From contig NZ_JACHJJ010000004.1 of the NCBI RefSeq assembly GCF_014203605.1, positions 248,001-312,000 of the forward strand: a stretch of DNA of 64,000 nt, in the 5' to 3' direction. A program made the position numbers and the translations under genes. Shown in pieces: positions 1 to 64,000 of the stretch; position 1 is the stretch's first letter, and the number at the start of each line of letters is the position of its first letter. Origin of the DNA: Thiemannella venezuelensis (GTDB taxonomy: Bacteria; Actinomycetota; Actinomycetes; Streptosporangiales; Streptosporangiaceae). The notes beneath the pieces were generated by a model, which did not search any database, was not told the DNA's origin, and worked only from the letters and a program-made list of their open reading frames with translations.

Positions 1-1551
1 GCGGCCCAGGCGGCGGTGGAGCTGGCCAGGGCGCGGCTGGAGCCCGCGCTGCGGCGGGCGGCCGAGGAGCGTCTCTTCACCGCCGCCCTCGGCGTGCAGC
101 TCGCCGACTTCGACGACGTGGACTTCTACGACGGCCTGCACCGGGCACGCGATCGCGGGCTGTTCCACCTCGACCGTTCGGCGGGCAACACCATCGACCT
201 GCTCGGCGCCGCCTGCGGGGTGACGGCGGCCGCCGCCGGGCTGGCCGTCCTGCACCCGCTGCTGGTGCCGCTGCTCGCGGTCAGCGTGATCCCGGAGGCG
301 TGGGCGGTGCTGAAGGCCGCGCGGCTCGGGTACGCGGGCATGAGGAGCATGGTCACGCTGAACCGCCGGGTGGACATGCTGGCCGAGCTGGCCACCGAGC
401 GGGAACCGGCGGGCGAGCTGCGGGCCTGCCAGGCCCAGCCGTACGTGCTGGCCGAATACCGTCAGGCGGCGGACGTGCTGAAGGCGCAGGAGACGCGGGT
501 CGGGCTGTCCATGGCGCGGATCAGGACCGCGGGCCGCGCGGCGGGCGGCGCGGCCATGGCCGGGGTGCTGGCCGTACTCGGGCTGATGCTGCACTCGGGC
601 TGGATCGCGCCGGCCGCGGCGGGCACCGCGGTGATCGCCGTCCGGGTGGCGGCCGCGGCGCTGCGGCAGCTCGCCCAGGCCGCCAACCAGCTGTTCGAGC
701 AGGCGCTGTACGTCGCCGACTACCACGACTTCCTCGCCGACGCCGAGGCCAGGAGACGGCCCGCGGGGGGTACGGCGGCGCCGCGCTCTCCCGGGCGCAT
801 CACCCTGCACGGCGTCGGTTTCACCTATCCGGGCGGCCGGAGCCCCGCGCTGGAGGGGATCGACCTGACCATCCACGCGGGCCAGACGATCGCGCTCGTC
901 GGCGAGAACGGTTCGGGCAAGACCACGCTGGCCAGACTGCTGGCCGGGCTCTACCGGCCCACCGGAGGCACCGTGCGGTGGGACGGGCTCGACACCGCCG
1001 GTCTGGACCCGGACACCGTGGCCGACCGGGTGGTCCTGGTGCCGCAGCACCCGGTCCGCTGGCCGCACGACGCCAGGACCAACGTCCGCATGGGCCGCCA
1101 CGACCGCCCGGACCCGGGAGACCTCGCGCTGCACGAGGCCGCCGCGCTCGCCGCGGCCGACGACGTCGTCGCCGGCCTGTCCGCCGGATGGCGGACCCTG
1201 CTGTCCAAGCAGTTCAGGGGCGGCCACGAGCTGTCGGCGGGGCAGTGGCAGCGCCTGGCCGTGGCCCGCGGGCTCTTCCGCGACGGGCCCCTGCTGATCT
1301 GGGACGAGCCGACCGCGCCGCTGGACGCCAAGGCGGAGTACGCCGTCTACGAGACGCTCCGGAAGATCGCGGGGGAGCGGACCGTCCTGCTCATCACGCA
1401 CCGGCTGACGAGCGTGCGGCACGCCGACCGCATCTACCTGCTGCACCGGGGGCGCATCGCCGAGGAGGGCACACACGAGGAACTGCTGGCCCTGCGGGGA
1501 CGCTACGCCGAGCTGTACGCGCTGCAGACCGGGAAGGCGGCCCGCCGGTGA
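1..1551 (+). CDS. ABC exporter, fused membrane and ATPase domains (5' partial)
   Basis: The reading frame is open from the first base, so the true start lies upstream and some N-terminal membrane helices are missing. What is visible has a membrane half with hydrophobic stretches near codons 65-90 and 180-210. A nucleotide-binding domain follows: Walker A GENGSGKTT near codon 301, signature LSAGQ near 410, Walker B LLIWDEPT near 431 and switch histidine in THRL near 466. This is the layout of type I homodimeric exporters of peptides, lipids or drugs. The substrate cannot be read from sequence. The stop overlaps the next gene's GTG by 4 nt, so the two are probably co-translated. Confidence 0.9.
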   Translation, partial: AAQAAVELARARLEPALRRAAEERLFTAALGVQLADFDDVDFYDGLHRARDRGLFHLDRSAGNTIDLLGAACGVTAAAAGLAVLHPLLVPLLAVSVIPEAWAVLKAARLGYAGMRSMVTLNRRVDMLAELATEREPAGELRACQAQPYVLAEYRQAADVLKAQETRVGLSMARIRTAGRAAGGAAMAGVLAVLGLMLHSGWIAPAAAGTAVIAVRVAAAALRQLAQAANQLFEQALYVADYHDFLADAEARRRPAGGTAAPRSPGRITLHGVGFTYPGGRSPALEGIDLTIHAGQTIALVGENGSGKTTLARLLAGLYRPTGGTVRWDGLDTAGLDPDTVADRVVLVPQHPVRWPHDARTNVRMGRHDRPDPGDLALHEAAALAAADDVVAGLSAGWRTLLSKQFRGGHELSAGQWQRLAVARGLFRDGPLLIWDEPTAPLDAKAEYAVYETLRKIAGERTVLLITHRLTSVRHADRIYLLHRGRIAEEGTHEELLALRGRYAELYALQTGKAARR

Positions 1552-2891
1552 CGGGCCCGCGCCTGATCCGTCCCGACGAGCCGGGCTACCAGGCCAGGCG
1601 CAAGGCGTTCCTCGGCACGCTCACCGAGGAACTCCCCGCAGCCGTGGCCTGCTGCGCCTCGGAGGCGGACGTGGTGGACGCCCTGGAGCTCGCCCGCGCC
1701 CGCGGCCTGCCGTTCGCCCTGCGCGGCGGCGGCCACAGCTTCGCCGAGCACTCCTCCACGACGGGGCTGCTGGTCGATCTCGGCGCGATGAAGACGATCG
1801 AGGCCGGCGCGGAGAGCGTGCGGGTGGGACCCGGTGTGCAGATCGGCGAGCTGGCCCGGCACCTGGCCGCGCGCGGACGCATGGTGCCCTGCGGCTGGTG
1901 CCCCACGGTCGGCGTGACCGGCGCGGTGCTCGGCGGCGGATACGGCCCGTTCAGCCGCCTGTACGGGCTCGGCGCCGACCACCTGCTGGCGGCGCGCGTG
2001 GTCCTGGCCGACGGGCGGAGCGTCGAGGCGGGAGACGACCTGCTGTGGGCGCTGCGCGGGGCCGGCGGCGGCAACTTCGGCGTCGTCACGCAACTCACGC
2101 TGCGCACCCGGCCCATCGTGCCGGTCACCGCCGTCCAGGCGGTCTGCGGTTTCGACCGCGCCGCCGATCTCGTCGACGCGTGGCAGCACTGGGCGCCCGA
2201 CGCGCCGGACGAGGTCAACCTGGAGATCGCCGTCGTCTCCGGCGACGAGCCCGAGGAACCGCCCTACGCCGTGCTCTTCGGCATCGTCGCCGGAGCGGAG
2301 GAGCGGGCCCGGAAACTGGTCGGCGACCTCGCCCCGCTGGACCGCGTCCGGCTCACCCGCCTGGAGGGCGCCGCGGCCGCCTGCCACCACGCCTACGCCG
2401 ACGGCGGGGAGGGCGCCGTCACGGAGCTGCCGTACGGCGAGCGGCCCGGGCTCCGCCTGAACAAGTCGGGCTTCTTCGACGGGCACCTGCCCCGGCCGGC
2501 GATCGAGGATCTGCTGGGACGGCTGGCCGCCGACCGCGTGCGCGGCGAGATCCGGGACCTGGAGTTCGTGCCCTGGGCGGGCGCGATCGCCCGGGTCGCC
2601 CCCGACGCGAGCGCCTTCGTCCACCGCGCCCCGCGCTTCCTGCTCAAGCAGTCCGTCCAGGTGGGATTCCGCGCCGCCGACGGCCGCAGACGGGACGCGC
2701 ACGCATGGCTGCGCCGGTCGTGGGCGCGGCTGTCGCCGTGGGCCTCCGGGGCCGTCTACCCCAACTACCCCGACGCCGACCTGGAGGACTGGGCGCAGGC
2801 CTACTACGGGGGCAACCTGCCGAGGCTGCGGGAGGTGAAGGCCGCCTACGACCCCGGCGGCCTGTTCCGCTTCGCCCAGTCCCTGCGATGA
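1548..2891 (+). CDS. FAD-linked oxidase, BBE type with bicovalent flavin
   Basis: The 447-residue product has an N-terminal FAD_binding_4 domain and a C-terminal berberine-bridge-like segment (NYPD..., YYGGN, YDPGGLFRF). Two flavin-attachment residues are visible: His63 in GGGHS and Cys118 in GWCPTVG, the pair that holds FAD bicovalently in this family. Such enzymes oxidise sugars, alkaloid-like compounds or secondary metabolites with O2. The substrate here is unknown. GTG 1548 is chosen because it overlaps the exporter stop (GTGA) and puts the conserved region at the usual distance from the N-terminus. The pairing with an exporter suggests a make-and-export or modification role, which is inference. 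Confidence 0.88.
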   Translation: MTGPRLIRPDEPGYQARRKAFLGTLTEELPAAVACCASEADVVDALELARARGLPFALRGGGHSFAEHSSTTGLLVDLGAMKTIEAGAESVRVGPGVQIGELARHLAARGRMVPCGWCPTVGVTGAVLGGGYGPFSRLYGLGADHLLAARVVLADGRSVEAGDDLLWALRGAGGGNFGVVTQLTLRTRPIVPVTAVQAVCGFDRAADLVDAWQHWAPDAPDEVNLEIAVVSGDEPEEPPYAVLFGIVAGAEERARKLVGDLAPLDRVRLTRLEGAAAACHHAYADGGEGAVTELPYGERPGLRLNKSGFFDGHLPRPAIEDLLGRLAADRVRGEIRDLEFVPWAGAIARVAPDASAFVHRAPRFLLKQSVQVGFRAADGRRRDAHAWLRRSWARLSPWASGAVYPNYPDADLEDWAQAYYGGNLPRLREVKAAYDPGGLFRFAQSLR

Positions 2892-3168
2892 GGGGGGCGG
2901 GCTCCCGCCGCCCGGCGGCTTCCGGCCGGTCAACCGGCGGATCTCCCGGATCTTTCCGTCGGACCGTTGACGGGAAAACCGGCGAACCATACGTTTCCCC
3001 TCGTGCCGACGCCACGCGGAGCCCACGCACTCGTCCGCCGGTCCCGTGAGGGGCGGGTACCGCGCGCGCTGCGGCGGAGCGGCGCGCTGAGCCGCGGTGA
3101 GACCGCCGTGCGGGTGGGCCTGCGGGTGGGGGCGCGGGCATGCCTGCCGGCGCCCGAGGGGGTGTGAC

Positions 3169-4122
3169 GTGGGCGGGAACTGCTGCTCGCCCGCGACGGC
3201 GGCGGCACCGATGGAACCGGTGCGCTTCGCGGCCGCGGGACGGCACGCGGCCGAGCAGGCCGAACTGCCCGGAGGGGCGTTCCTGATGGGAGATTCGCGC
3301 GGCGACGGCAATCCCGGCGACGGCGAGACCCCCGTCCACCGGGTGGTCGTGCGGCCCTTCTCGATCGACGCCACGTGCGTGACGACCGCCGACTTCGCCG
3401 CCTTCGCCGAGGCGACGGGCTACCGGACCGAGGCCGAGCTGTACGGCTTCTCCGCCGTCTTCCACCTCGCCCTGAGCGCCCGGCCGCAGGATGTGATGCG
3501 TCCGGTGCCGGGCGCCCCCTGGTGGGTGGGGGTGCGCGGGGCCGACTGGCGGCATCCCGGCGGCGTCCTGTCGGAGGCCGAGCCCGACCATCCGGTGGTC
3601 CACGTGAGCTGGAACGACGCGACGGCCTACTGCTCGTGGGCGGGCCGGCGGCTGCCGACCGAGGCCGAGTGGGAGTACGCCTCCCGGGGCGGGCTGGAGG
3701 GCGCCCGCTACCCGTGGGGCGACGAACTGCCCCGGGACGAGTGGCGGGTGAACATCTGGCAGGGGGACTTCCCCTCCCGCAACACCCTGGAGGACGGCCA
3801 TCTCACCACCGCCCCGGTACGCGCGTTCGCCCCCAACGCGTACGGGCTCCGGCAGACGGTCGGCAACGTCTGGGAGTGGTGCGCGGACTGGTACGCCCCC
3901 GACTACTACGCCCGCTCACCCGAGGAGGACCCGCGCGGCCCGCGGCGCGGTACGGCACGGGTGCTGCGCGGCGGCTCGTTCCTGTGCCACGACTCCTACT
4001 GCAACCGCTACCGGAACTCGGCCAGGTCGGCGAACACCCCCGGCTCCTCGATGGCGAACGCCGGTTTCAGGACCGCGCGAGACCGGGCTCCGTCCCCGGA
4101 GCCCGGTTCCCGGATCCGGTGA
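3169..4122 (+). CDS. Formylglycine-generating enzyme (sulfatase-modifying factor)
   Basis: FGE oxidises a cysteine in the CxPxR motif of type I sulfatases to formylglycine, using O2 and copper. The 317-residue product is full length for actinobacterial FGE. It has the conserved start LPGGAFLMGD, the fold motifs WNDATAYCSWAG, RLPTEAEWEYA and GNVWEWCADW, and the catalytic segment LRGGSFLCHDSYCNRYR. The two copper-binding catalytic cysteines fall at 273 and 278, almost the numbering of the Streptomyces coelicolor enzyme (272/277). GTG 3169 is chosen because upstream codons are not conserved-looking. It begins with MGGNCCSP, which has two extra cysteines. No sulfatase gene lies in this window. 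Confidence 0.92.
   Translation: MGGNCCSPATAAAPMEPVRFAAAGRHAAEQAELPGGAFLMGDSRGDGNPGDGETPVHRVVVRPFSIDATCVTTADFAAFAEATGYRTEAELYGFSAVFHLALSARPQDVMRPVPGAPWWVGVRGADWRHPGGVLSEAEPDHPVVHVSWNDATAYCSWAGRRLPTEAEWEYASRGGLEGARYPWGDELPRDEWRVNIWQGDFPSRNTLEDGHLTTAPVRAFAPNAYGLRQTVGNVWEWCADWYAPDYYARSPEEDPRGPRRGTARVLRGGSFLCHDSYCNRYRNSARSANTPGSSMANAGFRTARDRAPSPEPGSRIR
4083..4106 (+). terminator. Stem-loop at the end of the FGE gene
   Basis: Perfect 10-bp arms CCGGGCTCCG and CGGAGCCCGG around a 4-nt loop, lying inside the last codons of the FGE gene and before the iron box of the next operon. There is no T-run, as is usual for actinomycete terminators. Confidence 0.5.
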
Positions 4123-4155
4123 GCCCGAGCCGTTCTTCTGGTCATCCATCGAAAA

Positions 4156-4174
4156 TATGGTTAGCCTTGCCTAA
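4156..4174 (+). promoter_or_regulatory. Iron box (DmdR/IdeR-type operator)
   Basis: The 19-mer TATGGTTAGCCTTGCCTAA matches the actinobacterial DmdR/IdeR consensus TTAGGTTAGGCTAACCTAA at 14 of 19 positions. It lies 46 nt before the first gene of a siderophore importer, where iron-loaded repressor would block transcription. Confidence 0.75.
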
Positions 4175-4220
4175 GTAGTGGTCTTCGGATGGTTCGCCCC
4201 CGCGAGAACGGAAGATCATC

Positions 4221-5237
4221 ATGCGTGCATGGCGTCCGGTCCCGGCACTCGCCGCCCTGAGCATCGTGCTCGCCGGTTGCGGCTCCGCAGGCACCTCCGG
4301 CACCACCTCCGCGGCCTCCGCCGCGCCCTCCGGACCCTGGTCGTTCACCGACGGGTCCGGCAAGGTCGTCACGGCGGACCGGACTCCGGCGCGGATCATC
4401 GCGCACGCGGGCGAGGCGGCCGCGCTGATGTCCTTCGGCATCGAACCGGTCGGCGTCTACGCCGACGAGCCGGTCAAGACCGATCCGAACCTGAAGGATC
4501 TCGACCTGACCGGCATCGAGATCCTGGGCCAGGAGTGGGGCAAGATCGACGTGGAGAAGGCCGCGGCCCTGCGGCCGGACCTGATCGTCGGCGACTGGTG
4601 GCCGGCGGAGAAGGCGCACAGCGGCCTGGAGGAAGGCGTCGACGAGAAGAGCAAGAAGCTCGCCGAACTGGCGCCGGTGGTGGGCGTCTCCCAGGGCAGG
4701 TCGATCGTCGACCTGGTGAAGGGGTACGAGGACCTGGCCGAGAGCCTGGGCGCCGACGTCGACGCCCCGGAGATCGCCGCGAGCAAGAAGCGCTTCGACG
4801 AGGCGCTCGCCTCCTTCAAGGAGGCGGTCGCGGCCAAGCCGGGCCTCACGGTGGCCGCGATGTCGCCCGCGGACGACAAGGTGTACGTGGCCAACCCCGA
4901 GTACGCGCCCGAACTGCTGGACTTCCAGCGCTGGGGGTTGAAGGTGATCAACCCGGACAGCCCGGACCCCGGCTTCCCGTACTGGGAGAACCTGAGCTGG
5001 GAGAACGTCGACAAGTACCAGCCCGACCTGATCCTGTGGGACGGCCGCAACCACAAGCCGACCTCCAACGCCGAGTGGGGTGAGAAGCAGCCCACCTGGT
5101 TCAAGATCAAGGCGGCCAGGGCGGGGGCGGTCGTGGCGTGGCCGGCGTACTGGTTGCACACGTACGGCCACTTCGCCGCCGAGCTGGACAAGCTGACCGC
5201 GGCGGTCAAGGTCGCGGACCCGAACATCGGCGACTGA
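4221..5237 (+). CDS. Fe3+-siderophore ABC transporter, substrate-binding lipoprotein
   Basis: Extracytoplasmic receptor that would capture ferric siderophore and deliver it to the two permeases encoded next. The 338-residue product begins with a lipoprotein signal and lipobox LAGC (lipidated Cys20), followed by a Gly/Ser/Thr/Ala linker and a FepB/FhuD-type (peripla_BP_2) domain (PARIIAHAGEAAALMSFGIEPVGVY, DLIVGDWWPAEK in part). It is first in a four-gene operon with the order expected for this transporter class, directly downstream of an iron box. Which siderophore it binds is not evident, and no siderophore biosynthesis gene is present. Confidence 0.9.
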   Translation: MRAWRPVPALAALSIVLAGCGSAGTSGTTSAASAAPSGPWSFTDGSGKVVTADRTPARIIAHAGEAAALMSFGIEPVGVYADEPVKTDPNLKDLDLTGIEILGQEWGKIDVEKAAALRPDLIVGDWWPAEKAHSGLEEGVDEKSKKLAELAPVVGVSQGRSIVDLVKGYEDLAESLGADVDAPEIAASKKRFDEALASFKEAVAAKPGLTVAAMSPADDKVYVANPEYAPELLDFQRWGLKVINPDSPDPGFPYWENLSWENVDKYQPDLILWDGRNHKPTSNAEWGEKQPTWFKIKAARAGAVVAWPAYWLHTYGHFAAELDKLTAAVKVADPNIGD

Positions 5238-5246
5238 CCGCCGCTG

Positions 5247-6275
5247 ATGAACGGCTCGGCACACCTCGGGCGCAGGGCTTCGGTCCTCGGACCGGGACTC
5301 GTCATCCTGTGCGTGTCGCTGGCCCTGGCCGCCTTTCTCAGCGTCACCCTGGGCTCGCGCTCGATCGGCCTGCCGGATGTGCTGCGCGCCCTGGGCGGCA
5401 TGGACACCGACGGGTCGATCGACAGCACGGTGACGCTGGAGCTGCGCGTGCCCCGCACCCTGCTCGGCATCCTGGTGGGCGCCGCCCTCGGCGTGGCCGG
5501 CGCCATCCTGCAGGGCGTCACCCGCAACCCGCTGGCCGATACGGGGATCATGGGCGTCAACTCCGGCGCGGCCGTCTTCGTGGTCTTCGCCGTCACGGTG
5601 CTCGACGTGCGCGGCGCGGATGTCTATGTCTGGTTCGCCTTCGCCGGGGCGATCGCGGCCCTGGTGCTGGTGTACGCGATCGCGTCGCTCGGACGGGAGG
5701 GCGCCACCCCGGTCAAGCTCGCCCTGGCCGGGGTTGCCGTCACCGCGGGTCTGGTCTCGGTGACCACCGGGATCGTGATGACCGACGTGAACGCGCTCAA
5801 CGAGCTGCGGTTCTGGCAGGTGGGGTCGCTCGCCGGGCGGTACGCCCCGATCCTGACCGGGGTCGCGCCGTTCCTCCTCCTCGGGCTGATCGCCTCGCTG
5901 GGGTTCGGACGTGCGCTCAACGGGCTCGCGCTCGGCGAGGACACGGCCCGCGGCCTCGGCCAGCAGGTCACCCGGACCCGGGTAGCGGCGTTCGCGGTGG
6001 TCGCGGTGCTCGCCGGCGCCGCCACGGCCGCCTGCGGGCCGATCGTCTTCGTCGGGCTGGTCGTACCGCACGTCGCGCGGTTCGTCTGCGGACCGGACTA
6101 CCGGTGGATCCTGCCGTACTCCATGCTGCTGGCCCCCGTCGTGCTGCTGCTGGCCGACGTGCTCGGCCGGATCGTGGTCGCTCCCGACGAACTGCAGGTC
6201 GGCGTGGTCCTCGGCGTGCTCGGGGCGCCGGTGTTCGTCGGCATCGTCCGCTACGGCCGGCTGTCGGAGGCATGA
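5247..6275 (+). CDS. FecCD-family siderophore permease, first subunit
   Basis: Integral membrane subunit of a type II (BtuC-like) importer. The 342-residue product has about ten hydrophobic segments and the family's signature regions: LRVPRTLLGILVGAALGVAG, QGVTRNPLADTGIMGVNSGA and FVGLVVPHVARF, the coupling region that contacts the ATPase. It starts 9 nt after the binding-protein gene and its stop overlaps the next start by ATGA, so expression is coupled. Its partner is the following gene, giving a heterodimeric channel. Confidence 0.92.
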   Translation: MNGSAHLGRRASVLGPGLVILCVSLALAAFLSVTLGSRSIGLPDVLRALGGMDTDGSIDSTVTLELRVPRTLLGILVGAALGVAGAILQGVTRNPLADTGIMGVNSGAAVFVVFAVTVLDVRGADVYVWFAFAGAIAALVLVYAIASLGREGATPVKLALAGVAVTAGLVSVTTGIVMTDVNALNELRFWQVGSLAGRYAPILTGVAPFLLLGLIASLGFGRALNGLALGEDTARGLGQQVTRTRVAAFAVVAVLAGAATAACGPIVFVGLVVPHVARFVCGPDYRWILPYSMLLAPVVLLLADVLGRIVVAPDELQVGVVLGVLGAPVFVGIVRYGRLSEA

Positions 6276-7345
6276 CCGTGAAGGCGACCACGACCACGAC
6301 CGCCGCGCCGCGGGCCGCGGCCGCCGGCGCCTTCCGCGCCACCCGGCGTCGCCGGACCGCCCGTTCGTACGCGGTGGCGTGCGCGCTGGCCGCGGCCGTC
6401 GGCGCGCTGTTCGTGCTCACCATGATGGTGGGCAGCTTCCAGCTCAGCGCGGAGGAGGTCGTCGCCTCGGTGCTCCACCTGCGCGACGAACCCAGCGTCG
6501 ACTTCGTCGTCCGGGGGCTGCGGCTGCCCACCGCGGCATCCGCGCTGGCCGTCGGCCTCGCCCTCGGCGCAGCCGGGACGATCTTCCAGCAGCTGCTGCG
6601 CAATCCTCTCGCATCCCCTGACTTCGTCGGGATCAACTCCGGTGCCGGGCTCGCCGCCATCACCGGGATCGTGCTCCTCCAGGTCAGCGGACTGGCCGTG
6701 AGCGCGCTCGCGCTCGCCGGGGCCGTCGCCGCCGCCCTGCTGATGTACGCGCTCGCCTGGCGCGACGGCGTGGCCGGCTACCGGTTCATCCTCATCGGCA
6801 TCGGCGTCACGCTCTTCTTCGACGGGCTGATCGGCTACATGCTGACCCGGGCCCGGCTGTCCGACGCCCGGCAGGCGATGCACTGGCTGACCGGCTCCGT
6901 CGGGCAGGCCGACGCCGACGAACTGCGGCTCCTCGTCGGCGCCGTGCTCCTCCTCCTGCCCACCGCGGTCCTCCTGCAGCGGCAGCTGCGGGCGCTCGAA
7001 CTCGGTGACGACACCGCCCGGGCGCTGGGCGTCCGCACCGAGCTCGGCCGCGCCGGCCTCCTCGCCACGGCGGTGGTGCTGACGGCCCTGGCCGTCGCCG
7101 TGGCCGGCCCCGTCGTCTTCGTCGCCCTCATCGCCGGACCGATCGCCAACCGCCTGCTCGGCCCCGCCACGGGCGGGATCATCCCGGCCGCGCTGGTCGG
7201 TGCCGCGTTGCTGCTCACCGCCGACCTCGTCGCCGTCCACCTGCTGCCCACGCCGCTGCCCACCGGCGTGGTGACCGGCGCGGTCGGCGCGCCCTACCTG
7301 CTGTGGCTGCTGGCCACCACCAACCGGCAAGGAGCGGGCGGATGA
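6272..7345 (+). CDS. FecCD-family siderophore permease, second subunit
   Basis: The 357-residue product has a charged, Thr/Ala/Arg-rich cytoplasmic head of about 35 residues and then the FecCD helices: LRLPTAASALAVGLALGAAG, QQLLRNPLASPDFVGINSGA and VVFVALIAGPIANRLLG. ATG 6272 is fixed by the ATGA overlap with the first permease. It forms the channel with that protein. Its stop overlaps the ATPase start by ATGA. Confidence 0.92.
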   Translation: MTVKATTTTTAAPRAAAAGAFRATRRRRTARSYAVACALAAAVGALFVLTMMVGSFQLSAEEVVASVLHLRDEPSVDFVVRGLRLPTAASALAVGLALGAAGTIFQQLLRNPLASPDFVGINSGAGLAAITGIVLLQVSGLAVSALALAGAVAAALLMYALAWRDGVAGYRFILIGIGVTLFFDGLIGYMLTRARLSDARQAMHWLTGSVGQADADELRLLVGAVLLLLPTAVLLQRQLRALELGDDTARALGVRTELGRAGLLATAVVLTALAVAVAGPVVFVALIAGPIANRLLGPATGGIIPAALVGAALLLTADLVAVHLLPTPLPTGVVTGAVGAPYLLWLLATTNRQGAGG

Positions 7346-8115
7346 CCCGACTGCGGGCCGAGGGCGTGACCCTCGGATACGACGACCAGGCGATCGTGAC
7401 CAACCTCGACGTCCGGATCCCGGACGGCAAGGTCACGGCGATCGTGGGCGCCAACGCGTGCGGCAAGTCCACGGTGCTGCGCGGCCTGGCCAGGTTGCTC
7501 AAGCCCCGGCACGGTGCCGTGTACCTCGACGGCAGGGCACTGACCGGGATGAGCACCCACGAGGTGGCGAAGACACTCGGGTTGCTGCCGCAGACCCCCC
7601 TCGCGCCCGACGGCATCACGGTCGCCGACCTGGTCGCCCGCGGTCGCTACCCGCACCAGGGGTGGTTCCGCCGCTGGACCGAACGCGACGACGACGCTGT
7701 CACCCGCGCCCTCGAGGCCACCGGGACCGCCGACCTGGTCGACCGCCCGCTCCGGCAGCTCTCCGGCGGCCAGCGCCAGCGCGTCTGGGTGGCGATGGCG
7801 CTCGCCCAGGACACCGATCTGCTGCTCCTCGACGAACCCACCACCTACCTGGACATCAACCACCAGGTGGAGCTCCTCCGGCTGCTGCGGAAGCTGAACG
7901 CGGAGTCCGGCAAGACCATCGTGGTCGTCCTGCACGACCTCAACCTGGCCTGCCGCTTCTGCGACCACGTCATCGCGATGGCGGAAGGCACCATCGTCGC
8001 CGAGGGCGCCCCGACCGCGGTGATCACCGCCGAGCTGGTCGAGAAGGTCTTCGGCCTCAGCTGCGTCGTGGTGCCCGATCCGGTCGCCGGCACACCGATG
8101 GTGGTGCCTTCCTGA
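7342..8115 (+). CDS. Siderophore ABC transporter ATPase (FecE/FhuC type)
   Basis: Cytoplasmic motor of the siderophore importer. The 257-residue product carries Walker A GANACGKST, Q-loop LLPQTP, signature LSGGQRQR, Walker B LLLLDEPT and the switch histidine in VVLHDLN. The region MAEGTIVAEGAPTAVIT and the C-terminal tail are typical of FecE/FhuC. ATG 7342 overlaps the permease stop by ATGA. An alternative start upstream would add only an Arg/Gly stretch inside the permease gene. Confidence 0.93.
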   Translation: MTRLRAEGVTLGYDDQAIVTNLDVRIPDGKVTAIVGANACGKSTVLRGLARLLKPRHGAVYLDGRALTGMSTHEVAKTLGLLPQTPLAPDGITVADLVARGRYPHQGWFRRWTERDDDAVTRALEATGTADLVDRPLRQLSGGQRQRVWVAMALAQDTDLLLLDEPTTYLDINHQVELLRLLRKLNAESGKTIVVVLHDLNLACRFCDHVIAMAEGTIVAEGAPTAVITAELVEKVFGLSCVVVPDPVAGTPMVVPS

Positions 8116-8118
8116 TCC

Positions 8119-8156
8119 TCCGGCGCTTCGGGCCGGTTCCCGGCCGATCCGCCGGA
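8119..8156 (+). terminator. Nested stem-loop after the siderophore operon
   Basis: Outer arms TCCGGC and GCCGGA enclose an inner hairpin GGCCGG-TTC-CCGGCC immediately after the ATPase stop. It is placed to end the siderophore operon. Confidence 0.5.
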
Positions 8157-8239
8157 CCCACGCCGGCCCGCCGCCGATGTGCGGGGTGGGCTCCGCGGCG
8201 GGCCCGCCGCCGGGATCCACCGGCGGCACGCCGCTGGCC

Positions 8240-8371
8240 CTGGAGCACACCCCGCTGATACGGGCCCTGCGCGGTGAGGAGGTCGACGACCCGCTGCCGG
8301 ACGCCTACGCCGATACCGCCCTGGTGCGACGGCTGGTCGACAACCTGATCGGCAACGCTCGGCGGTCGATG
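8240..8371 (+). other. Possible histidine-kinase N-box remnant
   Basis: One frame reads DTALVRRLVDNLIGNA, which resembles the N-box of histidine-kinase ATPase domains (D..L..vl.NLl.NA). Nothing else of a kinase is present and there is no convincing start. It lies between a terminator and the convergent acetyltransferase gene. It may be a gene scrap or chance, and it is flagged only because the N-box likeness is close. Confidence 0.2.
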
Positions 8372-8384
8372 GAAGGGACGCAGC

Positions 8385-9251
8385 CTAGGCGTCCCGGTAG
8401 TGGTCCCGGATCTCGGGGAGCCGCTGGAAGCCGGCCGACCTGTAGGCGGCGACGGCTCCGGCATTGGAGGCCGGGGTGCAGACGGTCGCGCTCGACGAGC
8501 CCAGCTCCTGGAGCGCGGCGGCCGCGGCGATGGTGATCGCCTCGCCGTAGCCGCGCCCGCGATGCTCCCGGTGCACCCCCATCGGCTCGATCAGCCCGGG
8601 CCTGCCCGGACCGGCCGACCACACCGTCACCGCCGCCACCGCGTTGTCCCGGGCGTCGTACGCGACCAGGCACCGGGCGTCGGCGTACGGAGATCCGGCC
8701 GCCATCGCGTGCCAGCGCTCGTCCGTGAACGTCGACCCGTCGAACGACGCCCGCTGTACGGCGGTCCGCACGTGCGCCTGCTCCGGCCCGATCGCCTCGA
8801 TCCGCACGCCCGGGTCCTCCACTGGATCCGTGAGGTCGCGGCGCAGCGGCGTCCACGGCTCGTCGGTGTTCCATCCGCCCTCGGACAGCAGGTCTCGGAT
8901 CAGTTCGCACATCGACGCGTCGACGTGCGCCTTGCCCGCGGCCAGTACGCCGCGCCCCGGCTCGGTCACGTCCTCGACCAGCCGCCGCGCCAGCTCCTCG
9001 TCCCGCCGGGCGGCGGGCGCGACCGCCAGCCGCAGCAGCGCGGGATGGTCCAGCAGCCCGACGGCGAGAATCCTGCCGTCCCGGCTCCACGTCCGTACCG
9101 CCGCGGCCGTCGCCTCAGCGCCGAACCGCCAGAACCAGCCCAGGTCTCCCGGATGCAGTTGCGCCGGCGCCCCGTCGCGCTGCCACTCCCGCAGCACCCC
9201 CGCAACCTCGCCCAGCCCGTCGACTCCCGGCCCACCCAGCGCAATCGCCAT
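8385..9251 (-). CDS. GNAT-family N-acetyltransferase, two-domain
   Basis: The 288-residue product has a C-terminal GNAT domain with acetyl-CoA motif A (MGVHREHRGRGYGEAI) and motif B ending in AAYRSAGFQ. The first half has no recognised motif but is compatible with a second, degenerate GNAT fold, as in tandem GNAT proteins. The acceptor is unknown. ATG 9251 is preferred. A GTG at 9275 would add eight residues and neither has a good ribosome-binding site. It is transcribed away from the PaaX-type regulator's 3' end, in the same direction. Confidence 0.8.
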   Translation of the reverse strand: MAIALGGPGVDGLGEVAGVLREWQRDGAPAQLHPGDLGWFWRFGAEATAAAVRTWSRDGRILAVGLLDHPALLRLAVAPAARRDEELARRLVEDVTEPGRGVLAAGKAHVDASMCELIRDLLSEGGWNTDEPWTPLRRDLTDPVEDPGVRIEAIGPEQAHVRTAVQRASFDGSTFTDERWHAMAAGSPYADARCLVAYDARDNAVAAVTVWSAGPGRPGLIEPMGVHREHRGRGYGEAITIAAAAALQELGSSSATVCTPASNAGAVAAYRSAGFQRLPEIRDHYRDA

Positions 9252-9342
9252 ACCCGTGATCACACACCACCGCACCGGCGGTCCGCACCCGGTTTACGGC
9301 CGGTCGGGGGTCCGCCCGGAGGGCGGCCTTCCCCTCCCGGGG

Positions 9343-10185
9343 TCAGGGCTGGAGGGGCAGCTCGTCCAGGATCGCGGCGGCCAGGTCGCGCGCGAGCTCC
9401 CAGTAGGCGCGGGTCAGGGTGCGGAAGACCTGCTCGGCCCGGATGGCGGGCCAGTCCGGGGGCAGGTGCTCGGCGGGCAGGTGCGGGTCCCGGCGGACGA
9501 GTTGCAGCCAGTCGGTGTGGAGCAGCAACTGGCGGGCCAGGTCGTCGGGGAGCGCGGGCTGCGGGCCGGGGGTGTCCCAGCGGTCGAGGAACGCGTGGTA
9601 GCGCTCGGCGATCTGCCGGGTGTCGAAGGCGCTGTGGACGAGGTCGGCCGACTCGGTCGGCCTGAGCGCCCGGGCGGCCAGGACGGTGACGTGGTCGCGC
9701 AGGCCCAGCTCGGTGACGACGGCGGTCACGTCCTTGGTGCCCGGGGCGATCCACAGACCGCTCTGCAGGAGGCCGAAGCCGGCCCAGGTGAGCCGGGAGC
9801 GCAGGTCGTGGCGGGTGCTGCGGCGGGTGTCGGGCAGCGAGAAGCCGACCACGGTCCAGGAGCCGTTCCAGCCGCGGTTGATCGCGCCGGTCTCCCAGAT
9901 GCGGCGGCGGCCGTCCTCCAGGACGGCGGTGGCGTGCGGGGTGAGCCCGAAGTAGGTCTTGCGGCCCTGCCGGTGACGGGTCAGCAGGCCCCGCTTGGCC
10001 ATGCGTGTGAGCGTCGAACGCACCGCCTCCTCGGTCACGCCGAGGCGGGCGAACACCTCGATGACACTGCCGGAGGAGACGGCGACGCGGCGGTCGAGCA
10101 CGTAGAGGCCGAGGAAGCTGAGCATCAACGACTGGGGGCGCGCGGAGGGGGAGGGGGACGCGTCGTCTCCTTCGCCGGAAGTCAC
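9343..10185 (-). CDS. PaaX-family transcriptional regulator
   Basis: The 280-residue product has the PaaX layout: an N-terminal winged helix (VIEVFARLGVTEEAVRSTLTRMAKRGLL), a central domain (GSWTVVGFSLPDTRRSTRHD in part) and a C-terminal helical domain. PaaX relatives bind aryl-CoA-type effectors and repress nearby catabolic or transport genes. GTG 10185 is chosen because a promoter with TTGCCC (-35), a 17-nt spacer and TACCCT (-10) ends exactly 6 nt before it, which fits leaderless initiation. Upstream codons back to 10251 look like promoter DNA. It is divergent from the MHS symporter, its likely target. Confidence 0.85.
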   Translation of the reverse strand: MTSGEGDDASPSPSARPQSLMLSFLGLYVLDRRVAVSSGSVIEVFARLGVTEEAVRSTLTRMAKRGLLTRHRQGRKTYFGLTPHATAVLEDGRRRIWETGAINRGWNGSWTVVGFSLPDTRRSTRHDLRSRLTWAGFGLLQSGLWIAPGTKDVTAVVTELGLRDHVTVLAARALRPTESADLVHSAFDTRQIAERYHAFLDRWDTPGPQPALPDDLARQLLLHTDWLQLVRRDPHLPAEHLPPDWPAIRAEQVFRTLTRAYWELARDLAAAILDELPLQP

Positions 10186-10191
10186 AAGCAG

Positions 10192-10237
10192 AGGGTAGAC
10201 GGATCCCTTTCGTTGGGCAAAACTGTGACGCAAGTCA
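10192..10237 (-). promoter_or_regulatory. Leaderless promoter and inverted repeat upstream of the PaaX-type gene
   Basis: On the minus strand TTGCCC (10215-10220) is separated by 17 nt from TACCCT (10192-10197), 6 nt before GTG 10185. Just upstream lies an inverted repeat TGAC-GCAA-GTCA (10226-10237), a candidate autoregulatory operator in the intergenic region shared with the symporter. Confidence 0.5.
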
Positions 10238-10381
10238 ATCTGATGCCCCATATATGACGTGTCCCGCTCCCCGCCGGGCGCGGCGGCGTCCGCGGAACGG
10301 CACGTCCGCCGCCACGCCCGACCTCGCCGGGACCGGCTCGTCCCGTCCGGAGATCCCCCCGCTACGAACGGAACCAATGCC

Positions 10382-11689
10382 ATGTCCAACCCGTCGGCCC
10401 CGCCCACCGCCGCCGGCCCGGTCCAGCTGCGCCGCGCCGTCGCCTCCAGCTTCCTCGGCAGCGTCATCGAGTACTACGACTTCCTGCTGTACGCCACCGC
10501 CTCCGCCGTGGTGTTCGGCAAGGTCTTCTTCTCCGACCTGAGCCCGCTCGTGGCGACCGTCGCCAGTCTCGGCACGTTCGCCACCGGCTACCTCGCCCGG
10601 CCGCTCGGCGGCGTCATCTTCGGTCACTTCGGCGACCGGCTCGGCCGTAAGCGCATGCTGGTGCTGACCATGGCCCTGATGGGCGCGGCCAGCTTCCTCA
10701 TCGGCCTGCTGCCGACGTACGAGCAGGTCGGCAGTCTCGCGCCGGTCGCCCTCGTCCTGCTCCGCGTGGTGCAGGGCATCGCGGTCGGCGGCGAGTGGGG
10801 CGGCGCGGTGCTCATGTCCGCCGAGCACGCCACCGGCCGCCGGGGACTGTGGGCCAGCTTCACCAACGCCGGGGCCCCCTGCGGCATGCTGCTGTCCACC
10901 GCGGCGCTCAACGGCAGCGCCGCGGTCATGGACGAGCAGTCGTTCCTGGCCTGGGGCTGGCGGATCCCGTTCCTGATCAGCATCGTCCTGCTGGCCGTCG
11001 GCCTGTTCGTCCGCGCGCGGGTCGAGGAGACCCCGGTCTTCACCGCCGCGCAGCGGGATCCGGCGCCCCGCTCCGCGCCGCTGCTGGACGTGCTGCGCCA
11101 CCACCCCCGGACGCTCCTGCTCGGCATCGGCGTCGGGCTGTCGCCGTTCGTCCTGCAGGGCACGCTCACGACCTTCCTCATCTCGTACGGCGTGCAGTCC
11201 GGTTTCACCCGCACGCAGGTGCTCAACGGCCTGACGCTCTCCTCCGGGATCGCGATCATCGGCATTCTGGGCTGGTCCGCCCTGTCGGACCGGGTGGGCC
11301 GCCGGCCGATCGTGCTCACCGGGGCCGTCGCCGCCGCCGTGTTCGCCTTCCTCGTCTTCCCGCTCGCCGACGCCGGCAGCGTCGGCCTGCTCACCCTCGC
11401 CCTCGTGCTCGGCCAGTCGGTCATCCACCCGATGATGTACGGGCCGCTCGCCGCGCTGTACACCGAGCTGTTCTCCACCCGCAGCCGCTACACCGGCGCC
11501 TCGCTCGGCTACCAGGTCGCCGGTCTCGGGGCCGGTCTGGCACCCCTGCTCTTCGCCCAGATCCAGGCCTCCGGCGGTGGCGGCGGAACCACGCTCATCT
11601 CTGCGATCATCGCGGCCTTCTGCCTGCTGACCGTGGTCTGCACCCTGGTGCTGAGGGAGACCAGCCGCACCGACCTCGCCCACGGCTGA
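10382..11689 (+). CDS. MHS-family MFS metabolite:H+ symporter
   Basis: Twelve-helix secondary transporter of 435 residues. The N-terminus has the MHS signature SSFLGSVIEYYDFLLYATAS and the loop 2-3 motif GHFGDRLGRKRML, then GIAVGGEWGGAVLM in helix 5 and a second G-x-x-x-D-R-x-GRR motif in the middle loop (ALSDRVGRRP). Family members (ProP, ShiA, KgtP types) import organic acids, betaines or aromatic acids with protons. The divergent PaaX-type regulator makes an aromatic or organic acid plausible, as inference. ATG 10382 follows a long leader. The product has no signal peptide. Confidence 0.88.
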   Translation: MSNPSAPPTAAGPVQLRRAVASSFLGSVIEYYDFLLYATASAVVFGKVFFSDLSPLVATVASLGTFATGYLARPLGGVIFGHFGDRLGRKRMLVLTMALMGAASFLIGLLPTYEQVGSLAPVALVLLRVVQGIAVGGEWGGAVLMSAEHATGRRGLWASFTNAGAPCGMLLSTAALNGSAAVMDEQSFLAWGWRIPFLISIVLLAVGLFVRARVEETPVFTAAQRDPAPRSAPLLDVLRHHPRTLLLGIGVGLSPFVLQGTLTTFLISYGVQSGFTRTQVLNGLTLSSGIAIIGILGWSALSDRVGRRPIVLTGAVAAAVFAFLVFPLADAGSVGLLTLALVLGQSVIHPMMYGPLAALYTELFSTRSRYTGASLGYQVAGLGAGLAPLLFAQIQASGGGGGTTLISAIIAAFCLLTVVCTLVLRETSRTDLAHG

Positions 11690-11872
11690 GGCCGGTCGCG
11701 GCTCCGGTTCGGGCCGGCGGCCGTAGCGCGCGATCGTGATCTCGTCGATCACCGGGGCGTACCGGGAGCGCAGGGGCGCTCCCGGGAACGTCTCCGACGC
11801 ATACGTCCTGCCGCCGGACTCACCCGGGAGGAGTGCTGCGCGTAAGGCCCTGGTGGTGCTCGGGAATGCCAT
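11690..11872 (-). other. Short unassigned minus-strand reading frame beside an orphan operator
   Basis: A minus-strand frame starting at ATG 11872 (MAFPSTTRALRAALLPGESG at its N-terminus) runs toward the symporter gene and then continues only as antisense of it. About 60 codons lie in otherwise empty DNA, and a LacI-type operator sits 16 nt upstream of the start. I do not recognise the protein. It may be the surviving 5' end of a gene that once belonged to the sugar regulon, or chance. Confidence 0.25.
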
Positions 11873-11888
11873 GGCGGTGCCCCTGGAG

Positions 11889-11903
11889 TGTGAGCGCTAA
11901 CAA
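11889..11903. promoter_or_regulatory. LacI-type operator, orphan copy
   Basis: TGTGAGCGCTAACAA, identical over 15 bp to the copy at 13287-13301 in front of the sugar-binding-protein gene. The core TnAGCGCTnA is palindromic and centred on CpG, as in LacI-family operators. The rest of the 11690-12226 gap holds two more operator-like sites and no convincing gene. Confidence 0.65.
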
Positions 11904-12079
11904 TGCTGAGGGAGCAGACCGGCAACGCAACCTGGGGTTTCGCGCAGGCTACGTAGCCGTGCGCCGCGCGTCAATAGCCTGATCTCCATGCGTTTCCGGC
12001 TTGTCACGATTCGATATCGCCGGTTGCGCTCACTCTTGACGCCGGGCGGCCGTTGAGGGAACAGTCGGGCCACATCGTT

Positions 12080-12089
12080 GAACCGGTTC
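12080..12089. promoter_or_regulatory. LacI-type operator, GAACCGGTTC copy 1
   Basis: Perfect palindrome GAACCGGTTC, 119 bp upstream of a second copy. Spaced pairs of such sites are typical for LacI-family autoregulation by looping. It differs in core (CCGG) from the TGTGAGCGCTAACA sites nearby. Confidence 0.5.
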
Positions 12090-12196
12090 GCTTGCTCCGG
12101 TGGTTACACACGACGCCGGTTCGGGGCCTTCCTGCATACGCTCGCGGATCAGGTGGCATCCGGGCAACGATGCGAGGGAGCAGTGCAACGCAATCA

Positions 12197-12210
12197 TCGA
12201 ACCGGTTCGA
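12197..12210. promoter_or_regulatory. LacI-type operator, GAACCGGTTC copy 2
   Basis: Perfect 14-bp palindrome TCGAACCGGTTCGA, 17 nt before the regulator's start codon. It would overlap the transcription start or leader and is a candidate autoregulatory site. Confidence 0.6.
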
Positions 12211-12226
12211 CACCCAGGAGGTGAGA

Positions 12227-13249
12227 ATGGCGACGATCGGAGACGTGGCCCGGGAGGCCGGGGTGAGCCGCAGCACGGCGTCGTACGCGCTGTCGGGCAA
12301 GCGGCCCATCTCGGAGGACGTGCGCCGGCGCGTGCTGGCGGCCGCCGAGGCGCTCGCCTACACGCCGAACGCGGGCGCCCGGGCGCTCGCCACCTCCCAG
12401 ACCAAGGTCCTCGGTCTGCTCGCCCAGTTCCACGAAGACGAGTTCGCGCCCGCGATGATGCAGTACATCCTGGGCGTCACGAACACCGCCCGCGACCTGG
12501 GCTACGACACCCTGCTGGTCACCGAGGCCGACGGGGTGCGGGCGCTGCGGCGCATCACCGACTCGCGGATGGTGGACGGCGTCATTCTCATGAACATCGC
12601 CCAGGACGACGCCCGGCTGCCCATCCTGCGTGCCGCGCCGCAGCCGGGCGCTCTGGTCGGACTGCCGGACGACTGCTCCGGGCTCGACGTGTTCGACCTG
12701 GACTTCGAGGAAGCCGGCCGGGTGATGGTGGACCACCTCCACCGGCTCGGCCACCGCGAGCTCATCCTGATCTCCCACCCGGAGCACGTGGTCGAGCGGG
12801 GCGGCGCCTACGTGTGGCGGCTGCGCGACGCGGCGCTCGAACGCGCCCGTCAGCTCGGCGTCACCCTGCACGCCGTGTACGGCGAGTCCCGGCAACCGGC
12901 CGTGGGCCGCCTGCTCAACGAGTCGCTCGACGCCTACCCGGCGGCGACCGGCCTGCTGATCAACAACGAGGCGGCCGTGGCGGCGCTGCCCACCGTCGCT
13001 CACGCGCGGGGGCTGCGGGTGCCCGAGGACCTGTCGGTCGTCGGGCGCTACTCCGCCGACTTCGCCGCCACCTTCTCCCTGCCCTACTCGTTCGTCGAGA
13101 GCGCGCCCGATCGCCTCGGCTCCATGGCGGTGCGCCAGCTCGTGCGCCGGGCGGAGTCCCCGGCGGCCAGGAAGGAGCCGTTCGTGGTGCGTTTCATCTC
13201 ACCCGAGCTGGTCTCCCTGGGAAGCACCGCGCCCCCGCGCTCCCGCTGA
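12227..13249 (+). CDS. LacI-family transcriptional repressor
   Basis: The 340-residue product has an N-terminal LacI HTH (ATIGDVAREAGVSRSTASYA, then SGKRPISEDVRRRV), a hinge helix segment (NAGARALATSQTKVLGLLA in part) and a C-terminal periplasmic-binding-type sensor domain. ATG 12227 follows a strong ribosome-binding site (CAGGAGGTGAGA). It sits directly upstream of a carbohydrate importer and two glycoside hydrolases on the same strand. It most likely represses that operon and itself until a sugar inducer, perhaps an arabinose-containing saccharide, binds. The inducer is inferred from the GH127 gene only. Confidence 0.9.
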   Translation: MATIGDVAREAGVSRSTASYALSGKRPISEDVRRRVLAAAEALAYTPNAGARALATSQTKVLGLLAQFHEDEFAPAMMQYILGVTNTARDLGYDTLLVTEADGVRALRRITDSRMVDGVILMNIAQDDARLPILRAAPQPGALVGLPDDCSGLDVFDLDFEEAGRVMVDHLHRLGHRELILISHPEHVVERGGAYVWRLRDAALERARQLGVTLHAVYGESRQPAVGRLLNESLDAYPAATGLLINNEAAVAALPTVAHARGLRVPEDLSVVGRYSADFAATFSLPYSFVESAPDRLGSMAVRQLVRRAESPAARKEPFVVRFISPELVSLGSTAPPRSR

Positions 13250-13286
13250 CACCAGGCCCTACCCCCCACTTCCGTCGCGCTCCCGA

Positions 13287-13301
13287 TGTGAGCGCTAACA
13301 A
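13287..13301 (+). promoter_or_regulatory. LacI-type operator before the sugar operon
   Basis: TGTGAGCGCTAACAA, immediately followed by the ribosome-binding site AGGAGG and ATG 13312. A bound repressor would sit at the start of the transcript. An identical 15-mer occurs at 11889-11903. Confidence 0.7.
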
Positions 13302-13311
13302 GGAGGAATCG

Positions 13312-14586
13312 ATGAACCGTCCGTCGATGTCCACGAGGACGACGGTCTTCGGAACCGCCGTCCTGGCGCTGTCCACCCTCACCGCCTGCGCGTCCGCTCC
13401 CCAGGACGCGTCCGGATCCGGTACCGCCACGGCCTCCGCCGCAGGCGCGTACACCTGGTGGGACCCGTACCCGCAGCACGACGCGGGCTCCGCGTGGGCC
13501 GAGCGGGTCGGCTCCTGCGGACAGCAGGCCGGCGTCACCATCCAGCGCACCGCCTACGACACGACGGCGCTGACGAACCAGGCCCTGCTGGCGGGCCAGG
13601 AGGGCAACGCGCCCGACGTCATCCTCCTGGACAATCCGGCCGTCTCCACGCTGGCCGACGCCGGGATGCTCAGCGCGATGTCCGACTTCGGCCTCGACGC
13701 GAGCCGGTTCGACAAGAACCTGATCGCCGCCGGCGAGCTGGACGGCAAGACGTACGGCATCCCCATCGGCGCCAACACCCTCGCCCTCTACTACAACAAG
13801 AAGATCCTGGACGAGGCCGGCGTCGACCCGGCCTCGATCAAGGACTGGGCCTCGCTCACCGCGGCGCTGAAGAAGGTCAAGGCCGCGGGCAAGAAGCCGA
13901 TCACGTTCGCCGGCATCGGCACCGAGGAAGGCTCGTTCCAGTTCCTCCCGTGGCTCTGGGGCGCCGGCGCGCAGCTCACGCAGCTCGACTCGCCGCAGGC
14001 CGCCGAGGCGCTGGAGTTGTGGAACTCCTGGCTCAAGGACGGCCTCGCGCCGAACTCGGTCATCGGCAACTCCCAGAACACCTCCTGGGAGGAGTTCCTG
14101 ACCGGCGAGTTCGCCTTCGGCGAGAACGGCACCTGGCAGATCAACAGCGCCGCGAAGGCGGGCTTCCCGACCGGCATCGTGCAGATCCCCGCCAAGGACG
14201 GCGGCGCCGCGCCCACGCCCACCGGCGGAGAGTTCATCACGGTCCCGGTGCAGAAGGACACCAAGCGCTACGACGCCACCAAGAAGATCCTCGAGTGCAT
14301 GACCACACCCGAGGGCCTGGTGGAGACCGGAACCACGTTCGCGTACTACATCCCCTCCACGGCCGAGGGGCAGGAGGCCATCCTCGCCAAGGAGCCCACG
14401 CTCCAGCCGTGGGTGGAGGCCGTGCGCACCGCCAAGGGCCGTACCAGCGACAACCTCGGCACGGACTACCCGAAGATCTCCGAGGCGATGTGGACCGGCG
14501 TGCAGAAGGCGCTGAGCGGCGCGGCGAGCCCCGCCGACGCGCTAAAGGAGGCGCAGGCGCAGGCGAAGCAAGCCACCGGCGACTGA
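13312..14586 (+). CDS. Carbohydrate ABC transporter, substrate-binding lipoprotein
   Basis: Family-1 (MalE-like) extracellular solute-binding protein of 424 residues. It has a lipoprotein signal ending in LTAC (Cys26) and a Ser/Thr/Ala-rich linker. Mature-domain motifs include QALLAGQEGNAPDVILLDNP, YGIPIGANTLALYYNKKI and FAFGENGTWQIN, the usual hinge and ligand-cleft regions of oligosaccharide binders. It is first in the operon after a LacI operator, and the two permeases follow within 4 nt. No ATPase is encoded here. Such importers in actinomycetes commonly share the distant MsiK ATPase. Confidence 0.92.
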   Translation: MNRPSMSTRTTVFGTAVLALSTLTACASAPQDASGSGTATASAAGAYTWWDPYPQHDAGSAWAERVGSCGQQAGVTIQRTAYDTTALTNQALLAGQEGNAPDVILLDNPAVSTLADAGMLSAMSDFGLDASRFDKNLIAAGELDGKTYGIPIGANTLALYYNKKILDEAGVDPASIKDWASLTAALKKVKAAGKKPITFAGIGTEEGSFQFLPWLWGAGAQLTQLDSPQAAEALELWNSWLKDGLAPNSVIGNSQNTSWEEFLTGEFAFGENGTWQINSAAKAGFPTGIVQIPAKDGGAAPTPTGGEFITVPVQKDTKRYDATKKILECMTTPEGLVETGTTFAYYIPSTAEGQEAILAKEPTLQPWVEAVRTAKGRTSDNLGTDYPKISEAMWTGVQKALSGAASPADALKEAQAQAKQATGD

Positions 14587-14590
14587 TCCG

Positions 14591-15535
14591 ATGACTTCGC
14601 TTCACACCGTGACGGCCGAAGTGGGGGGAGCGGCGCACGCCGCTCCCCCGCGGAGGCGGGCCCGGCGGTGGACGGCCCTCGCCTTCCTGACCCCGCTGAT
14701 CGTCTACCTGCTCGCCTTCTACGCCTATCCGCTGTACCGCAACATCGACCTCAGCGTGCACGACTACACGCCGCGCGCCTTCGTCCAGGGCGATCCGGAG
14801 TTCACCGGGCTGGACAACTACCTGGACATCCTCTCCGACGACGCGTTCCTCGACGCGCTGGGCAACACGGCGCTGTTCACCCTGGGGTCGATCGCCGTCC
14901 AGTACGCCCTCGGCCTGGCCCTGGCGGTCTTCTTCCACCGGAGCTTCCCCCTGTCGGCCGTGCTGCGGGCGATGTTCCTCGTGCCGTGGCTGCTGCCGCT
15001 GATCGTGTCCGCGTCCACCTGGTCGTGGATGCTCAACAGCGAGAACGGCATCGTCAACGCGGCGCTCCAGGCGTTCGGCATCGGCCAGATCAACTGGCTG
15101 ACGTCCCCGGACACCTCGCTGCTGGCGGTCACCGTCGCCAACATCTGGCTCGGCGTCCCGTTCAACCTGGTGATCCTCTACGCCGGGCTGCAGAACATCC
15201 CGGCCGACCTGTACGAGGCCGCCGGCCTGGACGGCGCGAACGCCTGGCAGCGGTTCCGGCGCATCACCTTCCCGCTGCTGCGGCCGGTGTCGGCGATCAC
15301 GCTGCTGCTCGGGCTGATCTACACGCTCAAGGTCGTCGACATCATCTGGATCATGACGCGGGGCGGCCCCGCGGACGCCTCGACGACGCTGGCCATCTGG
15401 TCCTACCGCGAGGCGTTCGGCACCGGCCAGCCCGACTTCTCCCCGGCGGCGGCGGTCGGCAACCTGCTCATCCTCATCGCCTTCGTCGCCGGGCTGGTGC
15501 ACGTGCGCCTGCAGAGGAGGGAGGAGACCGCATGA
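14591..15535 (+). CDS. Sugar ABC transporter permease, MalF type
   Basis: The 314-residue integral membrane subunit has about six helices and the binding-protein-dependent transport signature EAAGLDGANAWQRFRRITFP (EAA loop), which contacts the ATPase. The N-terminal charged stretch APPRRRARRW precedes the first helix, as in MalF/UgpA relatives. It starts 4 nt after the binding-protein stop, and its own stop overlaps the next permease by ATGA. Confidence 0.92.
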   Translation: MTSLHTVTAEVGGAAHAAPPRRRARRWTALAFLTPLIVYLLAFYAYPLYRNIDLSVHDYTPRAFVQGDPEFTGLDNYLDILSDDAFLDALGNTALFTLGSIAVQYALGLALAVFFHRSFPLSAVLRAMFLVPWLLPLIVSASTWSWMLNSENGIVNAALQAFGIGQINWLTSPDTSLLAVTVANIWLGVPFNLVILYAGLQNIPADLYEAAGLDGANAWQRFRRITFPLLRPVSAITLLLGLIYTLKVVDIIWIMTRGGPADASTTLAIWSYREAFGTGQPDFSPAAAVGNLLILIAFVAGLVHVRLQRREETA

Positions 15536-16338
15536 GAGCGTGGAAGACCGCGGTGGGCGTCGTCCTGGTGGGCGTGATGCTCTTCCCGGTCTACTGGATG
15601 TTCAACGTCTCGCTCACCAAGACGGGCGACATGCGGGCCGACCCGCCGCACTGGTTCCCGTGGGACCCGACGTTCGAGGGCTACAGTGCGGCGCTCGGCC
15701 AGCAGCTCCCGGCCCTGGCCACCAGCCTTCTCATCGGGCTCGGCACGGTCGCGCTCACGCTCGCCGTGTCCCTGCCGGCCGGGTTCGCGCTGGCCAAGCT
15801 GCGCCCGCGCGGGGGACGGGCGATCGACTTCCTGCTCCTCGTCGCGCAGATGATCCCCGGCGTCGTCATGGCCATGGGCTTCTACGCGATCTACATCAGA
15901 CTCGGGCTGCTCAACACCGTCGCGGGTCTGATCGTGGCCGACTCGACGCTGGCCGTGCCGTTCGGGGTGCTGCTCTTCCGGGCGTTCATGGCGAGCATCC
16001 CCGCCGAGGTCATGGCCGCGGCGCAGATCGACGGGGCGAGCACCTGGCGGACGTTCCGGTCGATCGTGCTGCCGCTCAGCCGCAACTCCGTGATCACGGT
16101 CTCGCTGTTCACCTTCCTGTGGGCGTGGTCGGACTTCATCTTCGCCTCGACCCTCAACCGCAACAGCGACGTCATCCCCGTCACGCTCGGCATCTTCCGC
16201 TACATCGGCAACAACACCACCCAGTGGAACTCGATCATGGCGACCGCCGTGATCGCCTCGCTTCCCGCGGCGTTCCTGCTCGTCCTCGCGCAGCGTTACA
16301 TCGCCGCCGGAGTGACCGCGGGCGCCGTCAAGGACTGA
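15532..16338 (+). CDS. Sugar ABC transporter permease, MalG type
   Basis: The 268-residue integral membrane subunit pairs with the preceding permease. It shows six helices, a MalG-like N-terminal loop (WMFNVSLTKTGDMRADPPHW) and the EAA loop as AAQIDGASTWRTFRSIVLP. ATG 15532 is fixed by the ATGA overlap. Genes for glycoside hydrolases follow after a short gap, so imported saccharide is probably cleaved in the cytoplasm. Confidence 0.92.
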   Translation: MRAWKTAVGVVLVGVMLFPVYWMFNVSLTKTGDMRADPPHWFPWDPTFEGYSAALGQQLPALATSLLIGLGTVALTLAVSLPAGFALAKLRPRGGRAIDFLLLVAQMIPGVVMAMGFYAIYIRLGLLNTVAGLIVADSTLAVPFGVLLFRAFMASIPAEVMAAAQIDGASTWRTFRSIVLPLSRNSVITVSLFTFLWAWSDFIFASTLNRNSDVIPVTLGIFRYIGNNTTQWNSIMATAVIASLPAAFLLVLAQRYIAAGVTAGAVKD

Positions 16339-16355
16339 CAGGAAGGTTTCGACAT

Positions 16356-18263
16356 ATGACCGGCCCCGTGCTGCCGTCCCACGGCCGGGCACGCCCCCTC
16401 GGGCTCGCGCAGGTCTCGCTCACCGGCGGGTTCTGGGGCGACCGGCAGACCGTGAACGCCACGGCGACGCTCGCCCACTGCGAATCGTGGATGGAGCGTC
16501 TCGGCTGGCTGGCCAACTTCGACCGGGTCGCCGACGGGACGACCGGACCCGACCGTCCCGGCTGGTCGTTCTCCGACTCGGAGGTCTACAAGCTGCTGGA
16601 GGCCCTGGCCTGGGAGGCCGCGAGAACCGGCGACCCCGGGGCGGAGGCCGCGATCAAGCGGCTCACCGCCCGCGTCGCCCGCGCCCAGGACCCGGACGGG
16701 TACATCAACACCTGCTTCGGCCACGGCGACCAGCCGCCGCGCTACAGCGACCTGGAGATGGGCCACGAGCTCTACAACACCGGCCACCTGCTCCAGGCCG
16801 CCGTCGCCCGGCTGCGCACTTCCGGCGAGGACGACCTGGTCCGCGTCGCGCGGCGCGCCGCCGACCACGTGTGCCGCACGTTCGGCCCCGGCGGGCGCGC
16901 CGGGATCTGCGGTCACCCGGAGATCGAGGTCGGCCTGGCCGAGCTCGGCCGCGCCCTGGGCGAGGAGCGGTACGTCGAGCAGGCCCGCCTGTTCCTCGAC
17001 CGCCGCGGCCGCGGGACGCTGCGGGACATCCCGCTGGGACGCGCGTACTTCCAGGACGACATTCCCGTCCGGGAGGCGGACGTGTGGCGCGGCCACGCCG
17101 TCCGGGCCCTCTACCTCACCGCGGCGGCCGTGGACGTGGCGGTCGAACGCGGCGACGACGAGCTGCTGGACGCGGTGCGGCGGCAGTGGGAGCGCTCGGT
17201 CGCGCGCCGCACCTACATCACCGGCGGCATGGGCTCCCGCCACCAGGACGAGGGCTTCGGCGAGGACTGGGAGCTGCCGCCGGACCGCGCCTACTGCGAG
17301 ACCTGCGCCGGCGTCGCCTCGATCATGGTGTCCTGGCGGCTCCTGCTGGCCATCGGCGACCCGCGCTACGCCGACCTCATCGAGCGGACCCTGTACAACG
17401 TCATCGCGACCTCGCCGGGCCCCGACGGCCGGGCGTTCTTCTACGCCAACCCGCTGCACCAGCGCACGCCGGGCAAGGCCGCGGACCCGGACGAGGTCAG
17501 CCCGCGCGCCGAGGGCGGCACCCGGGCCGCCTGGTTCGACGTCTCCTGCTGCCCCACGAACGTCGCCCGCACGCTCGCCAGCCTGCACGGCTACCTCGCC
17601 ACCACGGACGACGACGGCCTGCAGATCCACCAGTACGCCCCCTGCGAGATCCGCGCCGAGCTGCCCGACGGGCGGCCGGTCGCCGTGGACGTCGAGACCG
17701 GCTACCCGGAGTCCGGCACCGTCCGCCTCCGCATCGCGGCCGACGCCCCCCGCCCCTGGACGCTCACCCTGCGCGTCCCCGCCTGGGCGGCGGGCGCCAC
17801 CCTCACCGAGGACGGCCGCACGCGGCAGGCCGCGCCGGGCCTCGTCCGAGTCCACCGGGCCTTCCGGGCGGGCGAGATCGTCACCCTCGACCTGCCCGTC
17901 GAGCCGCGCTTCACCTGGCCCGACCCCCGCATCGACGCGGTGCGCGGCTGCGTCGCCGTCGAGCGCGGCCCCGAGGTGCTGTGCGCCGAGTCCCGCGACC
18001 TGCCCGACCCCGCCGCACTCGACGCCCTCGTGATCGACACCCGCTCCGCGCCCCGGGCCGGAAACGGCGCCGTCCTGGTCCGCGCCCTGGTCCCCGGCCA
18101 CCCCGGCAGGGACTGGCCCTACCTGCCCGATCCGGCGCCTCCCGCGGGGGACGCCGGATGGATCGACCTTCCGCTGCGCCCCTACCACTCCTGGGCCCGG
18201 CGGGGCCCGGCGGGCATGCGCGTCTGGCTGCCCGCCTCAGCCCCCCGCGCCCGAGGAGAGTGA
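16356..18263 (+). CDS. GH127 beta-L-arabinofuranosidase-type glycoside hydrolase
   Basis: Intracellular glycosidase of 635 residues with no signal peptide. It carries the GH127 (former DUF1680) layout: an N-terminal (alpha/alpha)6 barrel and C-terminal beta-sandwiches. The zinc/catalytic residues known from Bifidobacterium HypBA1 (Glu338, Cys340, Cys417, Cys418) correspond to Glu315 and Cys317 in YCETCAG and Cys398-Cys399 in SCCPTN. The first of that cysteine pair would be the nucleophile. Family members release arabinofuranose from beta-linked arabino-oligosaccharides, although related families attack other furanosides. It lies 17 nt after the permease gene in the LacI operon. Confidence 0.88.
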   Translation: MTGPVLPSHGRARPLGLAQVSLTGGFWGDRQTVNATATLAHCESWMERLGWLANFDRVADGTTGPDRPGWSFSDSEVYKLLEALAWEAARTGDPGAEAAIKRLTARVARAQDPDGYINTCFGHGDQPPRYSDLEMGHELYNTGHLLQAAVARLRTSGEDDLVRVARRAADHVCRTFGPGGRAGICGHPEIEVGLAELGRALGEERYVEQARLFLDRRGRGTLRDIPLGRAYFQDDIPVREADVWRGHAVRALYLTAAAVDVAVERGDDELLDAVRRQWERSVARRTYITGGMGSRHQDEGFGEDWELPPDRAYCETCAGVASIMVSWRLLLAIGDPRYADLIERTLYNVIATSPGPDGRAFFYANPLHQRTPGKAADPDEVSPRAEGGTRAAWFDVSCCPTNVARTLASLHGYLATTDDDGLQIHQYAPCEIRAELPDGRPVAVDVETGYPESGTVRLRIAADAPRPWTLTLRVPAWAAGATLTEDGRTRQAAPGLVRVHRAFRAGEIVTLDLPVEPRFTWPDPRIDAVRGCVAVERGPEVLCAESRDLPDPAALDALVIDTRSAPRAGNGAVLVRALVPGHPGRDWPYLPDPAPPAGDAGWIDLPLRPYHSWARRGPAGMRVWLPASAPRARGE

Positions 18264-18348
18264 CGGGCTCCGCACAGAGGGGGCGGCGCCGCCGCCACCG
18301 CCCCCTCGGCACGGACGCCGCCGAAGACAGAGAAAGGACTCCCGCCTG

Positions 18349-20034
18349 ATGACCGTCGCCGCCCCAGGGCCGGTGTTCTCCCTGTGGGAGATACCGTTCA
18401 GCCGCCGAGGTTCCTGGTTCGGATTCTCGCCCGTGGTGGCGGAGAAGACCTACGCCCGGGAGGTGCACCTGGTCTCGCACCAGACCGGGATGCACCCGAT
18501 CCTGAAACTGGTCCCCGACGCCGAGACCGCGGTGACGGCCACCCCGCACCTGCTGACCTGGAGCGGCGGCGGCGGCCGGATCGACCTCGCCTACGAGAGC
18601 GCCGACACGGTACGCGTGCGCGGCCGCGGCCTCGGGCTCCGCCTGCTGGCCGCCGACCCGGTCCTGACGCCGTTCAGCGGCCCGTACTTCTACCAGGACC
18701 CCGTCGACGGATCGTACGTCTTCACCGTCTACCAGACCGGCCGGCGCTACCGGATCACCCTCCTCGGCGGCGAGGCCGGGCATCTCGGCGCGCAGGCGCC
18801 GGGCGCCGCCGAACGCGGCGTCGTCCTGCGCGGCGAGTGGGAGATCGCCATCGAGGAGTACGAGACCGCCCGCGCCCCGTACACGAGCACCGGCCCGTTC
18901 GAGCAGGTCGCCGAGGCGGTGCGGACGGAGTTCGACGCGTTCACCGCGGCGGTCGCGCCCTGGCGCAGCGACCGGACACCCGCCGCCGGACTGGCCGCCT
19001 ACGTGGTGTGGTCGGCCACCGTCCGCCCCGCCGGGTTCGTCACCCGGCCCGCCGTGCTCATGTCCAAGCACTGGATGGACAAGGTGTGGAGCTGGGACCA
19101 CTGCTTCAACGCCATCGCCCTCTCCCGCGGCCTGCCGGAGCTGGCCTGGGACCAGTTCCGGCTGCCCTTCGACCACCAGGACGCCGCCGGTGCGCTGCCC
19201 GACTCCGTCGCCCACTCCGAAATCCTCTACAACTTCGTCAAGCCGCCCGTGCACGGCTGGGCCCTGCGCCGGCTCCCTCCCGCGCCCGATCCGGCCGGCA
19301 CCTACCGGTCGCTGGAGCGCTGGACCGCCTTCTGGCTCGACGCCCGCCGTACCCCCGGCCGCGAGCTGCCGCACTACCAGCACGGCAACGACAGCGGCTG
19401 GGACAACGCCACCACCTTCGACCCCGAGCGGGTCGTCGAGACCGCCGACCTGGCCGCCTTCCTCGTGCTGCAGATGCGCGAGCTGGCCCGCCTGGCGCCG
19501 GATCCCGGAGCGTCCGCCAGATGGACGGGACAGGCCGACCGGATGCGTGACGCCCTCCTCTCGGAACTGTGGGACGGCGAGCGGTTCGTCGCCCGCGGCG
19601 CGCACTCGGGGCGCACCTGGGCAGGCTCCAGCCTGCTCGACCTCATCCCGATCGTGCTGGGAGAGGAGCTGCCGCGACCCGTCCGCGCGGCGCTGGCCTC
19701 CCGGATCGAGCGGCACCTGACCGCGTTCGGGCCCGCCACCGAACTGCCCGCCTCGGAGCACTACCAGGACGACGGCTACTGGCGCGGCCCCATCTGGGCG
19801 CCGTCCACCGTCCTGATCGAGGACGGCCTGCGCCGGTCCGGATACCCGGAGCTGGCCGACGACGTCGGCGCGCGCTTTCGCGCCCTGTGCGAGAAGTCGG
19901 GATTCGCCGAGAACTTCGACGCCCGCACCGGGGAAGGACTGCGCGACCGCGCCTACACGTGGACGGCGAGCGCCTATCTCATCCTCGCCGCCGACCACGA
20001 GCGGCGGACGGGGAGAGCGCCGGGGGACGGCTGA
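18349..20034 (+). CDS. GH63/MGH1-like (alpha/alpha)6 glycoside hydrolase
   Basis: The 561-residue cytoplasmic protein has a C-terminal six-hairpin domain like trehalase/glucosidase (GH37/GH63, MGH1-like). Motifs are MDKVWSWDHCFNAIAL, HGNDSGWDNATTFD with the putative acid Asp, and YWRGPIWAPSTVLIEDGL. A Glu near the C-terminus (GFAENFDARTGEGL) is a candidate base. The N-terminal beta domain is unassigned. It is the last gene of the LacI-controlled operon, 85 nt after GH127, and would remove a second sugar from the imported glycan. Substrate specificity cannot be read from the sequence. Confidence 0.8.
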   Translation: MTVAAPGPVFSLWEIPFSRRGSWFGFSPVVAEKTYAREVHLVSHQTGMHPILKLVPDAETAVTATPHLLTWSGGGGRIDLAYESADTVRVRGRGLGLRLLAADPVLTPFSGPYFYQDPVDGSYVFTVYQTGRRYRITLLGGEAGHLGAQAPGAAERGVVLRGEWEIAIEEYETARAPYTSTGPFEQVAEAVRTEFDAFTAAVAPWRSDRTPAAGLAAYVVWSATVRPAGFVTRPAVLMSKHWMDKVWSWDHCFNAIALSRGLPELAWDQFRLPFDHQDAAGALPDSVAHSEILYNFVKPPVHGWALRRLPPAPDPAGTYRSLERWTAFWLDARRTPGRELPHYQHGNDSGWDNATTFDPERVVETADLAAFLVLQMRELARLAPDPGASARWTGQADRMRDALLSELWDGERFVARGAHSGRTWAGSSLLDLIPIVLGEELPRPVRAALASRIERHLTAFGPATELPASEHYQDDGYWRGPIWAPSTVLIEDGLRRSGYPELADDVGARFRALCEKSGFAENFDARTGEGLRDRAYTWTASAYLILAADHERRTGRAPGDG

Positions 20035-20084
20035 CCGCCCCGGGCCGGCGGCGGGCGCACCGGATCCGCCGGGCGTCGCGGGAC

Positions 20085-20127
20085 GCGCCCCCGCCCGCCG
20101 CCGGCGCCCGCCGCCCGCCGCCCGCCG
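20085..20127. repeat. GC-only low-complexity run
   Basis: Slippage-type run built from repeated CGCCCGC units in the gap after the sugar operon. No gene is seen in 20035-20227. Confidence 0.6.
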
Positions 20128-20227
20128 AGGGCGTGATCGCGATCTTCACTGGTCCCATGGATGCGAGGTGCTCCGAAGGGCGGGGATCGACCGCCTGGAA
20201 CCGGTGCCCGCCGTCTCCGATCGGAGA

Positions 20228-20719
20228 TCAGCCGCTCTTCGGGGAGATGAGGGGGACCAGGGTGCGGTCGCCGAAGTCGGTCATGAAGGCCAGCGGCCTC
20301 GCCGAGGCGCCGGCGAACGCGGCCAGCGCCGGTCTGCCCGCGGCCCTGGCCAGGCCGGGCCCCAGTGCGGCCATCATCGCGGTGAGCGCGGGTAGCGGCC
20401 GGATCCACATGGTGACCTCCTCGATCAGGCCGTCGCCGCCGAGGCGGACCAGGGCGGCCTCCTCCAGTTCGTGGCGGCCGAGACGGGCGGTGGCCGTGAG
20501 CATGCGGGTGCGGTCGTCGCCGACGTCGGTGTGGTAGCGGAGGTCCCGCAGGACGCCGAGAGCGACGGTGAAGAGCTGCCGGACCTGGGCGTGCCCGGCG
20601 AAGCCCGCCCTGGCGCTGAGAGGGGAGCGGAAGACCACCGCGGGGGCGAGTGCGGACATCAGCGCGTCGATGTCCTTGGCCTCGCCGGCCTCGCGGTAGA
20701 GCCGGGTGACGGCGTTCAT
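20228..20719 (-). CDS. SnoaL-like (NTF2 fold) protein
   Basis: The 163-residue cytoplasmic protein has the SnoaL/NTF2 pattern: an N-terminal helix (AVTRLYREAGEAKDIDALMS), then strands around VVFRSPLSARAGFAGHAQVR and a conserved-looking TMWIRPLPALTAMMAALGP. Such proteins are small hydrolases, isomerases or binding proteins, and no catalytic residue can be assigned. It is divergent from an HxlR regulator 68 nt away with a palindromic operator between them, so it is very likely that regulator's target and may answer the same small molecule. Confidence 0.75.
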   Translation of the reverse strand: MNAVTRLYREAGEAKDIDALMSALAPAVVFRSPLSARAGFAGHAQVRQLFTVALGVLRDLRYHTDVGDDRTRMLTATARLGRHELEEAALVRLGGDGLIEEVTMWIRPLPALTAMMAALGPGLARAAGRPALAAFAGASARPLAFMTDFGDRTLVPLISPKSG

Positions 20720-20739
20720 CGGACCTCCAGTGAGTCCTG

Positions 20740-20765
20740 AAAGTGAACCTTGTAGGGTTCACTTT
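20740..20765. promoter_or_regulatory. 26-bp inverted-repeat operator between SnoaL-like and HxlR genes
   Basis: Perfect 10-bp arms AAAGTGAACC and GGTTCACTTT with a 6-nt spacer, 20 nt before each divergent start codon or slightly more. A -10-like TATGCT (20776-20781) ends 6 nt before the HxlR ATG, so HxlR binding would cover both promoters. Confidence 0.75.
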
Positions 20766-20787
20766 ATCAACTGACTATGCTGGGGTC

Positions 20788-21270
20788 ATGAACAGGTTCG
20801 GTGAGATGCACTGCTCGATCGCGCAGGCCGTCGGCGTGGTGGCCGAGCCGTGGACCCCGCTGATCCTGCGGGACCTGTTCCTCGGGCTGCGCCGTTTCGA
20901 CCAGCTGAGCGAGGACCTCGGGATCTCCCGCAACCTGCTCACCCGGCGCCTGGACCGCCTGCAGGCGGCGGGGGTGGTGGAGAAGGCGGTCTACCAGGAA
21001 CGACCGGTTCGCTACGAGTACCACCTGACCGAGGCGGGGCGCGACATCGTGCCCGCACTGATCACGCTGATGGCCTGGGGGGATCGGTGGTCCACGCCGC
21101 CCGGCGGGCCGCCCGCGCTGCTGGTCCACTCCTGCGGCGAGCAGTTCACGCCCGTGGTGACGTGTCCGCACTGCGGCGATCCCGCCGGAGCGGACACGAT
21201 CACGATGGTCGCAGGCCCCGGCGCCGCGCAGGGGCCGGGGACGATGGTGCTGGCCGAATCCGCCGGCTAG
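20788..21270 (+). CDS. HxlR-family winged-helix regulator
   Basis: The 160-residue product has the HxlR domain: CSIAQAVGVVAEPWTPLILR, the recognition helix ISRNLLTRRLDRLQAAGVVE, and the wing RPVRYEYHLTEAGRDI. A C-terminal extension holds a CPHC motif plus further Cys/His (VHSCGEQF), suggesting a metal or thiol site, which is inference. ATG 20788 is preferred over 20743, because the upstream codons lie inside the operator palindrome and TATGCT is positioned for leaderless transcription from 20788. Confidence 0.88.
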   Translation: MNRFGEMHCSIAQAVGVVAEPWTPLILRDLFLGLRRFDQLSEDLGISRNLLTRRLDRLQAAGVVEKAVYQERPVRYEYHLTEAGRDIVPALITLMAWGDRWSTPPGGPPALLVHSCGEQFTPVVTCPHCGDPAGADTITMVAGPGAAQGPGTMVLAESAG

Positions 21271-21336
21271 GTGTTCTGTCCCGTGAGGCCGGGTACGCGG
21301 CGGGCAGCAACCGGAAGCCGCGGTGCCGCCCCCGGC

Positions 21337-22416
21337 TCATGACGGGATCCCCGCTCCGGCGGCCGCGCACACCGGCCGGGTACGGCGCAGGTAGGACCAG
21401 GCGGCCGCACCCAGCGCGATGCCGTACACGGCGAAGGCGCCGAGCCCGACCCAGGCCACCAGCAGGGCGTCACCCGGGGTGGGGAAGTCGCCCCGGGGGA
21501 CGGTCACCGCGCCTGCTGCGCCGAGCGCGGCGTAGACGATCCCGACCGCTCCGTAGGGTGCGAGCGTGGCGGCGCCGATCAGCGCGGGGGTGAGCGGCAG
21601 CCAGCGAGGCACCCGCCTGCCGCGCAGGACGGGCGTCCATCGGGGGAACACCTGCCCCCACGGCCTCACCAGGCCGAGGATGAGGAACACCCCGAGCGCG
21701 GCCAGCAGCACCGTGGCGTCGACGCCCCAGCGCTCGAGGGTGAGCAGCACCCCGGAGGCGCCGTTGCGCTCGATCGTCGCCGTCATCTGCGCTCCGCCGA
21801 CCCCGGCGAAGGTTCCGCCCAGCGCCCAGGTCGTCTTCATGGCCGCGTACGGCAGGAATGCCGCGGCGCCGGCATAGGCCGCCACCCGGACGCGCCGCGG
21901 CGCGGGTGCGGGCTCCGGCCCGCGGGTGGGGGAGGAGGCGTGCGCGGTGCCGCAGCGGGGGCAGGCGCCGTACGTGGAGGAGCGGTGGGAGCGGGCCGTG
22001 GCGATGAGCAGCACCACGCCGGTCGCGGCGAGCGTCCGGTTGGCGGTGGCCGTCCAGCTGTCGACGGTCTGGGTGAAGATGAGAGTGACCGCGTCCATCA
22101 GCAGGCCGAACGCGGCCGCACCGCTCACCAGGCACAGCCCGATCAGCATGGCGGGAACGACCCGCCGGGGAACCCGCCGGCCCCAGGGCCGCACGGCGGC
22201 CGAGGCCGCCGCCGACGCCAGGACGGCCACGACCACGATGATCCAGTTCAGGCCGACCGGAAGCGGTTCCGCGGCGCGGTAGAACACCGCGGTCCCGGTC
22301 AGCGCCGAGACCAGGCCGAACCCTCCGTACACGGCTGTCCAGCCGAGAGCCGCATACCCTGCCCGGGACGACCGCCCGCGCCCTGGCAGGCCTGCCGTAC
22401 GCGCGGGTTCAGCCAT
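21337..22416 (-). CDS. Polytopic membrane protein of unknown function
   Basis: The 359-residue product has about eight to ten hydrophobic segments and short basic loops. Between the halves lies a cytoplasmic CPRC motif (GACPRCGTAH) near residue 155, a possible metal knuckle. Two halves with similar arginine-rich loops (RPWGRRVPRR and RPWGQVFPRWTPVLRGRRVP) suggest an internal duplication. I do not recognise a characterised family. It stands alone on the minus strand next to the convergent HxlR gene. Confidence 0.75.
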   Translation of the reverse strand: MAEPARTAGLPGRGRSSRAGYAALGWTAVYGGFGLVSALTGTAVFYRAAEPLPVGLNWIIVVVAVLASAAASAAVRPWGRRVPRRVVPAMLIGLCLVSGAAAFGLLMDAVTLIFTQTVDSWTATANRTLAATGVVLLIATARSHRSSTYGACPRCGTAHASSPTRGPEPAPAPRRVRVAAYAGAAAFLPYAAMKTTWALGGTFAGVGGAQMTATIERNGASGVLLTLERWGVDATVLLAALGVFLILGLVRPWGQVFPRWTPVLRGRRVPRWLPLTPALIGAATLAPYGAVGIVYAALGAAGAVTVPRGDFPTPGDALLVAWVGLGAFAVYGIALGAAAWSYLRRTRPVCAAAGAGIPS

Positions 22417-22766
22417 GATCCGGCCTCCGGGGCGCTGCTGCGATGCGTGGCGTGTCCGTCATGCTCCGGCAATGTATGCGGGAGATCCTGTGGCGGAGCT
22501 GAGCCGGACTGAGAGGGCTCACAGGAGCCTTCGGCGGCGGCCTCGCCACGCGATGCCGGCCGGACGCCCGCTCCCGCCGCCCCCTCGCCCGGGCGATCAC
22601 GGCCGTGCTGGTCGTCGGTGCCGTCGCGTTCTGGGACCGCCGTTCACCGGCTCGCGGGGCGGTCATGCCCGGTCGGAGTGCTGATGCCCTAAGACATCCG
22701 TGTTCCTGTCGGCTCTGCCTGATATCGGTTGCCTGGCAATCTTCCGTTGACTTGTGGAGCTGCGAA
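22417..22766. other. Intergenic, no gene seen
   Basis: Promoter region for the divergent membrane protein and the small-protein/DUF4132 pair. Composition dips toward the right end (TTGACT at 22747) before ATG 22767. No convincing reading frame. Confidence 0.5.
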
Positions 22767-22955
22767 ATGGCAATGGTCACCTTTCGAGACGAGACGGCGG
22801 CAGGGAAGCCGCTGGCCGGGTCCGCGCTGCCCGATCTGCCGGAGAGCATCCCGGCGCGGGAGCCGGTACGGCTGCGCGTCCGGGAGGAGGCCGCCCGCCG
22901 CAACGCCGACCCGGTGGTGTCGTTCATCAAGCTCCTCCCGCTGGCCGGAGGCTGA
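22767..22955 (+). CDS. Small 62-residue protein ending in Gly-Gly, coupled to DUF4132 gene
   Basis: The short product begins MAMVTFRDETAAGKPLAG and ends in PVVSFIKLLPLAGG. The middle is charged and Pro-rich (LPESIPAREPVRLRVREEAA). It has no signal peptide and no cysteine. It stops 1 nt before the DUF4132 ATG, so the two are translationally coupled and probably work together. I do not recognise the family. The hydrophobic tail with terminal Gly-Gly could be a tail processed or conjugated by a partner, a RiPP-like leader/core, or simply a small subunit. The sequence does not choose between these. Confidence 0.6.
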   Translation: MAMVTFRDETAAGKPLAGSALPDLPESIPAREPVRLRVREEAARRNADPVVSFIKLLPLAGG

Positions 22956-22956
22956 C

Positions 22957-25407
22957 ATGGGTGTCCTCGCCGGCCTGCTGCCCTCCTACGACTTCGCTCT
23001 GCACACCCTCGGCCCTACGGCCTACGACACCTTCGCCCGCTTCGACGCGGCCTTCGCCGGGGGACGGGAACTCCCGGGAGCGGAGGAGGACCTGCGGATG
23101 TTCGGCCACTGGGCGCAACTCCTGCTCAGCCTGCTCCCGGAGCGCGGCCACGACGAGCATGTCCTGCGTCTGACCAGGCTCGTCGCCGCAGCCGACATCC
23201 CCTGGACGATCGGGGACGCCCACTCCCTCCGGTGGGCGGGCGGGCTGACCGCCTGGCGGCGAACCGACCACGCGGAGCTGTACCGGATCCCGCTCGCCGC
23301 GGTCCGGCGCCTGGACTACGCCGACCGGCGCAAGGTCCTGAACAGGACGCCGGAGGAGTTCCACCGCTCCTCCCGGCCGCTCTGGGAGGCCCTGCGCGGG
23401 CAACTGGAGGAACTGCTGCTCGAACCCCCCGGGCACGGCCCGGCCGGCGCGGTCCGCAATGTGATCTGGGAGTGCGACTCCTTCGCCGGCCTGCTGGCCG
23501 AGGAGTACGGCCCGCGCCTGGCCGCCCCCGGCGTCCTGCCGCTGCTGCGCCACTGGAACACCGCCCGGTCCTCCAAGCCCGGCGACAGGTGGCTCAAGAC
23601 CGCCTCGACGTTGCTGACACCCGAGGCCGCCGCCCTCGTCCACGAAATCCTCACCCTGGTCGTGGCGCACCGGGAGAAGCGCGTCGAGCACCGGGCCGAC
23701 AACGGCTACGAATGGACGACGACCGTCTTCCTGCACGGGCGCACCGCCGTACCCGTGCGCGGCATGGTGTGGACCTGCGCGCTCCTCGACGAGCCGTGGG
23801 TGGTCCCGCTTCTCGGCGACGTCGCGCTGACCTGCGGCACCGGGACCGGCGGGTCGGGCCCCAACTGCCGCAGCGAGATGCTCGCCAACGCCGCGGTCGG
23901 TGTCCTGGCCCGCCGCGGCGGCCTGGAGACGGTCGCGCCGCTGGCCCGCCTCCAGGCCAGGATCCGCAAGAAGACCGTGCTGAACAACGTGGCGCGCGCT
24001 CTGAACGCGGTGGCCGAGCAGGCCGGGCTGAGCCGCGAGCAGCTGCTGGACCGCACCGTGCCGGACTTCGGCCTCGGTCCGGACGGCGTGCGCGAGGAGC
24101 GCATCGGCGACCACCGGGTACGGCTCTGCGCCGACGGCCCGGCACTGCGGTTCGTCAACGCCGCCGGCAAGACCGCCAAGGCGGCGCCGCAGGCCATCCG
24201 CGCCGATCCCGCACTGGCCGAGCTCAAGACCACCTTGAAGAGGCTCAAGCAGGCGCTGCCCGCGGAGCGGTTCCGGCTGGAGCGGGCGCTGGCCGAGGAG
24301 CGGATGTGGCGCTGGCGGCAGGTGACCGAGTTCTTCCTCGACCACCCGGTCACCGGACCGTACGCCCGCACCCTGATCTGGCAGATCCTGCAGGGCCCTG
24401 CAGGCATCCCCGTCCGGACCGCCGACGGCTGGGAGCTCACCGACCTGCGGGGGCGCCGCATCCAGCCCTACCCCGACACCCCGGTCCTGCTCTGGCATCC
24501 GATCCGCGAGAGCGCCGAGGACGTGCGGGCCTGGCGCGACCACCTGCTGGAGCACGGGATCCGCCAGCCGTACAAGCAGGCCTTCCGCGAGGTCTACCTG
24601 CTGACCCCGGCCGAGGAGCGCACCGGCACCTTCTCCAACCGCTTCGCCCGCCACACGCTGCGCTACGGCCAGGCCAAGGCCCTGTTGTCGGAACGCGGCT
24701 GGACCGGTCTGTCGCTGGGGCACTGGGACGCCGCGGGCGGTTCCGAGCAGGGCGAGGCGGTCAAAGAGCTGTCCGGCTGGCGGATCCGGTGGGACATGCA
24801 CCTGCCCTGGGAGTCCTGGCGGACCGACGGGTACGACACCGCGGCGTTCTGCGTCAGCGGCCGGATCCGCCTCCAGCGCGACGAACCCTCCCCGCTCGGC
24901 CACACGCACGGCCGGACACCGCACGGGGACGCGCCCCTGGCCGAGGTGCCGCCGCTGGTGCTGTCCGAAGCGCTGCGCGACGCCGATCTCGCCGTGGGCG
25001 TCGCCTCGGTCGGCCTCGACCCGGAACCGGTGGCCGGGCACGAGGAGCACTGGCGCTCCCAGGGCTTCGGTGCGCTGACCGAGACCGCCCGCACCCGGCG
25101 CGACGCGCTGGTCCGGCTGCTGCCCCGGCTGACGATCGCCGGCCGGGCCGAGCTGACCGACCGGTTCCTGCGCGTCCGCGGCGACCTGCGCACCTACAGG
25201 ATCCACCTCGGGTCGGGCAACATCCTGATGGAGCCCAACGACGCCTACCTGTGCATCGTCCCCGGCCACGACCGCGCCGCCGCCCCGGTGTTCCTGCCGT
25301 TCGAGGAGGACGGCGGCATGCTCTCGGTCATCCTGTCCAAGGCTTTCCTGCTCGCCGGCGACACGGCCATCACCGACCCGTCGATCACCCGCCAGCTCGG
25401 CGCCTGA
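22957..25407 (+). CDS. DUF4132 domain protein
   Basis: Large soluble protein of 816 residues, without signal or membrane segments. The second half matches the DUF4132 family (E. coli YehI/MolR-type), for example TDLRGRRIQPYPDTPVLLWH in part, RQPYKQAFREVYLLTPAE and the C-terminal TYRIHLGSGNILMEPNDAYL. The N-terminal part is helical and HEAT-like (LARLQARIRKKTVLNNVARA, with repeated charged helices). Biochemical function of the family is not established. Other members carry a WGR domain, which I do not see here. It is coupled to the small upstream protein. Confidence 0.85.
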   Translation: MGVLAGLLPSYDFALHTLGPTAYDTFARFDAAFAGGRELPGAEEDLRMFGHWAQLLLSLLPERGHDEHVLRLTRLVAAADIPWTIGDAHSLRWAGGLTAWRRTDHAELYRIPLAAVRRLDYADRRKVLNRTPEEFHRSSRPLWEALRGQLEELLLEPPGHGPAGAVRNVIWECDSFAGLLAEEYGPRLAAPGVLPLLRHWNTARSSKPGDRWLKTASTLLTPEAAALVHEILTLVVAHREKRVEHRADNGYEWTTTVFLHGRTAVPVRGMVWTCALLDEPWVVPLLGDVALTCGTGTGGSGPNCRSEMLANAAVGVLARRGGLETVAPLARLQARIRKKTVLNNVARALNAVAEQAGLSREQLLDRTVPDFGLGPDGVREERIGDHRVRLCADGPALRFVNAAGKTAKAAPQAIRADPALAELKTTLKRLKQALPAERFRLERALAEERMWRWRQVTEFFLDHPVTGPYARTLIWQILQGPAGIPVRTADGWELTDLRGRRIQPYPDTPVLLWHPIRESAEDVRAWRDHLLEHGIRQPYKQAFREVYLLTPAEERTGTFSNRFARHTLRYGQAKALLSERGWTGLSLGHWDAAGGSEQGEAVKELSGWRIRWDMHLPWESWRTDGYDTAAFCVSGRIRLQRDEPSPLGHTHGRTPHGDAPLAEVPPLVLSEALRDADLAVGVASVGLDPEPVAGHEEHWRSQGFGALTETARTRRDALVRLLPRLTIAGRAELTDRFLRVRGDLRTYRIHLGSGNILMEPNDAYLCIVPGHDRAAAPVFLPFEEDGGMLSVILSKAFLLAGDTAITDPSITRQLGA

Positions 25408-25416
25408 ACGTGCCGC

Positions 25417-25460
25417 GGCGGCCTCCCTCGTGTTCACCGCAGTCCGCTCGGGAGGCCGCC
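25417..25460 (+). terminator. Stem-loop after the DUF4132 gene
   Basis: Perfect 11-bp arms GGCGGCCTCCC and GGGAGGCCGCC around a 22-nt loop, 9 nt after the stop codon. Confidence 0.5.
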
Positions 25461-25486
25461 ACCGGCCGCGTAGTCACTCGGGAGAA

Positions 25487-25530
25487 CTCTCAGATCAAGC
25501 CCCGCGCGATGAATTCTGCGGCGGTGGAAG
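25487..25530. repeat. Insertion-sequence end relic (copy 1)
   Basis: This stretch resembles 31815-31857, which directly follows a decayed transposase: both read TCAAGCCC, then CGCGATG, then GCGGTG with few changes between. No transposase is left here, so this is probably a solo end of the same element type. The rest of 25461-25875 holds no convincing gene. Confidence 0.45.
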
Positions 25531-25875
25531 AACCCGGAAGGACCCGCTGCGGTCTGGGGCGACGGTATGGCCGGTGGAGGGAGGCCACGGACCCGTTTCG
25601 ATCATGGTGCGTGCGCTGTCCGTGCATGCGAGCACGCCACAAGCGCGCGGGGGCCGGAATTCCATTCAAGAAGAGGCTTGTCCTCCGAGCTTTCGCAGGT
25701 CAGTTCATGAGCAAAAATTCGCCCTGCGGCCGTCGATCGGAGGCGGAGCGGCAGCCGGTGGCTCCGTAATGGGGTGGCCTGCGGCTGCAGGCTATGGCAC
25801 GGTGAGAGGGATGAAGATCATTGCGTGTATGTTCCGCAGCGGCCGCATCCGCACGCCTCCGGATGCGGCCGACGC

Positions 25876-26505
25876 ATGAAGTACGTCGACCTCAACGCCT
25901 CGATGACCCTGTCCGCCGGCGATGCCATTCATGGCGTCATCAGCCCGTTCCCGTATCTGGAACGGCTGCCCGAGTTCGCCGACGCGTTGCCGGCGGGCGC
26001 TCGCGCGTTCGCGGCGGATCGCCTGCACTACGACTTCCACGGCCCGCGGTGCGTGAAGGACCTCAACCTGGAGCGGATCGCGTTCGGCGAGACCGGGGGA
26101 GAGAGCTTCATGGAGCTCGCGTTCCGGCACAACTGCTGGAAGCACGAAGAGGACCTGGTCATCCGCTACGACGGCGTTTCGGACTACAGGCTCGACATCG
26201 CCGCGCCCTCTGGGGTCGAGCCGCGCAGCGTGGTGATCCTCGACGAGATCCTGCCGCACCCCGATGGGTGCAGCCACGAGATCGCCTTCCGGCCGGGAAC
26301 GGTCACGGTGGTCTGCCGGGACCTGACCGCCACCTGGGTGGAGGCCGATTGCCCCGAGAAGCAGCCCCAATTCGACGGTGAGCCCGATCCAGTACTCCAT
26401 GGAGGACAGAGCGGAGCTTCCCCCGACGTGCGCGTAGGGGCGCCCCAGTGCCAGGCGGAAGTCGTGAAGCCCCCCGACGCGAAGCCCTGTCGATCCTGGC
26501 GGTGA
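25876..26505 (+). CDS. Hypothetical protein
   Basis: The 209-residue soluble product starts MKYVDLNASMTLSAGDAIHG and is rich in aromatic and acidic residues through about residue 160 (FRHNCWKHEEDLVIRYDGVS, VILDEILPHPDGCSHEIAFR). The last 45 residues look like low-quality coding, so the native C-terminus may be altered. A 22-codon frame at 25812-25879 overlaps the start by ATGA and could be a leader. I do not recognise the family. The beta-rich, acidic character would suit an immunity-type protein but this is only an impression. Confidence 0.55.
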   Translation: MKYVDLNASMTLSAGDAIHGVISPFPYLERLPEFADALPAGARAFAADRLHYDFHGPRCVKDLNLERIAFGETGGESFMELAFRHNCWKHEEDLVIRYDGVSDYRLDIAAPSGVEPRSVVILDEILPHPDGCSHEIAFRPGTVTVVCRDLTATWVEADCPEKQPQFDGEPDPVLHGGQSGASPDVRVGAPQCQAEVVKPPDAKPCRSWR

Positions 26506-26792
26506 ACCCGCCGATCCGCACGTGGATGGCGAGGTCAGCCGGTTCCCGTCCCGGAAGCCGGTACGGCCCGGGTGCATGCGACCGATCCTGACGGAGGCCG
26601 ATGTCGCCGCCCAGAGGGAGGGGCGGATACGAAGCGATGCTGGACGCGCCTTCCGGCTCGCGCATCGTGAGTTCGTCGTCGAGTACCTCGAGGGCTGGGA
26701 CCATGACATGGGAAGCAGTGAGATCAGGAAGGCATCCGCTCAGGATGAGGCAGAACTCGTAGTGCGGCTTCAGGCATGGGGCGCGCCGCGTC

Positions 26793-26987
26793 ATGCCGCC
26801 TCGCCGCTGGCGGCCCGGCCGTACGACCTGCGCCACGCGGCCGTGTCCCTCTGGCTGGACGCGGGAGCGCACGCGCCCGAAGCGGGCGGGCCACGGCGTG
26901 GACGTGATGCTCAAGATCTACGCCAAGTGCATCGGCGGCCGACGCGAGACGGCCAACCAGCGGATAGAGGGAGCGCTCACGGCGTGA
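26793..26987 (+). pseudogene. Decayed tyrosine integrase, C-terminal fragment
   Basis: Two frames together give the end of a tyrosine recombinase of the actinomycete integrative-element type. RPYDLRHAAVSLWLDAGAHA is read in one frame, with the HxxR-like catalytic motif. GHGVDVMLKIYAKCIGG follows in the next, with the GH motif and the catalytic tyrosine in IYAKC. A frameshift near 26880 separates them and everything upstream is missing. It marks an older integration event near this site. Confidence 0.7.
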
Positions 26988-27013
26988 ACGGCCTGGTGCG
27001 GGATACTGCTGGG

Positions 27014-27532
27014 GTGGAACTCTCCGCCGACCTGCGGAATCGTCTCGCGGAGTTGAGGGGTGGCCTTCTCCACGAGCGGCCTCTGCAGGGAACCGTTCCG
27101 GACGCCGGATGGCTGGCCTGTGATCTCTTGGAAGCGGGCCTCGACACGCCCGCGATTCAGGAACTGATCGAGCAGACGCTCTCCATCGGGCCGATGTCCG
27201 AAGTGGAGCCGTTGGTCCGCCGGGTGCTGGCCGAGGCCGGCTTCCCGCCCATCGACGTCCAGCGTGATCCTTGGGTCGTCGCCCGTGACGTGGCGCAGGG
27301 CATCGTGGAGGGCTCGCTGCCCATCTCGGACGGCGCGAACTATCTGATCTGGCAGTCGATGGATGAATGCGGGCATCCGAGTGAGATCACGGAGTTCATG
27401 CTCCTCATGGACGACTGGCAAGCGCGGTGCCGCACAGAGCCGCCGGCCGACGACGAGTTTCGTGAACAAGCAGCGAAGATCGTTGAAGCCGTGAACAGGC
27501 ATCTCGGCACGGAGGCCGGCGGCGGGACGTAG
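27014..27532 (+). CDS. Hypothetical protein
   Basis: The 172-residue acidic, helical, soluble product (ELSADLRNRLAELRGGLLHE at the start, then LSIGPMSEVEPLVRRVLAEA). GTG 27014 is chosen because GATACT ends 6 nt upstream, fitting leaderless initiation. GTG codons at 26996 and 26984 are alternatives and the latter overlaps the dead integrase. I do not recognise a family. It directly follows the integrase remnant and could be cargo of the lost element. Codon quality is good to the end, so it looks intact. Confidence 0.6.
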   Translation: MELSADLRNRLAELRGGLLHERPLQGTVPDAGWLACDLLEAGLDTPAIQELIEQTLSIGPMSEVEPLVRRVLAEAGFPPIDVQRDPWVVARDVAQGIVEGSLPISDGANYLIWQSMDECGHPSEITEFMLLMDDWQARCRTEPPADDEFREQAAKIVEAVNRHLGTEAGGGT

Positions 27533-27579
27533 CGCAGAAGTCGTAATGCAGTAGCCCAGGTCGGGCAGTGCTCGATCCG

Positions 27580-28095
27580 TTTCATATCCAGTCGTCCGGC
27601 CAGAGGGACGAAGAGATCGAGTGTCTGCCGGGGCTCGGCGCGCTGCCTGTCCGCGGGCGGGAACCGCACCGTCCGTTGATCGTGGAGGCGGTCGACCAGC
27701 CTGAGCGTCAATACGCGCTCATCGATTGAGACCTCCCGGTCGTCCGTACGGAGGTCGAATCGCCGAGGGCTCGCAGACCGGTCGGAAGAGCGGTGACCCC
27801 TTCGACGAACCCGCGGACCAGTTCCGCTTCCGGACAGCGGGTGTCGTCGAGCACGTCGTGCAGCAGGGCCGCGCACAGCATCTCGTGGCCCATGCCCGGC
27901 TCTGCCGGGATCACGGCGACCGCCACCGGATGGGTGATGTACGGCTCACCGCTGTGGCGTTTCCGTCCGCGGTGCCAGTAGGCCGCCACGGTTGTAGGCG
28001 TGCTCGATGAGCTGCCTCTGGTGCGCCCCCAGAGCGGGCGGGAGGACACGAAGGAGCGGTTCGAGGTAGTGAGCGGTTCCGGCGTCTCGGGTCAT
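27580..28095 (-). pseudogene. RelA/SpoT-type HD (ppGpp hydrolase-like) gene, frameshifted and truncated
   Basis: The start is good (ATG 28095 with AGGAG upstream, overlapping the PadR stop by ATGA). The frame begins MTRDAGTAHYLEPLLRVLPP and then must shift twice. The second frame gives HRGRKRHSGEPYITHPVAVA and AALLHDVLDDT, the HD metal motif. The third gives DERVLTLRLVDRLHDQRTVR and ETL-like FVPLAGRLDMKRI. These are successive parts of the RelA/SpoT N-terminal hydrolase domain, in order. The synthetase region is absent, and homology ends near the neighbouring gene at 27532. As written the gene cannot make a full protein. Confidence 0.75.
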
Positions 28096-28439
28096 GAGGC
28101 ATCTCCTGCCGTACTGGGACGGTGGAGCCAGCCCGGGGCGGGCCGGCGGCGGGCGGCGTAGGCCCGGGTGATCGCGTCACGGCTCTTCTCGGTGCCGTCA
28201 GGGGTGATCGTGTAGTAGCGGCGGCGGGGCCTGCCCGCGTCCACGTGCGTGTCGGGCTCTTCCCAGTGGCTGTTGAGCCAGCCGATCTGCTCCAGGCGGG
28301 CCAGGACGGGGTAGACCGTACCGCTGGGCAACTCGGTCGCCTCGCACAACTCCAGTCCGTAGCGCCGCTGCGCGGGATCGCTGAGGAACACGCGCAGGAT
28401 CGCCTGAACCTGCATGGTCATCCGCGGATTCACTGACAT
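28092..28439 (-). CDS. PadR-family transcriptional regulator
   Basis: The 115-residue product is a minimal PadR winged helix: QVQAILRVFLSDPAQRRYGL, ELPSGTVYPVLARLEQIGWL, and the wing GRPRRRYYTITPDG. It lacks the long C-terminal coiled coil, as in PadR-s2 proteins. ATG 28439 (MSVNPRMTM) is preferred. An upstream start at 28526 would add unlike sequence. Its stop overlaps the start of the broken HD gene by ATGA, so in the ancestor the regulator and a ppGpp-hydrolase-like protein were co-translated. Confidence 0.85.
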   Translation of the reverse strand: MSVNPRMTMQVQAILRVFLSDPAQRRYGLELCEATELPSGTVYPVLARLEQIGWLNSHWEEPDTHVDAGRPRRRYYTITPDGTEKSRDAITRAYAARRRPAPGWLHRPSTAGDAS

Positions 28440-28608
28440 AACTAGAACTCTGCATAGGGCGGCTGCGCCTGGAACGCCCCGCCAGGGGCATGGAGTCGTC
28501 ACTTCGAAGAGGAGAGACACGGTCACGGCTCCGAGGCCCCATCGCAGTGATATCGGCAGCCCGGCCGATGCGGTCTGCCGCTGCGGCGTGATTCTCCCTC
28601 ACTGTCGG

Positions 28609-28614
28609 TAGTCT
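28609..28614 (+). promoter_or_regulatory. -10 box for leaderless transcription of the ADP-ribosylglycohydrolase
   Basis: TAGTCT ends 6 nt before ATG 28621. There is no ribosome-binding site, so the mRNA probably starts at the initiation codon. No clear -35 is seen. Confidence 0.45.
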
Positions 28615-28620
28615 CCTGCC

Positions 28621-29580
28621 ATGGATCGTCTGGAGCGTGCCGCCGGTGCGGTCGCCGGCTCGGCGGTGGGAGACGCGCTGGGTGCTCCGTTCGAGTTCGG
28701 TCCGGCGGGGGCGTTCTCCGCTCGGTTCCCGGTGCCGGGTGCCGGGGGAGAGATGCATGCGGGCGGTGGCTGGGAGGCCGGTGAGGCCACCGACGACACG
28801 CAGATGGCCGTGCATGTCGCGGAGTCGCTGCTGGAGCGCGGGGGATTGGACCCGGCGGACGTGTTCGCCCGGTTTCAGCGGTGGGCGGCCGACGACCCCA
28901 AGGACATCGGGGTGCAGACCGAGGACGTGCTGAGTCGCGGCCTGCCGTGGGACCGGGCCGCTGACGCCCACTTCCGCAGCAGCCACCGGGCCGCCGGCAA
29001 CGGCGCACTCATGCGGGCCGCCACATCGGCGGTGTACTTCGCCCGTGACGGACGGCAGGCCACGATGGAGGCCGGTCGCCGCCTGGCCGCGCTCACCCAC
29101 GGCGATCCGGCGGCGTGGGAGGGCACCGCGATCTTCCACGAGCTGGTGCGCCTCGCCCTGGACGGCGCCGACTCGCTGGAGGTCCTGCCGGACATCCTCG
29201 CCGCCGTCGATCCGGAGCACCGGGAGCGCTACGCCGTCGTCCTGGACCCGGCCTGGCATCCGGATCAGGCGACCGAGTTCAACGGCGCCGTCTGGCCCTG
29301 CCTGGGCTCGGCGGTGTGGGCGGTGCGCGTCACCTCCGCCTTCGAGGACGCACTCCGGGCCGCGGTCGACCTGGGCGGGGACACCGACACCGTCGCCGCG
29401 GTCACCGGCGGCCTGGCCGGTGCCGTCTACGGCCTCGGCGCGATCCCGGTCCGCTGGACGGAGCCGCTGCACGTCCCGCTGCCCGGCAGCGGCGGCCGGG
29501 TACTGTGCCTACCGCACCTGCTCGACCTCGCCCGATACCTGGTGGAGCGGGTTCCGGTGCAGGACGGCTCGGCCGGATGA
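28621..29580 (+). CDS. ADP-ribosylglycohydrolase (DraG/ARH family)
   Basis: The 319-residue cytoplasmic enzyme would remove ADP-ribose from proteins, nucleic acids or small molecules using two Mg2+ ions. The metal-binding signatures are present: GDALGAPFEFGP near residue 17, ATDDTQM near 57-63, and DLGGDTDTVAAV near 249. The helical core motif HRAAGNGALMRA is also intact. It is a stand-alone gene with its own leaderless promoter, and no ADP-ribosyltransferase is adjacent. The substrate is unknown. Confidence 0.9.
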   Translation: MDRLERAAGAVAGSAVGDALGAPFEFGPAGAFSARFPVPGAGGEMHAGGGWEAGEATDDTQMAVHVAESLLERGGLDPADVFARFQRWAADDPKDIGVQTEDVLSRGLPWDRAADAHFRSSHRAAGNGALMRAATSAVYFARDGRQATMEAGRRLAALTHGDPAAWEGTAIFHELVRLALDGADSLEVLPDILAAVDPEHRERYAVVLDPAWHPDQATEFNGAVWPCLGSAVWAVRVTSAFEDALRAAVDLGGDTDTVAAVTGGLAGAVYGLGAIPVRWTEPLHVPLPGSGGRVLCLPHLLDLARYLVERVPVQDGSAG

Positions 29581-29842
29581 TGTAGTCGATGCCGTGCCTG
29601 AGCAGAGCGGCTCCGTGGGAGGCGGGATAACCAACCGCAGGATGCCGACTCCGGAGATTGAACCTGAAGATTAAAAGAGGAAGGCTTCTTATGTCCTGCC
29701 GATTCCTCTGACCTGGATGGTCACTGGATACTCTGGCCTGGTGCGCCGGAAGTGATCCGCACATGTTCCGGATCTTGGAATCGGGCTCCGCGGCCGAAGA
29801 TCTCGGCAACCCGGCCCGTCTCCCTCCTGCCAGGATGGCTCT

Positions 29843-30241
29843 GTGCCCTAGGAAACCGATGATCTACCCGGCCCCTGGTATCGCCTCACAGACCAAGAGC
29901 GGGGTCGGGTGCTGGAAAACGAGTTGGCGCATGAGTGCGGCAGCGATCAGCATCCCATGGTCGGGCAGAAAGTGGAGGCCGTAGCTTGCTGCGGAACGTG
30001 TGACGACGTGTTGTTCAAGTTGCTTGATCGGCAGGGCTGGGCGATCGTTCATCTCACATGGCGCAGGGAGACGAATCCGTCCTGGCCGGCATGCGACGTG
30101 ATGGAGAACTGGTCGGACGTGATCGACGAAATGACCGACCGCGGCCACTGGCAGCCAGTTTGGAAGACTGCGGTACGGGATCATGTGACCTGCTGCGGCG
30201 CCGGTCATGCGGCTGATCGCGTTCTCCGTGGTTCCGTGTGA
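29843..30241 (+). pseudogene. Small unknown protein interrupted by an amber codon at position 3
   Basis: The frame from GTG 29843 reads V-P-stop and then continues as ETDDLPGPWYRLTDQERGRV and on to DDVLFKLLDRQGWAIVHLTW. This second part is well ordered and resembles small actinobacterial proteins with a VHLTW...WP pattern. A CAGGAT box ends 6 nt before GTG 29843, the spacing of leaderless genes, so the stop (TAG, 29849-29851) looks like a point mutation. Internal GTG 29909 could still give a 110-residue product. Function unknown. Confidence 0.45.
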
Positions 30242-30942
30242 TTCCCCGTGAGTGACCCTTCTGACGGGCACGCAGCGGGCACGGATCCACCCGGCGGGAA
30301 CCCGCACATTCCCCCCTGCCTGATCTTCCCGTCTGCCTCGTCCCGCCCGAAGGGCAACGGGCCGACGAGGGAGGATCAAGCCCGTCTCGGCGTGTCCGTT
30401 CACCGGTAGCCGTTCCTCGATCATTGGACGCCAACGATCACAGACGGGCTTGGGCCGGAGGAGTCGGGCTGCTGGACCCTGCCTGGGACGTGGCGGGCGG
30501 GACGATCAGGCTTCCTCGGCCATTTACGGTCGTCGGCTCGGTAATCGCGATCATCCCGGAGCCGAGGCCCCCGCCGGAGGCAGGTTTTCCAACCACTGCT
30601 TTCGGTGGCCTATCCTTCGGGTGCCGCCACGGGCAAATGCGAATGGGAAAGTTCGTTACTAGCTTCGCGCTAACGCCCCTTGCAGGGATGAGCCGGTTCG
30701 AGTCCGGTAGTCCGTGGCGGCTTTTGCTTGCCTGCGTGGAGCGGAGCGGCCGGCGTCGATCCGAAGGACGCCGTAGGCGCCGCGTAGCGGTCGGGGCCGG
30801 TGGTCGGAGCGACCTTCCGGGCGGCGGTGCGGACCCCGGTGCGGCGAGCTGGTTGGGTACGGCGCGGCGGTCGTGAGTCGCCGCAGGGGGCGTTTGGCCT
30901 GCGAATCGACCCGGCACGGCGGCTCAGGCACGATCGGTTCTT
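30242..30942. other. 701-bp gap, no intact gene
   Basis: Open frames here lack coding character or starts. A short hairpin (GGCGTC / GACGCC near 30755-30775) is the only structure noted. The gap ends at the IS relic and is probably degraded DNA. Confidence 0.4.
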
Positions 30943-31804
30943 GTGCCTGTCCGTCTCCTCTACCTGATCGCGCTCCGGGTGTCCGGCCGGCTGGCGCTGC
31001 CGGGCCGAAGCGAGGCGGCAAGGACGTCGAGATCATGATGCTGCGACATGAGGCGGCGGTGCTGCGGCGTCAGGTCGCCCGGCCGAAGCCGAAAACCCGG
31101 CCTGGGGATATCGCCGGATGCACGGTGAACTCATCCGGCTCGGCTACCGCGTAAGCGAAGCGACCGTACGGCGGATCCTCCGGCGCCGACGGGTTGGCCC
31201 GGCTCTCCGAGATGCCGACACCTCGTGGAGGACCTTCCTGCGCGTCCAGGCGAAAGGACTGCCGGCCGCCGACTTCTTCCGCGTCGACAGGATCTTCTTG
31301 AGACGCCTGTGCGTGCCGTTCGTCACGGAAGTCACCACTCGGCGCGTGCACCTCCTCGGTGTGACCGCCCACCCCACCGGAGTCTGGACGGCCCAGCAGG
31401 ACCGCGACCTGCTCGTGGACCCCGGCGGCCGGGTCAGGTCCTTCCATTTGCTCATCCGCGACCGGGATGCCAAGCTCACCGGCGTCTTCGACGAGGTCTT
31501 CGCCAGTGAGGGCGTGACGGTGGTGAAGCTCCCGTCGCGCACGCCGCGGGCCGGCTGCTATGCGGGGCGGTGGGTGCGCACCGTACGGGCCGAGTGCACC
31601 GACCGCACGCTGATCTCCAACGAACGGCACCTGCGCTCGGCACTGGCCGGGTACGCCGATCACTGCAACGGCCACCGGCCGCACCAGTCCCGCGCGCAGC
31701 GGCCACCCGATCACGACGAGCGGACCGCCGTCCCGCTGGAAGGCCGGATCGAACGCCGGAAGGTGCTCGGCGGGCTGATCGACGAGTACCACCGAGCCGC
31801 GTAG
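30943..31804 (+). pseudogene. IS481/IS3-like integrase-core transposase, decayed
   Basis: Reads as a common actinobacterial DDE transposase with damage. The start VPVRLLYLIALRVSGRLALP is in one frame and EIMMLRHEAAVLRRQVARPK in another. About 80 residues are then missing before MHGELIRLGYRVSEATVRRI. The catalytic core keeps the first Asp (ADFFRVD) and second Asp (IRDRDAK). The third acidic residue is lost, because the usual AERWV is AGRWV (Glu to Gly). The C-terminus KVLGGLIDEYHRAA is intact. Two frameshift/deletion events plus the lost catalytic Glu make it inactive. Confidence 0.8.
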
Positions 31805-31814
31805 CCGCTCCGGA

Positions 31815-31857
31815 GAATCCCCGGCTCAAGCCCTACGCGATGGATTGTGAAGCGGTG
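31815..31857. repeat. Insertion-sequence end relic (copy 2)
   Basis: Lies just after the decayed transposase and is similar to 25487-25530. It probably holds the element's right end. Confidence 0.45.
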
Positions 31858-31950
31858 CAGGACCGTGCTGGTCGTGCCCCGTCGCACGATCCGCTGCAGC
31901 TTCCGTCCTTCTCGGTCGGTGAGCGTGCGGACCTTGACCGGTCGCGTCAT
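31858..31950 (-). mobile_element. IS630-family transposase, N-terminal scrap
   Basis: From ATG 31950 the minus strand reads MTRPVKVRTLTDREGRKLQR followed by IVRRGTTSTV. This is the conserved N-terminus of actinobacterial IS630-type transposases. Homology stops at the end relic of the neighbouring element, so this copy was probably cut by that insertion. Confidence 0.6.
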
Positions 31951-31960
31951 CCGGCCTCCT

Positions 31961-31988
31961 GGGTGCTGATCGAACGTGATCAGCACCC
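31961..31988. terminator. Perfect 11-bp stem-loop
   Basis: Arms GGGTGCTGATC and GATCAGCACCC with a 6-nt loop, 58 nt beyond the TetR gene's stop. It may terminate the TetR transcript. Confidence 0.45.
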
Positions 31989-32045
31989 ATCCGACCGGCC
32001 GGGACGTCCTGCGCACCGACCCGGTGATCGTTTCCGGTCACAGCA

Positions 32046-32633
32046 CTAGGGAGTCGTGGAGGCTGGGGGCAGCAGCGCGTGGATGGCGGAGCGGACGCGG
32101 TCGGCGGCCTGTTGCGGTGTGGAGGTGTCGAACTTCCCGTCGAGGTGGAGGAAGGCCAGACCGTGGACCAGCGCCCAGATCGCGTTCGCCAGGGGCTCGG
32201 TTTCACGGGAGGGGAAGGCGCTGCGCACGATGTCGTGGAGGTAGCCGGAGATGGCGGCGATCGCGGCGGCGCGCTCCTCGCTGGTCGGGTCGCAGGGCTC
32301 GGCGAACATGACCTTGAACATCGCAGGACGTTCGACGGCGAAGCGGACGTAGGCGACCGCGATCTCGGCGAGATCGTCAGTGGTCCGGGGCGCGCGATGG
32401 GCGGCGGCGAGGTGCTCGGTGAGTTCGCGGTAGCCCTGGGCCGCGACCGCGGAGACGAGCACGTCACGGTCGGCGAAGTGGCGGTAGGGGGCCGTGGGCG
32501 ACACGCCGGCCCGGCGCGCCACCGCCCGCAGCGACAGCCCGGCGCCGCCGTCCTCCTCCAGCAGTTCCCGCGCGGCGCGCAGGCAGGCGGCGCGCAGATC
32601 GCCGTGGTGATACGGGACGCCGGTTCGCGACAC
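32046..32633 (-). CDS. TetR-family repressor
   Basis: The 195-residue product has an N-terminal TetR HTH (YHHGDLRAACLRAARELLEE, LSLRAVARRAGVSPTAPYRHF in two parts) and a C-terminal WHG-type ligand domain (VRFAVERPAMFKVMFAEP, ALVHGLAFLHLDG). GTG 32633 is chosen because AAGGAG lies 8 nt upstream. Extension further would read through the operator. A palindromic 17-mer at 32671-32687 upstream of it recurs at the promoter of the quinone-oxidoreductase gene 2.5 kb away. It therefore probably represses both. Confidence 0.88.
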   Translation of the reverse strand: MSRTGVPYHHGDLRAACLRAARELLEEDGGAGLSLRAVARRAGVSPTAPYRHFADRDVLVSAVAAQGYRELTEHLAAAHRAPRTTDDLAEIAVAYVRFAVERPAMFKVMFAEPCDPTSEERAAAIAAISGYLHDIVRSAFPSRETEPLANAIWALVHGLAFLHLDGKFDTSTPQQAADRVRSAIHALLPPASTTP

Positions 32634-32670
32634 GGAACACTCCTTCACGGGGCGGCGGGTCCACAGCGGA

Positions 32671-32687
32671 TGTATGCAGTGCACACA
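32671..32687. promoter_or_regulatory. TetR operator at its own promoter
   Basis: TGTATGCAGTGCACACA, a 17-bp palindrome with only one mismatched pair (pattern TGTnTGCAnTGCAnACA). A near copy lies at 35258-35274. Confidence 0.7.
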
Positions 32688-32871
32688 ATGGTACCGGCGT
32701 GGCATGCCCCGAGGCACCGGCCTGCTCCTGGGAGGCGACTCGACCGATCCGGGCACCGGCCGCGGACTCCCTCAGCGGGCGCCGGCGCCTTCAGGAGCTT
32801 CAGCGTGCCGGTGACGAGGGCCGCCCAGGTGGCGGGTGAGATTCGAGCGGGCGGGGAGAACCCGAGCAGGC

Positions 32872-33357
32872 GCCGGTGGCCACGGTCTGCGGCTCGGTGT
32901 GCTTGAGGATTCCGGCGGCGCCGTGGCGGCGGCCGAGCCCTGAGTCGCCCATCCCGCCCATCGTCGCGTCGATGCTGCCCCACGCGGCGGCGAAGGCCTC
33001 GTTGACGTTGACGGGTACCGGCGCGCGCGGCCCCGGACCGCGCTGCGGGACCAGAGGCCGGCATTCAGACCGTACGGCGAGGCGTTGGCCGGCGTGATCG
33101 CCTCCGCGTCGTCGCGGAAGGAGCAGACGGCGACGACGGGGCCGAAGGTCTCCTGCTCGTACAGCGCCATGTCCGGGGTGACGTCGGCGGCCCGCTCGAG
33201 GCCGGCGTCGTCGAGGACGATCATGGCGTTCTTGCCGCCGTGCTCCAGGGACGCGCCGATGAGCCTTCACCGGCCTCGCGGGCGATCCGGCGTTCGCCGG
33301 CGGTTGAGCCGGTGAACATCAGGTAGTCGGCGCCGTCCATCAGCGCGTCCCCGATGG
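32872..33357 (-). pseudogene. Aldehyde dehydrogenase (succinate-semialdehyde type), C-terminal remnant
   Basis: Frame segments in order on the minus strand give GDALMDGADYLMFTGSTAGE, then LEHGGKNAMIVLDDAGLERA, then a jump to VTPDMALYEQETFGPVVAV, then a shift to VNVNEAFAAAWGSIDATMGG and GMGDSGLGRRHGAAGILKHT. All are conserved aldehyde-dehydrogenase blocks. At least two frameshifts and an internal deletion that removes the catalytic cysteine region make it dead. The N-terminal part of the same type of protein lies beyond the VOC gene at 33902-34012. Confidence 0.8.
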
Positions 33358-33460
33358 GGGCAGACCAAGTACACCGGAAAGGGTTGATAGGGCTGGTCGT
33401 GGTGGTGGCGGCCGGAGATGGCAGGATGACGTGCCGGACGCCGGTTCCCAGGAGGAAGAC

Positions 33461-33880
33461 ATGCGGCAGCGACTCAATCTGATTCTGCTCGGTGTGCGCG
33501 ATGTCGCCGCCTCGGTCGCGTTCTACCAGGAACTGGGCTGGCGAAGATCCACGGCAGGCTCGGACGAGTTCGCGTTGTTCGAGTTAGGTGGGGTCGCGGT
33601 CGCGTTTCAGTCCCGGGAAGCCTTCGCGGCCGACGCCGGTCTACCCGACCGTCAGCCGGGTGGCTTCGCCGGATTCGCCCTGGCATATGTGGCCCGCAGC
33701 GCCGAGGAGGTGTACCAGGTCATGGCCAAGGCCGCCGAGTTGGGCGCCACCGTCACCCGCCCGGCCGGCCCGAATCCCTGGGGACACAGCGGATACTTCG
33801 CCGATCCCGACGGGCACCTGTTCGAGGTGCTCTACGAAGACGGTTGGATCTTCGACGAACACGACGATCTGGTGCTCTGA
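33461..33880 (+). CDS. VOC (glyoxalase/bleomycin-resistance) family protein
   Basis: The 139-residue product is a single VOC module of two beta-alpha-beta-beta-beta units (LNLILLGVRDVAASVAFYQE at the start, SGYFADPDGHLFEVLYED at the end). A metal-ligand-like Glu sits in FEVLYE and is typical of the superfamily. ATG 33461 follows AGGAGG. It lies inside the remains of the aldehyde-dehydrogenase gene, on the opposite strand, and appears intact, so it probably arrived with the rearrangement. Substrate unknown. Confidence 0.85.
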   Translation: MRQRLNLILLGVRDVAASVAFYQELGWRRSTAGSDEFALFELGGVAVAFQSREAFAADAGLPDRQPGGFAGFALAYVARSAEEVYQVMAKAAELGATVTRPAGPNPWGHSGYFADPDGHLFEVLYEDGWIFDEHDDLVL

Positions 33881-33901
33881 CCGCCTGTCCTTGAGGGCCG
33901 A

Positions 33902-34012
33902 TCAGGGACGCCGGAAAAAGGCAACGCGGGCACGGATGAAGGCGTCCTCGACCTCGGCGGGCGTGGAGACCGGCAAGTCGGCGGTCGGCTGGGGCGCACG
34001 ACCGGTGATCAT
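33902..34012 (-). pseudogene. Aldehyde dehydrogenase N-terminal remnant
   Basis: Starts at ATG 34012 and reads MITGRAPQPTADLPVSTPAE, then VEDAFIRARVAFF, before a stop. LPVSTPxxVExAFxRAR is the N-terminal block of actinobacterial succinate-semialdehyde dehydrogenases. With 32872-33357 it brackets the VOC gene, as expected if one gene was split. A further frame upstream (34041-34205) holds a coding-like segment of unknown origin. Confidence 0.55.
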
Positions 34013-34203
34013 GATGGGTTCCCGGCTCCCGGCTTCGGCTCGGTACCGAGAAGGGGACGGGCATGTGCAGGGAGATCTGGCCTTCGGTGACGACGTCGAA
34101 CCGGATGGTCCTGGAGGAGTCGAGGCTGTCGTTCTTGAGGGCGGCCAGCAGGTCCACGAAGCCGAGCCGGCCGTGCCGGACGGGGCTGCCGACGGCGGTG
34201 GAC

Positions 34204-35163
34204 CTACTCGTTGACCAGCAGGATCTTGCCGACGTGCTGGGAGTCCGCCATGAGCTGGTGCGCGCGGGCGGCCTGGGACATGGGCAGGACCTGGTCGATG
34301 ATCGGCCGAACCGCACCGGCCTCGATCATGGGCCAGACGTGCTCCTGCAGCGCCGCGACGATCTCGGCCTTCTGCTCGCCGGACCGTGAACGCAACGTGG
34401 TGCCGAACACCGACTTCCGCTTGAAGACCAGCTCGACGAGATCGAGCCTGCCCTCGAAGCCGCCCTGCATGCCGATGATGACCAGCCGCCCGTCGAGGGC
34501 CAGGGACTGCACGTTGCGCTCCAGGTACTGCCCGCCGATGACGTCCAGGATCACGTCATAAGGGCCGAAGTCGGCGAAGTCCTCCCCGCGGTAGTCGATC
34601 GTCACCTCGGCGCCGAGCTCCCGCACACGAGCGGTCTTGTCGGCACCGCTCACGGTGGTGACGACGCGCGCCCCCAGCGCCTTGGCGATCTGGAGCGCCA
34701 TCGTCCCGACCCCTCCGGCCCCGCCGTGCACGAGGAAGGTCTCGCCCTCGGCCAGCCGCGCGGTCATGACCACGTTGGACCACACCGTCGCCGCAGCCTC
34801 CGGCAGCGCTGCGGCTTCGACCAGTCCGACCCCCTTGGGTACGGCCAGCAGCTGCCCGGCGGGCACGGCGACTTTTTGCGCATACCCGCCGCCCGTCAGC
34901 AGCGCGCACACCTCCTGGCCCACCTGCCAGCCGCTCACCCCTTCGCCCAAGGCGCTGATCCGGCCCGACACCTCCAGCCCCGGATAGGGCGAGGCGCCCG
35001 GAGGCACGGGATACAGCCCCAGCCGCTGGGCGACATCGGCGCCGTTCAGCGCGGTGGCGACCACGTCGATGACCACCTCGCCGGTCGCGGGCGCCGGATC
35101 GTCGACCTCGGTCCACTCCAGCACCTCCGGGCCACCCGGCTCCTTGATCGTGATCGCTTTCAT
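34204..35163 (-). CDS. NADPH:quinone-reductase-like medium-chain dehydrogenase
   Basis: The 319-residue product is a zinc-free MDR protein: N-terminal GroES-like domain (MKAITIKEPGGPEVLEWTEV), NADPH-binding Rossmann motif GGAGGVGTMALQIAKALGAR, and TLRSRSGEQKAEIVAALQEH near the C-terminus. It would reduce quinones or activated alkenes with NADPH. ATG 35163 has a good site (CAGGAGACGAG). Upstream lie two copies of the 17-mer found before the TetR gene, so it is probably TetR-repressed and induced by an electrophile, as inference. Confidence 0.88.
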   Translation of the reverse strand: MKAITIKEPGGPEVLEWTEVDDPAPATGEVVIDVVATALNGADVAQRLGLYPVPPGASPYPGLEVSGRISALGEGVSGWQVGQEVCALLTGGGYAQKVAVPAGQLLAVPKGVGLVEAAALPEAAATVWSNVVMTARLAEGETFLVHGGAGGVGTMALQIAKALGARVVTTVSGADKTARVRELGAEVTIDYRGEDFADFGPYDVILDVIGGQYLERNVQSLALDGRLVIIGMQGGFEGRLDLVELVFKRKSVFGTTLRSRSGEQKAEIVAALQEHVWPMIEAGAVRPIIDQVLPMSQAARAHQLMADSQHVGKILLVNE

Positions 35164-35230
35164 GGTGCTCGTCTCCTGTGTCGGCGGGAGGTTCTCGGGC
35201 GAAGCCTGGGCGACAGGTCTCCCGAAACCA

Positions 35231-35275
35231 ATGTTTACAGTGCTTATATTAGCCCCAAGTATGCAGTGCAAACAT
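35231..35275. promoter_or_regulatory. Two TetR-operator-like sites before the quinone-reductase gene
   Basis: AGTATGCAGTGCAAACA (35258-35274) shares TATGCAGTGCA and ACA with the TetR promoter site. ATGTTTACAGTGCTTAT (35231-35247) is an inverted, weaker copy. They lie 68-112 nt before ATG 35163. The remaining 35276-35498 shows no gene. Confidence 0.65.
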
Positions 35276-35498
35276 TTGTCCGGGAGGATCGGTCGGCTCA
35301 GGTCGGTCACCAACCGGCTGTACCGCTTCGAAAATCGCCGTAGGGTGCTTGACCTGCGGGTCGATCTGAGGCTGCGATGCGGGTGAGGCCGGCCGAGTGC
35401 GAGCGCCGGCACGCGCCCAAGCGCGTTTGTGGGCGACTGTGCTGCCGCGTAGCCGCAAGCCCTGACGTGTCTACTGAACCGAGGCAACTCCCAAGGAC

Positions 35499-35618
35499 TG
35501 GTACAACCTGCATCGGCTGCACAGCAGTCTGGGCTACGTCAGCCCTGCCGCTTACGAGGCCGCTGTCGCGGCCTGACCACCACACCAAAGGTGTCCGTTA
35601 AAGCGGAACAAGCTCAGG
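35499..35618 (+). mobile_element. IS3-family transposase C-terminal scrap with element end
   Basis: Codons 35499-35576 read WYNLHRLHSSLGYVSPAAYE and then AAVAA-stop, the conserved end of IS3 OrfB transposases. About 15 nt later comes GTGTCCGTTAAAGCGG, typical of an IS3 terminal inverted repeat. Everything upstream in the transposase is missing. Confidence 0.7.
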
Positions 35619-35658
35619 GTCTCGGTTCGCACCGGACCCTTCGCCGTGCATGGATCGA

Positions 35659-36090
35659 TCACCGTTCGTAGAGGCGGTGGTACCACCATCCGTTGAAGGC
35701 TCCCGGCCACCGGCATGGTCGGGGGTCGGGGAGAGTACGGCGGTAGAACTCCTCGTCCAGTCTCGTCACGAGCCGCGAGAACTCCGCCCTGGCCGAGTGC
35801 CGGAGGCGCCGCAGGGCGTATTCCAGGGTGTCGCGGGCCTCTGTCGGATCGCAGCAGGGGCAGTCGGGTTCGGGCAGGTAGAGGTAGCGGCCGGGCCGGC
35901 GGAGGAACCGTCGATACTCGACGAAGGCCGCCGTGACGGACCCGGGTCCCAGATAGCGGTTCTGGAGTTCGATGCGGGCGATGGCCGCACTGGTCCGGCT
36001 GGACAGGCCGGGAATCCTGGAAGCTGGGCGGTACCTTCGGCGGTCCGCCCACGGGTGTACGCGCAGGGCGCCGGGCCGTCTACGCGGCAT
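35659..36090 (-). CDS. Hypothetical protein with CPCC motif
   Basis: The 143-residue basic, soluble product has PEPDCPCCDPTEARDTLEYA in the middle, then LRRLRHSARAEFSRLVTRLD, and ends WWYHRLYER. The CPCC pair may bind metal. Coding quality is good throughout. I do not recognise a characterised family. It lies between the IS3 scrap and the left end of the integrated element, so it belongs to the host chromosome side. The exact start is uncertain, because the first 30 residues are Arg/Pro-rich. Confidence 0.6.
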   Translation of the reverse strand: MPRRRPGALRVHPWADRRRYRPASRIPGLSSRTSAAIARIELQNRYLGPGSVTAAFVEYRRFLRRPGRYLYLPEPDCPCCDPTEARDTLEYALRRLRHSARAEFSRLVTRLDEEFYRRTLPDPRPCRWPGAFNGWWYHRLYER

Positions 36091-36322
36091 CGGCCTTTCT
36101 GATCGTCATGGTCTAGATGGTGCCATACCGGGATGTCACGGACCATGCCTGCGAAGGCCCGGAATGGTTCCGCGCAGTGCCGGAACCCCCGGCGCCACCG
36201 GGGAAAGCGGGGCCGCGGGAATTCCGCGACCAGTGGCGTACGGCTGCCTGCGGCGGCAGGGGAGGCCCGGGCCGGTGACATGGAAAAGACCAGGTCAGAC
36301 AGCGAATGACCTGGTCTCGGTT

Positions 36323-36365
36323 GCGCGCCCTGCAGGATTCGAACCTGCGACCGTCGGATTAGAAG
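36323..36365. repeat. Distal attachment site (att direct repeat)
   Basis: 43 bp identical to 43782-43824, covering the tRNA-Arg 3' end up to the anticodon loop. Here the rest of the tRNA is missing, as expected for the end distal to the integrase. The adjoining 36366-36560 is AT-richer and holds no gene. Confidence 0.9.
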
Positions 36366-36560
36366 AAAGATCATCTATGTGTTCGTCATGACTGTTCTGG
36401 GGTTCTGGCTGTCGCTTGATGATGTTTCGTCTCCGATCTATTCGGATTTGCTGCCGGGTTGTGCCCGGCGCTAATGATGGATTCCGGGGCATGCGAGCAC
36501 ACACCGAGCGCGTTGGACACGGCATTCGGATTTCCCGGGTGCGTGCATGATGTTCTGTGA

Positions 36561-37214
36561 TCACTCTGCTGGGCGACTGTGGTCCCAGGCAGTCGCGAAC
36601 AGGAGTAATGCGTAGTCGTACATCAAGCCAGGGCGGCGTGCGACAACGCATGGGGAGTTGCGACCGTGTTCTGTCTGCCGGTACATGGTCAGGTAGGCGA
36701 CGTTGTCGGTGATGACGATGCGATGCACGTTGGGCAGGTTATAGAACCTCAGCAAGACGTTTTCGTGATGGCGCGCCACCTCACTCACATACGCGGCATT
36801 GGTGCGTACCTGTTCAGTGAGTAGCCCAGGGGAGAAACCCAAATCCACACGACGTATCTCCGCCTCTCGTCTGGCGAGCCAGGAGTCAGAGCCGAGATCG
36901 ACATCGGGCAGGAGGACCTGGACAGATTCCAATCGCCTGCCCGCATCCTCCCAGACGCTGGCGAACCCATCGCGTGTCAGCTCGTTGCCGCGTCCCGCCA
37001 GAACGCGTACCCATCGTGCGCGCGCCAACTCGGCCGCCAGCTGCTGAGCGGCCAGTCGTTGGCGCGGAAAGACGTATCGGACTCCTAAACCAGTCACTCG
37101 GGACAGGAGCGCGACTGGCCATTGGCGGGAACGCGTGGAGAATGCCCAGCTTCCCGCGATGGTGAGCGCGGTCGCCAGAAGAGAACTCACCACCCCAAGC
37201 ACGAACGCATCCAC
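36561..37214 (-). CDS. TM-anchored cytoplasmic protein of unknown function (element cargo)
   Basis: The 217-residue product has one N-terminal membrane helix (residues about 4-25, FVLGVVSSLLATALTIAGSW) and then a soluble domain. Ordered motifs are WVRVLAGRGNELTRDGF, VQVLLPDVDLGSDSWLARRE, and LLRFYNLPNVHRIVITDNVA. The alternation of strands and helices with a late aromatic RFYN block recalls phospholipase-D-like or nucleotide-sensor folds, but no HKD motif is present. GTG 37214 follows GGAG by 7 nt. It is third in the operon, 42 nt after the phosphorylase-fold gene. Likely role is a membrane-linked sensor or effector, as inference. Confidence 0.75.
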   Translation of the reverse strand: MDAFVLGVVSSLLATALTIAGSWAFSTRSRQWPVALLSRVTGLGVRYVFPRQRLAAQQLAAELARARWVRVLAGRGNELTRDGFASVWEDAGRRLESVQVLLPDVDLGSDSWLARREAEIRRVDLGFSPGLLTEQVRTNAAYVSEVARHHENVLLRFYNLPNVHRIVITDNVAYLTMYRQTEHGRNSPCVVARRPGLMYDYALLLFATAWDHSRPAE

Positions 37215-37256
37215 GCCTGTCTCCTTCGTTGAAGGCCGGATAAGGGAGCTGAAGTC

Positions 37257-38147
37257 TCACACCCTGTCGACTCGGAGATAGGGAAGCAGGTTGCGTAGGA
37301 CCGTTGCCGCGTGTCGGGCGGCGATATCGTGGTAATCGTCGTTCTTGCGCGGACTGGCGTCATCGGAAATTCCGCGCACGACAATCCAGCCACGTACGGC
37401 CTGAGACCCGTCCTGCTCATGAAATGCCTGGGTGAGGCCACCAGCCTCCATGTCAACGGCGAGGATCTTGTCGTTGAAGGCTTTCAGGTATCGGATGATT
37501 TCCGACTCCGCATCCGCGATCACGGCGTCACCCGATCCGATCGGTCCAGCGTGCACTCGGTAGTCACGTGTGACGCCTTCGTCGTCGGTGATCTGGAATC
37601 TGGCCGGCTCACCGTAATCGGTGAAAAAAGAGTTGATGGCATGACCGACCGCGGATGGGGCTTCTCGCTCCTCACCTCTGCGCTTTCGCCCCTCTGGAGT
37701 CTCCTTGCGCAGGTCGTAGTAGACGACTCTGGTGGTCACGACGACATCGCCGAGAGCGGTGTCAGCGTGGATGCCACCACCGATCCCGGCCAGCACAATG
37801 ATGGCCGGGTTGTAGTGCCGCCGTAAGTGGTCGAAGGCCACGACGGTTGATCGCTGCCCCTGAGACAGGGCACGGATAGCGGCGACTCGAGTGACGGTAC
37901 CCCGGACGTTCACGGTTCCCTCGAAGAAGGGAAGATCGCCGGTCTGGGCGCGCTGCAGGTCCAGTACTGCGTGAACCGCGCTCGCCTCCTTGCCGAGGAT
38001 GGTGATCACTCCTACGTCGGCGCGTCTGGCGTGCAATCTCTTCTCTTGGTCACTTGCCGCTACGGTAACTTTCGCTCCGTGCCCGACCGCGGACTGGCTG
38101 ATCTCCATGGATCCTCCGTAATTAGCGATGCCACTGTTGCCGCTCAT
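37257..38147 (-). CDS. Nucleoside-phosphorylase/nucleosidase-fold protein with N-terminal SAVG peptide
   Basis: The 296-residue product has a PNP_UDP_1 domain from about residue 43. The glycine motif is GIGGGIHADTALGDVVV (121-137), the ribose-contacting Met233-Glu234 is in VDMEAGG, and the catalytic-type Asp262 is in GISDDAS, as in MTA/SAH nucleosidases. Residues 6-27 form a short motif (NYGGSMEI, QSAVG, AKV) that is repeated at the C-terminus of the upstream gene's product. Its ATG overlaps that gene's stop by ATGA. Phosphorylase-fold domains act as ATP nucleosidases in several anti-phage systems, so an effector role is plausible but unproven. Confidence 0.85.
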   Translation of the reverse strand: MSGNSGIANYGGSMEISQSAVGHGAKVTVAASDQEKRLHARRADVGVITILGKEASAVHAVLDLQRAQTGDLPFFEGTVNVRGTVTRVAAIRALSQGQRSTVVAFDHLRRHYNPAIIVLAGIGGGIHADTALGDVVVTTRVVYYDLRKETPEGRKRRGEEREAPSAVGHAINSFFTDYGEPARFQITDDEGVTRDYRVHAGPIGSGDAVIADAESEIIRYLKAFNDKILAVDMEAGGLTQAFHEQDGSQAVRGWIVVRGISDDASPRKNDDYHDIAARHAATVLRNLLPYLRVDRV

Positions 38148-39910
38148 TGCTGGTCTCCTTCATTTGTCGGAGCCTGTCCACTGCTCGTGTCGGACTCGCG
38201 AGTGTCTGCGCGGACCTGTGCGTTGGTACCTACCGCAGACTGTTTGATCTCGGTCTTCCCGCCCATGTTGAGCACGCCTGTGTTGATGATGCTGGTTGCC
38301 CTCTTCTTGAACGTGGAGGTGTCGATCTCTCGGGATTCGAGGAAGTCCTCGGTGGCCTTGAGCAGACGCTGTTCGATGAGCTTCATATGGTCATGAATCG
38401 TGACCTCGTCCAGTTGTGCGTGCTTCCATGGCGTGGATTTCTCCTCGCGGATGCTCACTTGGGCACCGATGGCCATCCCGCGTCGAGGTTTGAGCATGCG
38501 ATTTTTGCGGGCGCGCACAGCACCGATCAGGAGTAGGGGAGCTTCGGTGAGCCGCCATACGTCTGAGACTTCGGTAGGAAGGCTGAACAGTCCGCGCACC
38601 GTAGAGCGGATGACTGCGCTTGCGCCGCTCTCCGCGAAGCCGTTGAGCCACTGGTACTCGACGGGAGTGCGAGTCAGCGCGCAGGCGGCGAAATCGAGGC
38701 TGAGCGCTCGCCCCTTGACGGTTACTCGGAGGAAGACCGTGGTGACCAATTCACCGGTGGCGCTGGTGCTGATTTCCAGGAAGTGGTGAGATGTGTTGTA
38801 GGGATCGTCGATGGTCTTGTCGATCTCGCTCTGGCTCGGACGTTTCCTGAGCCACTCAGGGTGGGGCGGCACATCGGCTTCGGCGATATACAGCCGATCG
38901 TTGATTCTGAACCCGCGCAGCCCGTTTGGATCGTCGGGGTCCCCCATGGGTGTCATGGCCTTGTGCAGGTGAGCGATGAGTTCGTGAGCCTGGAAACGCG
39001 GTGTCGCGTGCTCCAGCTCCTCCATGGGCGTGTGCCCAGTGGGATTGTCTCTGGCGTTGAGTGATCGGAAGAGCTGGATGGTCAGTGGAGGAAGCCATCG
39101 GTGCACGAGTTCGCCGCTTCCTACGAACGGGCTCTGGTCTTCGTCAAGCAGTTCGAAGGTGAAGTCTCCTGGTTGCGTTTCAGGCTCTAGTGGCGAGGGT
39201 CTGCGATAGACCACATAAGGATGGGATTGCTGATCGTCGATCGTTTGTTGGCGAAGGGTGAGCTTCCGCGGCCGCAGCGACGCCGCCCGATGCATGTGAT
39301 TGAGACACCACTGCTGAACCGCGTGCCTGCCCCCCACCACGATGACGAGCAGCGACACGAGGAGCACCGTCGACTGCGTCATCTCGCTCAGTGGAACGCG
39401 GGAGAACCCGGCGACCATGAAGGGCATCAGGGACAGGACGGCGCATCCGAAGCCGCTGAGACGGAGAAGGCGTGTGTGCTGCCGTAGTTCGTCTGATTCA
39501 CTTCTCCACCGTGTTCGCCGCAGCCATCTGTCCATCGCGGCCTTGGCGTGGAGCGGAAGCACGACTCGAGTGCTCCTGGCCGCCAGACGGAAGAGGTACC
39601 AGAATCCGAGTCCGCTGACACCGGTGAGCGCGGCCGGCGGGTTGGTGGCGAAGCCGATTGCGAGTACTGCCAGGACGCATAGATGCTGTGCCGTCTCCAG
39701 GAACCATGCCCGCCATGCGTGCCTGACGACGGGGACGAGGTCGAAGCCGTAGGACGGAGCGACTAGGCGGCTCGTGTCGTTGTGCACGTGGCGAAGAATG
39801 ACGCGGCGAAAGTCGCGGTCGCGGTACGTGCCCGCGCACAGGTGTCGAGTGGAGGCATCTTCTCTGAAGGCGCCGCCGTGCTCATCTCGCGCCACCCAGG
39901 ATCGGACCAT
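38144..39910 (-). CDS. Four-helix membrane protein with large cytoplasmic domain and C-terminal SAVG peptide
   Basis: The 588-residue product has four predicted membrane helices (about 72-90, 92-112, 150-170 and 181-195). A soluble region of nearly 400 residues follows, of unknown fold (SHPYVVYRRPSPLEPETQP, HHFLEISTSATGELVTTVFL). It ends in a tail with NMGGKTEI, QSAVG and AQV (residues 548-566), matching the N-terminus of the next protein at 13 of 22 positions. ATG 39910 has a strong AGGAGG. It is first in the operon, from a near-consensus promoter. Probably the membrane sensor or scaffold of the cargo system, as inference. Confidence 0.8.
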   Translation of the reverse strand: MVRSWVARDEHGGAFREDASTRHLCAGTYRDRDFRRVILRHVHNDTSRLVAPSYGFDLVPVVRHAWRAWFLETAQHLCVLAVLAIGFATNPPAALTGVSGLGFWYLFRLAARSTRVVLPLHAKAAMDRWLRRTRWRSESDELRQHTRLLRLSGFGCAVLSLMPFMVAGFSRVPLSEMTQSTVLLVSLLVIVVGGRHAVQQWCLNHMHRAASLRPRKLTLRQQTIDDQQSHPYVVYRRPSPLEPETQPGDFTFELLDEDQSPFVGSGELVHRWLPPLTIQLFRSLNARDNPTGHTPMEELEHATPRFQAHELIAHLHKAMTPMGDPDDPNGLRGFRINDRLYIAEADVPPHPEWLRKRPSQSEIDKTIDDPYNTSHHFLEISTSATGELVTTVFLRVTVKGRALSLDFAACALTRTPVEYQWLNGFAESGASAVIRSTVRGLFSLPTEVSDVWRLTEAPLLLIGAVRARKNRMLKPRRGMAIGAQVSIREEKSTPWKHAQLDEVTIHDHMKLIEQRLLKATEDFLESREIDTSTFKKRATSIINTGVLNMGGKTEIKQSAVGTNAQVRADTRESDTSSGQAPTNEGDQQ

Positions 39911-39932
39911 GCCGTCCTCCTAGCCCAATTCA

Positions 39933-39990
39933 GGTCTAACTGACCATAAGCCGCCTACCGTTTTGAGTCAAGGTGACCTTTAGCTAGAGT
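39933..39990. promoter_or_regulatory. Overlapping divergent promoters with operator-like repeats
   Basis: Minus strand: TTGACT (39966-39971), 17-nt spacer, TATGGT (39943-39948), driving the three-gene operon. Plus strand: TTGAGT (39963-39968), 16-nt spacer, TAGAGT (39985-39990), ending 6 nt before GTG 39997 of the NUDIX-wHTH gene. The two -35 boxes overlap in TTGAGTCAA. AAGGTGACCTT (39970-39980) and GGTCTAACTGACC (39933-39945) are operator candidates at the two promoters. Confidence 0.7.
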
Positions 39991-39996
39991 GGCCTG

Positions 39997-40755
39997 GTGG
40001 TGGAAAGATCCGGTCGACGCCCAGCCGCGCCGGTTACTGTGACAGTGGATCTCGTGATCTTCACCGTCCGGCAGGACCAGCTCCAGGTTCTGCTGGTCGA
40101 ACGCGGCAATGAGCCATATCGGGGATCCGCTGCTTTGCCCGGAGGCTTCGTCCGCGACGGTGAAACCTTGGATGAGGCAGCACTACGAGAGCTCTTGGAG
40201 GAGACTGCGCTCGACGGACGCAGACTGCATCTGGAGCAGTTGCACGCTTACAGCGATCCGGAACGCGATCCGCGAGGCAGGGTCATCACGGTGGCATATC
40301 TGGCGCTCGGATCTGACCTGCCGTTCCCGGCTGCTGGCACGGATGCCGCGAGAGCGTACTGGACGCCGATCTCATCCGCCCTGGATGGCGGCATGGCGTT
40401 GGCCTTCGACCATGCAGCGATACTGCGCGACGGACTGGAAAGAGCGAGATCACAGCTTGAACATACGACGGTGGCGGCGGCTTTCTGCCCCGAACCGTTC
40501 ACCGTCGGCGATTTGCGTCGCATCTATGAAGCCGTGTGGGGATTCAAGCTCGATCCCAGCAACTTCCGTAGAAAGATGACCCGAGCAGAAGGGTTTCTCG
40601 AGCCCACGGGGGAGCGCCGCTTTCCTGAAGTTGGTCGCCCCGCAGCCCTCTATCGGAGAGGGTCCGCGTCGCTGTTGATACCGCCGTTGCTGCGATCGAG
40701 CGAGATTCCCCCCCTTTCAAATGATCAATCATCTATGGGAGTCAGGATAGTGTAG
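39997..40755 (+). CDS. NUDIX-winged-helix regulator (NrtR-like)
   Basis: The 252-residue product combines a NUDIX domain with a C-terminal winged helix (FTVGDLRRIYEAVWGFKLDP, then SNFRRKMTRAEGFLEPTG), the NrtR architecture. Such proteins sense ADP-ribose or related nucleotides and control NAD metabolism. The NUDIX box is nearly complete: G50, E56, R64, E65, E68, E69, with Ala where the family has Gly, so catalysis or ligand binding may persist. GTG 39997 is leaderless. It is divergent from the cargo operon with overlapping promoters and convergent with the second phosphorylase-fold gene, 10 nt away. Likely local repressor of the module. Confidence 0.85.
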   Translation: MVERSGRRPAAPVTVTVDLVIFTVRQDQLQVLLVERGNEPYRGSAALPGGFVRDGETLDEAALRELLEETALDGRRLHLEQLHAYSDPERDPRGRVITVAYLALGSDLPFPAAGTDAARAYWTPISSALDGGMALAFDHAAILRDGLERARSQLEHTTVAAAFCPEPFTVGDLRRIYEAVWGFKLDPSNFRRKMTRAEGFLEPTGERRFPEVGRPAALYRRGSASLLIPPLLRSSEIPPLSNDQSSMGVRIV

Positions 40756-40765
40756 TAAGAACGAA

Positions 40766-42202
40766 TCACCGACCTATCCTGCGAAAGGCTTGTAGTAGCC
40801 GAGCGCACATTTCTTCGGCAATATCTTGAGGGTTAGAAGCGAGGTGCGGGAAAGGGAGGACATCGTCGGCCGGTACGCGTACGGGTGTCGATGATATCCG
40901 AAGGGGGGCGCTCGTCCGGGGAAGGTCCGAGACGCGGCCTTCCGCGATTGCGAAGGTGCGTGTGAGGCCAACCGCGACGCCTACCTCCATGGAAATCGGC
41001 ACCTCCACTTTGGCAAGTAGCGTCAGCAGGGCTGTCAAGCGGCCGACGAGGTCTATCGGGTCGAGCACAGCACCCAGCATGTCCTTCGGTAGCGATTGCC
41101 AGGCGGAGCGCTGACCATCACGAGTGACCGCCAGTCCGCTTCCGGACGGTGCGATGACCATTGCGGGATCCTCAATCCTCAATCCCTCAGCTACTGCGAA
41201 TAGTTGCTCTGCTCGACCCAAGGCCGCAAGTTCGTTGTTGAGTGCGCTCAGCCTCCGGGCCTCCATCCGTAGGGTTTGATCGGCTGGAATGACGTGCAGT
41301 TCTATTGCGGCTGACATGCTTGAGTTCCCGAGGTTGAGTTCGGATAGCCAGAAGGTCGGTAAGGCTTCGTCCAGTGGCCTCCAGGTGGCCTTACCGTTCA
41401 TTTCGGAGTTTGATCCGGAATTATGTACCGGAGAGTTCGAGCGCATGGCATCCTCGGCTTCTGCCAGGTCTTTGAGGAATGCAGTGGCGAAAGCGGCGGC
41501 ATGGGATGCCGCCTGAGGTTGGAGTCCTTTTGCATCGCTGAGATGTTTCTCCCCGTCGGCCTTATCGCTGATCCCCCGAATTGTAAGGACAGGTAGCGAC
41601 GTGTTGAGGTGCGCTGCGATTCCAGCGCCAGCGCTTTCCATCTCAATGGCCGCCGCATCGTCATAGTTCTTCCGTAGCTGGACGGCGAGCGTTGAGCTAC
41701 GAGAATTGAGTACAACCTCGCCCGCCGCGATCGGCTTGAAATGCACTTTCGGATTAGCTGGTGAGGGTAGGAGAGTTGCCCACTCACCTCGCACATCTAC
41801 CATCCGTGCCACTTGTTCCAAAAAGTGTGCTGCACCCCAGCCGCGCGGCCTTGCCCGAAACTCCTCACTCTCCTCTTTCCCGCCGTGATAGCCGTGCACC
41901 CACGTCGCCACCACGACATCACCGAGGTCGATGTCGTCCTTGAGGCCTCCAGCAATGCCAACGACGAGCAACGCTCGCGGATTAAACGAGGTGATGGCTC
42001 GTTCAGCTAATACCGCAGTGTTCACATTCCCCTCGCCTGCCAGCATTATCACTACCTGCCAGGGTGTCCCGGGTATCATTCCCGTTTCGAAGGATGTGCC
42101 CTCCAGGTGCCATTGCTGCCGGAGGTCCATAAGTCGTGCGCGCATAGCCTTGTACTCCAGATTCATAGGAGTGATCACGACCACGGTTTTGTCCTTGCGC
42201 AC
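40766..42202 (-). CDS. Nucleoside-phosphorylase-fold protein with unfamiliar C-terminal domain
   Basis: The 478-residue product begins with a PNP_UDP_1 domain (residues about 5-248). VVVITPMNLEYKAMRARL opens it, followed by GIAGGLKDDIDLGDVVVAT, the Met188-Glu189 pair in AIEMESAGAG and Asp213 in GISDKAD. A linker rich in Ser/Asn leads to residues 271-478, for which I recognise no family (WRPLDEALPTFWLSELNLGN, LTLLAKVEVPISMEVGVAVG). This resembles effector-plus-sensor layouts. GTG 42202 has AGGTGA 8 nt upstream. Whether it makes MTA/SAH, adenosine or ATP its substrate cannot be judged. Confidence 0.85.
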   Translation of the reverse strand: MRKDKTVVVITPMNLEYKAMRARLMDLRQQWHLEGTSFETGMIPGTPWQVVIMLAGEGNVNTAVLAERAITSFNPRALLVVGIAGGLKDDIDLGDVVVATWVHGYHGGKEESEEFRARPRGWGAAHFLEQVARMVDVRGEWATLLPSPANPKVHFKPIAAGEVVLNSRSSTLAVQLRKNYDDAAAIEMESAGAGIAAHLNTSLPVLTIRGISDKADGEKHLSDAKGLQPQAASHAAAFATAFLKDLAEAEDAMRSNSPVHNSGSNSEMNGKATWRPLDEALPTFWLSELNLGNSSMSAAIELHVIPADQTLRMEARRLSALNNELAALGRAEQLFAVAEGLRIEDPAMVIAPSGSGLAVTRDGQRSAWQSLPKDMLGAVLDPIDLVGRLTALLTLLAKVEVPISMEVGVAVGLTRTFAIAEGRVSDLPRTSAPLRISSTPVRVPADDVLPFPHLASNPQDIAEEMCARLLQAFRRIGR

Positions 42203-42230
42203 ACTTCACCTGCTCTTCAGCGAGTGCCTA

Positions 42231-42267
42231 GGGGCCGCTAACTATCCTCTCATCGGGAAGCGGCCCC
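42231..42267. promoter_or_regulatory. Stem-loop upstream of the second phosphorylase-fold gene
   Basis: Arms GGGGCCGCT and AGCGGCCCC with a 19-nt loop, 29 nt before the GTG start on the minus strand. It could be an operator, an attenuator or an end of the integrase-side transcript. Confidence 0.35.
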
Positions 42268-42419
42268 TTGCGCCGTTGCGATGGTGGGTTTGACATCTTC
42301 CGCAGCAGGCGAAGCAGGGGGAATGGTAGGTAATGGGTGCTAGAGTTCGATTTTTCGTCGACTTCTGGCCTGGTTGAGGCGCCTGGCGCGATGCACATTG
42401 AAGGTGCGGAGGCGAGCAG

Positions 42420-43709
42420 ATGGCAAAGAACCACGTGAAGGTCAGCAGGCGATGCGGCTGTGTCGAATCCCGCACCGGACGCCAGCGCGGGGCGAACTGT
42501 CCACGTCTGCTGCAGGACGACGATCACGGCAGCTGGTACTTCGCGGTTCGGATACGGGGCCTGGACGGAGAGCGGCAGCGGGTCCGCCAGGGCGGGCATG
42601 TCGACCGTGAGGAAGCGGAGGCCGCCGGCAGAGCCTTGATCGCCGCCGACGGCGATGTCATGGGCGCCGGATGCACGGTGGGCCAGTGGTTGGCGCGGTG
42701 GCTGACGACCAAGACCGCTGCGCGGCCGTCGACCCGGCAGGGATATGCCACCCACCTCCGTCTTCACCTCATTCCGCACGTGGGCCGGATCCGCCTGCGG
42801 GCGCTGACGGTCCGGGACGTCAGCGGGATGCTCGCGGCCCTGGGGGCGCATCGCTCACCGGCGGGACACCGGTTGTCGCCGGCGACCGTGGTGCGCATCC
42901 ACGCCACGTTGCGGGCCGCGTTGAACGCGGCGGTGCGGGCCGGGCTGATTCCGACCAATCCCGCCACCGGAGCCGAGCTCCATCGACCCCGGCGGCCGCA
43001 TCCGGTGGTGTGGACCGCGGGGCGGACGGCTCGGTGGCGGCAGGAGGGGGAGCGTCCGGCGGTGGCGGTCTGGACCAAACGACAGCTTGCGATCTTCCTG
43101 ACCGGAGTGGCGCAGGATCACCTGTACGCCGCCTGGTGGCTGGCCGCGCTGCGCGGCCTGCGGCGCGGGGAGGTGGCTGGGCTGCGTTGGACGGACGTCG
43201 AGCTGGAGGCCGCGGAGTTGACCGTGGCTCAGCAGCGGGTGCACGCCGAAGGCCGGGTGGTGGTGTGCCCGCCCAAAAGCGCCGCCAGTTGCCGGGTGGT
43301 GGCCCTGGACAAGGAGACGGTGCGGGTGCTGACCTGTCACCGGGAGCGCCAGGAGCAGCAGGGCGAGGCCGCGGGACCGCGCTGGAAGGAATCGGGGTAT
43401 GTATTCACCACGACCGAGGGGGCACCGTTGCGGCCGGACTACCTCACGGGTCGGTTCCGCAGACTGGTGACGGCCTCGGGGCTTCCCCCGATCCGGCTGC
43501 ACGATCTGCGGCACGGCGCCGCGACACTGGTGCTGGCGGCGCACACCGATCTCAAGGTGGTCCAGGCGATGCTCGGGCATGCCAGCATCGTGCTCACCGC
43601 CGACACCTATGTCTCGGTGCTACCGGTGATCGCCCACGAGGCGGCTCAGGAGACGGCTCGGCTGGTGCTGACCGCCGCGGCGGCTCTCGGCCGTGATCGG
43701 AGAGTCTGA
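42420..43709 (+). CDS. Tyrosine integrase
   Basis: Site-specific recombinase of 429 residues, complete. An N-terminal Cys-containing segment (RRCGCVESRTGRQRGANCPR) resembles the zinc/arm-binding heads of actinomycete element integrases. The SAM-like core-binding domain follows (TVGQWLARWLTTKTAARPST), then the catalytic domain with Arg248 (GLRRGE), His361 and Arg364 (HDLRH), His387 (LGHASI) and Tyr397 (DTYVSV). It lies 73 nt from the tRNA-Arg 3' end and points toward it. It should recombine the 43-bp repeats. No excisionase-like small gene is apparent beside it. Confidence 0.92.
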   Translation: MAKNHVKVSRRCGCVESRTGRQRGANCPRLLQDDDHGSWYFAVRIRGLDGERQRVRQGGHVDREEAEAAGRALIAADGDVMGAGCTVGQWLARWLTTKTAARPSTRQGYATHLRLHLIPHVGRIRLRALTVRDVSGMLAALGAHRSPAGHRLSPATVVRIHATLRAALNAAVRAGLIPTNPATGAELHRPRRPHPVVWTAGRTARWRQEGERPAVAVWTKRQLAIFLTGVAQDHLYAAWWLAALRGLRRGEVAGLRWTDVELEAAELTVAQQRVHAEGRVVVCPPKSAASCRVVALDKETVRVLTCHRERQEQQGEAAGPRWKESGYVFTTTEGAPLRPDYLTGRFRRLVTASGLPPIRLHDLRHGAATLVLAAHTDLKVVQAMLGHASIVLTADTYVSVLPVIAHEAAQETARLVLTAAAALGRDRRV

Positions 43710-43781
43710 CTCACATCTGCCCCAGGCCAGCCCCACATCGTGGCGGTTTGCGGGCACGGCGAAAGTTTCCGCAGGTCAAAA

Positions 43782-43824
43782 GCGCGCCCTGCAGGATTCG
43801 AACCTGCGACCGTCGGATTAGAAG
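43782..43824. repeat. tRNA-proximal attachment site (att direct repeat)
   Basis: 43 bp identical to 36323-36365. It covers one base beyond the tRNA-Arg 3' end through the anticodon-loop start. Confidence 0.9.
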
Positions 43825-43856
43825 TCCGGTGCTCTATCCAGCTGAGCTAAGGGCGC
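43783..43856 (-). tRNA. tRNA-Arg(UCU)
   Basis: 74-nt cloverleaf on the minus strand. Acceptor stem GCGCCCT/AGGGCGC with discriminator G, D-arm GCTC...GAGC, anticodon loop CTTCTAA (anticodon TCT), T-arm GCAGG-TTCGAAT-CCTGC. CCA is not encoded. One C-A mismatch lies at the top of the anticodon stem. Its 3' part serves as the integration site of the element to the left and is restored by the att repeat. Confidence 0.95.
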
Positions 43857-44174
43857 TCCTGCCTAATTGTGCATGATCCTGGGAGTGCCCATGCATCGGT
43901 TTTCCTTCCGTGTCGCCCGGAGCGGGCCGGTGTCCCGCCGACCGGTGCGCTCTCCGGCCGGGCGGGTGGCATCCGCGCTGGTCAACCGGGTCCGCCTCCG
44001 TACGGCTCCGCCGTTCTGTGGAACGTGACCAGGATCACTCCTCACGACCGGCCCCGGTGATCCGGCAGGGATGCGGCCGGCGGCCGCCGCCGGGTGCGGC
44101 GGCGAGGAAGGTCGCTGAGACCTCGGCGGAGGACCGGTGCGGCATCGGATTTTCGAGAAGCACCGGAATGGGTC

Positions 44175-44219
44175 TTGCGATGCATCGCAAGTTGCCGAAT
44201 ACTCGAAATCGAGTATTCG
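44175..44219. promoter_or_regulatory. Two adjacent perfect palindromes before the padR gene
   Basis: TTGCGATGCATCGCAA (44175-44190) is a perfect 16-bp palindrome. CGAATACTCGA and TCGAGTATTCG (44196-44219) are perfect 11-bp arms around AA. They lie 15-59 nt before ATG 44234, with ATACT...AGTAT spacing like PadR operators. The rest of 43857-44233 holds no gene. Confidence 0.7.
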
Positions 44220-44233
44220 AGGGGAAGTGGCTC

Positions 44234-44893
44234 ATGACGCGCGGACGCGGCAATCCGCTGGCGCTGGCGGTGCTGGCGCTCCTGTTCGAGCGGCCGATGC
44301 ATCCCTACGAGATGGCCTCGACCATGCGCGCCCGGCGCAAGGAGGAGAGCATCAAGCTCAACTACGGCTCGCTGTACTCGGTCGTGGAGAGCCTGGTGAA
44401 GCGTGGCCTGATCGAGGCGACGGAGGTCGTCCGCGAGGGCAGGCGGCCCGAGCGGACCGTCTACACGATCACGGAACCGGGCAGGCTGGAACTGTACGAC
44501 TGGCTCAGCGAGCTGATCAGCATGCCTGCGAGGGAGTACACCTCCTTCGAGGCGGGGTTGTCGCTGATCGGGGTGCTCTCGCCCGACGACGTGATGAGCC
44601 TGCTGGAGGAGCGCGTGCTCCGGCTGGAGCAGCAGCTCCACATGGAGGAGGCGCTGCGGGAGCTGGCGGCCAAGCATGACTTTCCCCGCCTGCTTCTCAT
44701 CGAGGGGGAGTATGTGATGATGCTCCGCCGGGCTGAGCTCGGCTGGGTGAGAGGCCTGCTCGACGAGCTCCGCGAGGGCACACTCGAGGGGCTGGACGAC
44801 TGGCGGGTCTGGCACGAGCGGTGCGTCGCGCGCACCGGGCCGTCCGTGCCCGGAGCGCCGGGCGGTGACGATTCGGAGGCACCCTTTCCCTGA
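44234..44893 (+). CDS. PadR-family regulator of the adjacent ABC exporter
   Basis: The 219-residue product has an N-terminal PadR winged helix (LALAVLALLFERPMHPYEMA, IKLNYGSLYSVVESLVKRGL, RRPERTVYTITEPGRLELYD) and a C-terminal helical dimerisation domain (PadR-s1 type). ATG 44234 follows GGGGAAG. Two perfect palindromes lie just upstream and a DrrAB-type exporter follows after a terminator-like stem-loop. By analogy with LmrR/PadR systems it should repress itself and the exporter, and be relieved by the exported drug or a related compound. Confidence 0.9.
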   Translation: MTRGRGNPLALAVLALLFERPMHPYEMASTMRARRKEESIKLNYGSLYSVVESLVKRGLIEATEVVREGRRPERTVYTITEPGRLELYDWLSELISMPAREYTSFEAGLSLIGVLSPDDVMSLLEERVLRLEQQLHMEEALRELAAKHDFPRLLLIEGEYVMMLRRAELGWVRGLLDELREGTLEGLDDWRVWHERCVARTGPSVPGAPGGDDSEAPFP

Positions 44894-44919
44894 TGCGCAG
44901 AGTTCCCTGACACGCATGA

Positions 44920-44956
44920 GGCCCCCGGCGGGTGCGGCAACACCGCGCCGGGGGCC
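44920..44956 (+). terminator. Stem-loop between padR and exporter genes
   Basis: Perfect 11-bp arms GGCCCCCGGCG and CGCCGGGGGCC with a 15-nt loop, 26 nt after the padR stop. Confidence 0.55.
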
Positions 44957-45111
44957 GGAAGGTCCCGCTCGGAGGCGGAACCCGGCCTCGTGACAAGGCG
45001 GTTCCACGATACGGCTCCGCGCCCGTCCCGGAAAACGGCGGGCGGACCGTCCGCGGAACGGCGCCAGACGCCGGCTCGCGCCTCCGCACATCCCGATGTG
45101 GAGGAAACACG

Positions 45112-46065
45112 ATGCACCATGCCATCCAGGCGGAGCGCCTGGTCAAGACGTACGGCAAGGTCCGCGCGCTGGACGGGCTGAGCTTCGAGGTGCCGACAGG
45201 CACGATCTTCGGGCTCCTCGGTCCCAACGGCGCGGGCAAGTCGACCGCGGTGAGGATCCTCACCACCCTGTCGCGGCCCGACGACGGGACCGCCACCGTC
45301 GCAGGCCTCGATGTCATGAGAAGTCAGGATCAGGTGCGGCTGGCGATCGGCTGCGTCACGCAGAAGATCAGCGTGGACCCCGCCACGACCGGCCGGGAGA
45401 ACCTGGTCCTGCACGGCGCCCTGTACGGCCTGCCCCGCCGCGACCTGCGGCGGCGTACCGACGAGCTCCTGGCCAGGTTCGGCCTCGCCGAGGCCGCCGA
45501 CCGCCCCGCCCGCACCTACTCCGGCGGTATGCAGCGCAAGCTCGACGTCGCCATGGGCCTCATCCACCGCCCGCGGGTGCTCTTCCTCGACGAGCCGACC
45601 ACCGGCCTGGACCCGGAGGCCCGGGCCGCGCTGTGGGCGGAGATCGCCGGACTGGCCGCCGACGAGGGGCTGACGATCCTGCTCACCACGCACTACCTGG
45701 AGGAGGCCGACCGGCTCGCCGCCACGCTGGCGATCGTGGACCGGGGCAGGGTCGTGGCCGCCGGCAGCCCGGACGCGCTCAAGAACGAGCTGCGCGGCGA
45801 TGCGATCGTGGCCGATCTCGCCGGTACCGAGAGCCTCGCGGAGGCCGAGCGGGCGCTGGGCCGTGTCCCGGGCGCGCGGGAGGTCACCGTGTCGGGGCGG
45901 CGCCTGCGGGCCCGGGTCGACGACGGGGCGGCGGCCGTACCGCTCGTGCTGGCCGCGCTGGACGCGGCGGGGGTGAGGGTCGGGGCGATCACCGTGGCCC
46001 GGCCCTCGCTGGACGACGTCTACCTGCGCCACACGGGCCGGACCTTCGAGGAGGAGGCGGCATGA
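45112..46065 (+). CDS. Drug-type ABC exporter ATPase (DrrA family)
   Basis: The 317-residue cytoplasmic ATPase has Walker A GPNGAGKST, Q-loop VTQKIS, signature YSGGMQRKLDVAMGL, Walker B VLFLDEPTTGLD and switch His in LTTHYLEEAD. A C-terminal regulatory extension (ARPSLDDVYLRHTGRTFEEE) carries the DrrA-type conserved end. ATG 45112 follows GGAGGAAAC. It overlaps the permease by ATGA. With the permease it should export an amphipathic compound and confer self-resistance or intrinsic resistance. Confidence 0.93.
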   Translation: MHHAIQAERLVKTYGKVRALDGLSFEVPTGTIFGLLGPNGAGKSTAVRILTTLSRPDDGTATVAGLDVMRSQDQVRLAIGCVTQKISVDPATTGRENLVLHGALYGLPRRDLRRRTDELLARFGLAEAADRPARTYSGGMQRKLDVAMGLIHRPRVLFLDEPTTGLDPEARAALWAEIAGLAADEGLTILLTTHYLEEADRLAATLAIVDRGRVVAAGSPDALKNELRGDAIVADLAGTESLAEAERALGRVPGAREVTVSGRRLRARVDDGAAAVPLVLAALDAAGVRVGAITVARPSLDDVYLRHTGRTFEEEAA

Positions 46066-46883
46066 CGACCATGACCGTGCCACGGGGCGGGACCGCCGTC
46101 CGGGCGAAGGGCTCCCTCCTCGCCCACTCCTGGCACTTCACCGCCCAGTCGGTCAAGGTGCTCTGGCGTCAGCCGGTCTACATGCTGTTCATGCTGGTTC
46201 AGCCGATGATCTGGCTGCTCATGTTCGGCCAGCTCTTCCAACGGGTCGTCGAACTCCCCGGCTTCGCGGGGATCAACTACACCGACTTCCTCGTCCCGGG
46301 AGTGGTCGTGATGAACGCGATCTTCACCGGGGCGTGGAGCGGCGTCGCCTTCGTCGAGATGATGGAGCGGGGGATCATGGACCGGATGCTCACCACCCCG
46401 GTCCGGCGGGGTGCGATCATCATCGGCTCGCTCGCCTACCACGGTCTCTCCCTGCTCGTGCAGGGGGTCATCGTGATCACGGTCGGCCGGCTGGCCGGAG
46501 CGGACTACCCCGGCGGGCCGTCCGGGATCCTCGTCACCCTCCTGGCGTCGACGCTGCTGATCGCGGCGTTCTGCTCGATGTCGAACGCGTTCGGGCTGCT
46601 GCTGCGGACCAGGGAGGCGCTGATCGGGCTCTCGCAGTTCCTGACGCTGCCGCTGATGTTCCTCTCCAGTGCGATCATGGCCCAGCAGGCGGCCCCGGAC
46701 TGGATCCGGACCCTCTCGGCCTACAACCCGGTGGACTGGGCGGTCGTCGCCTCCCGCGAGGCCCTGTCCGCCTCGCCCGACTGGGGGACGGTCTGGGGCC
46801 GCCTCGGCGCCCTGGCCGCCGTCGCGCTCGTCCTGGGATACCTGGGCACCCGGGCCTTCGGCTCCTACCAGAAGTCCCTGTAA
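46062..46883 (+). CDS. ABC-2 type exporter permease (DrrB family)
   Basis: The 273-residue product has six membrane helices and the ABC-2 family pattern: FTAQSVKVLWRQPVYMLFML, MERGIMDRMLTTPVRRGAII in the first cytoplasmic loop, and LPLMFLSSAIMAQQAAPDWI before the last helix, ending AYNPVDW. ATG 46062 is fixed by the ATGA overlap with the ATPase. Last gene of the PadR-controlled unit, followed by a strong stem-loop. Confidence 0.92.
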   Translation: MTTMTVPRGGTAVRAKGSLLAHSWHFTAQSVKVLWRQPVYMLFMLVQPMIWLLMFGQLFQRVVELPGFAGINYTDFLVPGVVVMNAIFTGAWSGVAFVEMMERGIMDRMLTTPVRRGAIIIGSLAYHGLSLLVQGVIVITVGRLAGADYPGGPSGILVTLLASTLLIAAFCSMSNAFGLLLRTREALIGLSQFLTLPLMFLSSAIMAQQAAPDWIRTLSAYNPVDWAVVASREALSASPDWGTVWGRLGALAAVALVLGYLGTRAFGSYQKSL

Positions 46884-46890
46884 GGGACAT

Positions 46891-46931
46891 ACCGGTCCGC
46901 CCGAACGGTCACGACCACCGGGCGGACCGGT
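46891..46931 (+). terminator. Stem-loop after the drug exporter
   Basis: Perfect 13-bp arms ACCGGTCCGCCCG and CGGGCGGACCGGT with a 15-nt loop, 7 nt after the permease stop. A -10-like TAGGCT for the next gene follows at 46933-46938. Confidence 0.65.
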
Positions 46932-46946
46932 CTAGGCTCAATTGGC

Positions 46947-47744
46947 ATGTTCGTCGCCACGGTCCACGAGGAGATCCCCCTGCTGGGCGGTGACGTGACG
47001 GACGGGGTGATGCGCGTCGGCGACACCGTGCGCAGGCCGACCCGTCCGTCCACGCCGTCCGTGCACGCGCTGCTCCGGCATCTGGAGGCGCAGGGCTTCG
47101 ACGGCGCTCCCCGGGTGGTGGGCCTCGACGAGCAGGGCCGGGAGGTCCTGACCTACCTGGAGGGCGAGTCCGGTCTCCGCCCGCTCCCGGCGTACGCGGT
47201 GACCGACGAGGCGCTGGCCGCCCTCGCCGGGCTGCTGCGCCGCTTCCACGACGCCGCCGCGTCCTTCCTGCCGCCCCGGCAGGCGGTCTGGGAGAACGGC
47301 TCCAACGACGACCGGGCCCCCGAGCTGGTCGGGCACTGCGACGTCAACCTCGACAACGTGATCTTCCGCGACGGCCTGCCGTACGCGTTCATCGACTTCG
47401 ACCTGGCCCGGCCGACGACCCGGCTCTTCGACGTCGTGACCACCCTGCGCCACTGGGCGCCCCTGGCCGACCCGGTGGACCTGGACCCCCTCCAGCGCGA
47501 CCTGCCCGTCGGCCCCCGGCTGCGGCTGTTCTGCGACGCGTACGGCCTCGCGCCCCGCGACCGCCGCCGCCTCCTCGACCTGGCCCGGCTGCGCTTCAGC
47601 CGCTCCTACATCGCCATGCGCACCAGGGCCGCCTCCGGAGGCGGCTGGGCCCGCATGTGGGCCGAGGGCGCCGGGACGCGCATCCGCCGGGCCGGGGCCT
47701 GGCTCGACATCCACCAGGATGAGCTCCATGCCCATCTCGTCTAG
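46947..47744 (+). CDS. Aminoglycoside-phosphotransferase-fold kinase (APH family)
   Basis: The 265-residue cytoplasmic product has the APH catalytic segment as GHCDVNLDNVIF (Asp base and Asn) and the metal motif IDFDLA. The phosphate-binding start is reduced. Family members phosphorylate antibiotics, choline, homoserine or macrolides, and no substrate-specific motif stands out. TAGGCT lies 8 nt before ATG 46947, close to leaderless spacing. It overlaps the cobalamin gene by 17 nt, so the two are probably co-expressed, though a functional link is not evident. Confidence 0.85.
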   Translation: MFVATVHEEIPLLGGDVTDGVMRVGDTVRRPTRPSTPSVHALLRHLEAQGFDGAPRVVGLDEQGREVLTYLEGESGLRPLPAYAVTDEALAALAGLLRRFHDAAASFLPPRQAVWENGSNDDRAPELVGHCDVNLDNVIFRDGLPYAFIDFDLARPTTRLFDVVTTLRHWAPLADPVDLDPLQRDLPVGPRLRLFCDAYGLAPRDRRRLLDLARLRFSRSYIAMRTRAASGGGWARMWAEGAGTRIRRAGAWLDIHQDELHAHLV

Positions 47745-48726
47745 GAACGTCCGTCCCGGACCCGGCCGCTCCGGCGCCGGTCCGTCCGGTTACGCCCACG
47801 CCCTCGGGATGCTCGCCGGGGTCGCCCTCGACGCGCTCCTCGCCGACCCGCGCCGCGGGCACCCGGTCGCGCTGTTCGGCCGGGCCGCCGCCGCCCTGGA
47901 GAAGAGGCTGTACGGCGACGCCCGCGCCAACGGCGCCGCCCACGTCGCACTCTGCGTCGGCTCCGCGGCGCTGCTCGGCGTCGCCGCGGGCCGGGTCCGG
48001 CACCCGCTCGCCCGGGGCGCGGTGAGCGCCGTGGCGACCTGGTCGGTGCTGGGCGGGACCACGCTCGGCCGCGAGGGCGCGGCCATGGCGGCCTTCCTGG
48101 AGTCCGGAGACCTGGCCGGGGCGCGCGGGCGGCTGCCGCACCTGTGCGGCCGGGACCCGTCCCACCTGGAGGAGGCCGGGCTCGCCAGGGCGACGGTCGA
48201 GTCGATTGCGGAGAACACCTCCGACGCCGTGGTCGCGCCGCTGCTGTGGGGCGCGGTGGCCGGGGTGCCGGGGCTGCTGGCCTACCGGGCGGTCAACACG
48301 CTCGACGCCATGGTCGGCCACCGCGACGCCCGCTACACGCGGTTCGGCTGGGCCGCCGCCCGCCTCGACGACGTCGCCAACGCCGTGCCGGCCCGGCTCA
48401 CCGGCCTGCTCACCGTCCTCGCCGCCCCCGTCGCGGGCGGCTCGGCGAGACGGGCGGCGGCCGTGCTGCGCCGGGACGGCCACCGCCACCCCAGTCCCAA
48501 CGCGGGCCGGTGCGAGGCGGCGTTCGCCGGGGCGCTGGACGTCACGCTCGGCGGCACGAACGTCTACGGCAGCCGCGTCGAGCACCGGCCGGAGATGGGC
48601 GACGGGCGCAAGCCGGAGGTACGGGACATCCGGCGTTCGGTGCGGCTGGCGCGCGCGGTAGGGTTCGCCGCTGCGGGACTCGCCGTCCTCGTCGCGCTCG
48701 GCGTGCGCGACCGCCGCCCGGCATGA
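47728..48726 (+). CDS. cobD: Adenosylcobinamide-phosphate synthase CobD/CbiB
   Basis: Membrane enzyme that joins adenosylcobyric acid to aminopropanol phosphate in B12 assembly. The 332-residue product has the CbiB pattern: [20 protein letters not shown] at the start, [35 protein letters not shown], and [16 protein letters not shown] with GGTNVYG. Four or five hydrophobic segments agree with a membrane protein. ATG 47728 sits 9 nt after AGGA. ATG 47719 is an alternative. The gene cobQ follows after 169 nt, giving a small cobalamin cluster. Confidence 0.92.
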
Positions 48727-48895
48727 GGGACCGCCGCTCGGCGTGAGGGACGGCGCTCCGCACGGACGACGGGTCACGGCGGTGCGCGGGCGTGCCGCCG
48801 GGCCCGGTGCCCCGGCGCCCGGATGCTTCCCGGCCGGGGCGCGGCGGAGCCCGGCGCCGATGGGCGGTGACCGGCGGGAGCGGGGGAGAGAAGGC

Positions 48896-50425
48896 ATGAG
48901 AGGCGCACTGCTGGTCGCCGGGACGACCTCCGACGCGGGCAAGAGCGTCGTCACCGCGGGGATCTGCCGCTGGCTGGCCCGGCGGGGGGTGAAGGTCGCT
49001 CCGTACAAGGCGCAGAACATGTCGCTCAACTCCTTCGTCACCGCCGACGGCGCCGAGATCGGCCGGGCCCAGGCGATGCAGGCCGCCGCCTGCGGGCTGG
49101 AGCCGAGCGCCGACATGAACCCGATCCTGCTCAAGCCGGGCAGCGACCGGCGCAGCCAGGTCGTGGTCATGGGCAGGCCGCTGGCCGACGTCGACGCGAT
49201 GGAGTACTGGCAGGTCAAGGAGCACCTGCGGGAGATCGCGGTGGGCGCGCTGGAGCGGCTGCGGGACCGCTACGACGTGGTGGTCTGCGAGGGCGCGGGC
49301 AGCCCCGCGGAGATCAACCTGCGCCGGGGCGACATCGCCAACATGGGCCTGGCCCGCGCCGCGGACCTGCCGGTCGTCGTGGTCGGCGACATCGACCGCG
49401 GCGGCGTCTTCGCCTCGCTGTACGGGACGGTGGCGCTGCTGGAGCCCGCCGACCAGGCGCTGGTCGCCGGATTCGTGGTCAACAAGTTCCGGGGCGCGCG
49501 CGAGCTCCTCGAACCCGGTCTCGACATGATCAGGGATCTGACGGGCCGGGAGGTGTACGGCGTGCTGCCCTGGCTGGACGGCCTCTGGCTCGACGTCGAG
49601 GACTCCCTCGCCCTGGACAACCGGCCCGCCGCCCCGGCGCGCACGCCGTACGGCAGGCAGACCCTGCGCGTGGCCGTGGTCAGGCTGCCGCGCATCTCCA
49701 ACTTCACCGACGTCGACGCCCTGGCCTCCGAGCCCGGGGTGGTCGTGCGCTTCGTGACCTCCCCGGCGGAACTCGACGACGCCGACCTGGTGGTCCTGCC
49801 CGGCTCCCGGGCCACGGTCGCCGACCTGGCCTGGCTGCGGGCCACCGGCCTGGCGGACGCCCTGCCCGGCCGGGTCGTCCTGGGCATCTGCGGCGGCTAC
49901 CAGATGCTCGCCCGGAGCATCCACGACGACGTCGAGTCGGGGGCCGGACGGGTCGAAGGGCTCGGGCTGCTGCCCGCGACGGTGGAGTTCGCCGCGGACA
50001 AGACGCTGGGCCGCCCGGTCGGCAGCGCGTACGGCTGCCGCGTCGCCGCCTACGAGATCCACCACGGCGTGGTGACCGCCGAGGGCGGCACCCCCTTCCT
50101 GGACGGTTGCCGGGAGGGGACCGTCTGGGGCACCACCTGGCACGGGGCGCTGGAGAACGATGACTTCCGCCGTGCCTTCCTGCGTGAGGCGGCCGCCGCC
50201 GCCGGCCGCGACTTCACGCCCGCGCCGGGGACCTGCTTCGCCGCGCTGCGCGAGGAGCGGCTGGACGCCCTCGGCGACCTGATCGAGCGGAACGTCGACA
50301 CCGATGCCCTGCTCCGCCTCCTGGAAGGCGGAGCGCCTCAGGGTCTTCCGGTCCTGCCGCCGGGCGGTCCCCTCCACGAAGCCCCGAATTTTTCGCAGAA
50401 TGGGGATATGGACGGTGAAAGATGA
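48896..50425 (+). CDS. cobQ: Cobyric acid synthase CobQ/CbiP
   Basis: Amidates four side chains of adenosylcobyrinic a,c-diamide using glutamine and ATP. The 509-residue product has the N-terminal P-loop-like dethiobiotin-synthetase domain ([32 protein letters not shown]) and a C-terminal class I glutaminase-like domain. The nucleophile Cys is in GICGGYQML near residue 332, and a catalytic-type His is in [10 protein letters not shown]. Full length for the family. ATG 48896 follows GAGAGAAGG. Its stop overlaps the SHOCT gene by ATGA. Confidence 0.94.
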
Positions 50426-50631
50426 TCACCCGGCTGGTCCTGGTCCTCTTCGTCATCGCCGTGGTCGCCGCGGTGGTCCTCGGCGTCGCGCTCGTGGTCC
50501 ACACCTCCCGCAGCAGGCGCAGGGCCGTCCTCGACGACCCCCGGGAGATCCTCAGGCGCCGCTACGCGGCCGGCGAGATCGACGAGGACGAGTACCTCCG
50601 CCGCATGTCCGGCCTCTCCCCGGACTGGTGA
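50422..50631 (+). CDS. Small SHOCT-domain membrane protein
   Basis: The 69-residue product has one N-terminal membrane helix (residues about 4-27) followed by basic residues and a C-terminal SHOCT motif ([19 protein letters not shown]). SHOCT tails usually mediate oligomerisation or tether other proteins, and the function here is unknown. ATG 50422 overlaps the cobQ stop by ATGA. Confidence 0.85.
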
Positions 50632-50704
50632 CGGTGGAGACCGCGGTCCGAGCCGCGAGGAGCTGCTGGCGCGCATCCAGGCCGGGGACGTCACCGTCGT
50701 CGAC

Positions 50705-50950
50705 GTGCGCCCGGTCGAGGAGTACGCCGCCGGGCACATCCCCGGGGCCCTGTCGGTCCCGCTGGAGCGGCTGGCCGACCGGCTGGCCGACCTGCCTGCC
50801 GACGGGCGGATCGTCGCCTACTGCCGGGGCGCCTACTGCGTCATGGCGCACGAGGCGGTGCGGGAGCTGACCGCCCGCGGCCGGAACGCGGCGCGCCTGG
50901 CCGACGGCATGCTGGAATGGCGCCTGGCAGAGCTGCCGGTCGCGTCGTGA
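50705..50950 (+). CDS. Rhodanese-domain protein, 5' truncated
   Basis: The visible frame gives SREELLARIQAGDVTVVDVR from about 50651 and then RPVEEYAAGHIPGALSVPLE and a CRGAYC active-site loop with the persulfide-forming cysteine. Only GTG 50705 is available as a normal start, and it cuts off the first beta strand (VVDV). Sequence before 50651 (GDGGDRGP) resembles the linker of ArsR-rhodanese fusions, so an N-terminal HTH seems to have been lost. Either it is translated from a rare start or it is a pseudogene. The stop overlaps the next gene by GTGA. Confidence 0.55.
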   Translation: MRPVEEYAAGHIPGALSVPLERLADRLADLPADGRIVAYCRGAYCVMAHEAVRELTARGRNAARLADGMLEWRLAELPVAS

Positions 50951-51237
50951 GCGGGTCCGCCGGCGGCGGGCCGGTCGTGCTGGACGGCGGGGACCGGCGG
51001 TGCGTGCAGCTGCTGATGGAGCTGCGCCGCCTGACCGGGGACCTCGCCCCCGGAACCGTCGTGCACCTGATCGCCGCCGATCCGGCCGCGCCGATCGACC
51101 TGCCCGCCTGGTGCCACCTGACGGGTCACGCCTACCTCGGCCCGGTCGACGACCACGCGCCCCGCGCGGCCTACGGCATCGCCGTGGCCGCCCGCCCCCG
51201 CGCCACCGCCGCCGACCGTCCCTGGCACCACGGCTGA
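50947..51237 (+). CDS. TusA/SirA-like sulfurtransferase-fold protein
   Basis: The 96-residue product has the TusA core: VVLDGGDRRCVQLLMELRRL with the conserved cysteine, then GTVVHLIAADPAAPIDLPAW and CHLTGHAYLG. The DPAA...DLPAWC motif is typical of the family. GTG 50947 overlaps the rhodanese stop. Rhodanese plus TusA-like proteins commonly relay sulfane sulfur, so the pair may handle persulfides, as inference. An Arg/Ala/His-rich tail of 20 residues is unusual. Confidence 0.75.
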   Translation: MSGSAGGGPVVLDGGDRRCVQLLMELRRLTGDLAPGTVVHLIAADPAAPIDLPAWCHLTGHAYLGPVDDHAPRAAYGIAVAARPRATAADRPWHHG

Positions 51238-51398
51238 CACGCCGGGGACCGGCGGCTCGGCGCGTCCGCCCTCCCGGCCGTCCGCGCACGGCACCCCGCC
51301 GGGAGGCGGGACGTTTCCGGAAGCGGGAAACGGGCGCGGGACCAAGTGTCGGGAACAGGTCATGGTCCGGAGGTCCGGCGGGGGAGCACCATCGGGGC

Positions 51399-52316
51399 AT
51401 GACAGCGGTAGTTGAGACCGAGGGACTCACGAAGTTCTACGGCAGGCGCCGGGGGCTGGAAGATCTCGACCTGGAGATCCGCCCCGGAGAGGTGTTCGGG
51501 TACCTCGGCCCGAACGGCGCCGGCAAGACGACCACCATCCGGCTCCTCCTCGACGTCATCCGGCCCACCCGGGGTCGGATGAGCGTGCTGGGGACGGACC
51601 CCCGGGATCCCGCCGTGCGGGGCCGGATCGGGTACCTGCCGGGGGAGCTGGCCCTGGAGGGCAGGGAGAAGGCGAGCGAGTACCTCGCCTTCCTCGGCCG
51701 CGTCCGGGGCGGCGTGTCCCGGGACCGGATCGCGGTGCTCGCCGATCGGCTGGACGCCGACCTCTCGGTGCCGATGGGCAGGCTCTCCAAGGGCAACAAG
51801 CAGAAGGTCGGGCTGATCCAGGCCTTCATGCACGAGCCGGAGTTCCTGATCCTCGACGAGCCGACCGGCGGCCTGGACCCGCTGGTCCAGCAGGAGTTCC
51901 TCGCGATGGTCCGCGAGGTGCGCGGCAGCGGGCGGACCGTGCTGATGTCCTCCCACGTGCTGGCCGAGGTGGAGAACGTCGCCGACCGGGTCGGCATCGT
52001 CCGGAGCGGCCGGCTGGTCGCGGTCGAGGACGTCGCGGCCCTGCGGGAGAAGGCGGTGCGCCGGATCGAGCTGCACTTCGACGCCCCGGTGCCCCGGGAG
52101 GACTTCGAGGGACTGCCGGGCGTGCGGGACCTGAGGGTGGAGGGGGCCTCGGTGAGCTGCACGATCGACGGCCGGCCCGACGCACTGGTCAAGGCGGCGG
52201 CGAGGTTCACCGTGGTGCATCTGGTCAGCGCCGAGCCCGACCTGGAAGAGATCTTCCTGACCTACTACAGCGAGAGCGAAGAAGAGGAGGGGCGCCATGC
52301 CCGCGCTGGTGTCTAA
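51399..52316 (+). CDS. ABC exporter ATPase (ABC-2 type system)
   Basis: The 305-residue product has Walker A GPNGAGKTT, signature LSKGNKQKVGLIQAF, Walker B FLILDEPTGGLDP and switch His in MSSHVLAEVENVADRV. The signature LSKGN is that of multidrug or bacitracin/ABC-2 type exporters. A C-terminal regulatory domain (residues about 220-300) ends in LEEIFLTYYSE. ATG 51399 is preceded at a distance by GGGGGAG. It overlaps the permease gene by 20 nt. Substrate unknown. Confidence 0.92.
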   Translation: MTAVVETEGLTKFYGRRRGLEDLDLEIRPGEVFGYLGPNGAGKTTTIRLLLDVIRPTRGRMSVLGTDPRDPAVRGRIGYLPGELALEGREKASEYLAFLGRVRGGVSRDRIAVLADRLDADLSVPMGRLSKGNKQKVGLIQAFMHEPEFLILDEPTGGLDPLVQQEFLAMVREVRGSGRTVLMSSHVLAEVENVADRVGIVRSGRLVAVEDVAALREKAVRRIELHFDAPVPREDFEGLPGVRDLRVEGASVSCTIDGRPDALVKAAARFTVVHLVSAEPDLEEIFLTYYSESEEEEGRHARAGV

Positions 52317-53097
52317 GGGCCTGCGGGACTACCGCAGGTCACTGGTCCGCTGGACGGTCGGCATCGGGGCGTTCTTCGGGCTGTACCTCTCGTTCTACCC
52401 GAACATCTCCCAGAACCAGGAGATCTACGGCCCGCAGGCCCTGGCCAAGTTCCCCGGGGCGATGCGCGACCTGATGGGCGGCATGCAGGACTTCACCTCC
52501 GGGGTCGGCTACCTGCACAGCGTGGTCTACCAGCTCTTCGGGCCGATGCTGTTCGTCGTGTGCGCGGCGATCCTGGGCAACCGGGCGATCGCGCAGCCGG
52601 AGGAGACCGGCACGCTGGAGCTGACCGTCACGCTCCCGGTCGACCGCAGGCGGCTGGTCTTCGAGCGCTTCGCCGCGCTGGCCCTCGGCCTGCTCGGCGT
52701 CGCGGCCGCGACGTTCCTGTTCGCCTGGGCGCTGTCCGCCGCCGTCGACATGGACGTCGCCTCCGGCCGGATCCTGGCGGCGCACACCGGCGTCTTCCTG
52801 CTCGGCCTGTTCTTCGGCGCTCTCTCCCTCGCGGTCGGCGCGGCCACCGGGCGCAGGGGGCCGGCGATGGCGGTCGTCGGGGTGGTCGCGGTCGGCGGCT
52901 ACATCGTGGAGACCATGGGCAGGAACGTGGACGCGATCTCCTGGCTGCGGTGGGTCTCGCCGTTCCACTACTACCTGGACGGCCGGCCCCTCTACCAGGG
53001 CTTCCCGGTGGGGGACTACCTTGTGCTGGCCGGGGCGACCGTCGTGCTGCTGCTCACCGCGATCCTCGCCTTCGACCGGCGTGACGTAGGAGTCTGA
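52297..53097 (+). CDS. ABC-2 family permease
   Basis: The 266-residue product has six hydrophobic segments. The N-terminal cytoplasmic KGLRDYRRSLVRWTVG precedes helix 1, the large first loop contains FPGAMRDLMGGMQDFTSGVG, and the middle carries QPEETGTLELTVTLPVDRRR, typical of ABC-2 (LnrN/YhgE-like) exporters. It ends in a short basic tail. The pair with the preceding ATPase forms a complete exporter. The CdaR/PucR-type regulator follows. Confidence 0.9.
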   Translation: MPALVSKGLRDYRRSLVRWTVGIGAFFGLYLSFYPNISQNQEIYGPQALAKFPGAMRDLMGGMQDFTSGVGYLHSVVYQLFGPMLFVVCAAILGNRAIAQPEETGTLELTVTLPVDRRRLVFERFAALALGLLGVAAATFLFAWALSAAVDMDVASGRILAAHTGVFLLGLFFGALSLAVGAATGRRGPAMAVVGVVAVGGYIVETMGRNVDAISWLRWVSPFHYYLDGRPLYQGFPVGDYLVLAGATVVLLLTAILAFDRRDVGV

Positions 53098-53102
53098 TAT
53101 GA

Positions 53103-53207
53103 GATCGCAGAAGTCGGCATGCGATCGAAGGGAAGCACAGGGATCGCAGAAGTCGGCATGCGATCGAAGGGAAGCACAGGGATCGCGGCGGCCGGCGTGC
53201 GATCGAG
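53103..53207. repeat. 39-bp tandem repeats, each with an inverted repeat
   Basis: Two perfect 39-bp units (53103-53141 and 53142-53180) and a diverged third from 53181. Each holds GATCGCA, 10 nt, TGCGATC. The third keeps GATCGC...GCGATC although the rest has changed. They lie between the exporter permease stop and the start of the PucR/CdaR-type gene. Confidence 0.8.
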
Positions 53208-53223
53208 CGGAGGGGCGGTGGCG

Positions 53224-54306
53224 GTGAAGGTGCCCGGTGACCTGCTCGGCGGGCACCTCCGGGTGCTGGGTGAGGCGGTCGCCAGCGGGCGGCCGCCCGG
53301 CCGCGAGGCGCTGGACGGGTACCGGACGTCCGGGGCACGGGCCGCCGAGCTGGGTGTGCCGCTGCGGGACCTGGTCGACGCCGCTCTGGCCATGGCCGAA
53401 CCGGTCGGGCGGAACGGGGCGGGACCGGGCGGAGACACCGGTACGGCGCTGCTCCCGGTCCTCCGCCGGGCGGTCTACGCCCTCATGGAGGGCTACGAGA
53501 ACGCTCAGCGGCTGGCGATCCGGCAGGAGGAGGCGGCCCGGCGGGAGTTCGTGGACGACCTGCTGCACGGCCGGGCCGACCGGCTGGCCGAGCGCGCCGA
53601 GCACTTCGGCCTGCGGCTCGCCGAGTCCTACGTGGTCGTGGTCGCCCGCCCGGCCGGGCCGGGCGGGCTGCGGGACGGAGGTCCGGCGGTCCGGCGGATC
53701 GAGGAGGCGATGATCACCCGGTTCGGCTCGCACAACGTGCTGATCGCGGTCAGGGACGGGCTGCTGGCCTGCGTCGCGCCGGGCACGCTCGCCGCGGCCA
53801 CCGGGGAGTTCACCCACCACGTCCGGCAGGCCTTCGAGCCCGGCTGGCGGGTCGGGGTCGGGCGTCCGCACCGGGGGCCCGGCGGGGTGGTCGCCTCCTA
53901 CCGGGAGGCCGGGAACGCGATCGAGCTGGGTGACCGGCTCGGTCTGCGGGCCGCCGTGCTCAAGGCCGCCGACCTGCTGGTCTTCCCCGTGCTGCTGCGC
54001 GACCGGGAGGCCATCGACGACCTGGTCACGACCGTGCTGAGCCCGCTGCTGACGGCGCGGGGCGGGCCGGAGCCGCTGCTCGGCACGCTGGAGGCGGTCT
54101 TCGAGGTCCAGGGCAACCAGGCCGCGGCGGCCCGCAAACTGGGCATCAGCACCCGGGCGGTGACCTACCGGCTGGAGCGCATCCGCCGCCTCACCGGTTT
54201 CTCTCCCGACGACCCCACCCAGCGCTTCACCCTGGAGACCGCCGTCCTGGGCGCCCGCCTCCTCGACTGGCCCGCCCAGCCCCTCGCCTCGCAGGGCCGG
54301 GCCTGA
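53224..54306 (+). CDS. PucR/CdaR-type transcriptional regulator
   Basis: The 360-residue product has an N-terminal region of unknown ligand, a central GGDEF-like segment (YVVVVARPAGP, RRIEEAMITRFG) and the PucR C-terminal HTH: LLGTLEAVFEVQGNQAAAAR, then LGISTRAVTYRLERIRRLTG. GTG 53224 is preferred because GGAGG lies upstream and earlier in-frame starts (53119, 53158, 53197) fall inside the tandem repeats. Those starts would add a repetitive head. Likely controls the neighbouring exporter or itself through the repeat sites, as inference. Confidence 0.82.
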   Translation: MKVPGDLLGGHLRVLGEAVASGRPPGREALDGYRTSGARAAELGVPLRDLVDAALAMAEPVGRNGAGPGGDTGTALLPVLRRAVYALMEGYENAQRLAIRQEEAARREFVDDLLHGRADRLAERAEHFGLRLAESYVVVVARPAGPGGLRDGGPAVRRIEEAMITRFGSHNVLIAVRDGLLACVAPGTLAAATGEFTHHVRQAFEPGWRVGVGRPHRGPGGVVASYREAGNAIELGDRLGLRAAVLKAADLLVFPVLLRDREAIDDLVTTVLSPLLTARGGPEPLLGTLEAVFEVQGNQAAAARKLGISTRAVTYRLERIRRLTGFSPDDPTQRFTLETAVLGARLLDWPAQPLASQGRA

Positions 54307-54313
54307 CCCGGAC

Positions 54314-55597
54314 TCAGGCGGTCGCGGGCCGGGGCTCGGCCGCGGCCGCGGTCTCCGCCTCGGCCTCGGCGGCGGCCACCGAGCGGGTCGTGACCGTCCG
54401 CGAGACGAGGAGGATGGTGAGGACGCACAGGGCCGCGGCGGCGCAGAACACGGCGGGCAGTCCGGCCGCGGTGGCGAGGATCCCGCCGGCCGCCGCTCCC
54501 AGGGGCCTGGCCCCCATGCCGATCAGGCGGACGGTCGCGTGCACCCGTCCCATCAGCTGTTCGGGGATGAGCCGCTGGCGCAGCGAGACCAGCAGGACGT
54601 TGGAGACGGCGTTGGTCACGCCGAGGAGCACGGCGGTGACGCCGATGGCGGTGACGCCGATGGCGGGGACGGTGGGGGCGAGGACGGGCACGAGCAGCAG
54701 GAGCCCGTTGACCACGTTGACCGCGATCATCGTCCTGGCCTGCCCTGCGCGCCGGGCCAGCCGTTCGGCGGCCAGCGAGCCCGCGATGGCGCCGAGCGCG
54801 AGGGCCGCCGAGAGGAGGCCGTATCCGGCGGGGGTGAGCCCCACGCGCGACTCCGCGCCGACGACCCACAGGACGAATACCGCGAAGTAGGCGTCGTTGG
54901 CGAAGTTGAACACTCCTGAGAAGCCGGCCAGGCTCCGCAGCACGCGGTGGTTCCACAGGTACCGCAGTCCTTCGGCGATGTCGGCGCGGAGCGGACCGGT
55001 GGAGGGGGTCTGGACGCGGAAGCGCCCGCGCATGCCGAGCAGGGCGAGCCCCGCCGCCGCGTAGAGCAGGGCGGGCGCCCCGAGGGTGGCCGCCGCGCCG
55101 AACGCCGCGGTGCCGCCGAGCCCGATCAGGACGCCGGCGAGCGGGCCGCCGAGGAAGTTGTTGCCGACGGTCTGCGCGGCGACGAGCTTGCCGTTGGCGT
55201 CGGTGAGCCGGTCGCGCGGTACGGCCATCGGCACCGCCGCCTGCGCCGCGCTGTCGGCGAAGACCTCGCCCGCGCCGAGCAGCAGGACCCCGGCCAGCAG
55301 CACGGGCAGGTTCAGCATCCCCTGCCAGGCCGCCAGCGCCAGCACGGCCAGCGCGCCCGTACGGGCCCAGGCCGCCGCGACCATCATCCGCCGCCGGTCG
55401 CGCCGGTCGGTGAGCGCTCCCGCGTGCAGCGAGAACAGCAGCCACGGAAGCGTGGTCGCCATGGCGACGAGGGAGACCAGGAGCGGTGACCGGGTCAGCG
55501 TCACCGCGATCAGGGGCACGCCCGTGAGCACGATCCCGTCGGCGGTGTTGGAGAGTCCGGCAGAGGTCCACAACCAGCGGAAGGGTCGTCCGGGCAC
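54314..55597 (-). CDS. MFS transporter (enterobactin/tetracycline exporter-like)
   Basis: The 427-residue product has twelve helices with the motif-A loop (HAGALTDRRDRRRMMVAAAW) and NLPVLLAGVLLLGAGEVFAD typical of the MFS_3/EntS-like group. It ends in a Thr/Ala/Glu-rich tail. GTG 55597 is chosen because GGAGG lies 6 nt upstream. Longer starts would read through the divergent regulator. It is controlled together with the ArsR-type gene across a 67-nt intergenic region with a palindrome. Substrate unknown. Confidence 0.88.
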   Translation of the reverse strand: MPGRPFRWLWTSAGLSNTADGIVLTGVPLIAVTLTRSPLLVSLVAMATTLPWLLFSLHAGALTDRRDRRRMMVAAAWARTGALAVLALAAWQGMLNLPVLLAGVLLLGAGEVFADSAAQAAVPMAVPRDRLTDANGKLVAAQTVGNNFLGGPLAGVLIGLGGTAAFGAAATLGAPALLYAAAGLALLGMRGRFRVQTPSTGPLRADIAEGLRYLWNHRVLRSLAGFSGVFNFANDAYFAVFVLWVVGAESRVGLTPAGYGLLSAALALGAIAGSLAAERLARRAGQARTMIAVNVVNGLLLLVPVLAPTVPAIGVTAIGVTAVLLGVTNAVSNVLLVSLRQRLIPEQLMGRVHATVRLIGMGARPLGAAAGGILATAAGLPAVFCAAAALCVLTILLVSRTVTTRSVAAAEAEAETAAAAEPRPATA

Positions 55598-55628
55598 GGT
55601 CGCCTCCGGTAACGTGTAAAGAGAAGTG

Positions 55629-55646
55629 TGCAAATGTTCCTTTGCA
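55629..55646. promoter_or_regulatory. Operator between MFS and ArsR-type genes
   Basis: Inverted repeat TGCAAA-TGTTCC-TTTGCA, 19 nt before ATG 55665 and 32 nt before GTG 55597. Fits an ArsR-family dimer site covering both promoters. Confidence 0.6.
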
Positions 55647-55664
55647 AAGATATGGCTGCATGCG

Positions 55665-56291
55665 ATGGACGACAAGACCCCTGACACCGGTGGTCCACCG
55701 GCCCGCGAGCACTCCGTCCGCGAGCTGGACGCCTCGGCGATCAAAGGACTCGCCCACCCGGTACGGCTCCGCCTGCTGGAACTGCTGGACGACCACGGCC
55801 CCGCCACGGCGACCCAGCTCGCCGCCCGGACCGGGGAGAACACCGGCTCGACGAGCTACCACCTGCGCCGGCTCGCCCGGCACGGCTTCATCGAGGAGGC
55901 CCCGGAGCGGGGGAAGGGCAAGGAGCGCTGGTGGCGGTCCCGGTCGTTCGGGTTCGACGGGGACCGGTTCCGCCGCGACCCCGACACGGCGCAGGCCGCC
56001 GAGTTCGTGCTCGCCGAGCTGGTCCGCCAGCGGAGCGCCGACCTCGCCCGCTGGCTGGAGGAGTCGCTGAGCACGCCGCGCGAGTGGACCGAGGCCACCC
56101 TCGACCTGCGCAGGGTCATGCGCCTCACCCGGGAGGAGCTCGCCGGGCTCGTCCGGGAGGTCTCCCAGGTGATCGACGCCCACCACGCGAGGGCGGAGGA
56201 CAGGGACGAGGACGTCCCGGACACCGCGCGCGTCATCGTCACCTTCGACGCCTTCCCCGTCGGCCTCGCCCGCCGGGAGGCCGGGGAATGA
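55665..56291 (+). CDS. ArsR-type winged-helix regulator
   Basis: The 208-residue product has an ArsR/DUF2087-like HTH near the N-terminus (IKGLAHPVRLRLLELLDDHG, TGSTSYHLRRLARHGFIEEA), followed by a helical extension (LVRQRSADLARWLEESLSTP) of unknown ligand. No CxC metal motif is present, so metal sensing is unlikely. ATG 55665 is chosen. The upstream GTG 55626 would overlap the palindrome. Divergent from the MFS exporter, its probable target. Confidence 0.85.
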   Translation: MDDKTPDTGGPPAREHSVRELDASAIKGLAHPVRLRLLELLDDHGPATATQLAARTGENTGSTSYHLRRLARHGFIEEAPERGKGKERWWRSRSFGFDGDRFRRDPDTAQAAEFVLAELVRQRSADLARWLEESLSTPREWTEATLDLRRVMRLTREELAGLVREVSQVIDAHHARAEDRDEDVPDTARVIVTFDAFPVGLARREAGE

Positions 56292-56296
56292 CGTAC

Positions 56297-56326
56297 GGCC
56301 GCCGCCTCACGGGAGAGGCGGCGGCC
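56297..56326. terminator. Bidirectional stem-loop between convergent genes
   Basis: Perfect 12-bp arms GGCCGCCGCCTC and GAGGCGGCGGCC with a 6-nt loop, between the ArsR-type gene and the quinone-reductase gene that ends at 56382. Confidence 0.7.
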
Positions 56327-56381
56327 GGGCCGGTGCGGGAAGGCCGGGCGGCCGGGGCGCGCGGCGGCCGTACGGAAGGGG

Positions 56382-57341
56382 TCAGGGGATGAGCAGGAGC
56401 TTGCCGGCCGTACGGCGGGCCTCCAGGTCCTCGTGGGCCCGGGCGGCGTCGGCGAGCGGGTAGCGGCGGGAGACGTGCACCCGGAGCCTGCCCGCGGCCA
56501 GCCAGCCGAAGATGTCGGAGGCCCGCCGGGCGAGCTCGTCCTTGGTGGCGATGTAGGAGCCCAGGGTGGGGCGGGTCAGGAACAGGGAGCCCTCCCGGGC
56601 CAGGAGCTGCGGGTCGACCGGCGGGACCGGACCGCTGGCCTGGCCGTACAGGGCCATCATGCCGCGCGGGCGCAGTGCGGCGAGGCTCTCGTCGAAGGTG
56701 GCCGCGCCCACGCCGTCGTAGACGACGTGCACGCCGGAGCCGGTCAGGTCGCGGACCGCTTCGGCGAAGCCCCGGTAGCGGAGGACCTCGTCGGCGCCGG
56801 CCTGGCGGGCCAGCTCCTCCTTCTCCTCGGTGGAGACCGTGCCGATGACCCGGGCCCCGCGGAGCTTGGCGATCTGGGTGAGCAGCAGGCCCATGCCCCC
56901 GGCCGCGGCGTGCACCAGCACGTCGTCGCCGGGTTTCACCTCGTGCACCGAGTGGGTCAGGTAGTGCGCGGTGAGCCCCTGGAGCGTCACGGCCGCGGCG
57001 AGTTCGGGCTCGACGCCCTCGGGCACCAGGAGCAGGTGGGAGACCGGCACGACGGCCTTCTCGGCGTAGCTGCCCATCACGTTCGCCCAGGCCACCACGT
57101 CGCCGACGGAGACGCCCTCCACGTCCTCGCCGACCGCGGCGACCGTGCCCGCCCCCTCGTTGCCGGGGACGAAGGGCAGCGAGAGCGGGTAGCGGCCCAT
57201 CCGGTGGTAGACGTCGATGAAGTTCACGCCGCTGGCGGTGACGTCGACCAGCACCTCACCGGGGTTGAGATCGGGCTCCGGGCAGTCGGAGTACATGAGG
57301 ACCTCGGGACCGCCGGTGGCGGAGATGACTATGGCGCGCAT
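56382..57341 (-). CDS. NADPH:quinone oxidoreductase (MDR, QOR type)
   Basis: The 319-residue product is a zinc-free medium-chain dehydrogenase close to E. coli QorA. Motifs are MRAIVISATGGPEVLMYSDC, VNFIDVYHRMGRYPLSLPFV, GNEGAGTVAAVGEDVEGV and the NADPH-binding AAAGGMGLLLTQIAKLRGAR. It reduces quinones with NADPH in one-electron or two-electron steps. It differs clearly from the TetR-linked paralogue at 34204-35163. Stand-alone gene. Confidence 0.92.
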   Translation of the reverse strand: MRAIVISATGGPEVLMYSDCPEPDLNPGEVLVDVTASGVNFIDVYHRMGRYPLSLPFVPGNEGAGTVAAVGEDVEGVSVGDVVAWANVMGSYAEKAVVPVSHLLLVPEGVEPELAAAVTLQGLTAHYLTHSVHEVKPGDDVLVHAAAGGMGLLLTQIAKLRGARVIGTVSTEEKEELARQAGADEVLRYRGFAEAVRDLTGSGVHVVYDGVGAATFDESLAALRPRGMMALYGQASGPVPPVDPQLLAREGSLFLTRPTLGSYIATKDELARRASDIFGWLAAGRLRVHVSRRYPLADAARAHEDLEARRTAGKLLLIP

Positions 57342-57473
57342 CTGACGGGCTCCTTCGCTCGGGCGAGTTCGGTCTTTCCCAACTGGGAGCCGATCATTCG
57401 TTGTTCCCGCCCGGAGCGGGGAGGCCCGGGACGGCGCGGCGGCGGAACCTCCGCGGGCGCCGGGGACGAGGGG

Positions 57474-59348
57474 TCAGGGCTGTTTCTTCGCGGTGGCGGG
57501 GCCGTGCAGCGTGAAGTTGTCGTAGGCCGTCTTCAGGACGGCGCCGCTCTTCTCCTCGACTCGGACGATCATTCCGACCTGGCCGGTGGGCAGCGGATTG
57601 TCGTCCAGGACGGAGTGCACCCGCTTACCGTCGACCCACATGCTGAGGCGCACGCCGTCCTGGCCGCCCGCGCACTCGATCTGGAGCCGGACGGGCTTGC
57701 CCTTCTCCAGTTCCAGCTGGACGGGCTCGCTGAGGTCGCCTCCGGCGCTCTTGACGGTTCTGCGGATCCGGGCCTTGCCGGAGGTGTCGATCAGGAACTC
57801 GTACCGGGTCGCGTCGGTGATGTCCTCGCCCCGGCAGAAGAGCCCGTACTCGCCCGCGCCGGAGCTGCCGGTGCGGACGGTGACGTCCGAGCCGAGCAGG
57901 AGCCGCGCCGGGATGGCGGGAGTGGGGCTGACCGAAGGGTCGGGAGTGGGGACGGGCGTGGGGGAGGGATCCGTCAGGAAGGGGACGGGCGCGTCGATCC
58001 GCCCGATCCGGTTGTCGGCGTTCACGTCGATCGCGTAGTAGCCGCCGGACGTGTAGCCGTAGCCGTACCCGTTCTTCTCGTCGTACTTCCCGCCGGGCCA
58101 GTCGTTGCTCTGGGTGAAGTCGTCCTGGTAGAGCAGGGTCAGATCCTGCGGAGGACCGCCCGAGGTGAGCGCGAAGTAACCGCCGACCGCGCAGGCCGTC
58201 ACGACCAGGGCCGCGATCGCCCCGCCGATGACGGCCTTCTTCTGCCGGGCGGCGCCGGCTCCCGGCCCGGCGGGACCGCCGCCCGAGACGTGCGTCCGCG
58301 GTCCGGGGGCGGGGGCGAGCGTCTCCCCGGGCGGCCAGGCGGAGCCGGGCCCGGTCTGCCCGAGCAGGTCGGGGCGCATGCCGGGCGGCACCGCCCCGGT
58401 CCGGCCGGGCTGTCCGGCGACCCCGGGCACGGCGTGCGCGGCCGGTCCGGCCCCCGGCCAGGCAGCGGTCTCGCGGAGCGTGGGCGGGCTCTGCTGCCAC
58501 ACCGTCTGGACCGAGTGGGCGGCCTGCTCGGGGCCGGCCGAGCGGCCCACCAGGTGGTCGAGGACCTGCTGGGAGGTGGGGCGGCGGCCCGGATCCTTGG
58601 CCATGGCGTAGCCGACCAGCTCGCGCAGGGCGGGTTCCATGCCCTCCAGCACGGGCTCGGTGTTGAGCACCTGGTAGAGCACCGCGGGCAGGGCCTCCCC
58701 GCCGAACGGCGCCCGCCCGCTGGCCGCGAAGGCCACCAGGCAGCCCCAGGAGAACACGTCGCAGGCGGGGGAGACCGGCTCGCCGCGCAGCACCTCCGGC
58801 GCCATGTAGCGGGGGGTGCCGACGATCTCGCCGGTCCCGGTGACCCCGCTGAGCGTGTCGAGCGCGCGGGCGATACCGAAGTCGATCACCCGGGGGCCGA
58901 CCGGGGAGAGCAGCACGTTGGACGGCTTGAGGTCGCGGTGCACGACTCCGGCGCCGTGGATCGCGGTCAGCGCGGTGGCCACGCCGACCGCGAGCGCGTC
59001 CAGGCTGGAGCCGCGGAGCGGGCCGCCGGACCGCACGGCCTCCTCCAGGTTGGGGCCGGGCACGAACTCGGTGACCACGTACAGCTGGTCGCCGTCGAGC
59101 GCCGCGTCCAGCACCGCGGCCGTGCAGAACCGCCGGACCCGCCGGGCCGCCTCGGCCTCCCGGCGGAACCGCATCCGGAACTGCTCGTGCTGGCTGTACT
59201 CGGAGTTGATCACCTTGATGGCGACCTGCTGCCTGTCGGGGGCCTCGCCGAGGTAGACGGTGCCCATGCCGCCCCGGCCCAGCCGGCTGAGCACTCGGTA
59301 CTGTCCGATCTGGAGGGGTTCACCCGGACTGAGGTTGTTCACCGTCAT
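57474..59348 (-). CDS. Receptor-type Ser/Thr protein kinase
   Basis: The 624-residue product has a complete N-terminal Hanks kinase: GRGGMGTVY loop, VAIKVI lysine, VVHRDLKPSNVLL catalytic loop, DFG, and GTPRYMAPE. A Pro/Gly/Ala-rich juxtamembrane region, one membrane helix (IGGAIAALVVTACAVGGYFA) and an extracellular domain of about 215 residues follow. The outer domain (DDFTQSNDWPGG, YGLFCRGEDITDATRYEFLI, YDNFTLHGP) resembles laminin-G/concanavalin-like DUF1080-type folds, possibly carbohydrate-binding. ATG 59348 is chosen. It lacks PASTA repeats. Confidence 0.9.
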   Translation of the reverse strand: MTVNNLSPGEPLQIGQYRVLSRLGRGGMGTVYLGEAPDRQQVAIKVINSEYSQHEQFRMRFRREAEAARRVRRFCTAAVLDAALDGDQLYVVTEFVPGPNLEEAVRSGGPLRGSSLDALAVGVATALTAIHGAGVVHRDLKPSNVLLSPVGPRVIDFGIARALDTLSGVTGTGEIVGTPRYMAPEVLRGEPVSPACDVFSWGCLVAFAASGRAPFGGEALPAVLYQVLNTEPVLEGMEPALRELVGYAMAKDPGRRPTSQQVLDHLVGRSAGPEQAAHSVQTVWQQSPPTLRETAAWPGAGPAAHAVPGVAGQPGRTGAVPPGMRPDLLGQTGPGSAWPPGETLAPAPGPRTHVSGGGPAGPGAGAARQKKAVIGGAIAALVVTACAVGGYFALTSGGPPQDLTLLYQDDFTQSNDWPGGKYDEKNGYGYGYTSGGYYAIDVNADNRIGRIDAPVPFLTDPSPTPVPTPDPSVSPTPAIPARLLLGSDVTVRTGSSGAGEYGLFCRGEDITDATRYEFLIDTSGKARIRRTVKSAGGDLSEPVQLELEKGKPVRLQIECAGGQDGVRLSMWVDGKRVHSVLDDNPLPTGQVGMIVRVEEKSGAVLKTAYDNFTLHGPATAKKQP

Positions 59349-59419
59349 ACCTGCCGCTTGTGCCGTCACGTGAGGGCTCAGCCTACCGAGATCTTCCCGG
59401 TGGGCGGCGGCCGCGGAGC

Positions 59420-60562
59420 TCATCCGACGCCGGCGGGGTCCTCCGCCCCGGCGGGGACGCGGGTCGCGGGGGCGACCAGGACGGGGCGGTGGACGAGGGC
59501 GACGGTCACCGGGGTGCCCGGCGCGAGCCGTACCGCGTCGTGACCGGGGACGTCGGCGAGGAGCTCCGCCTCGTCGGGCGGGCCGTCGAGGCGGATCCGG
59601 AGCCGGGCCGAGGAGCCGCGGAACGAGGAGGCGACGACGAGTCCCCGGCCCGCGTGCTCCGGGGCGCCGGACCCGGGCGCGGGAGGAATCGCGCCGGACC
59701 CGGGCGCGGGGCCGGGGGTGACGAGTACGGCCTCCGGGCGGACCAGCACGTTCACGCCGGGGCCGTCCGGGACCGGGCCGTCCACCGGGAGGGTCTGTCC
59801 GAGGACCGCGACCGTGTCCCCGGACAGGCGGCCGGGGATGTGGTTCATCGTGCCGACGAACTCGGCCACGAACGGGGTCGCCGGGCGGTCGTAGACCTCG
59901 GCGGGCGGCCCGACCTGCTCCAGCCGGCCGGCGCGGAGCACCGCGACCCGGTCGGCGACGGAGAGCGCCTCCTCCTGGTCGTGCGTCACGAAGATCGTGG
60001 TGATGCCCAGGTCGAGCTGGAGCCGCCGGATCTCCTCCCGCAGGGTGACGCGGACCTTGGCGTCCAGCGCGGAGAGCGGTTCGTCGAGCAGGAGCACGCG
60101 GGGCTCCAGCGCCAGCGCCCGCGCCAGGGCGACGCGCTGCTGCTGGCCGCCGGAGAGTTCGTGCGGGTAGCGCCCGCCGTGCTCGGGCAGGCCGACCAGT
60201 TCCAGCAGCTCGGCGGCGCGGGCGTGCCGCCGGGCGGCGGGCGCCTTGCGCACCCGCAGGCCGAACGCCACGTTGTCGCGGGCGTTGAGGTTGGGGAAGA
60301 GGGAGTAGGACTGGAAGACCATGCCCGCGTCCCTGCGGTTGGCGGGCAGCCGGGTGATGTCCTTGCCGTCGATCAGCACGCTTCCCGCGTCGGGGTGCTC
60401 GAAGCCCGCCACGCAGCGCAGCGCCGTGGTCTTGCCGCAGCCCGACGGGCCGAGCAGCGCCACCAGCTCGCCGGGTTCGACGGTGAGGTCGAGCCCGTCC
60501 AGGGCGACCGTGCGGCCGAACACCCGGCGCAGCCCCCGGAACTCCACGCCAGAGGTCTTCAT
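59420..60562 (-). CDS. ABC importer ATPase (phosphonate/iron/putrescine-type)
   Basis: The 380-residue product has Walker A GPSGCGKTT, Q-loop VFQSYSLFP, signature LSGGQQQRVALARAL, Walker B VLLLDEPLSALD and HDQEEALSVADRV. A C-terminal TOBE-type regulatory region follows, with a repeated PGSGAxPPAPGSG linker. The MNHIPGRL segment and order of genes match 2-aminoethylphosphonate (PhnT) or Fe3+ importers. ATG 60562 overlaps the permease stop by ATGA. Last gene of the minus-strand operon. Confidence 0.9.
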   Translation of the reverse strand: MKTSGVEFRGLRRVFGRTVALDGLDLTVEPGELVALLGPSGCGKTTALRCVAGFEHPDAGSVLIDGKDITRLPANRRDAGMVFQSYSLFPNLNARDNVAFGLRVRKAPAARRHARAAELLELVGLPEHGGRYPHELSGGQQQRVALARALALEPRVLLLDEPLSALDAKVRVTLREEIRRLQLDLGITTIFVTHDQEEALSVADRVAVLRAGRLEQVGPPAEVYDRPATPFVAEFVGTMNHIPGRLSGDTVAVLGQTLPVDGPVPDGPGVNVLVRPEAVLVTPGPAPGSGAIPPAPGSGAPEHAGRGLVVASSFRGSSARLRIRLDGPPDEAELLADVPGHDAVRLAPGTPVTVALVHRPVLVAPATRVPAGAEDPAGVG

Positions 60563-61431
60563 GCGGTGTCCTTCTTCCGTTTGGCGCCCGCGCCGGACAG
60601 GGCCAGCAGCAGCAGCCAGGTGAGCAGCAGGCTGAGGATCGAGACGGCCACCGAGAGCCGCCCGTTCGAGCCGGAGACCGTGACGATCCAGACCGGGAAG
60701 GTCTGGTAGCCCAGGAGTGCGGCGACGGTGTACTCGCCGAGCACCAGGGCGAGGGTGAGGAACGAGGCGCCGGCGAGGGCGGACCTCAGGTTGGGGACGA
60801 TCACCCGCAGCAGCACGTGCGGCCACGAGGCGCCCAGGTTGCGGGCGGCCTCCACGAGCGTGCGCACGTCGATCGCGCCCAGTCCGGCGTCCAGCGACCG
60901 GTAGGCGAACGGCAGCGCCAGCACCGCGTAGGCCAGCACGAGCACCACCGGGAACGTCTCGTCCTGGATCGCGATCAGCGTCGCCCAGAACGGCGTGGCG
61001 GCCAGGTGCTCCGGTCCCCAGCGCAGCACGGTGCTGATCCCGGTGACGAAGGTGATCGGCGGGACGACCAGCGGGAGCGTGCAGATCACCTCCAGCACCG
61101 GCCGGAGGCGGGGCGCGCCGAGCCGTACGGCCAGCAGCGCGGGCAGGGTCAGCGCCAGCACCACCGCGATCGTGGCCGCGGCCAGGGCGAGGGAGAGCAG
61201 CATGCTCGTGGCGAAGCCCTCGGCGCCGAGGATCTCCGCGTAGGTGGACAGGGAGAAGCCCCGCTCCTCGCTGTGGACGGTGAACCAGAACGAGGCGCCC
61301 ATGGGGACCAGGAAGTAGAGCGCCGCGGCGCCCAGCACCGCGCCGCGCCACGGGCGGGTGCGCCGGGGGCGGCCCGCGGGGAGGTCCGGCTCGCCGGTCC
61401 GGCCGGGCAGGATCGGGGTCACCGCAGCCAT
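60559..61431 (-). CDS. ABC importer permease, second subunit
   Basis: The 290-residue product has six or seven helices and the EAA-type loop VEAARNLGASWPHVLLRVIV. An N-terminal Pro/Arg-rich stretch precedes helix 1. It overlaps the first permease by 13 nt and the ATPase by ATGA, so the four genes are tightly coupled. It resembles PhnV/ PotC-type permeases. Confidence 0.88.
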   Translation of the reverse strand: MAAVTPILPGRTGEPDLPAGRPRRTRPWRGAVLGAAALYFLVPMGASFWFTVHSEERGFSLSTYAEILGAEGFATSMLLSLALAAATIAVVLALTLPALLAVRLGAPRLRPVLEVICTLPLVVPPITFVTGISTVLRWGPEHLAATPFWATLIAIQDETFPVVLVLAYAVLALPFAYRSLDAGLGAIDVRTLVEAARNLGASWPHVLLRVIVPNLRSALAGASFLTLALVLGEYTVAALLGYQTFPVWIVTVSGSNGRLSVAVSILSLLLTWLLLLALSGAGAKRKKDTA

Positions 61432-62315
61432 CGGCTGCTCCTGCGCTGCAGGGGCAGGTAGACCGCCATCACGAGCCCCGCCACGATGATCATGTCGAGG
61501 CTGAGCGCGAGCGCGATGTTCTCGTGGCCGATCAGCACGTCGCCGGTGAGCGCGTCGGCGATCTGCAGGGTGACCAGCGGGACCGTGCTGCCGACCATCG
61601 CCCGGGCGGTGGCGTAGGCCGCGAACGCGCCGCCGAACAGCAGCACCGTGCCGCCGAGCAGCGCGGGGGCCAGCACCGGGACGCCGACGTGCCGCCAGTA
61701 CTGCCAGGCGGTGGCGCCGCTGTTGCTCGCGGCCTCCCGCCACTGGGCCTTCAGCCCGTCCATGGCGGGCACCATGACCAGCACCATCAGGGGGATGGAG
61801 AAGTACAGGTAGACCAGGACCAGTCCCCAGAAGGTGTAGAGGCTCCAGCCGTGGGAGTCCAGCCCGAGGGCCTGGGTGACCACGCCCGAGTTGCCCAGCG
61901 TGGCGACCCAGGTGAACGCCAGGGGCACGCCCCCGAAGTTGGCCAGCACGCCGGAGGCGGTCAGCACCGACTCGCGCAGCGCCCGGAACCGGGAGGCGAC
62001 CACGGCCTGGGCGAGGAAGGCGCCGCAGGCCGCGCCGAGCAGCGCGACCACGGCCGAGAGCTGCACGCTGCTGACCAGGGTGTTCAGGTAGTTGCCCTGG
62101 AGGCTCTCCGACAGGTTGGCGGTGCTGAAGGCGGAGGCGCGGGTCTGCGGGTCCCGGACGGTGAAGGCGCCCAGCAGCAGCGCGACCGCCGGGATCCCGA
62201 AGGCCAGCGCGGTGAAGGCGAGCAGGGGCACGGCCGCGGGCCAGTCCGCCGAGCGGGTACGGCCGCCGCGGCGGGCGGCGGCCGTACCCGGGGGTTCCCC
62301 GGTGATCGAGACCAT
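61419..62315 (-). CDS. ABC importer permease, first subunit
   Basis: The 298-residue product has six or seven helices with the EAA-like loop REAASNSGATAWQYWRHVGV. Motifs SESLQGNYLNTLVSSVQLSA and LGLDSHGWSLYTFWGLVLVY are typical of PhnU/PotB-type subunits. Its ATG overlaps the binding-protein stop by one base (TGATG). Confidence 0.88.
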   Translation of the reverse strand: MVSITGEPPGTAAARRGGRTRSADWPAAVPLLAFTALAFGIPAVALLLGAFTVRDPQTRASAFSTANLSESLQGNYLNTLVSSVQLSAVVALLGAACGAFLAQAVVASRFRALRESVLTASGVLANFGGVPLAFTWVATLGNSGVVTQALGLDSHGWSLYTFWGLVLVYLYFSIPLMVLVMVPAMDGLKAQWREAASNSGATAWQYWRHVGVPVLAPALLGGTVLLFGGAFAAYATARAMVGSTVPLVTLQIADALTGDVLIGHENIALALSLDMIIVAGLVMAVYLPLQRRSSRWLR

Positions 62316-63478
62316 CAGCCGGCGACCGCGGCGCCCCAGCCGGTGGCCAGGACCTCCTTGGCCTTGCCGACCTGGGCCTCGGTCGGGAACGCCGGCTCGC
62401 CCTCGACCGGGGGCAGGTTGGCCTCGGCGGCCTTGTCCACCGTGCCGTCGGCCTGCATCGCGGGCAGCAGCACCGGGCGGGCGAAACCGCCGAGGTAGAG
62501 GTTCTGGCCCTCGGGGCTGTAGAGGAACTCCTGCCAGAGGCGGGCGGCGGCCGGGTGCGGGGCGTCCTTGTTGATCGCCTGGGCGTAGAGCTGGAAGTAC
62601 TTGCCGTCGGTCGGGACGACCGTCTTCCAGTCGAGGCCCTTGTCCGCCATCACGGGGCCGTAGGCGGCGTTGTTGTAGTCCCAGTCGATGCTGATCTGGG
62701 TCTCGCCCTTCTCGATGGTGGCCGGGGTGGTCTCCACCGGGTTGAAGTTGCCCGCGGCCTTCAGCTTCTTGAAGAACTCCAGGCCGGGCCCGATGTCGTC
62801 GAAGGAGCCGCCGTTGGCCAGCGCCGCGGCGAAGACGCCGCCGAAGGCCGAGCCGGACTGGGTCGGGTTGCCGTTCATCGCGACCTTGCCCTTGTACTCG
62901 GGCTTGAGCAGGTCGGCGAAGGTCTCCGGGCACTTGGCGATCTTCTTGGCGTCGCAGCCGATCGAGACGTAACCGCCGTAGTCGTTGAACCAGAGGCCGG
63001 TCGGCTCCTTCTGGTTCTCCGGGATCTTGTCCCAGGTCTGCACCTTGTAGGGGGCGAACAGGCCCTCGGCCGCCCCGCTGACCGCGAAGGACTGGCCGAT
63101 GTCGAGCACGTCGGGGGCGCGGTCCTGGCCCTTGCGGGTCTTCACCGCGTTGATCTCGTCGGCGCTGGAGGCGTCGGGGGTCTCCTCCTCGACCTCGATG
63201 CCGTACTTCGCCTTGAAGGCCTCGATGATCTTGCCGTAGTTGGCCCAGTCGTGCGGCAGGGCGATGACGTGGAGCCTGCCCTCCTTCTTGGCGGCCTCGA
63301 CGAGCTTGTCGAACCCGCCGAAGTCGGCGGCGGAGGTGGCGGTCCTGGCGTCCACCCCGCCGGCGGAGCCGGAGGCCGCAGGCGACGAGGCGGAGGTCTG
63401 CGGTGCGGCTCCGCACGCGGCGATCCCCGCCAGGAGGAGTGCGGCCATGCCTGCGGAGCGGATTCGGGATGCGATCAC
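62315..63478 (-). CDS. ABC importer substrate-binding lipoprotein
   Basis: The 387-residue product begins with a lipoprotein signal ending in GIAAC (Cys22). The mature domain has RLHVIALPHDWANYGKIIEA and the DIGQSFAVSGAAEGLFAPYK cleft region, then TGLWFNDYGGYVSIGCDAKK. This type (SBP_bac_6/8-like) binds 2-aminoethylphosphonate, Fe3+ or polyamines. GTG 63478 is chosen because GGGAG lies 6 nt upstream and the signal then has normal length. It is first in the operon and divergent from the GntR gene. Confidence 0.88.
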   Translation of the reverse strand: MIASRIRSAGMAALLLAGIAACGAAPQTSASSPAASGSAGGVDARTATSAADFGGFDKLVEAAKKEGRLHVIALPHDWANYGKIIEAFKAKYGIEVEEETPDASSADEINAVKTRKGQDRAPDVLDIGQSFAVSGAAEGLFAPYKVQTWDKIPENQKEPTGLWFNDYGGYVSIGCDAKKIAKCPETFADLLKPEYKGKVAMNGNPTQSGSAFGGVFAAALANGGSFDDIGPGLEFFKKLKAAGNFNPVETTPATIEKGETQISIDWDYNNAAYGPVMADKGLDWKTVVPTDGKYFQLYAQAINKDAPHPAAARLWQEFLYSPEGQNLYLGGFARPVLLPAMQADGTVDKAAEANLPPVEGEPAFPTEAQVGKAKEVLATGWGAAVAG

Positions 63479-63527
63479 GTTGTCTCCCAGAGGGGGTGTC
63501 GCGCAATATGTCACGAAACTAAGCGAA

Positions 63528-63541
63528 CTTGTTCAAACAAG
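63528..63541. promoter_or_regulatory. GntR-type operator candidate
   Basis: CTTGTTCAAACAAG, arms CTTGTT and AACAAG, 50 nt before the binding-protein start. Fits control by the divergent GntR regulator. Confidence 0.5.
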
Positions 63542-63668
63542 CTAGGCCCAGTGCGTCGGCATCCGGTTTCCCCTGGATGAACGGCCGGAGTACACCGGTG
63601 GAATGCGAGAACCCGCGCTTTCTCGGTGATCGATCCTTGCCTAGGGTGGAGCCGGAGCCGACAGGCCG

Positions 63669-63756
63669 GTGCGCGCAGTGGGGGTGTGCGCCGTGGGGAT
63701 GTGCGCAGTGAGAGGGCGCGCAGTGAGAGTGCGCGCAGTGGGGGTGTGCACGGTGA
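63669..63756. repeat. Imperfect GTGCGCGCAGTG tandem repeats
   Basis: About six G-rich units of 14-18 nt in the leader of the GntR gene. A 17-mer GTGCGCGCAGTGGGGGT recurs exactly at 63669 and 63729. Confidence 0.6.
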
Positions 63757-63763
63757 GGGAGCC

Positions 63764-64000
63764 ATGACCGCCCGGTACGCACGGATCGCCGCAGAGCTGC
63801 GCGACGCGATCACGCGCGGCGGGTACGCCGTGGGCGCGCAGCTGCCGTCGGAGGCCGAGCTCGCCGCGCGCTTCGCCGTCTCCCGCGGCACCGTCCGCCA
63901 GGCGGTGGCGGTGCTCGCCGCCGAGGGGCTGGTCGGTTCCCGGCAGGGGGCCAGGCGCATCGTGCTGGGCCGCGAGCGCAGCCAGAGCTTCGCCGAACTG
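63764..64000 (+). CDS. GntR-family regulator (3' partial)
   Basis: The 79 visible residues are the GntR winged helix: ARYARIAAELRDAITRGGYA, AQLPSEAELAARFAVSRGTV and RQAVAVLAAEGLVGSRQGAR. The ligand domain is beyond the window end. The close similarity to HutC/UTRA-type regulators and its divergent placement suggest control of the ABC importer through the CTTGTT...AACAAG site. ATG 63764 follows GAGGGA. Confidence 0.85.
   Translation, partial: MTARYARIAAELRDAITRGGYAVGAQLPSEAELAARFAVSRGTVRQAVAVLAAEGLVGSRQGARRIVLGRERSQSFAEL

Follow-up and report, generated by a model that had tools for sequence, protein, structure and literature searches.

A predicted two-operator control region shared by a NUDIX-winged-helix regulator and a divergent nucleosidase operon in a tRNA-borne element of Thiemannella venezuelensis

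The locus and its mobile element

Within the window, by which we mean the whole 64-kb stretch of Thiemannella venezuelensis DNA analysed here, a regulator gene and a divergent three-gene operon lie between two copies of the 3' end of a tRNA-Arg gene, together with a second nucleosidase gene and an integrase gene (loci and genomes of relatives are numbered with the prefixes L and G):

36323-36365: attL, a 43-nt copy of the tRNA-Arg 3' end, identical to 43782-43824
36561-37214, minus strand: p217, a long N-terminal helix and a predicted PLD-superfamily fold (alignment; AlphaFold2 pLDDT 81.7; Foldseek)
37257-38147, minus strand: pnp296, a PNP/MTAN-type nucleosidase with an N-terminal motif of about 19 aa (PF01048, E 6e-17; PADLOC)
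38144-39910, minus strand: mem588, predicted to have four long helices, an alpha/beta domain and a disordered tail with the shared motif (AlphaFold2 pLDDT 79.5)
39997-40755, plus strand: NrtR-type NUDIX-winged-helix regulator with a predicted leaderless GTG start (PF00293, E 3e-18; PF21906, E 2e-16)
40766-42202, minus strand: pnp478, a second PNP nucleosidase (PF01048, E 2e-29)
42420-43709, plus strand: tyrosine integrase of the element (PF00589, E 2e-18)
43782-43824: attR core, inside tRNA-Arg(TCT) at 43782-43856

The identity of the two repeats, their derivation from the tRNA 3' end and the sister genome G058, in which a 77%-identical left flank runs directly into the tRNA gene (98%) and which hence represents an empty site, delimit an element of about 7.46 kb; judged from these comparisons, this element in tRNA-Arg carries the module, the second PNP gene and the integrase. 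In an Rfam scan of positions 36000-44000, only the tRNA rose above threshold. Among 21 loci of relatives, a tRNA gene is present in L059 and L063 only, and the window integrase, used as the query in the locus comparison, matches L026 and L062 only, and weakly. The pnp478 gene is convergent to the regulator gene, with 10 bases between them, such that two nucleosidase types are present in one element; the relatives of pnp478 elsewhere are located on the same strand as, and after, regulators of the class denoted class II below. Outside the element, the ORF at 28621-29580 encodes what we take to be an ADP-ribosylglycohydrolase-like protein; the product of the ORF at 31118-31804 is presumably transposase/integrase core-like.

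Divergent promoters between the operon and the regulator

The interval 39911-39996, which separates mem588 from the regulator gene, contains these predicted regulatory elements:

39916-39921, minus strand: Shine-Dalgarno sequence AGGAGG of mem588, whose ATG is at 39910 (sequence)
39929-39949: operator 1, TTCAGGTCTAACTGACCATAA, overlapping the operon -10 (alignment, profile, genome pattern)
39943-39948 (read 39948-39943), minus strand: operon promoter -10, TATGGT, 17-nt spacer to the -35 (sequence, scanner, conservation)
39962-39982: operator 2, TTTGAGTCAAGGTGACCTTTA, overlapping the -35 of the operon promoter and, on the regulator side, the -35/spacer (alignment, profile, genome pattern)
39963-39968, plus strand: TTGAGT of the regulator promoter, taken for its -35 in an earlier note on this DNA, 16-nt spacer to the -10
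39966-39971 (read 39971-39966), minus strand: operon promoter -35, TTGACT (sequence reading and conservation)
39985-39990, plus strand: regulator -10, TAGAGT, 6 nt before GTG 39997 (sequence and homologs)

The operon promoter, which the earlier note had read as TTGACT-17-TATGGT, is borne out both by the sequence itself and by its conservation in 33 upstream regions (the window and 32 homologs): the -35 is TTGAC[T/C] in 33/33, and the -10 matches TANNGT in 32/33, with a spacer of 16-18 nt. A consensus promoter scanner reported three matches in 8 kb, the minus-strand promoter being one of them, where shuffling gives an expectation of 1.4; taken alone, this match is weak, and the significance of the promoter derives from its conservation in homologs rather than from the scanner score.

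The regulator promoter proposed in the same note, TTGAGT-16-TAGAGT, likewise stands in its place, subject to a correction of its -35. A plus-strand TANNNT is found 5-7 nt ahead of a possible start codon in 24/33 regions and at exactly 6 nt in 19/33 (including L029, in which it is farther from the operator than usual), and this arrangement is missing in 9/33. By contrast, TTGAGT finds no conservation as a -35: in the 33 regions, no other position of the operator arm in which it lies is as poorly conserved as its third letter, and on this alignment TTGAGT is the outer arm of an operator rather than a conserved -35. Given that TAGAGT is located six bases before GTG 39997, the regulator mRNA should be leaderless, and several near relatives open with M-x-E-R-S, in agreement with GTG 39997 and not with the second GTG. 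The view of the regulator as a local, leaderless NUDIX-winged-helix protein thus gains support from this start and from the PF00293 and PF21906 matches. In Streptomyces coelicolor, the -10 is TANNNT and the -35 NTGACC, and leaderless mRNAs originate from 21% of the primary start sites (PMC4895711), whereas Mycobacterium tuberculosis shows TANNNT and no conserved -35 (PMC3898074). As read from the sequence, the -35 regions of the operon and regulator promoters overlap by 3 bp.

Two operators conserved with the regulator

Both operators are 21-bp near-palindromes with the consensus TTwAGGTCA-n3-TGACCwTAA in the 33 aligned upstream regions. The GGT...ACC repeats described in the earlier note are part of them, but the second of these repeats (GGTGACC) was out of register, its place being taken by the conserved dyad GTCAAGGTGAC centred at 39972. 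Over the 33 loci, ungapped pairwise identity averages 0.72 in operator 1 and 0.81 in operator 2, compared with 0.32-0.34 in the inter-operator spacer and 0.31 upstream, operator 2 being better conserved than operator 1. The 33 regions comprise the window, 29 homologs with loci among the matches listed and three from a further search, and the 32 homologs have 67-89% protein identity to the window regulator; duplicate loci, the partial L041 and matches below 66% identity are outside the count, as are the other listed class I rows. Operator 2, found in 33/33, is the anchor of the alignment, and operator 1 is the best of nine registers; because the homologs share descent, the 33 loci are not independent, and L037 and L038 are both counted although they are 98% identical. 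The former is a 3-kb contig labelled Nocardia aurea that is possibly a contamination of that assembly, considering its near identity to Nonomuraea lactucae L038.

The operator centres are 34 bp apart in 24 loci, 33 bp in 8 (the window included) and 32 bp in one, that is, by about three helical turns; as most homologs show the 34-bp spacing, which corresponds to an 18-nt promoter spacer, the operon promoter may be weak. The left arm of operator 1 is lost in L017, and the extra regulator copies L154 and L155, outside the 33, have weaker sites, with TAAC for TGAC in operator 2 of L154.

When a profile built from 24 homologs, each below 80% identity, was run over the 64-kb window, the two operators ranked first and second, with symmetric scores of 30.0 and 27.4, and the next-best site scored 7.7 and overlapped operator 2. 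The pair score is 57.3; when the interval was dinucleotide-shuffled 5000 times, the highest value was 27.7, so that 0/5000 reach the observed score. A strict search pattern for both operators together, applied to the whole genomes of 200 family members, yielded 28 matches, one per genome, against none for the reversed control, and by coordinates 28/28 are directly upstream of a listed class I regulator. On the evidence of these genomes, the operators are specific for this regulator subfamily. Not every regulator is captured by the strict pattern, given that 28 genomes matched it whereas at least 44/200 contain a regulator with no less than 60% identity among the matches listed. In the window's own genome, a single-operator pattern with up to two mismatches gave 25 matches versus 9 for the control, so that single weak sites elsewhere in this genome are possible; only the match in the window has fewer than two mismatches. 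No such operator was seen, by eye, upstream of L002 and L003, the regulator paralogs in the same genome (53-55% identity). The pnp478 gene, considered as a target of the same operator, was rejected, its best upstream site having only 10/18 letters. In viral contigs, 10 stretches fitted a pattern, none of them confirmed as a regulator relative.

The operator pair is retained where the nearest divergent match is a nucleosidase (L052, L055) and where it is p217 (L029, L033, L034, L064). In genome G539, a mem588-pnp296 operon has both operators and a TTGACC-17-TAAGGT promoter, with no regulator within 1.5 kb upstream; the regulator of this genome (71% identity) is on the same contig at a distance of 1.6 Mb, where it diverges from p217 and has an operator pair of its own. 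In L041 (Sphaerimonospora thailandensis) and L153 (G034), only the C-terminal parts of the regulator and mem588 match, and these abut, so the promoter region appears to have been deleted; L041 still has the pnp296 and p217 homologs.

A palindromic operator that overlaps its own promoter and is conserved along with the regulator is a feature of auto-regulated local repressors, and it is present here. The proposal of overlapping divergent promoters with sites able to serve both is, then, supported by the 33-region alignment, the profile and the genome-wide pattern.

A sister class of regulators with a different operator

Among 20 more distant regulators, hand-picked from the regulator match list, 16 loci contain a single site near TTYCTGTCA-n3-TGACARGAA (the class II operator), and 16/20 have, after the regulator and on the same strand, a pnp478-type PNP nucleosidase with 44-52% identity in the aligned portion; L094, L096, L103 and L104 have neither the operator nor the PNP gene. 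The start codon of the class II regulators follows TANNNT by 6-7 nt in 14/16, the exceptions being L099 and L105. The operators of the two classes have the core GTCA-n3-TGAC in common but differ in their arms, and the recognition helix reads SNFRRK in 12/12 class I rows versus RNFYRK in 7/7 class II rows, the two changed positions aligning with Arg180 and Arg183 of BtAraR, which contact DNA (PMC4666351). Since arms and recognition helix both differ by class, operator and reader change together.

The regulator as a predicted sensor

The regulator belongs to the broad NrtR family, with 66.4 bits for PF00293 (cut-off 21.1) and 60.6 bits for PF21906 (cut-off 27), and has PDB relatives 3gz5 and 5bs6. 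With the NF050029 equivalog model, it scores 131.9, below the 400-bit cut-off, and none of the seven proteins of the scanned region is encoded by an NAD biosynthesis gene. The Nudix box GX5EX7REUXEE, read by eye, is retained in 12/12 class I rows, the window included; in 7/7 class II rows REUXEE is retained, with one extra residue ahead of the first Glu, whereas L096 is without REUXEE. In the NrtR regulators of NAD metabolism, the Nudix box is impaired (PMC4666351, PMC6800001), and MsNrtR is an auto-repressor released by ADP-ribose and reported to lack detectable hydrolase activity (PMC6800001). Unlike these known NrtRs, the regulator has the box intact in all class I rows, so the predicted sensor may double as an enzyme.

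With respect to the signal, Arg36 and Arg93 are invariant in 20 aligned rows and align with ligand-contacting arginines of SoNrtR, whereas BtAraR, whose ligand is free arabinose, carries Gly opposite Arg93 (PMC4666351). Because Arg93 replaces Gly89 of BtAraR, the pocket is probably not the phosphate-free sugar pocket of that protein. A nucleotide signal is plausible, as the residues aligned with the ADP-ribose phosphate contacts of NrtR are retained; these aligned contacts are as far as the class of ligand can be narrowed.

The operon proteins and their shared motif

The four long helices of mem588, judged by eye, are probably membrane helices. At E 0.1, neither Pfam nor NCBIfam gives a match to the protein, and a PDB fold search gave nothing below E 0.06, the alpha/beta domain thus being without a PDB match. 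Matches at E 0.001 in the mem588 superfamily occur in 47/394 genomes of the class, eight of them below 1e-90; the regulator adjoins in seven of these eight but not in L113 (G539). The pnp296 product is assigned to the PNP effector domain by PADLOC (Effector (PN-superfamily), E 5e-22, 76 bits); a toxic payload would be in keeping with the PNP family. Foldseek matches of p217 are PLD/NucT/Nuc/TrmB, and its N-terminal helix is probably in the membrane. The HKD motif, which we take to belong to the PLD fold, is unconserved in the p217 alignment.

A motif of about 19 aa, GGxxEIxQSAVGxxAxV, is present both at the C-terminus of mem588 and at the N-terminus of pnp296 (38058-38275, minus strand; loci L038-L065); the L052 and L055 nucleosidases do not have it, and neither locus shows a mem588 match. 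The motif variants pair within loci: over 19 pairs, L038 being left out although it carries the motif, the similarity is 0.430 versus 0.367 when permuted, a level reached in 1/20000 permutations, and with nine representatives, a coarse control for relatedness, in 2/20000. These observations make the mem588/pnp296 motif a candidate non-NLR homotypic signalling pair, and the operon could be regarded as a candidate conflict (defence) module.

In L064 (G174), the regulator is divergent to p217, which is followed by a remote mem588 relative and then by a pnp478-type nucleosidase whose head sequence differs. No mem588 match is seen in this locus at E 1e-5; because a remote match exists (25% identity, E 4e-4), L064 is kept out of the loci said to lack mem588, and possibly it is a further variant of the module.

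A co-repression hypothesis and its alternatives

The hypothesis that seems to accommodate these findings best, to which we assign a probability of roughly 0.8, is that of a dedicated two-operator region through which the NUDIX repressor shuts both its own promoter and that of the mem588-pnp296-p217 operon until released by a ribose-phosphate nucleotide, the whole constituting a candidate conflict module. Under this scenario, the NrtR-type repressor would bind as dimers to operator 1 and operator 2. With the operon -10 and -35 and the regulator -35/spacer all covered by the operators, the bound repressor should close the leaderless promoter and the operon promoter simultaneously. The repressor would then be freed by a ribose-phosphate nucleotide, such as ADP-ribose or a related fragment from NAD or nucleotide cleavage, so that both units come on together, and the intact Nudix box may let the regulator destroy the signal and thereby reset the system. 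The tail motif of mem588 would pair with its counterpart at the N-terminus of the pnp296 nucleosidase.

The earlier note had instead envisaged a toggle, in which one regulator switches two mutually exclusive promoters, one being on when the other is off. The 3-bp overlap of the -35 regions implies that two polymerases could hardly bind together, and it is solely through such competition of polymerases that exclusion could arise. However, both operators overlap elements of the operon promoter and operator 2 overlaps the regulator promoter as well, which points to joint closure, and the arrangement of class II, where the regulator and a same-strand nucleosidase are under one operator, also fits co-repression; mutually exclusive switching therefore finds no support and strikes us as improbable. 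Co-repression of the regulator and the divergent operon is the most likely reading.

Less credible still is the possibility that the palindromes are sites of an unrelated host regulator conserved here by chance. The motifs of the NrtR family vary widely (PMC4666351), which leaves some room for such a coincidence, but it is hard to reconcile with the 28/28 strict matches that adjoin this regulator subfamily in 200 genomes and with operator arms that shift with the regulator class. Marginally weaker again is the case for an ordinary NrtR of NAD metabolism that happens to lie beside the operon: the domain architecture is that of NrtR, yet the scanned region holds no NAD genes among its seven proteins, the equivalog score is far under its cut-off, the strict operator pair is unique in its genome, and the Nudix box is intact rather than impaired. 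Finally, the conserved dyads could be thought of as RNA structure (attenuation) instead of DNA operators, considering that operator 1 is partly within the start of the predicted operon transcript. The probability of this is close to negligible, inasmuch as operator 2, which is upstream of both predicted starts, is nevertheless the better conserved of the two, and the Rfam threshold was reached by the tRNA alone.

Building on the co-repression hypothesis, a bolder conjecture, which we consider rather unlikely although less so than any of the above alternatives, is that the regulator works as a Nudix hydrolase, sensing the ribose-phosphate that its own nucleosidase produces and breaking it down. 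Such a circuit would form a self-amplifying and self-resetting alarm, and the nucleosidase would be activated through homotypic (amyloid-type) templating by a membrane sensor, with no NLR involved. If so, slight nucleosidase activity would derepress more nucleosidase, and the sensor would clear the signal when cleavage ends.

Relationship to known systems and implications

NrtR, AraR and PNP effectors are already known, and Nudix-HTH or WYL repressors have been predicted in ARG-centred conflict operons (PMC9503650, section 3.8). Like MsNrtR and SoNrtR, the regulator described here combines a NUDIX domain with the NrtR winged helix, is accompanied by a palindromic operator of 21-23 bp beside its own gene such that auto-repression is expected, and retains the residues aligned with the ADP-ribose phosphate contacts. 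It differs from the NrtR of NAD synthesis in the intact Nudix box, the presence of two operators and a nucleosidase operon in place of nad genes; the MsNrtR operator, GTTTTCGA-N7-TCGAAAAC (PMC6800001), also differs from the operators found here. BtAraR, an NrtR-family protein of Bacteroides, is of the same fold family and its recognition helix aligns, but the present regulator has Arg93 for Gly89 and other DNA-contact residues. What is predicted for the ARG-centred systems, namely a Nudix-HTH local negative regulator, a default-off conflict operon and ADP-ribose-type ligands (PMC9503650), resembles the present proposal; here, however, the scanned proteins of the element include a PNP nucleosidase, a membrane protein and a PLD-like protein instead of an ADP-ribosylglycohydrolase or phosphatase, and the operators are now defined.

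The predicted effector role of a PNP superfamily nucleosidase is common to this module and Cap17, whose partners are CBASS, Detocs, pAgo, DRT8 and NLR-like systems (PMC10952713); none of these is among the scanned proteins of the element, where the partner is mem588. Similarly, the BASS amyloid motifs are short motifs that recur, at opposite ends, in proteins encoded by neighbouring genes (PMC7889193), whereas here a membrane protein bears the motif at its C-terminus and a nucleosidase at its N-terminus; this likeness is one of arrangement. No NLR partner was recognised, and mem588 has no Pfam match or PDB fold match, so the mem588/pnp296 pair resembles amyloid signalling pairs, but without an NLR. 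A search of literature titles and the beginnings of abstracts, with most subscription journals outside its coverage, found no description of a Nudix-PNP module; as far as the searched literature shows, the PNP-centred module, the two operator codes and the paired motif are new.

These findings offer an exact, testable operator code for Nudix-HTH repressors that are recurrently found beside PNP nucleosidases; two architectures occur, and the operator comes in two variants. The code would provide a handle on the nucleotide signal that is sensed, with G539 as a two-locus natural experiment. Furthermore, if the paired motif templates the enzyme, this would bear on NLR-free amyloid signalling in bacteria, a question raised in PMC7889193.
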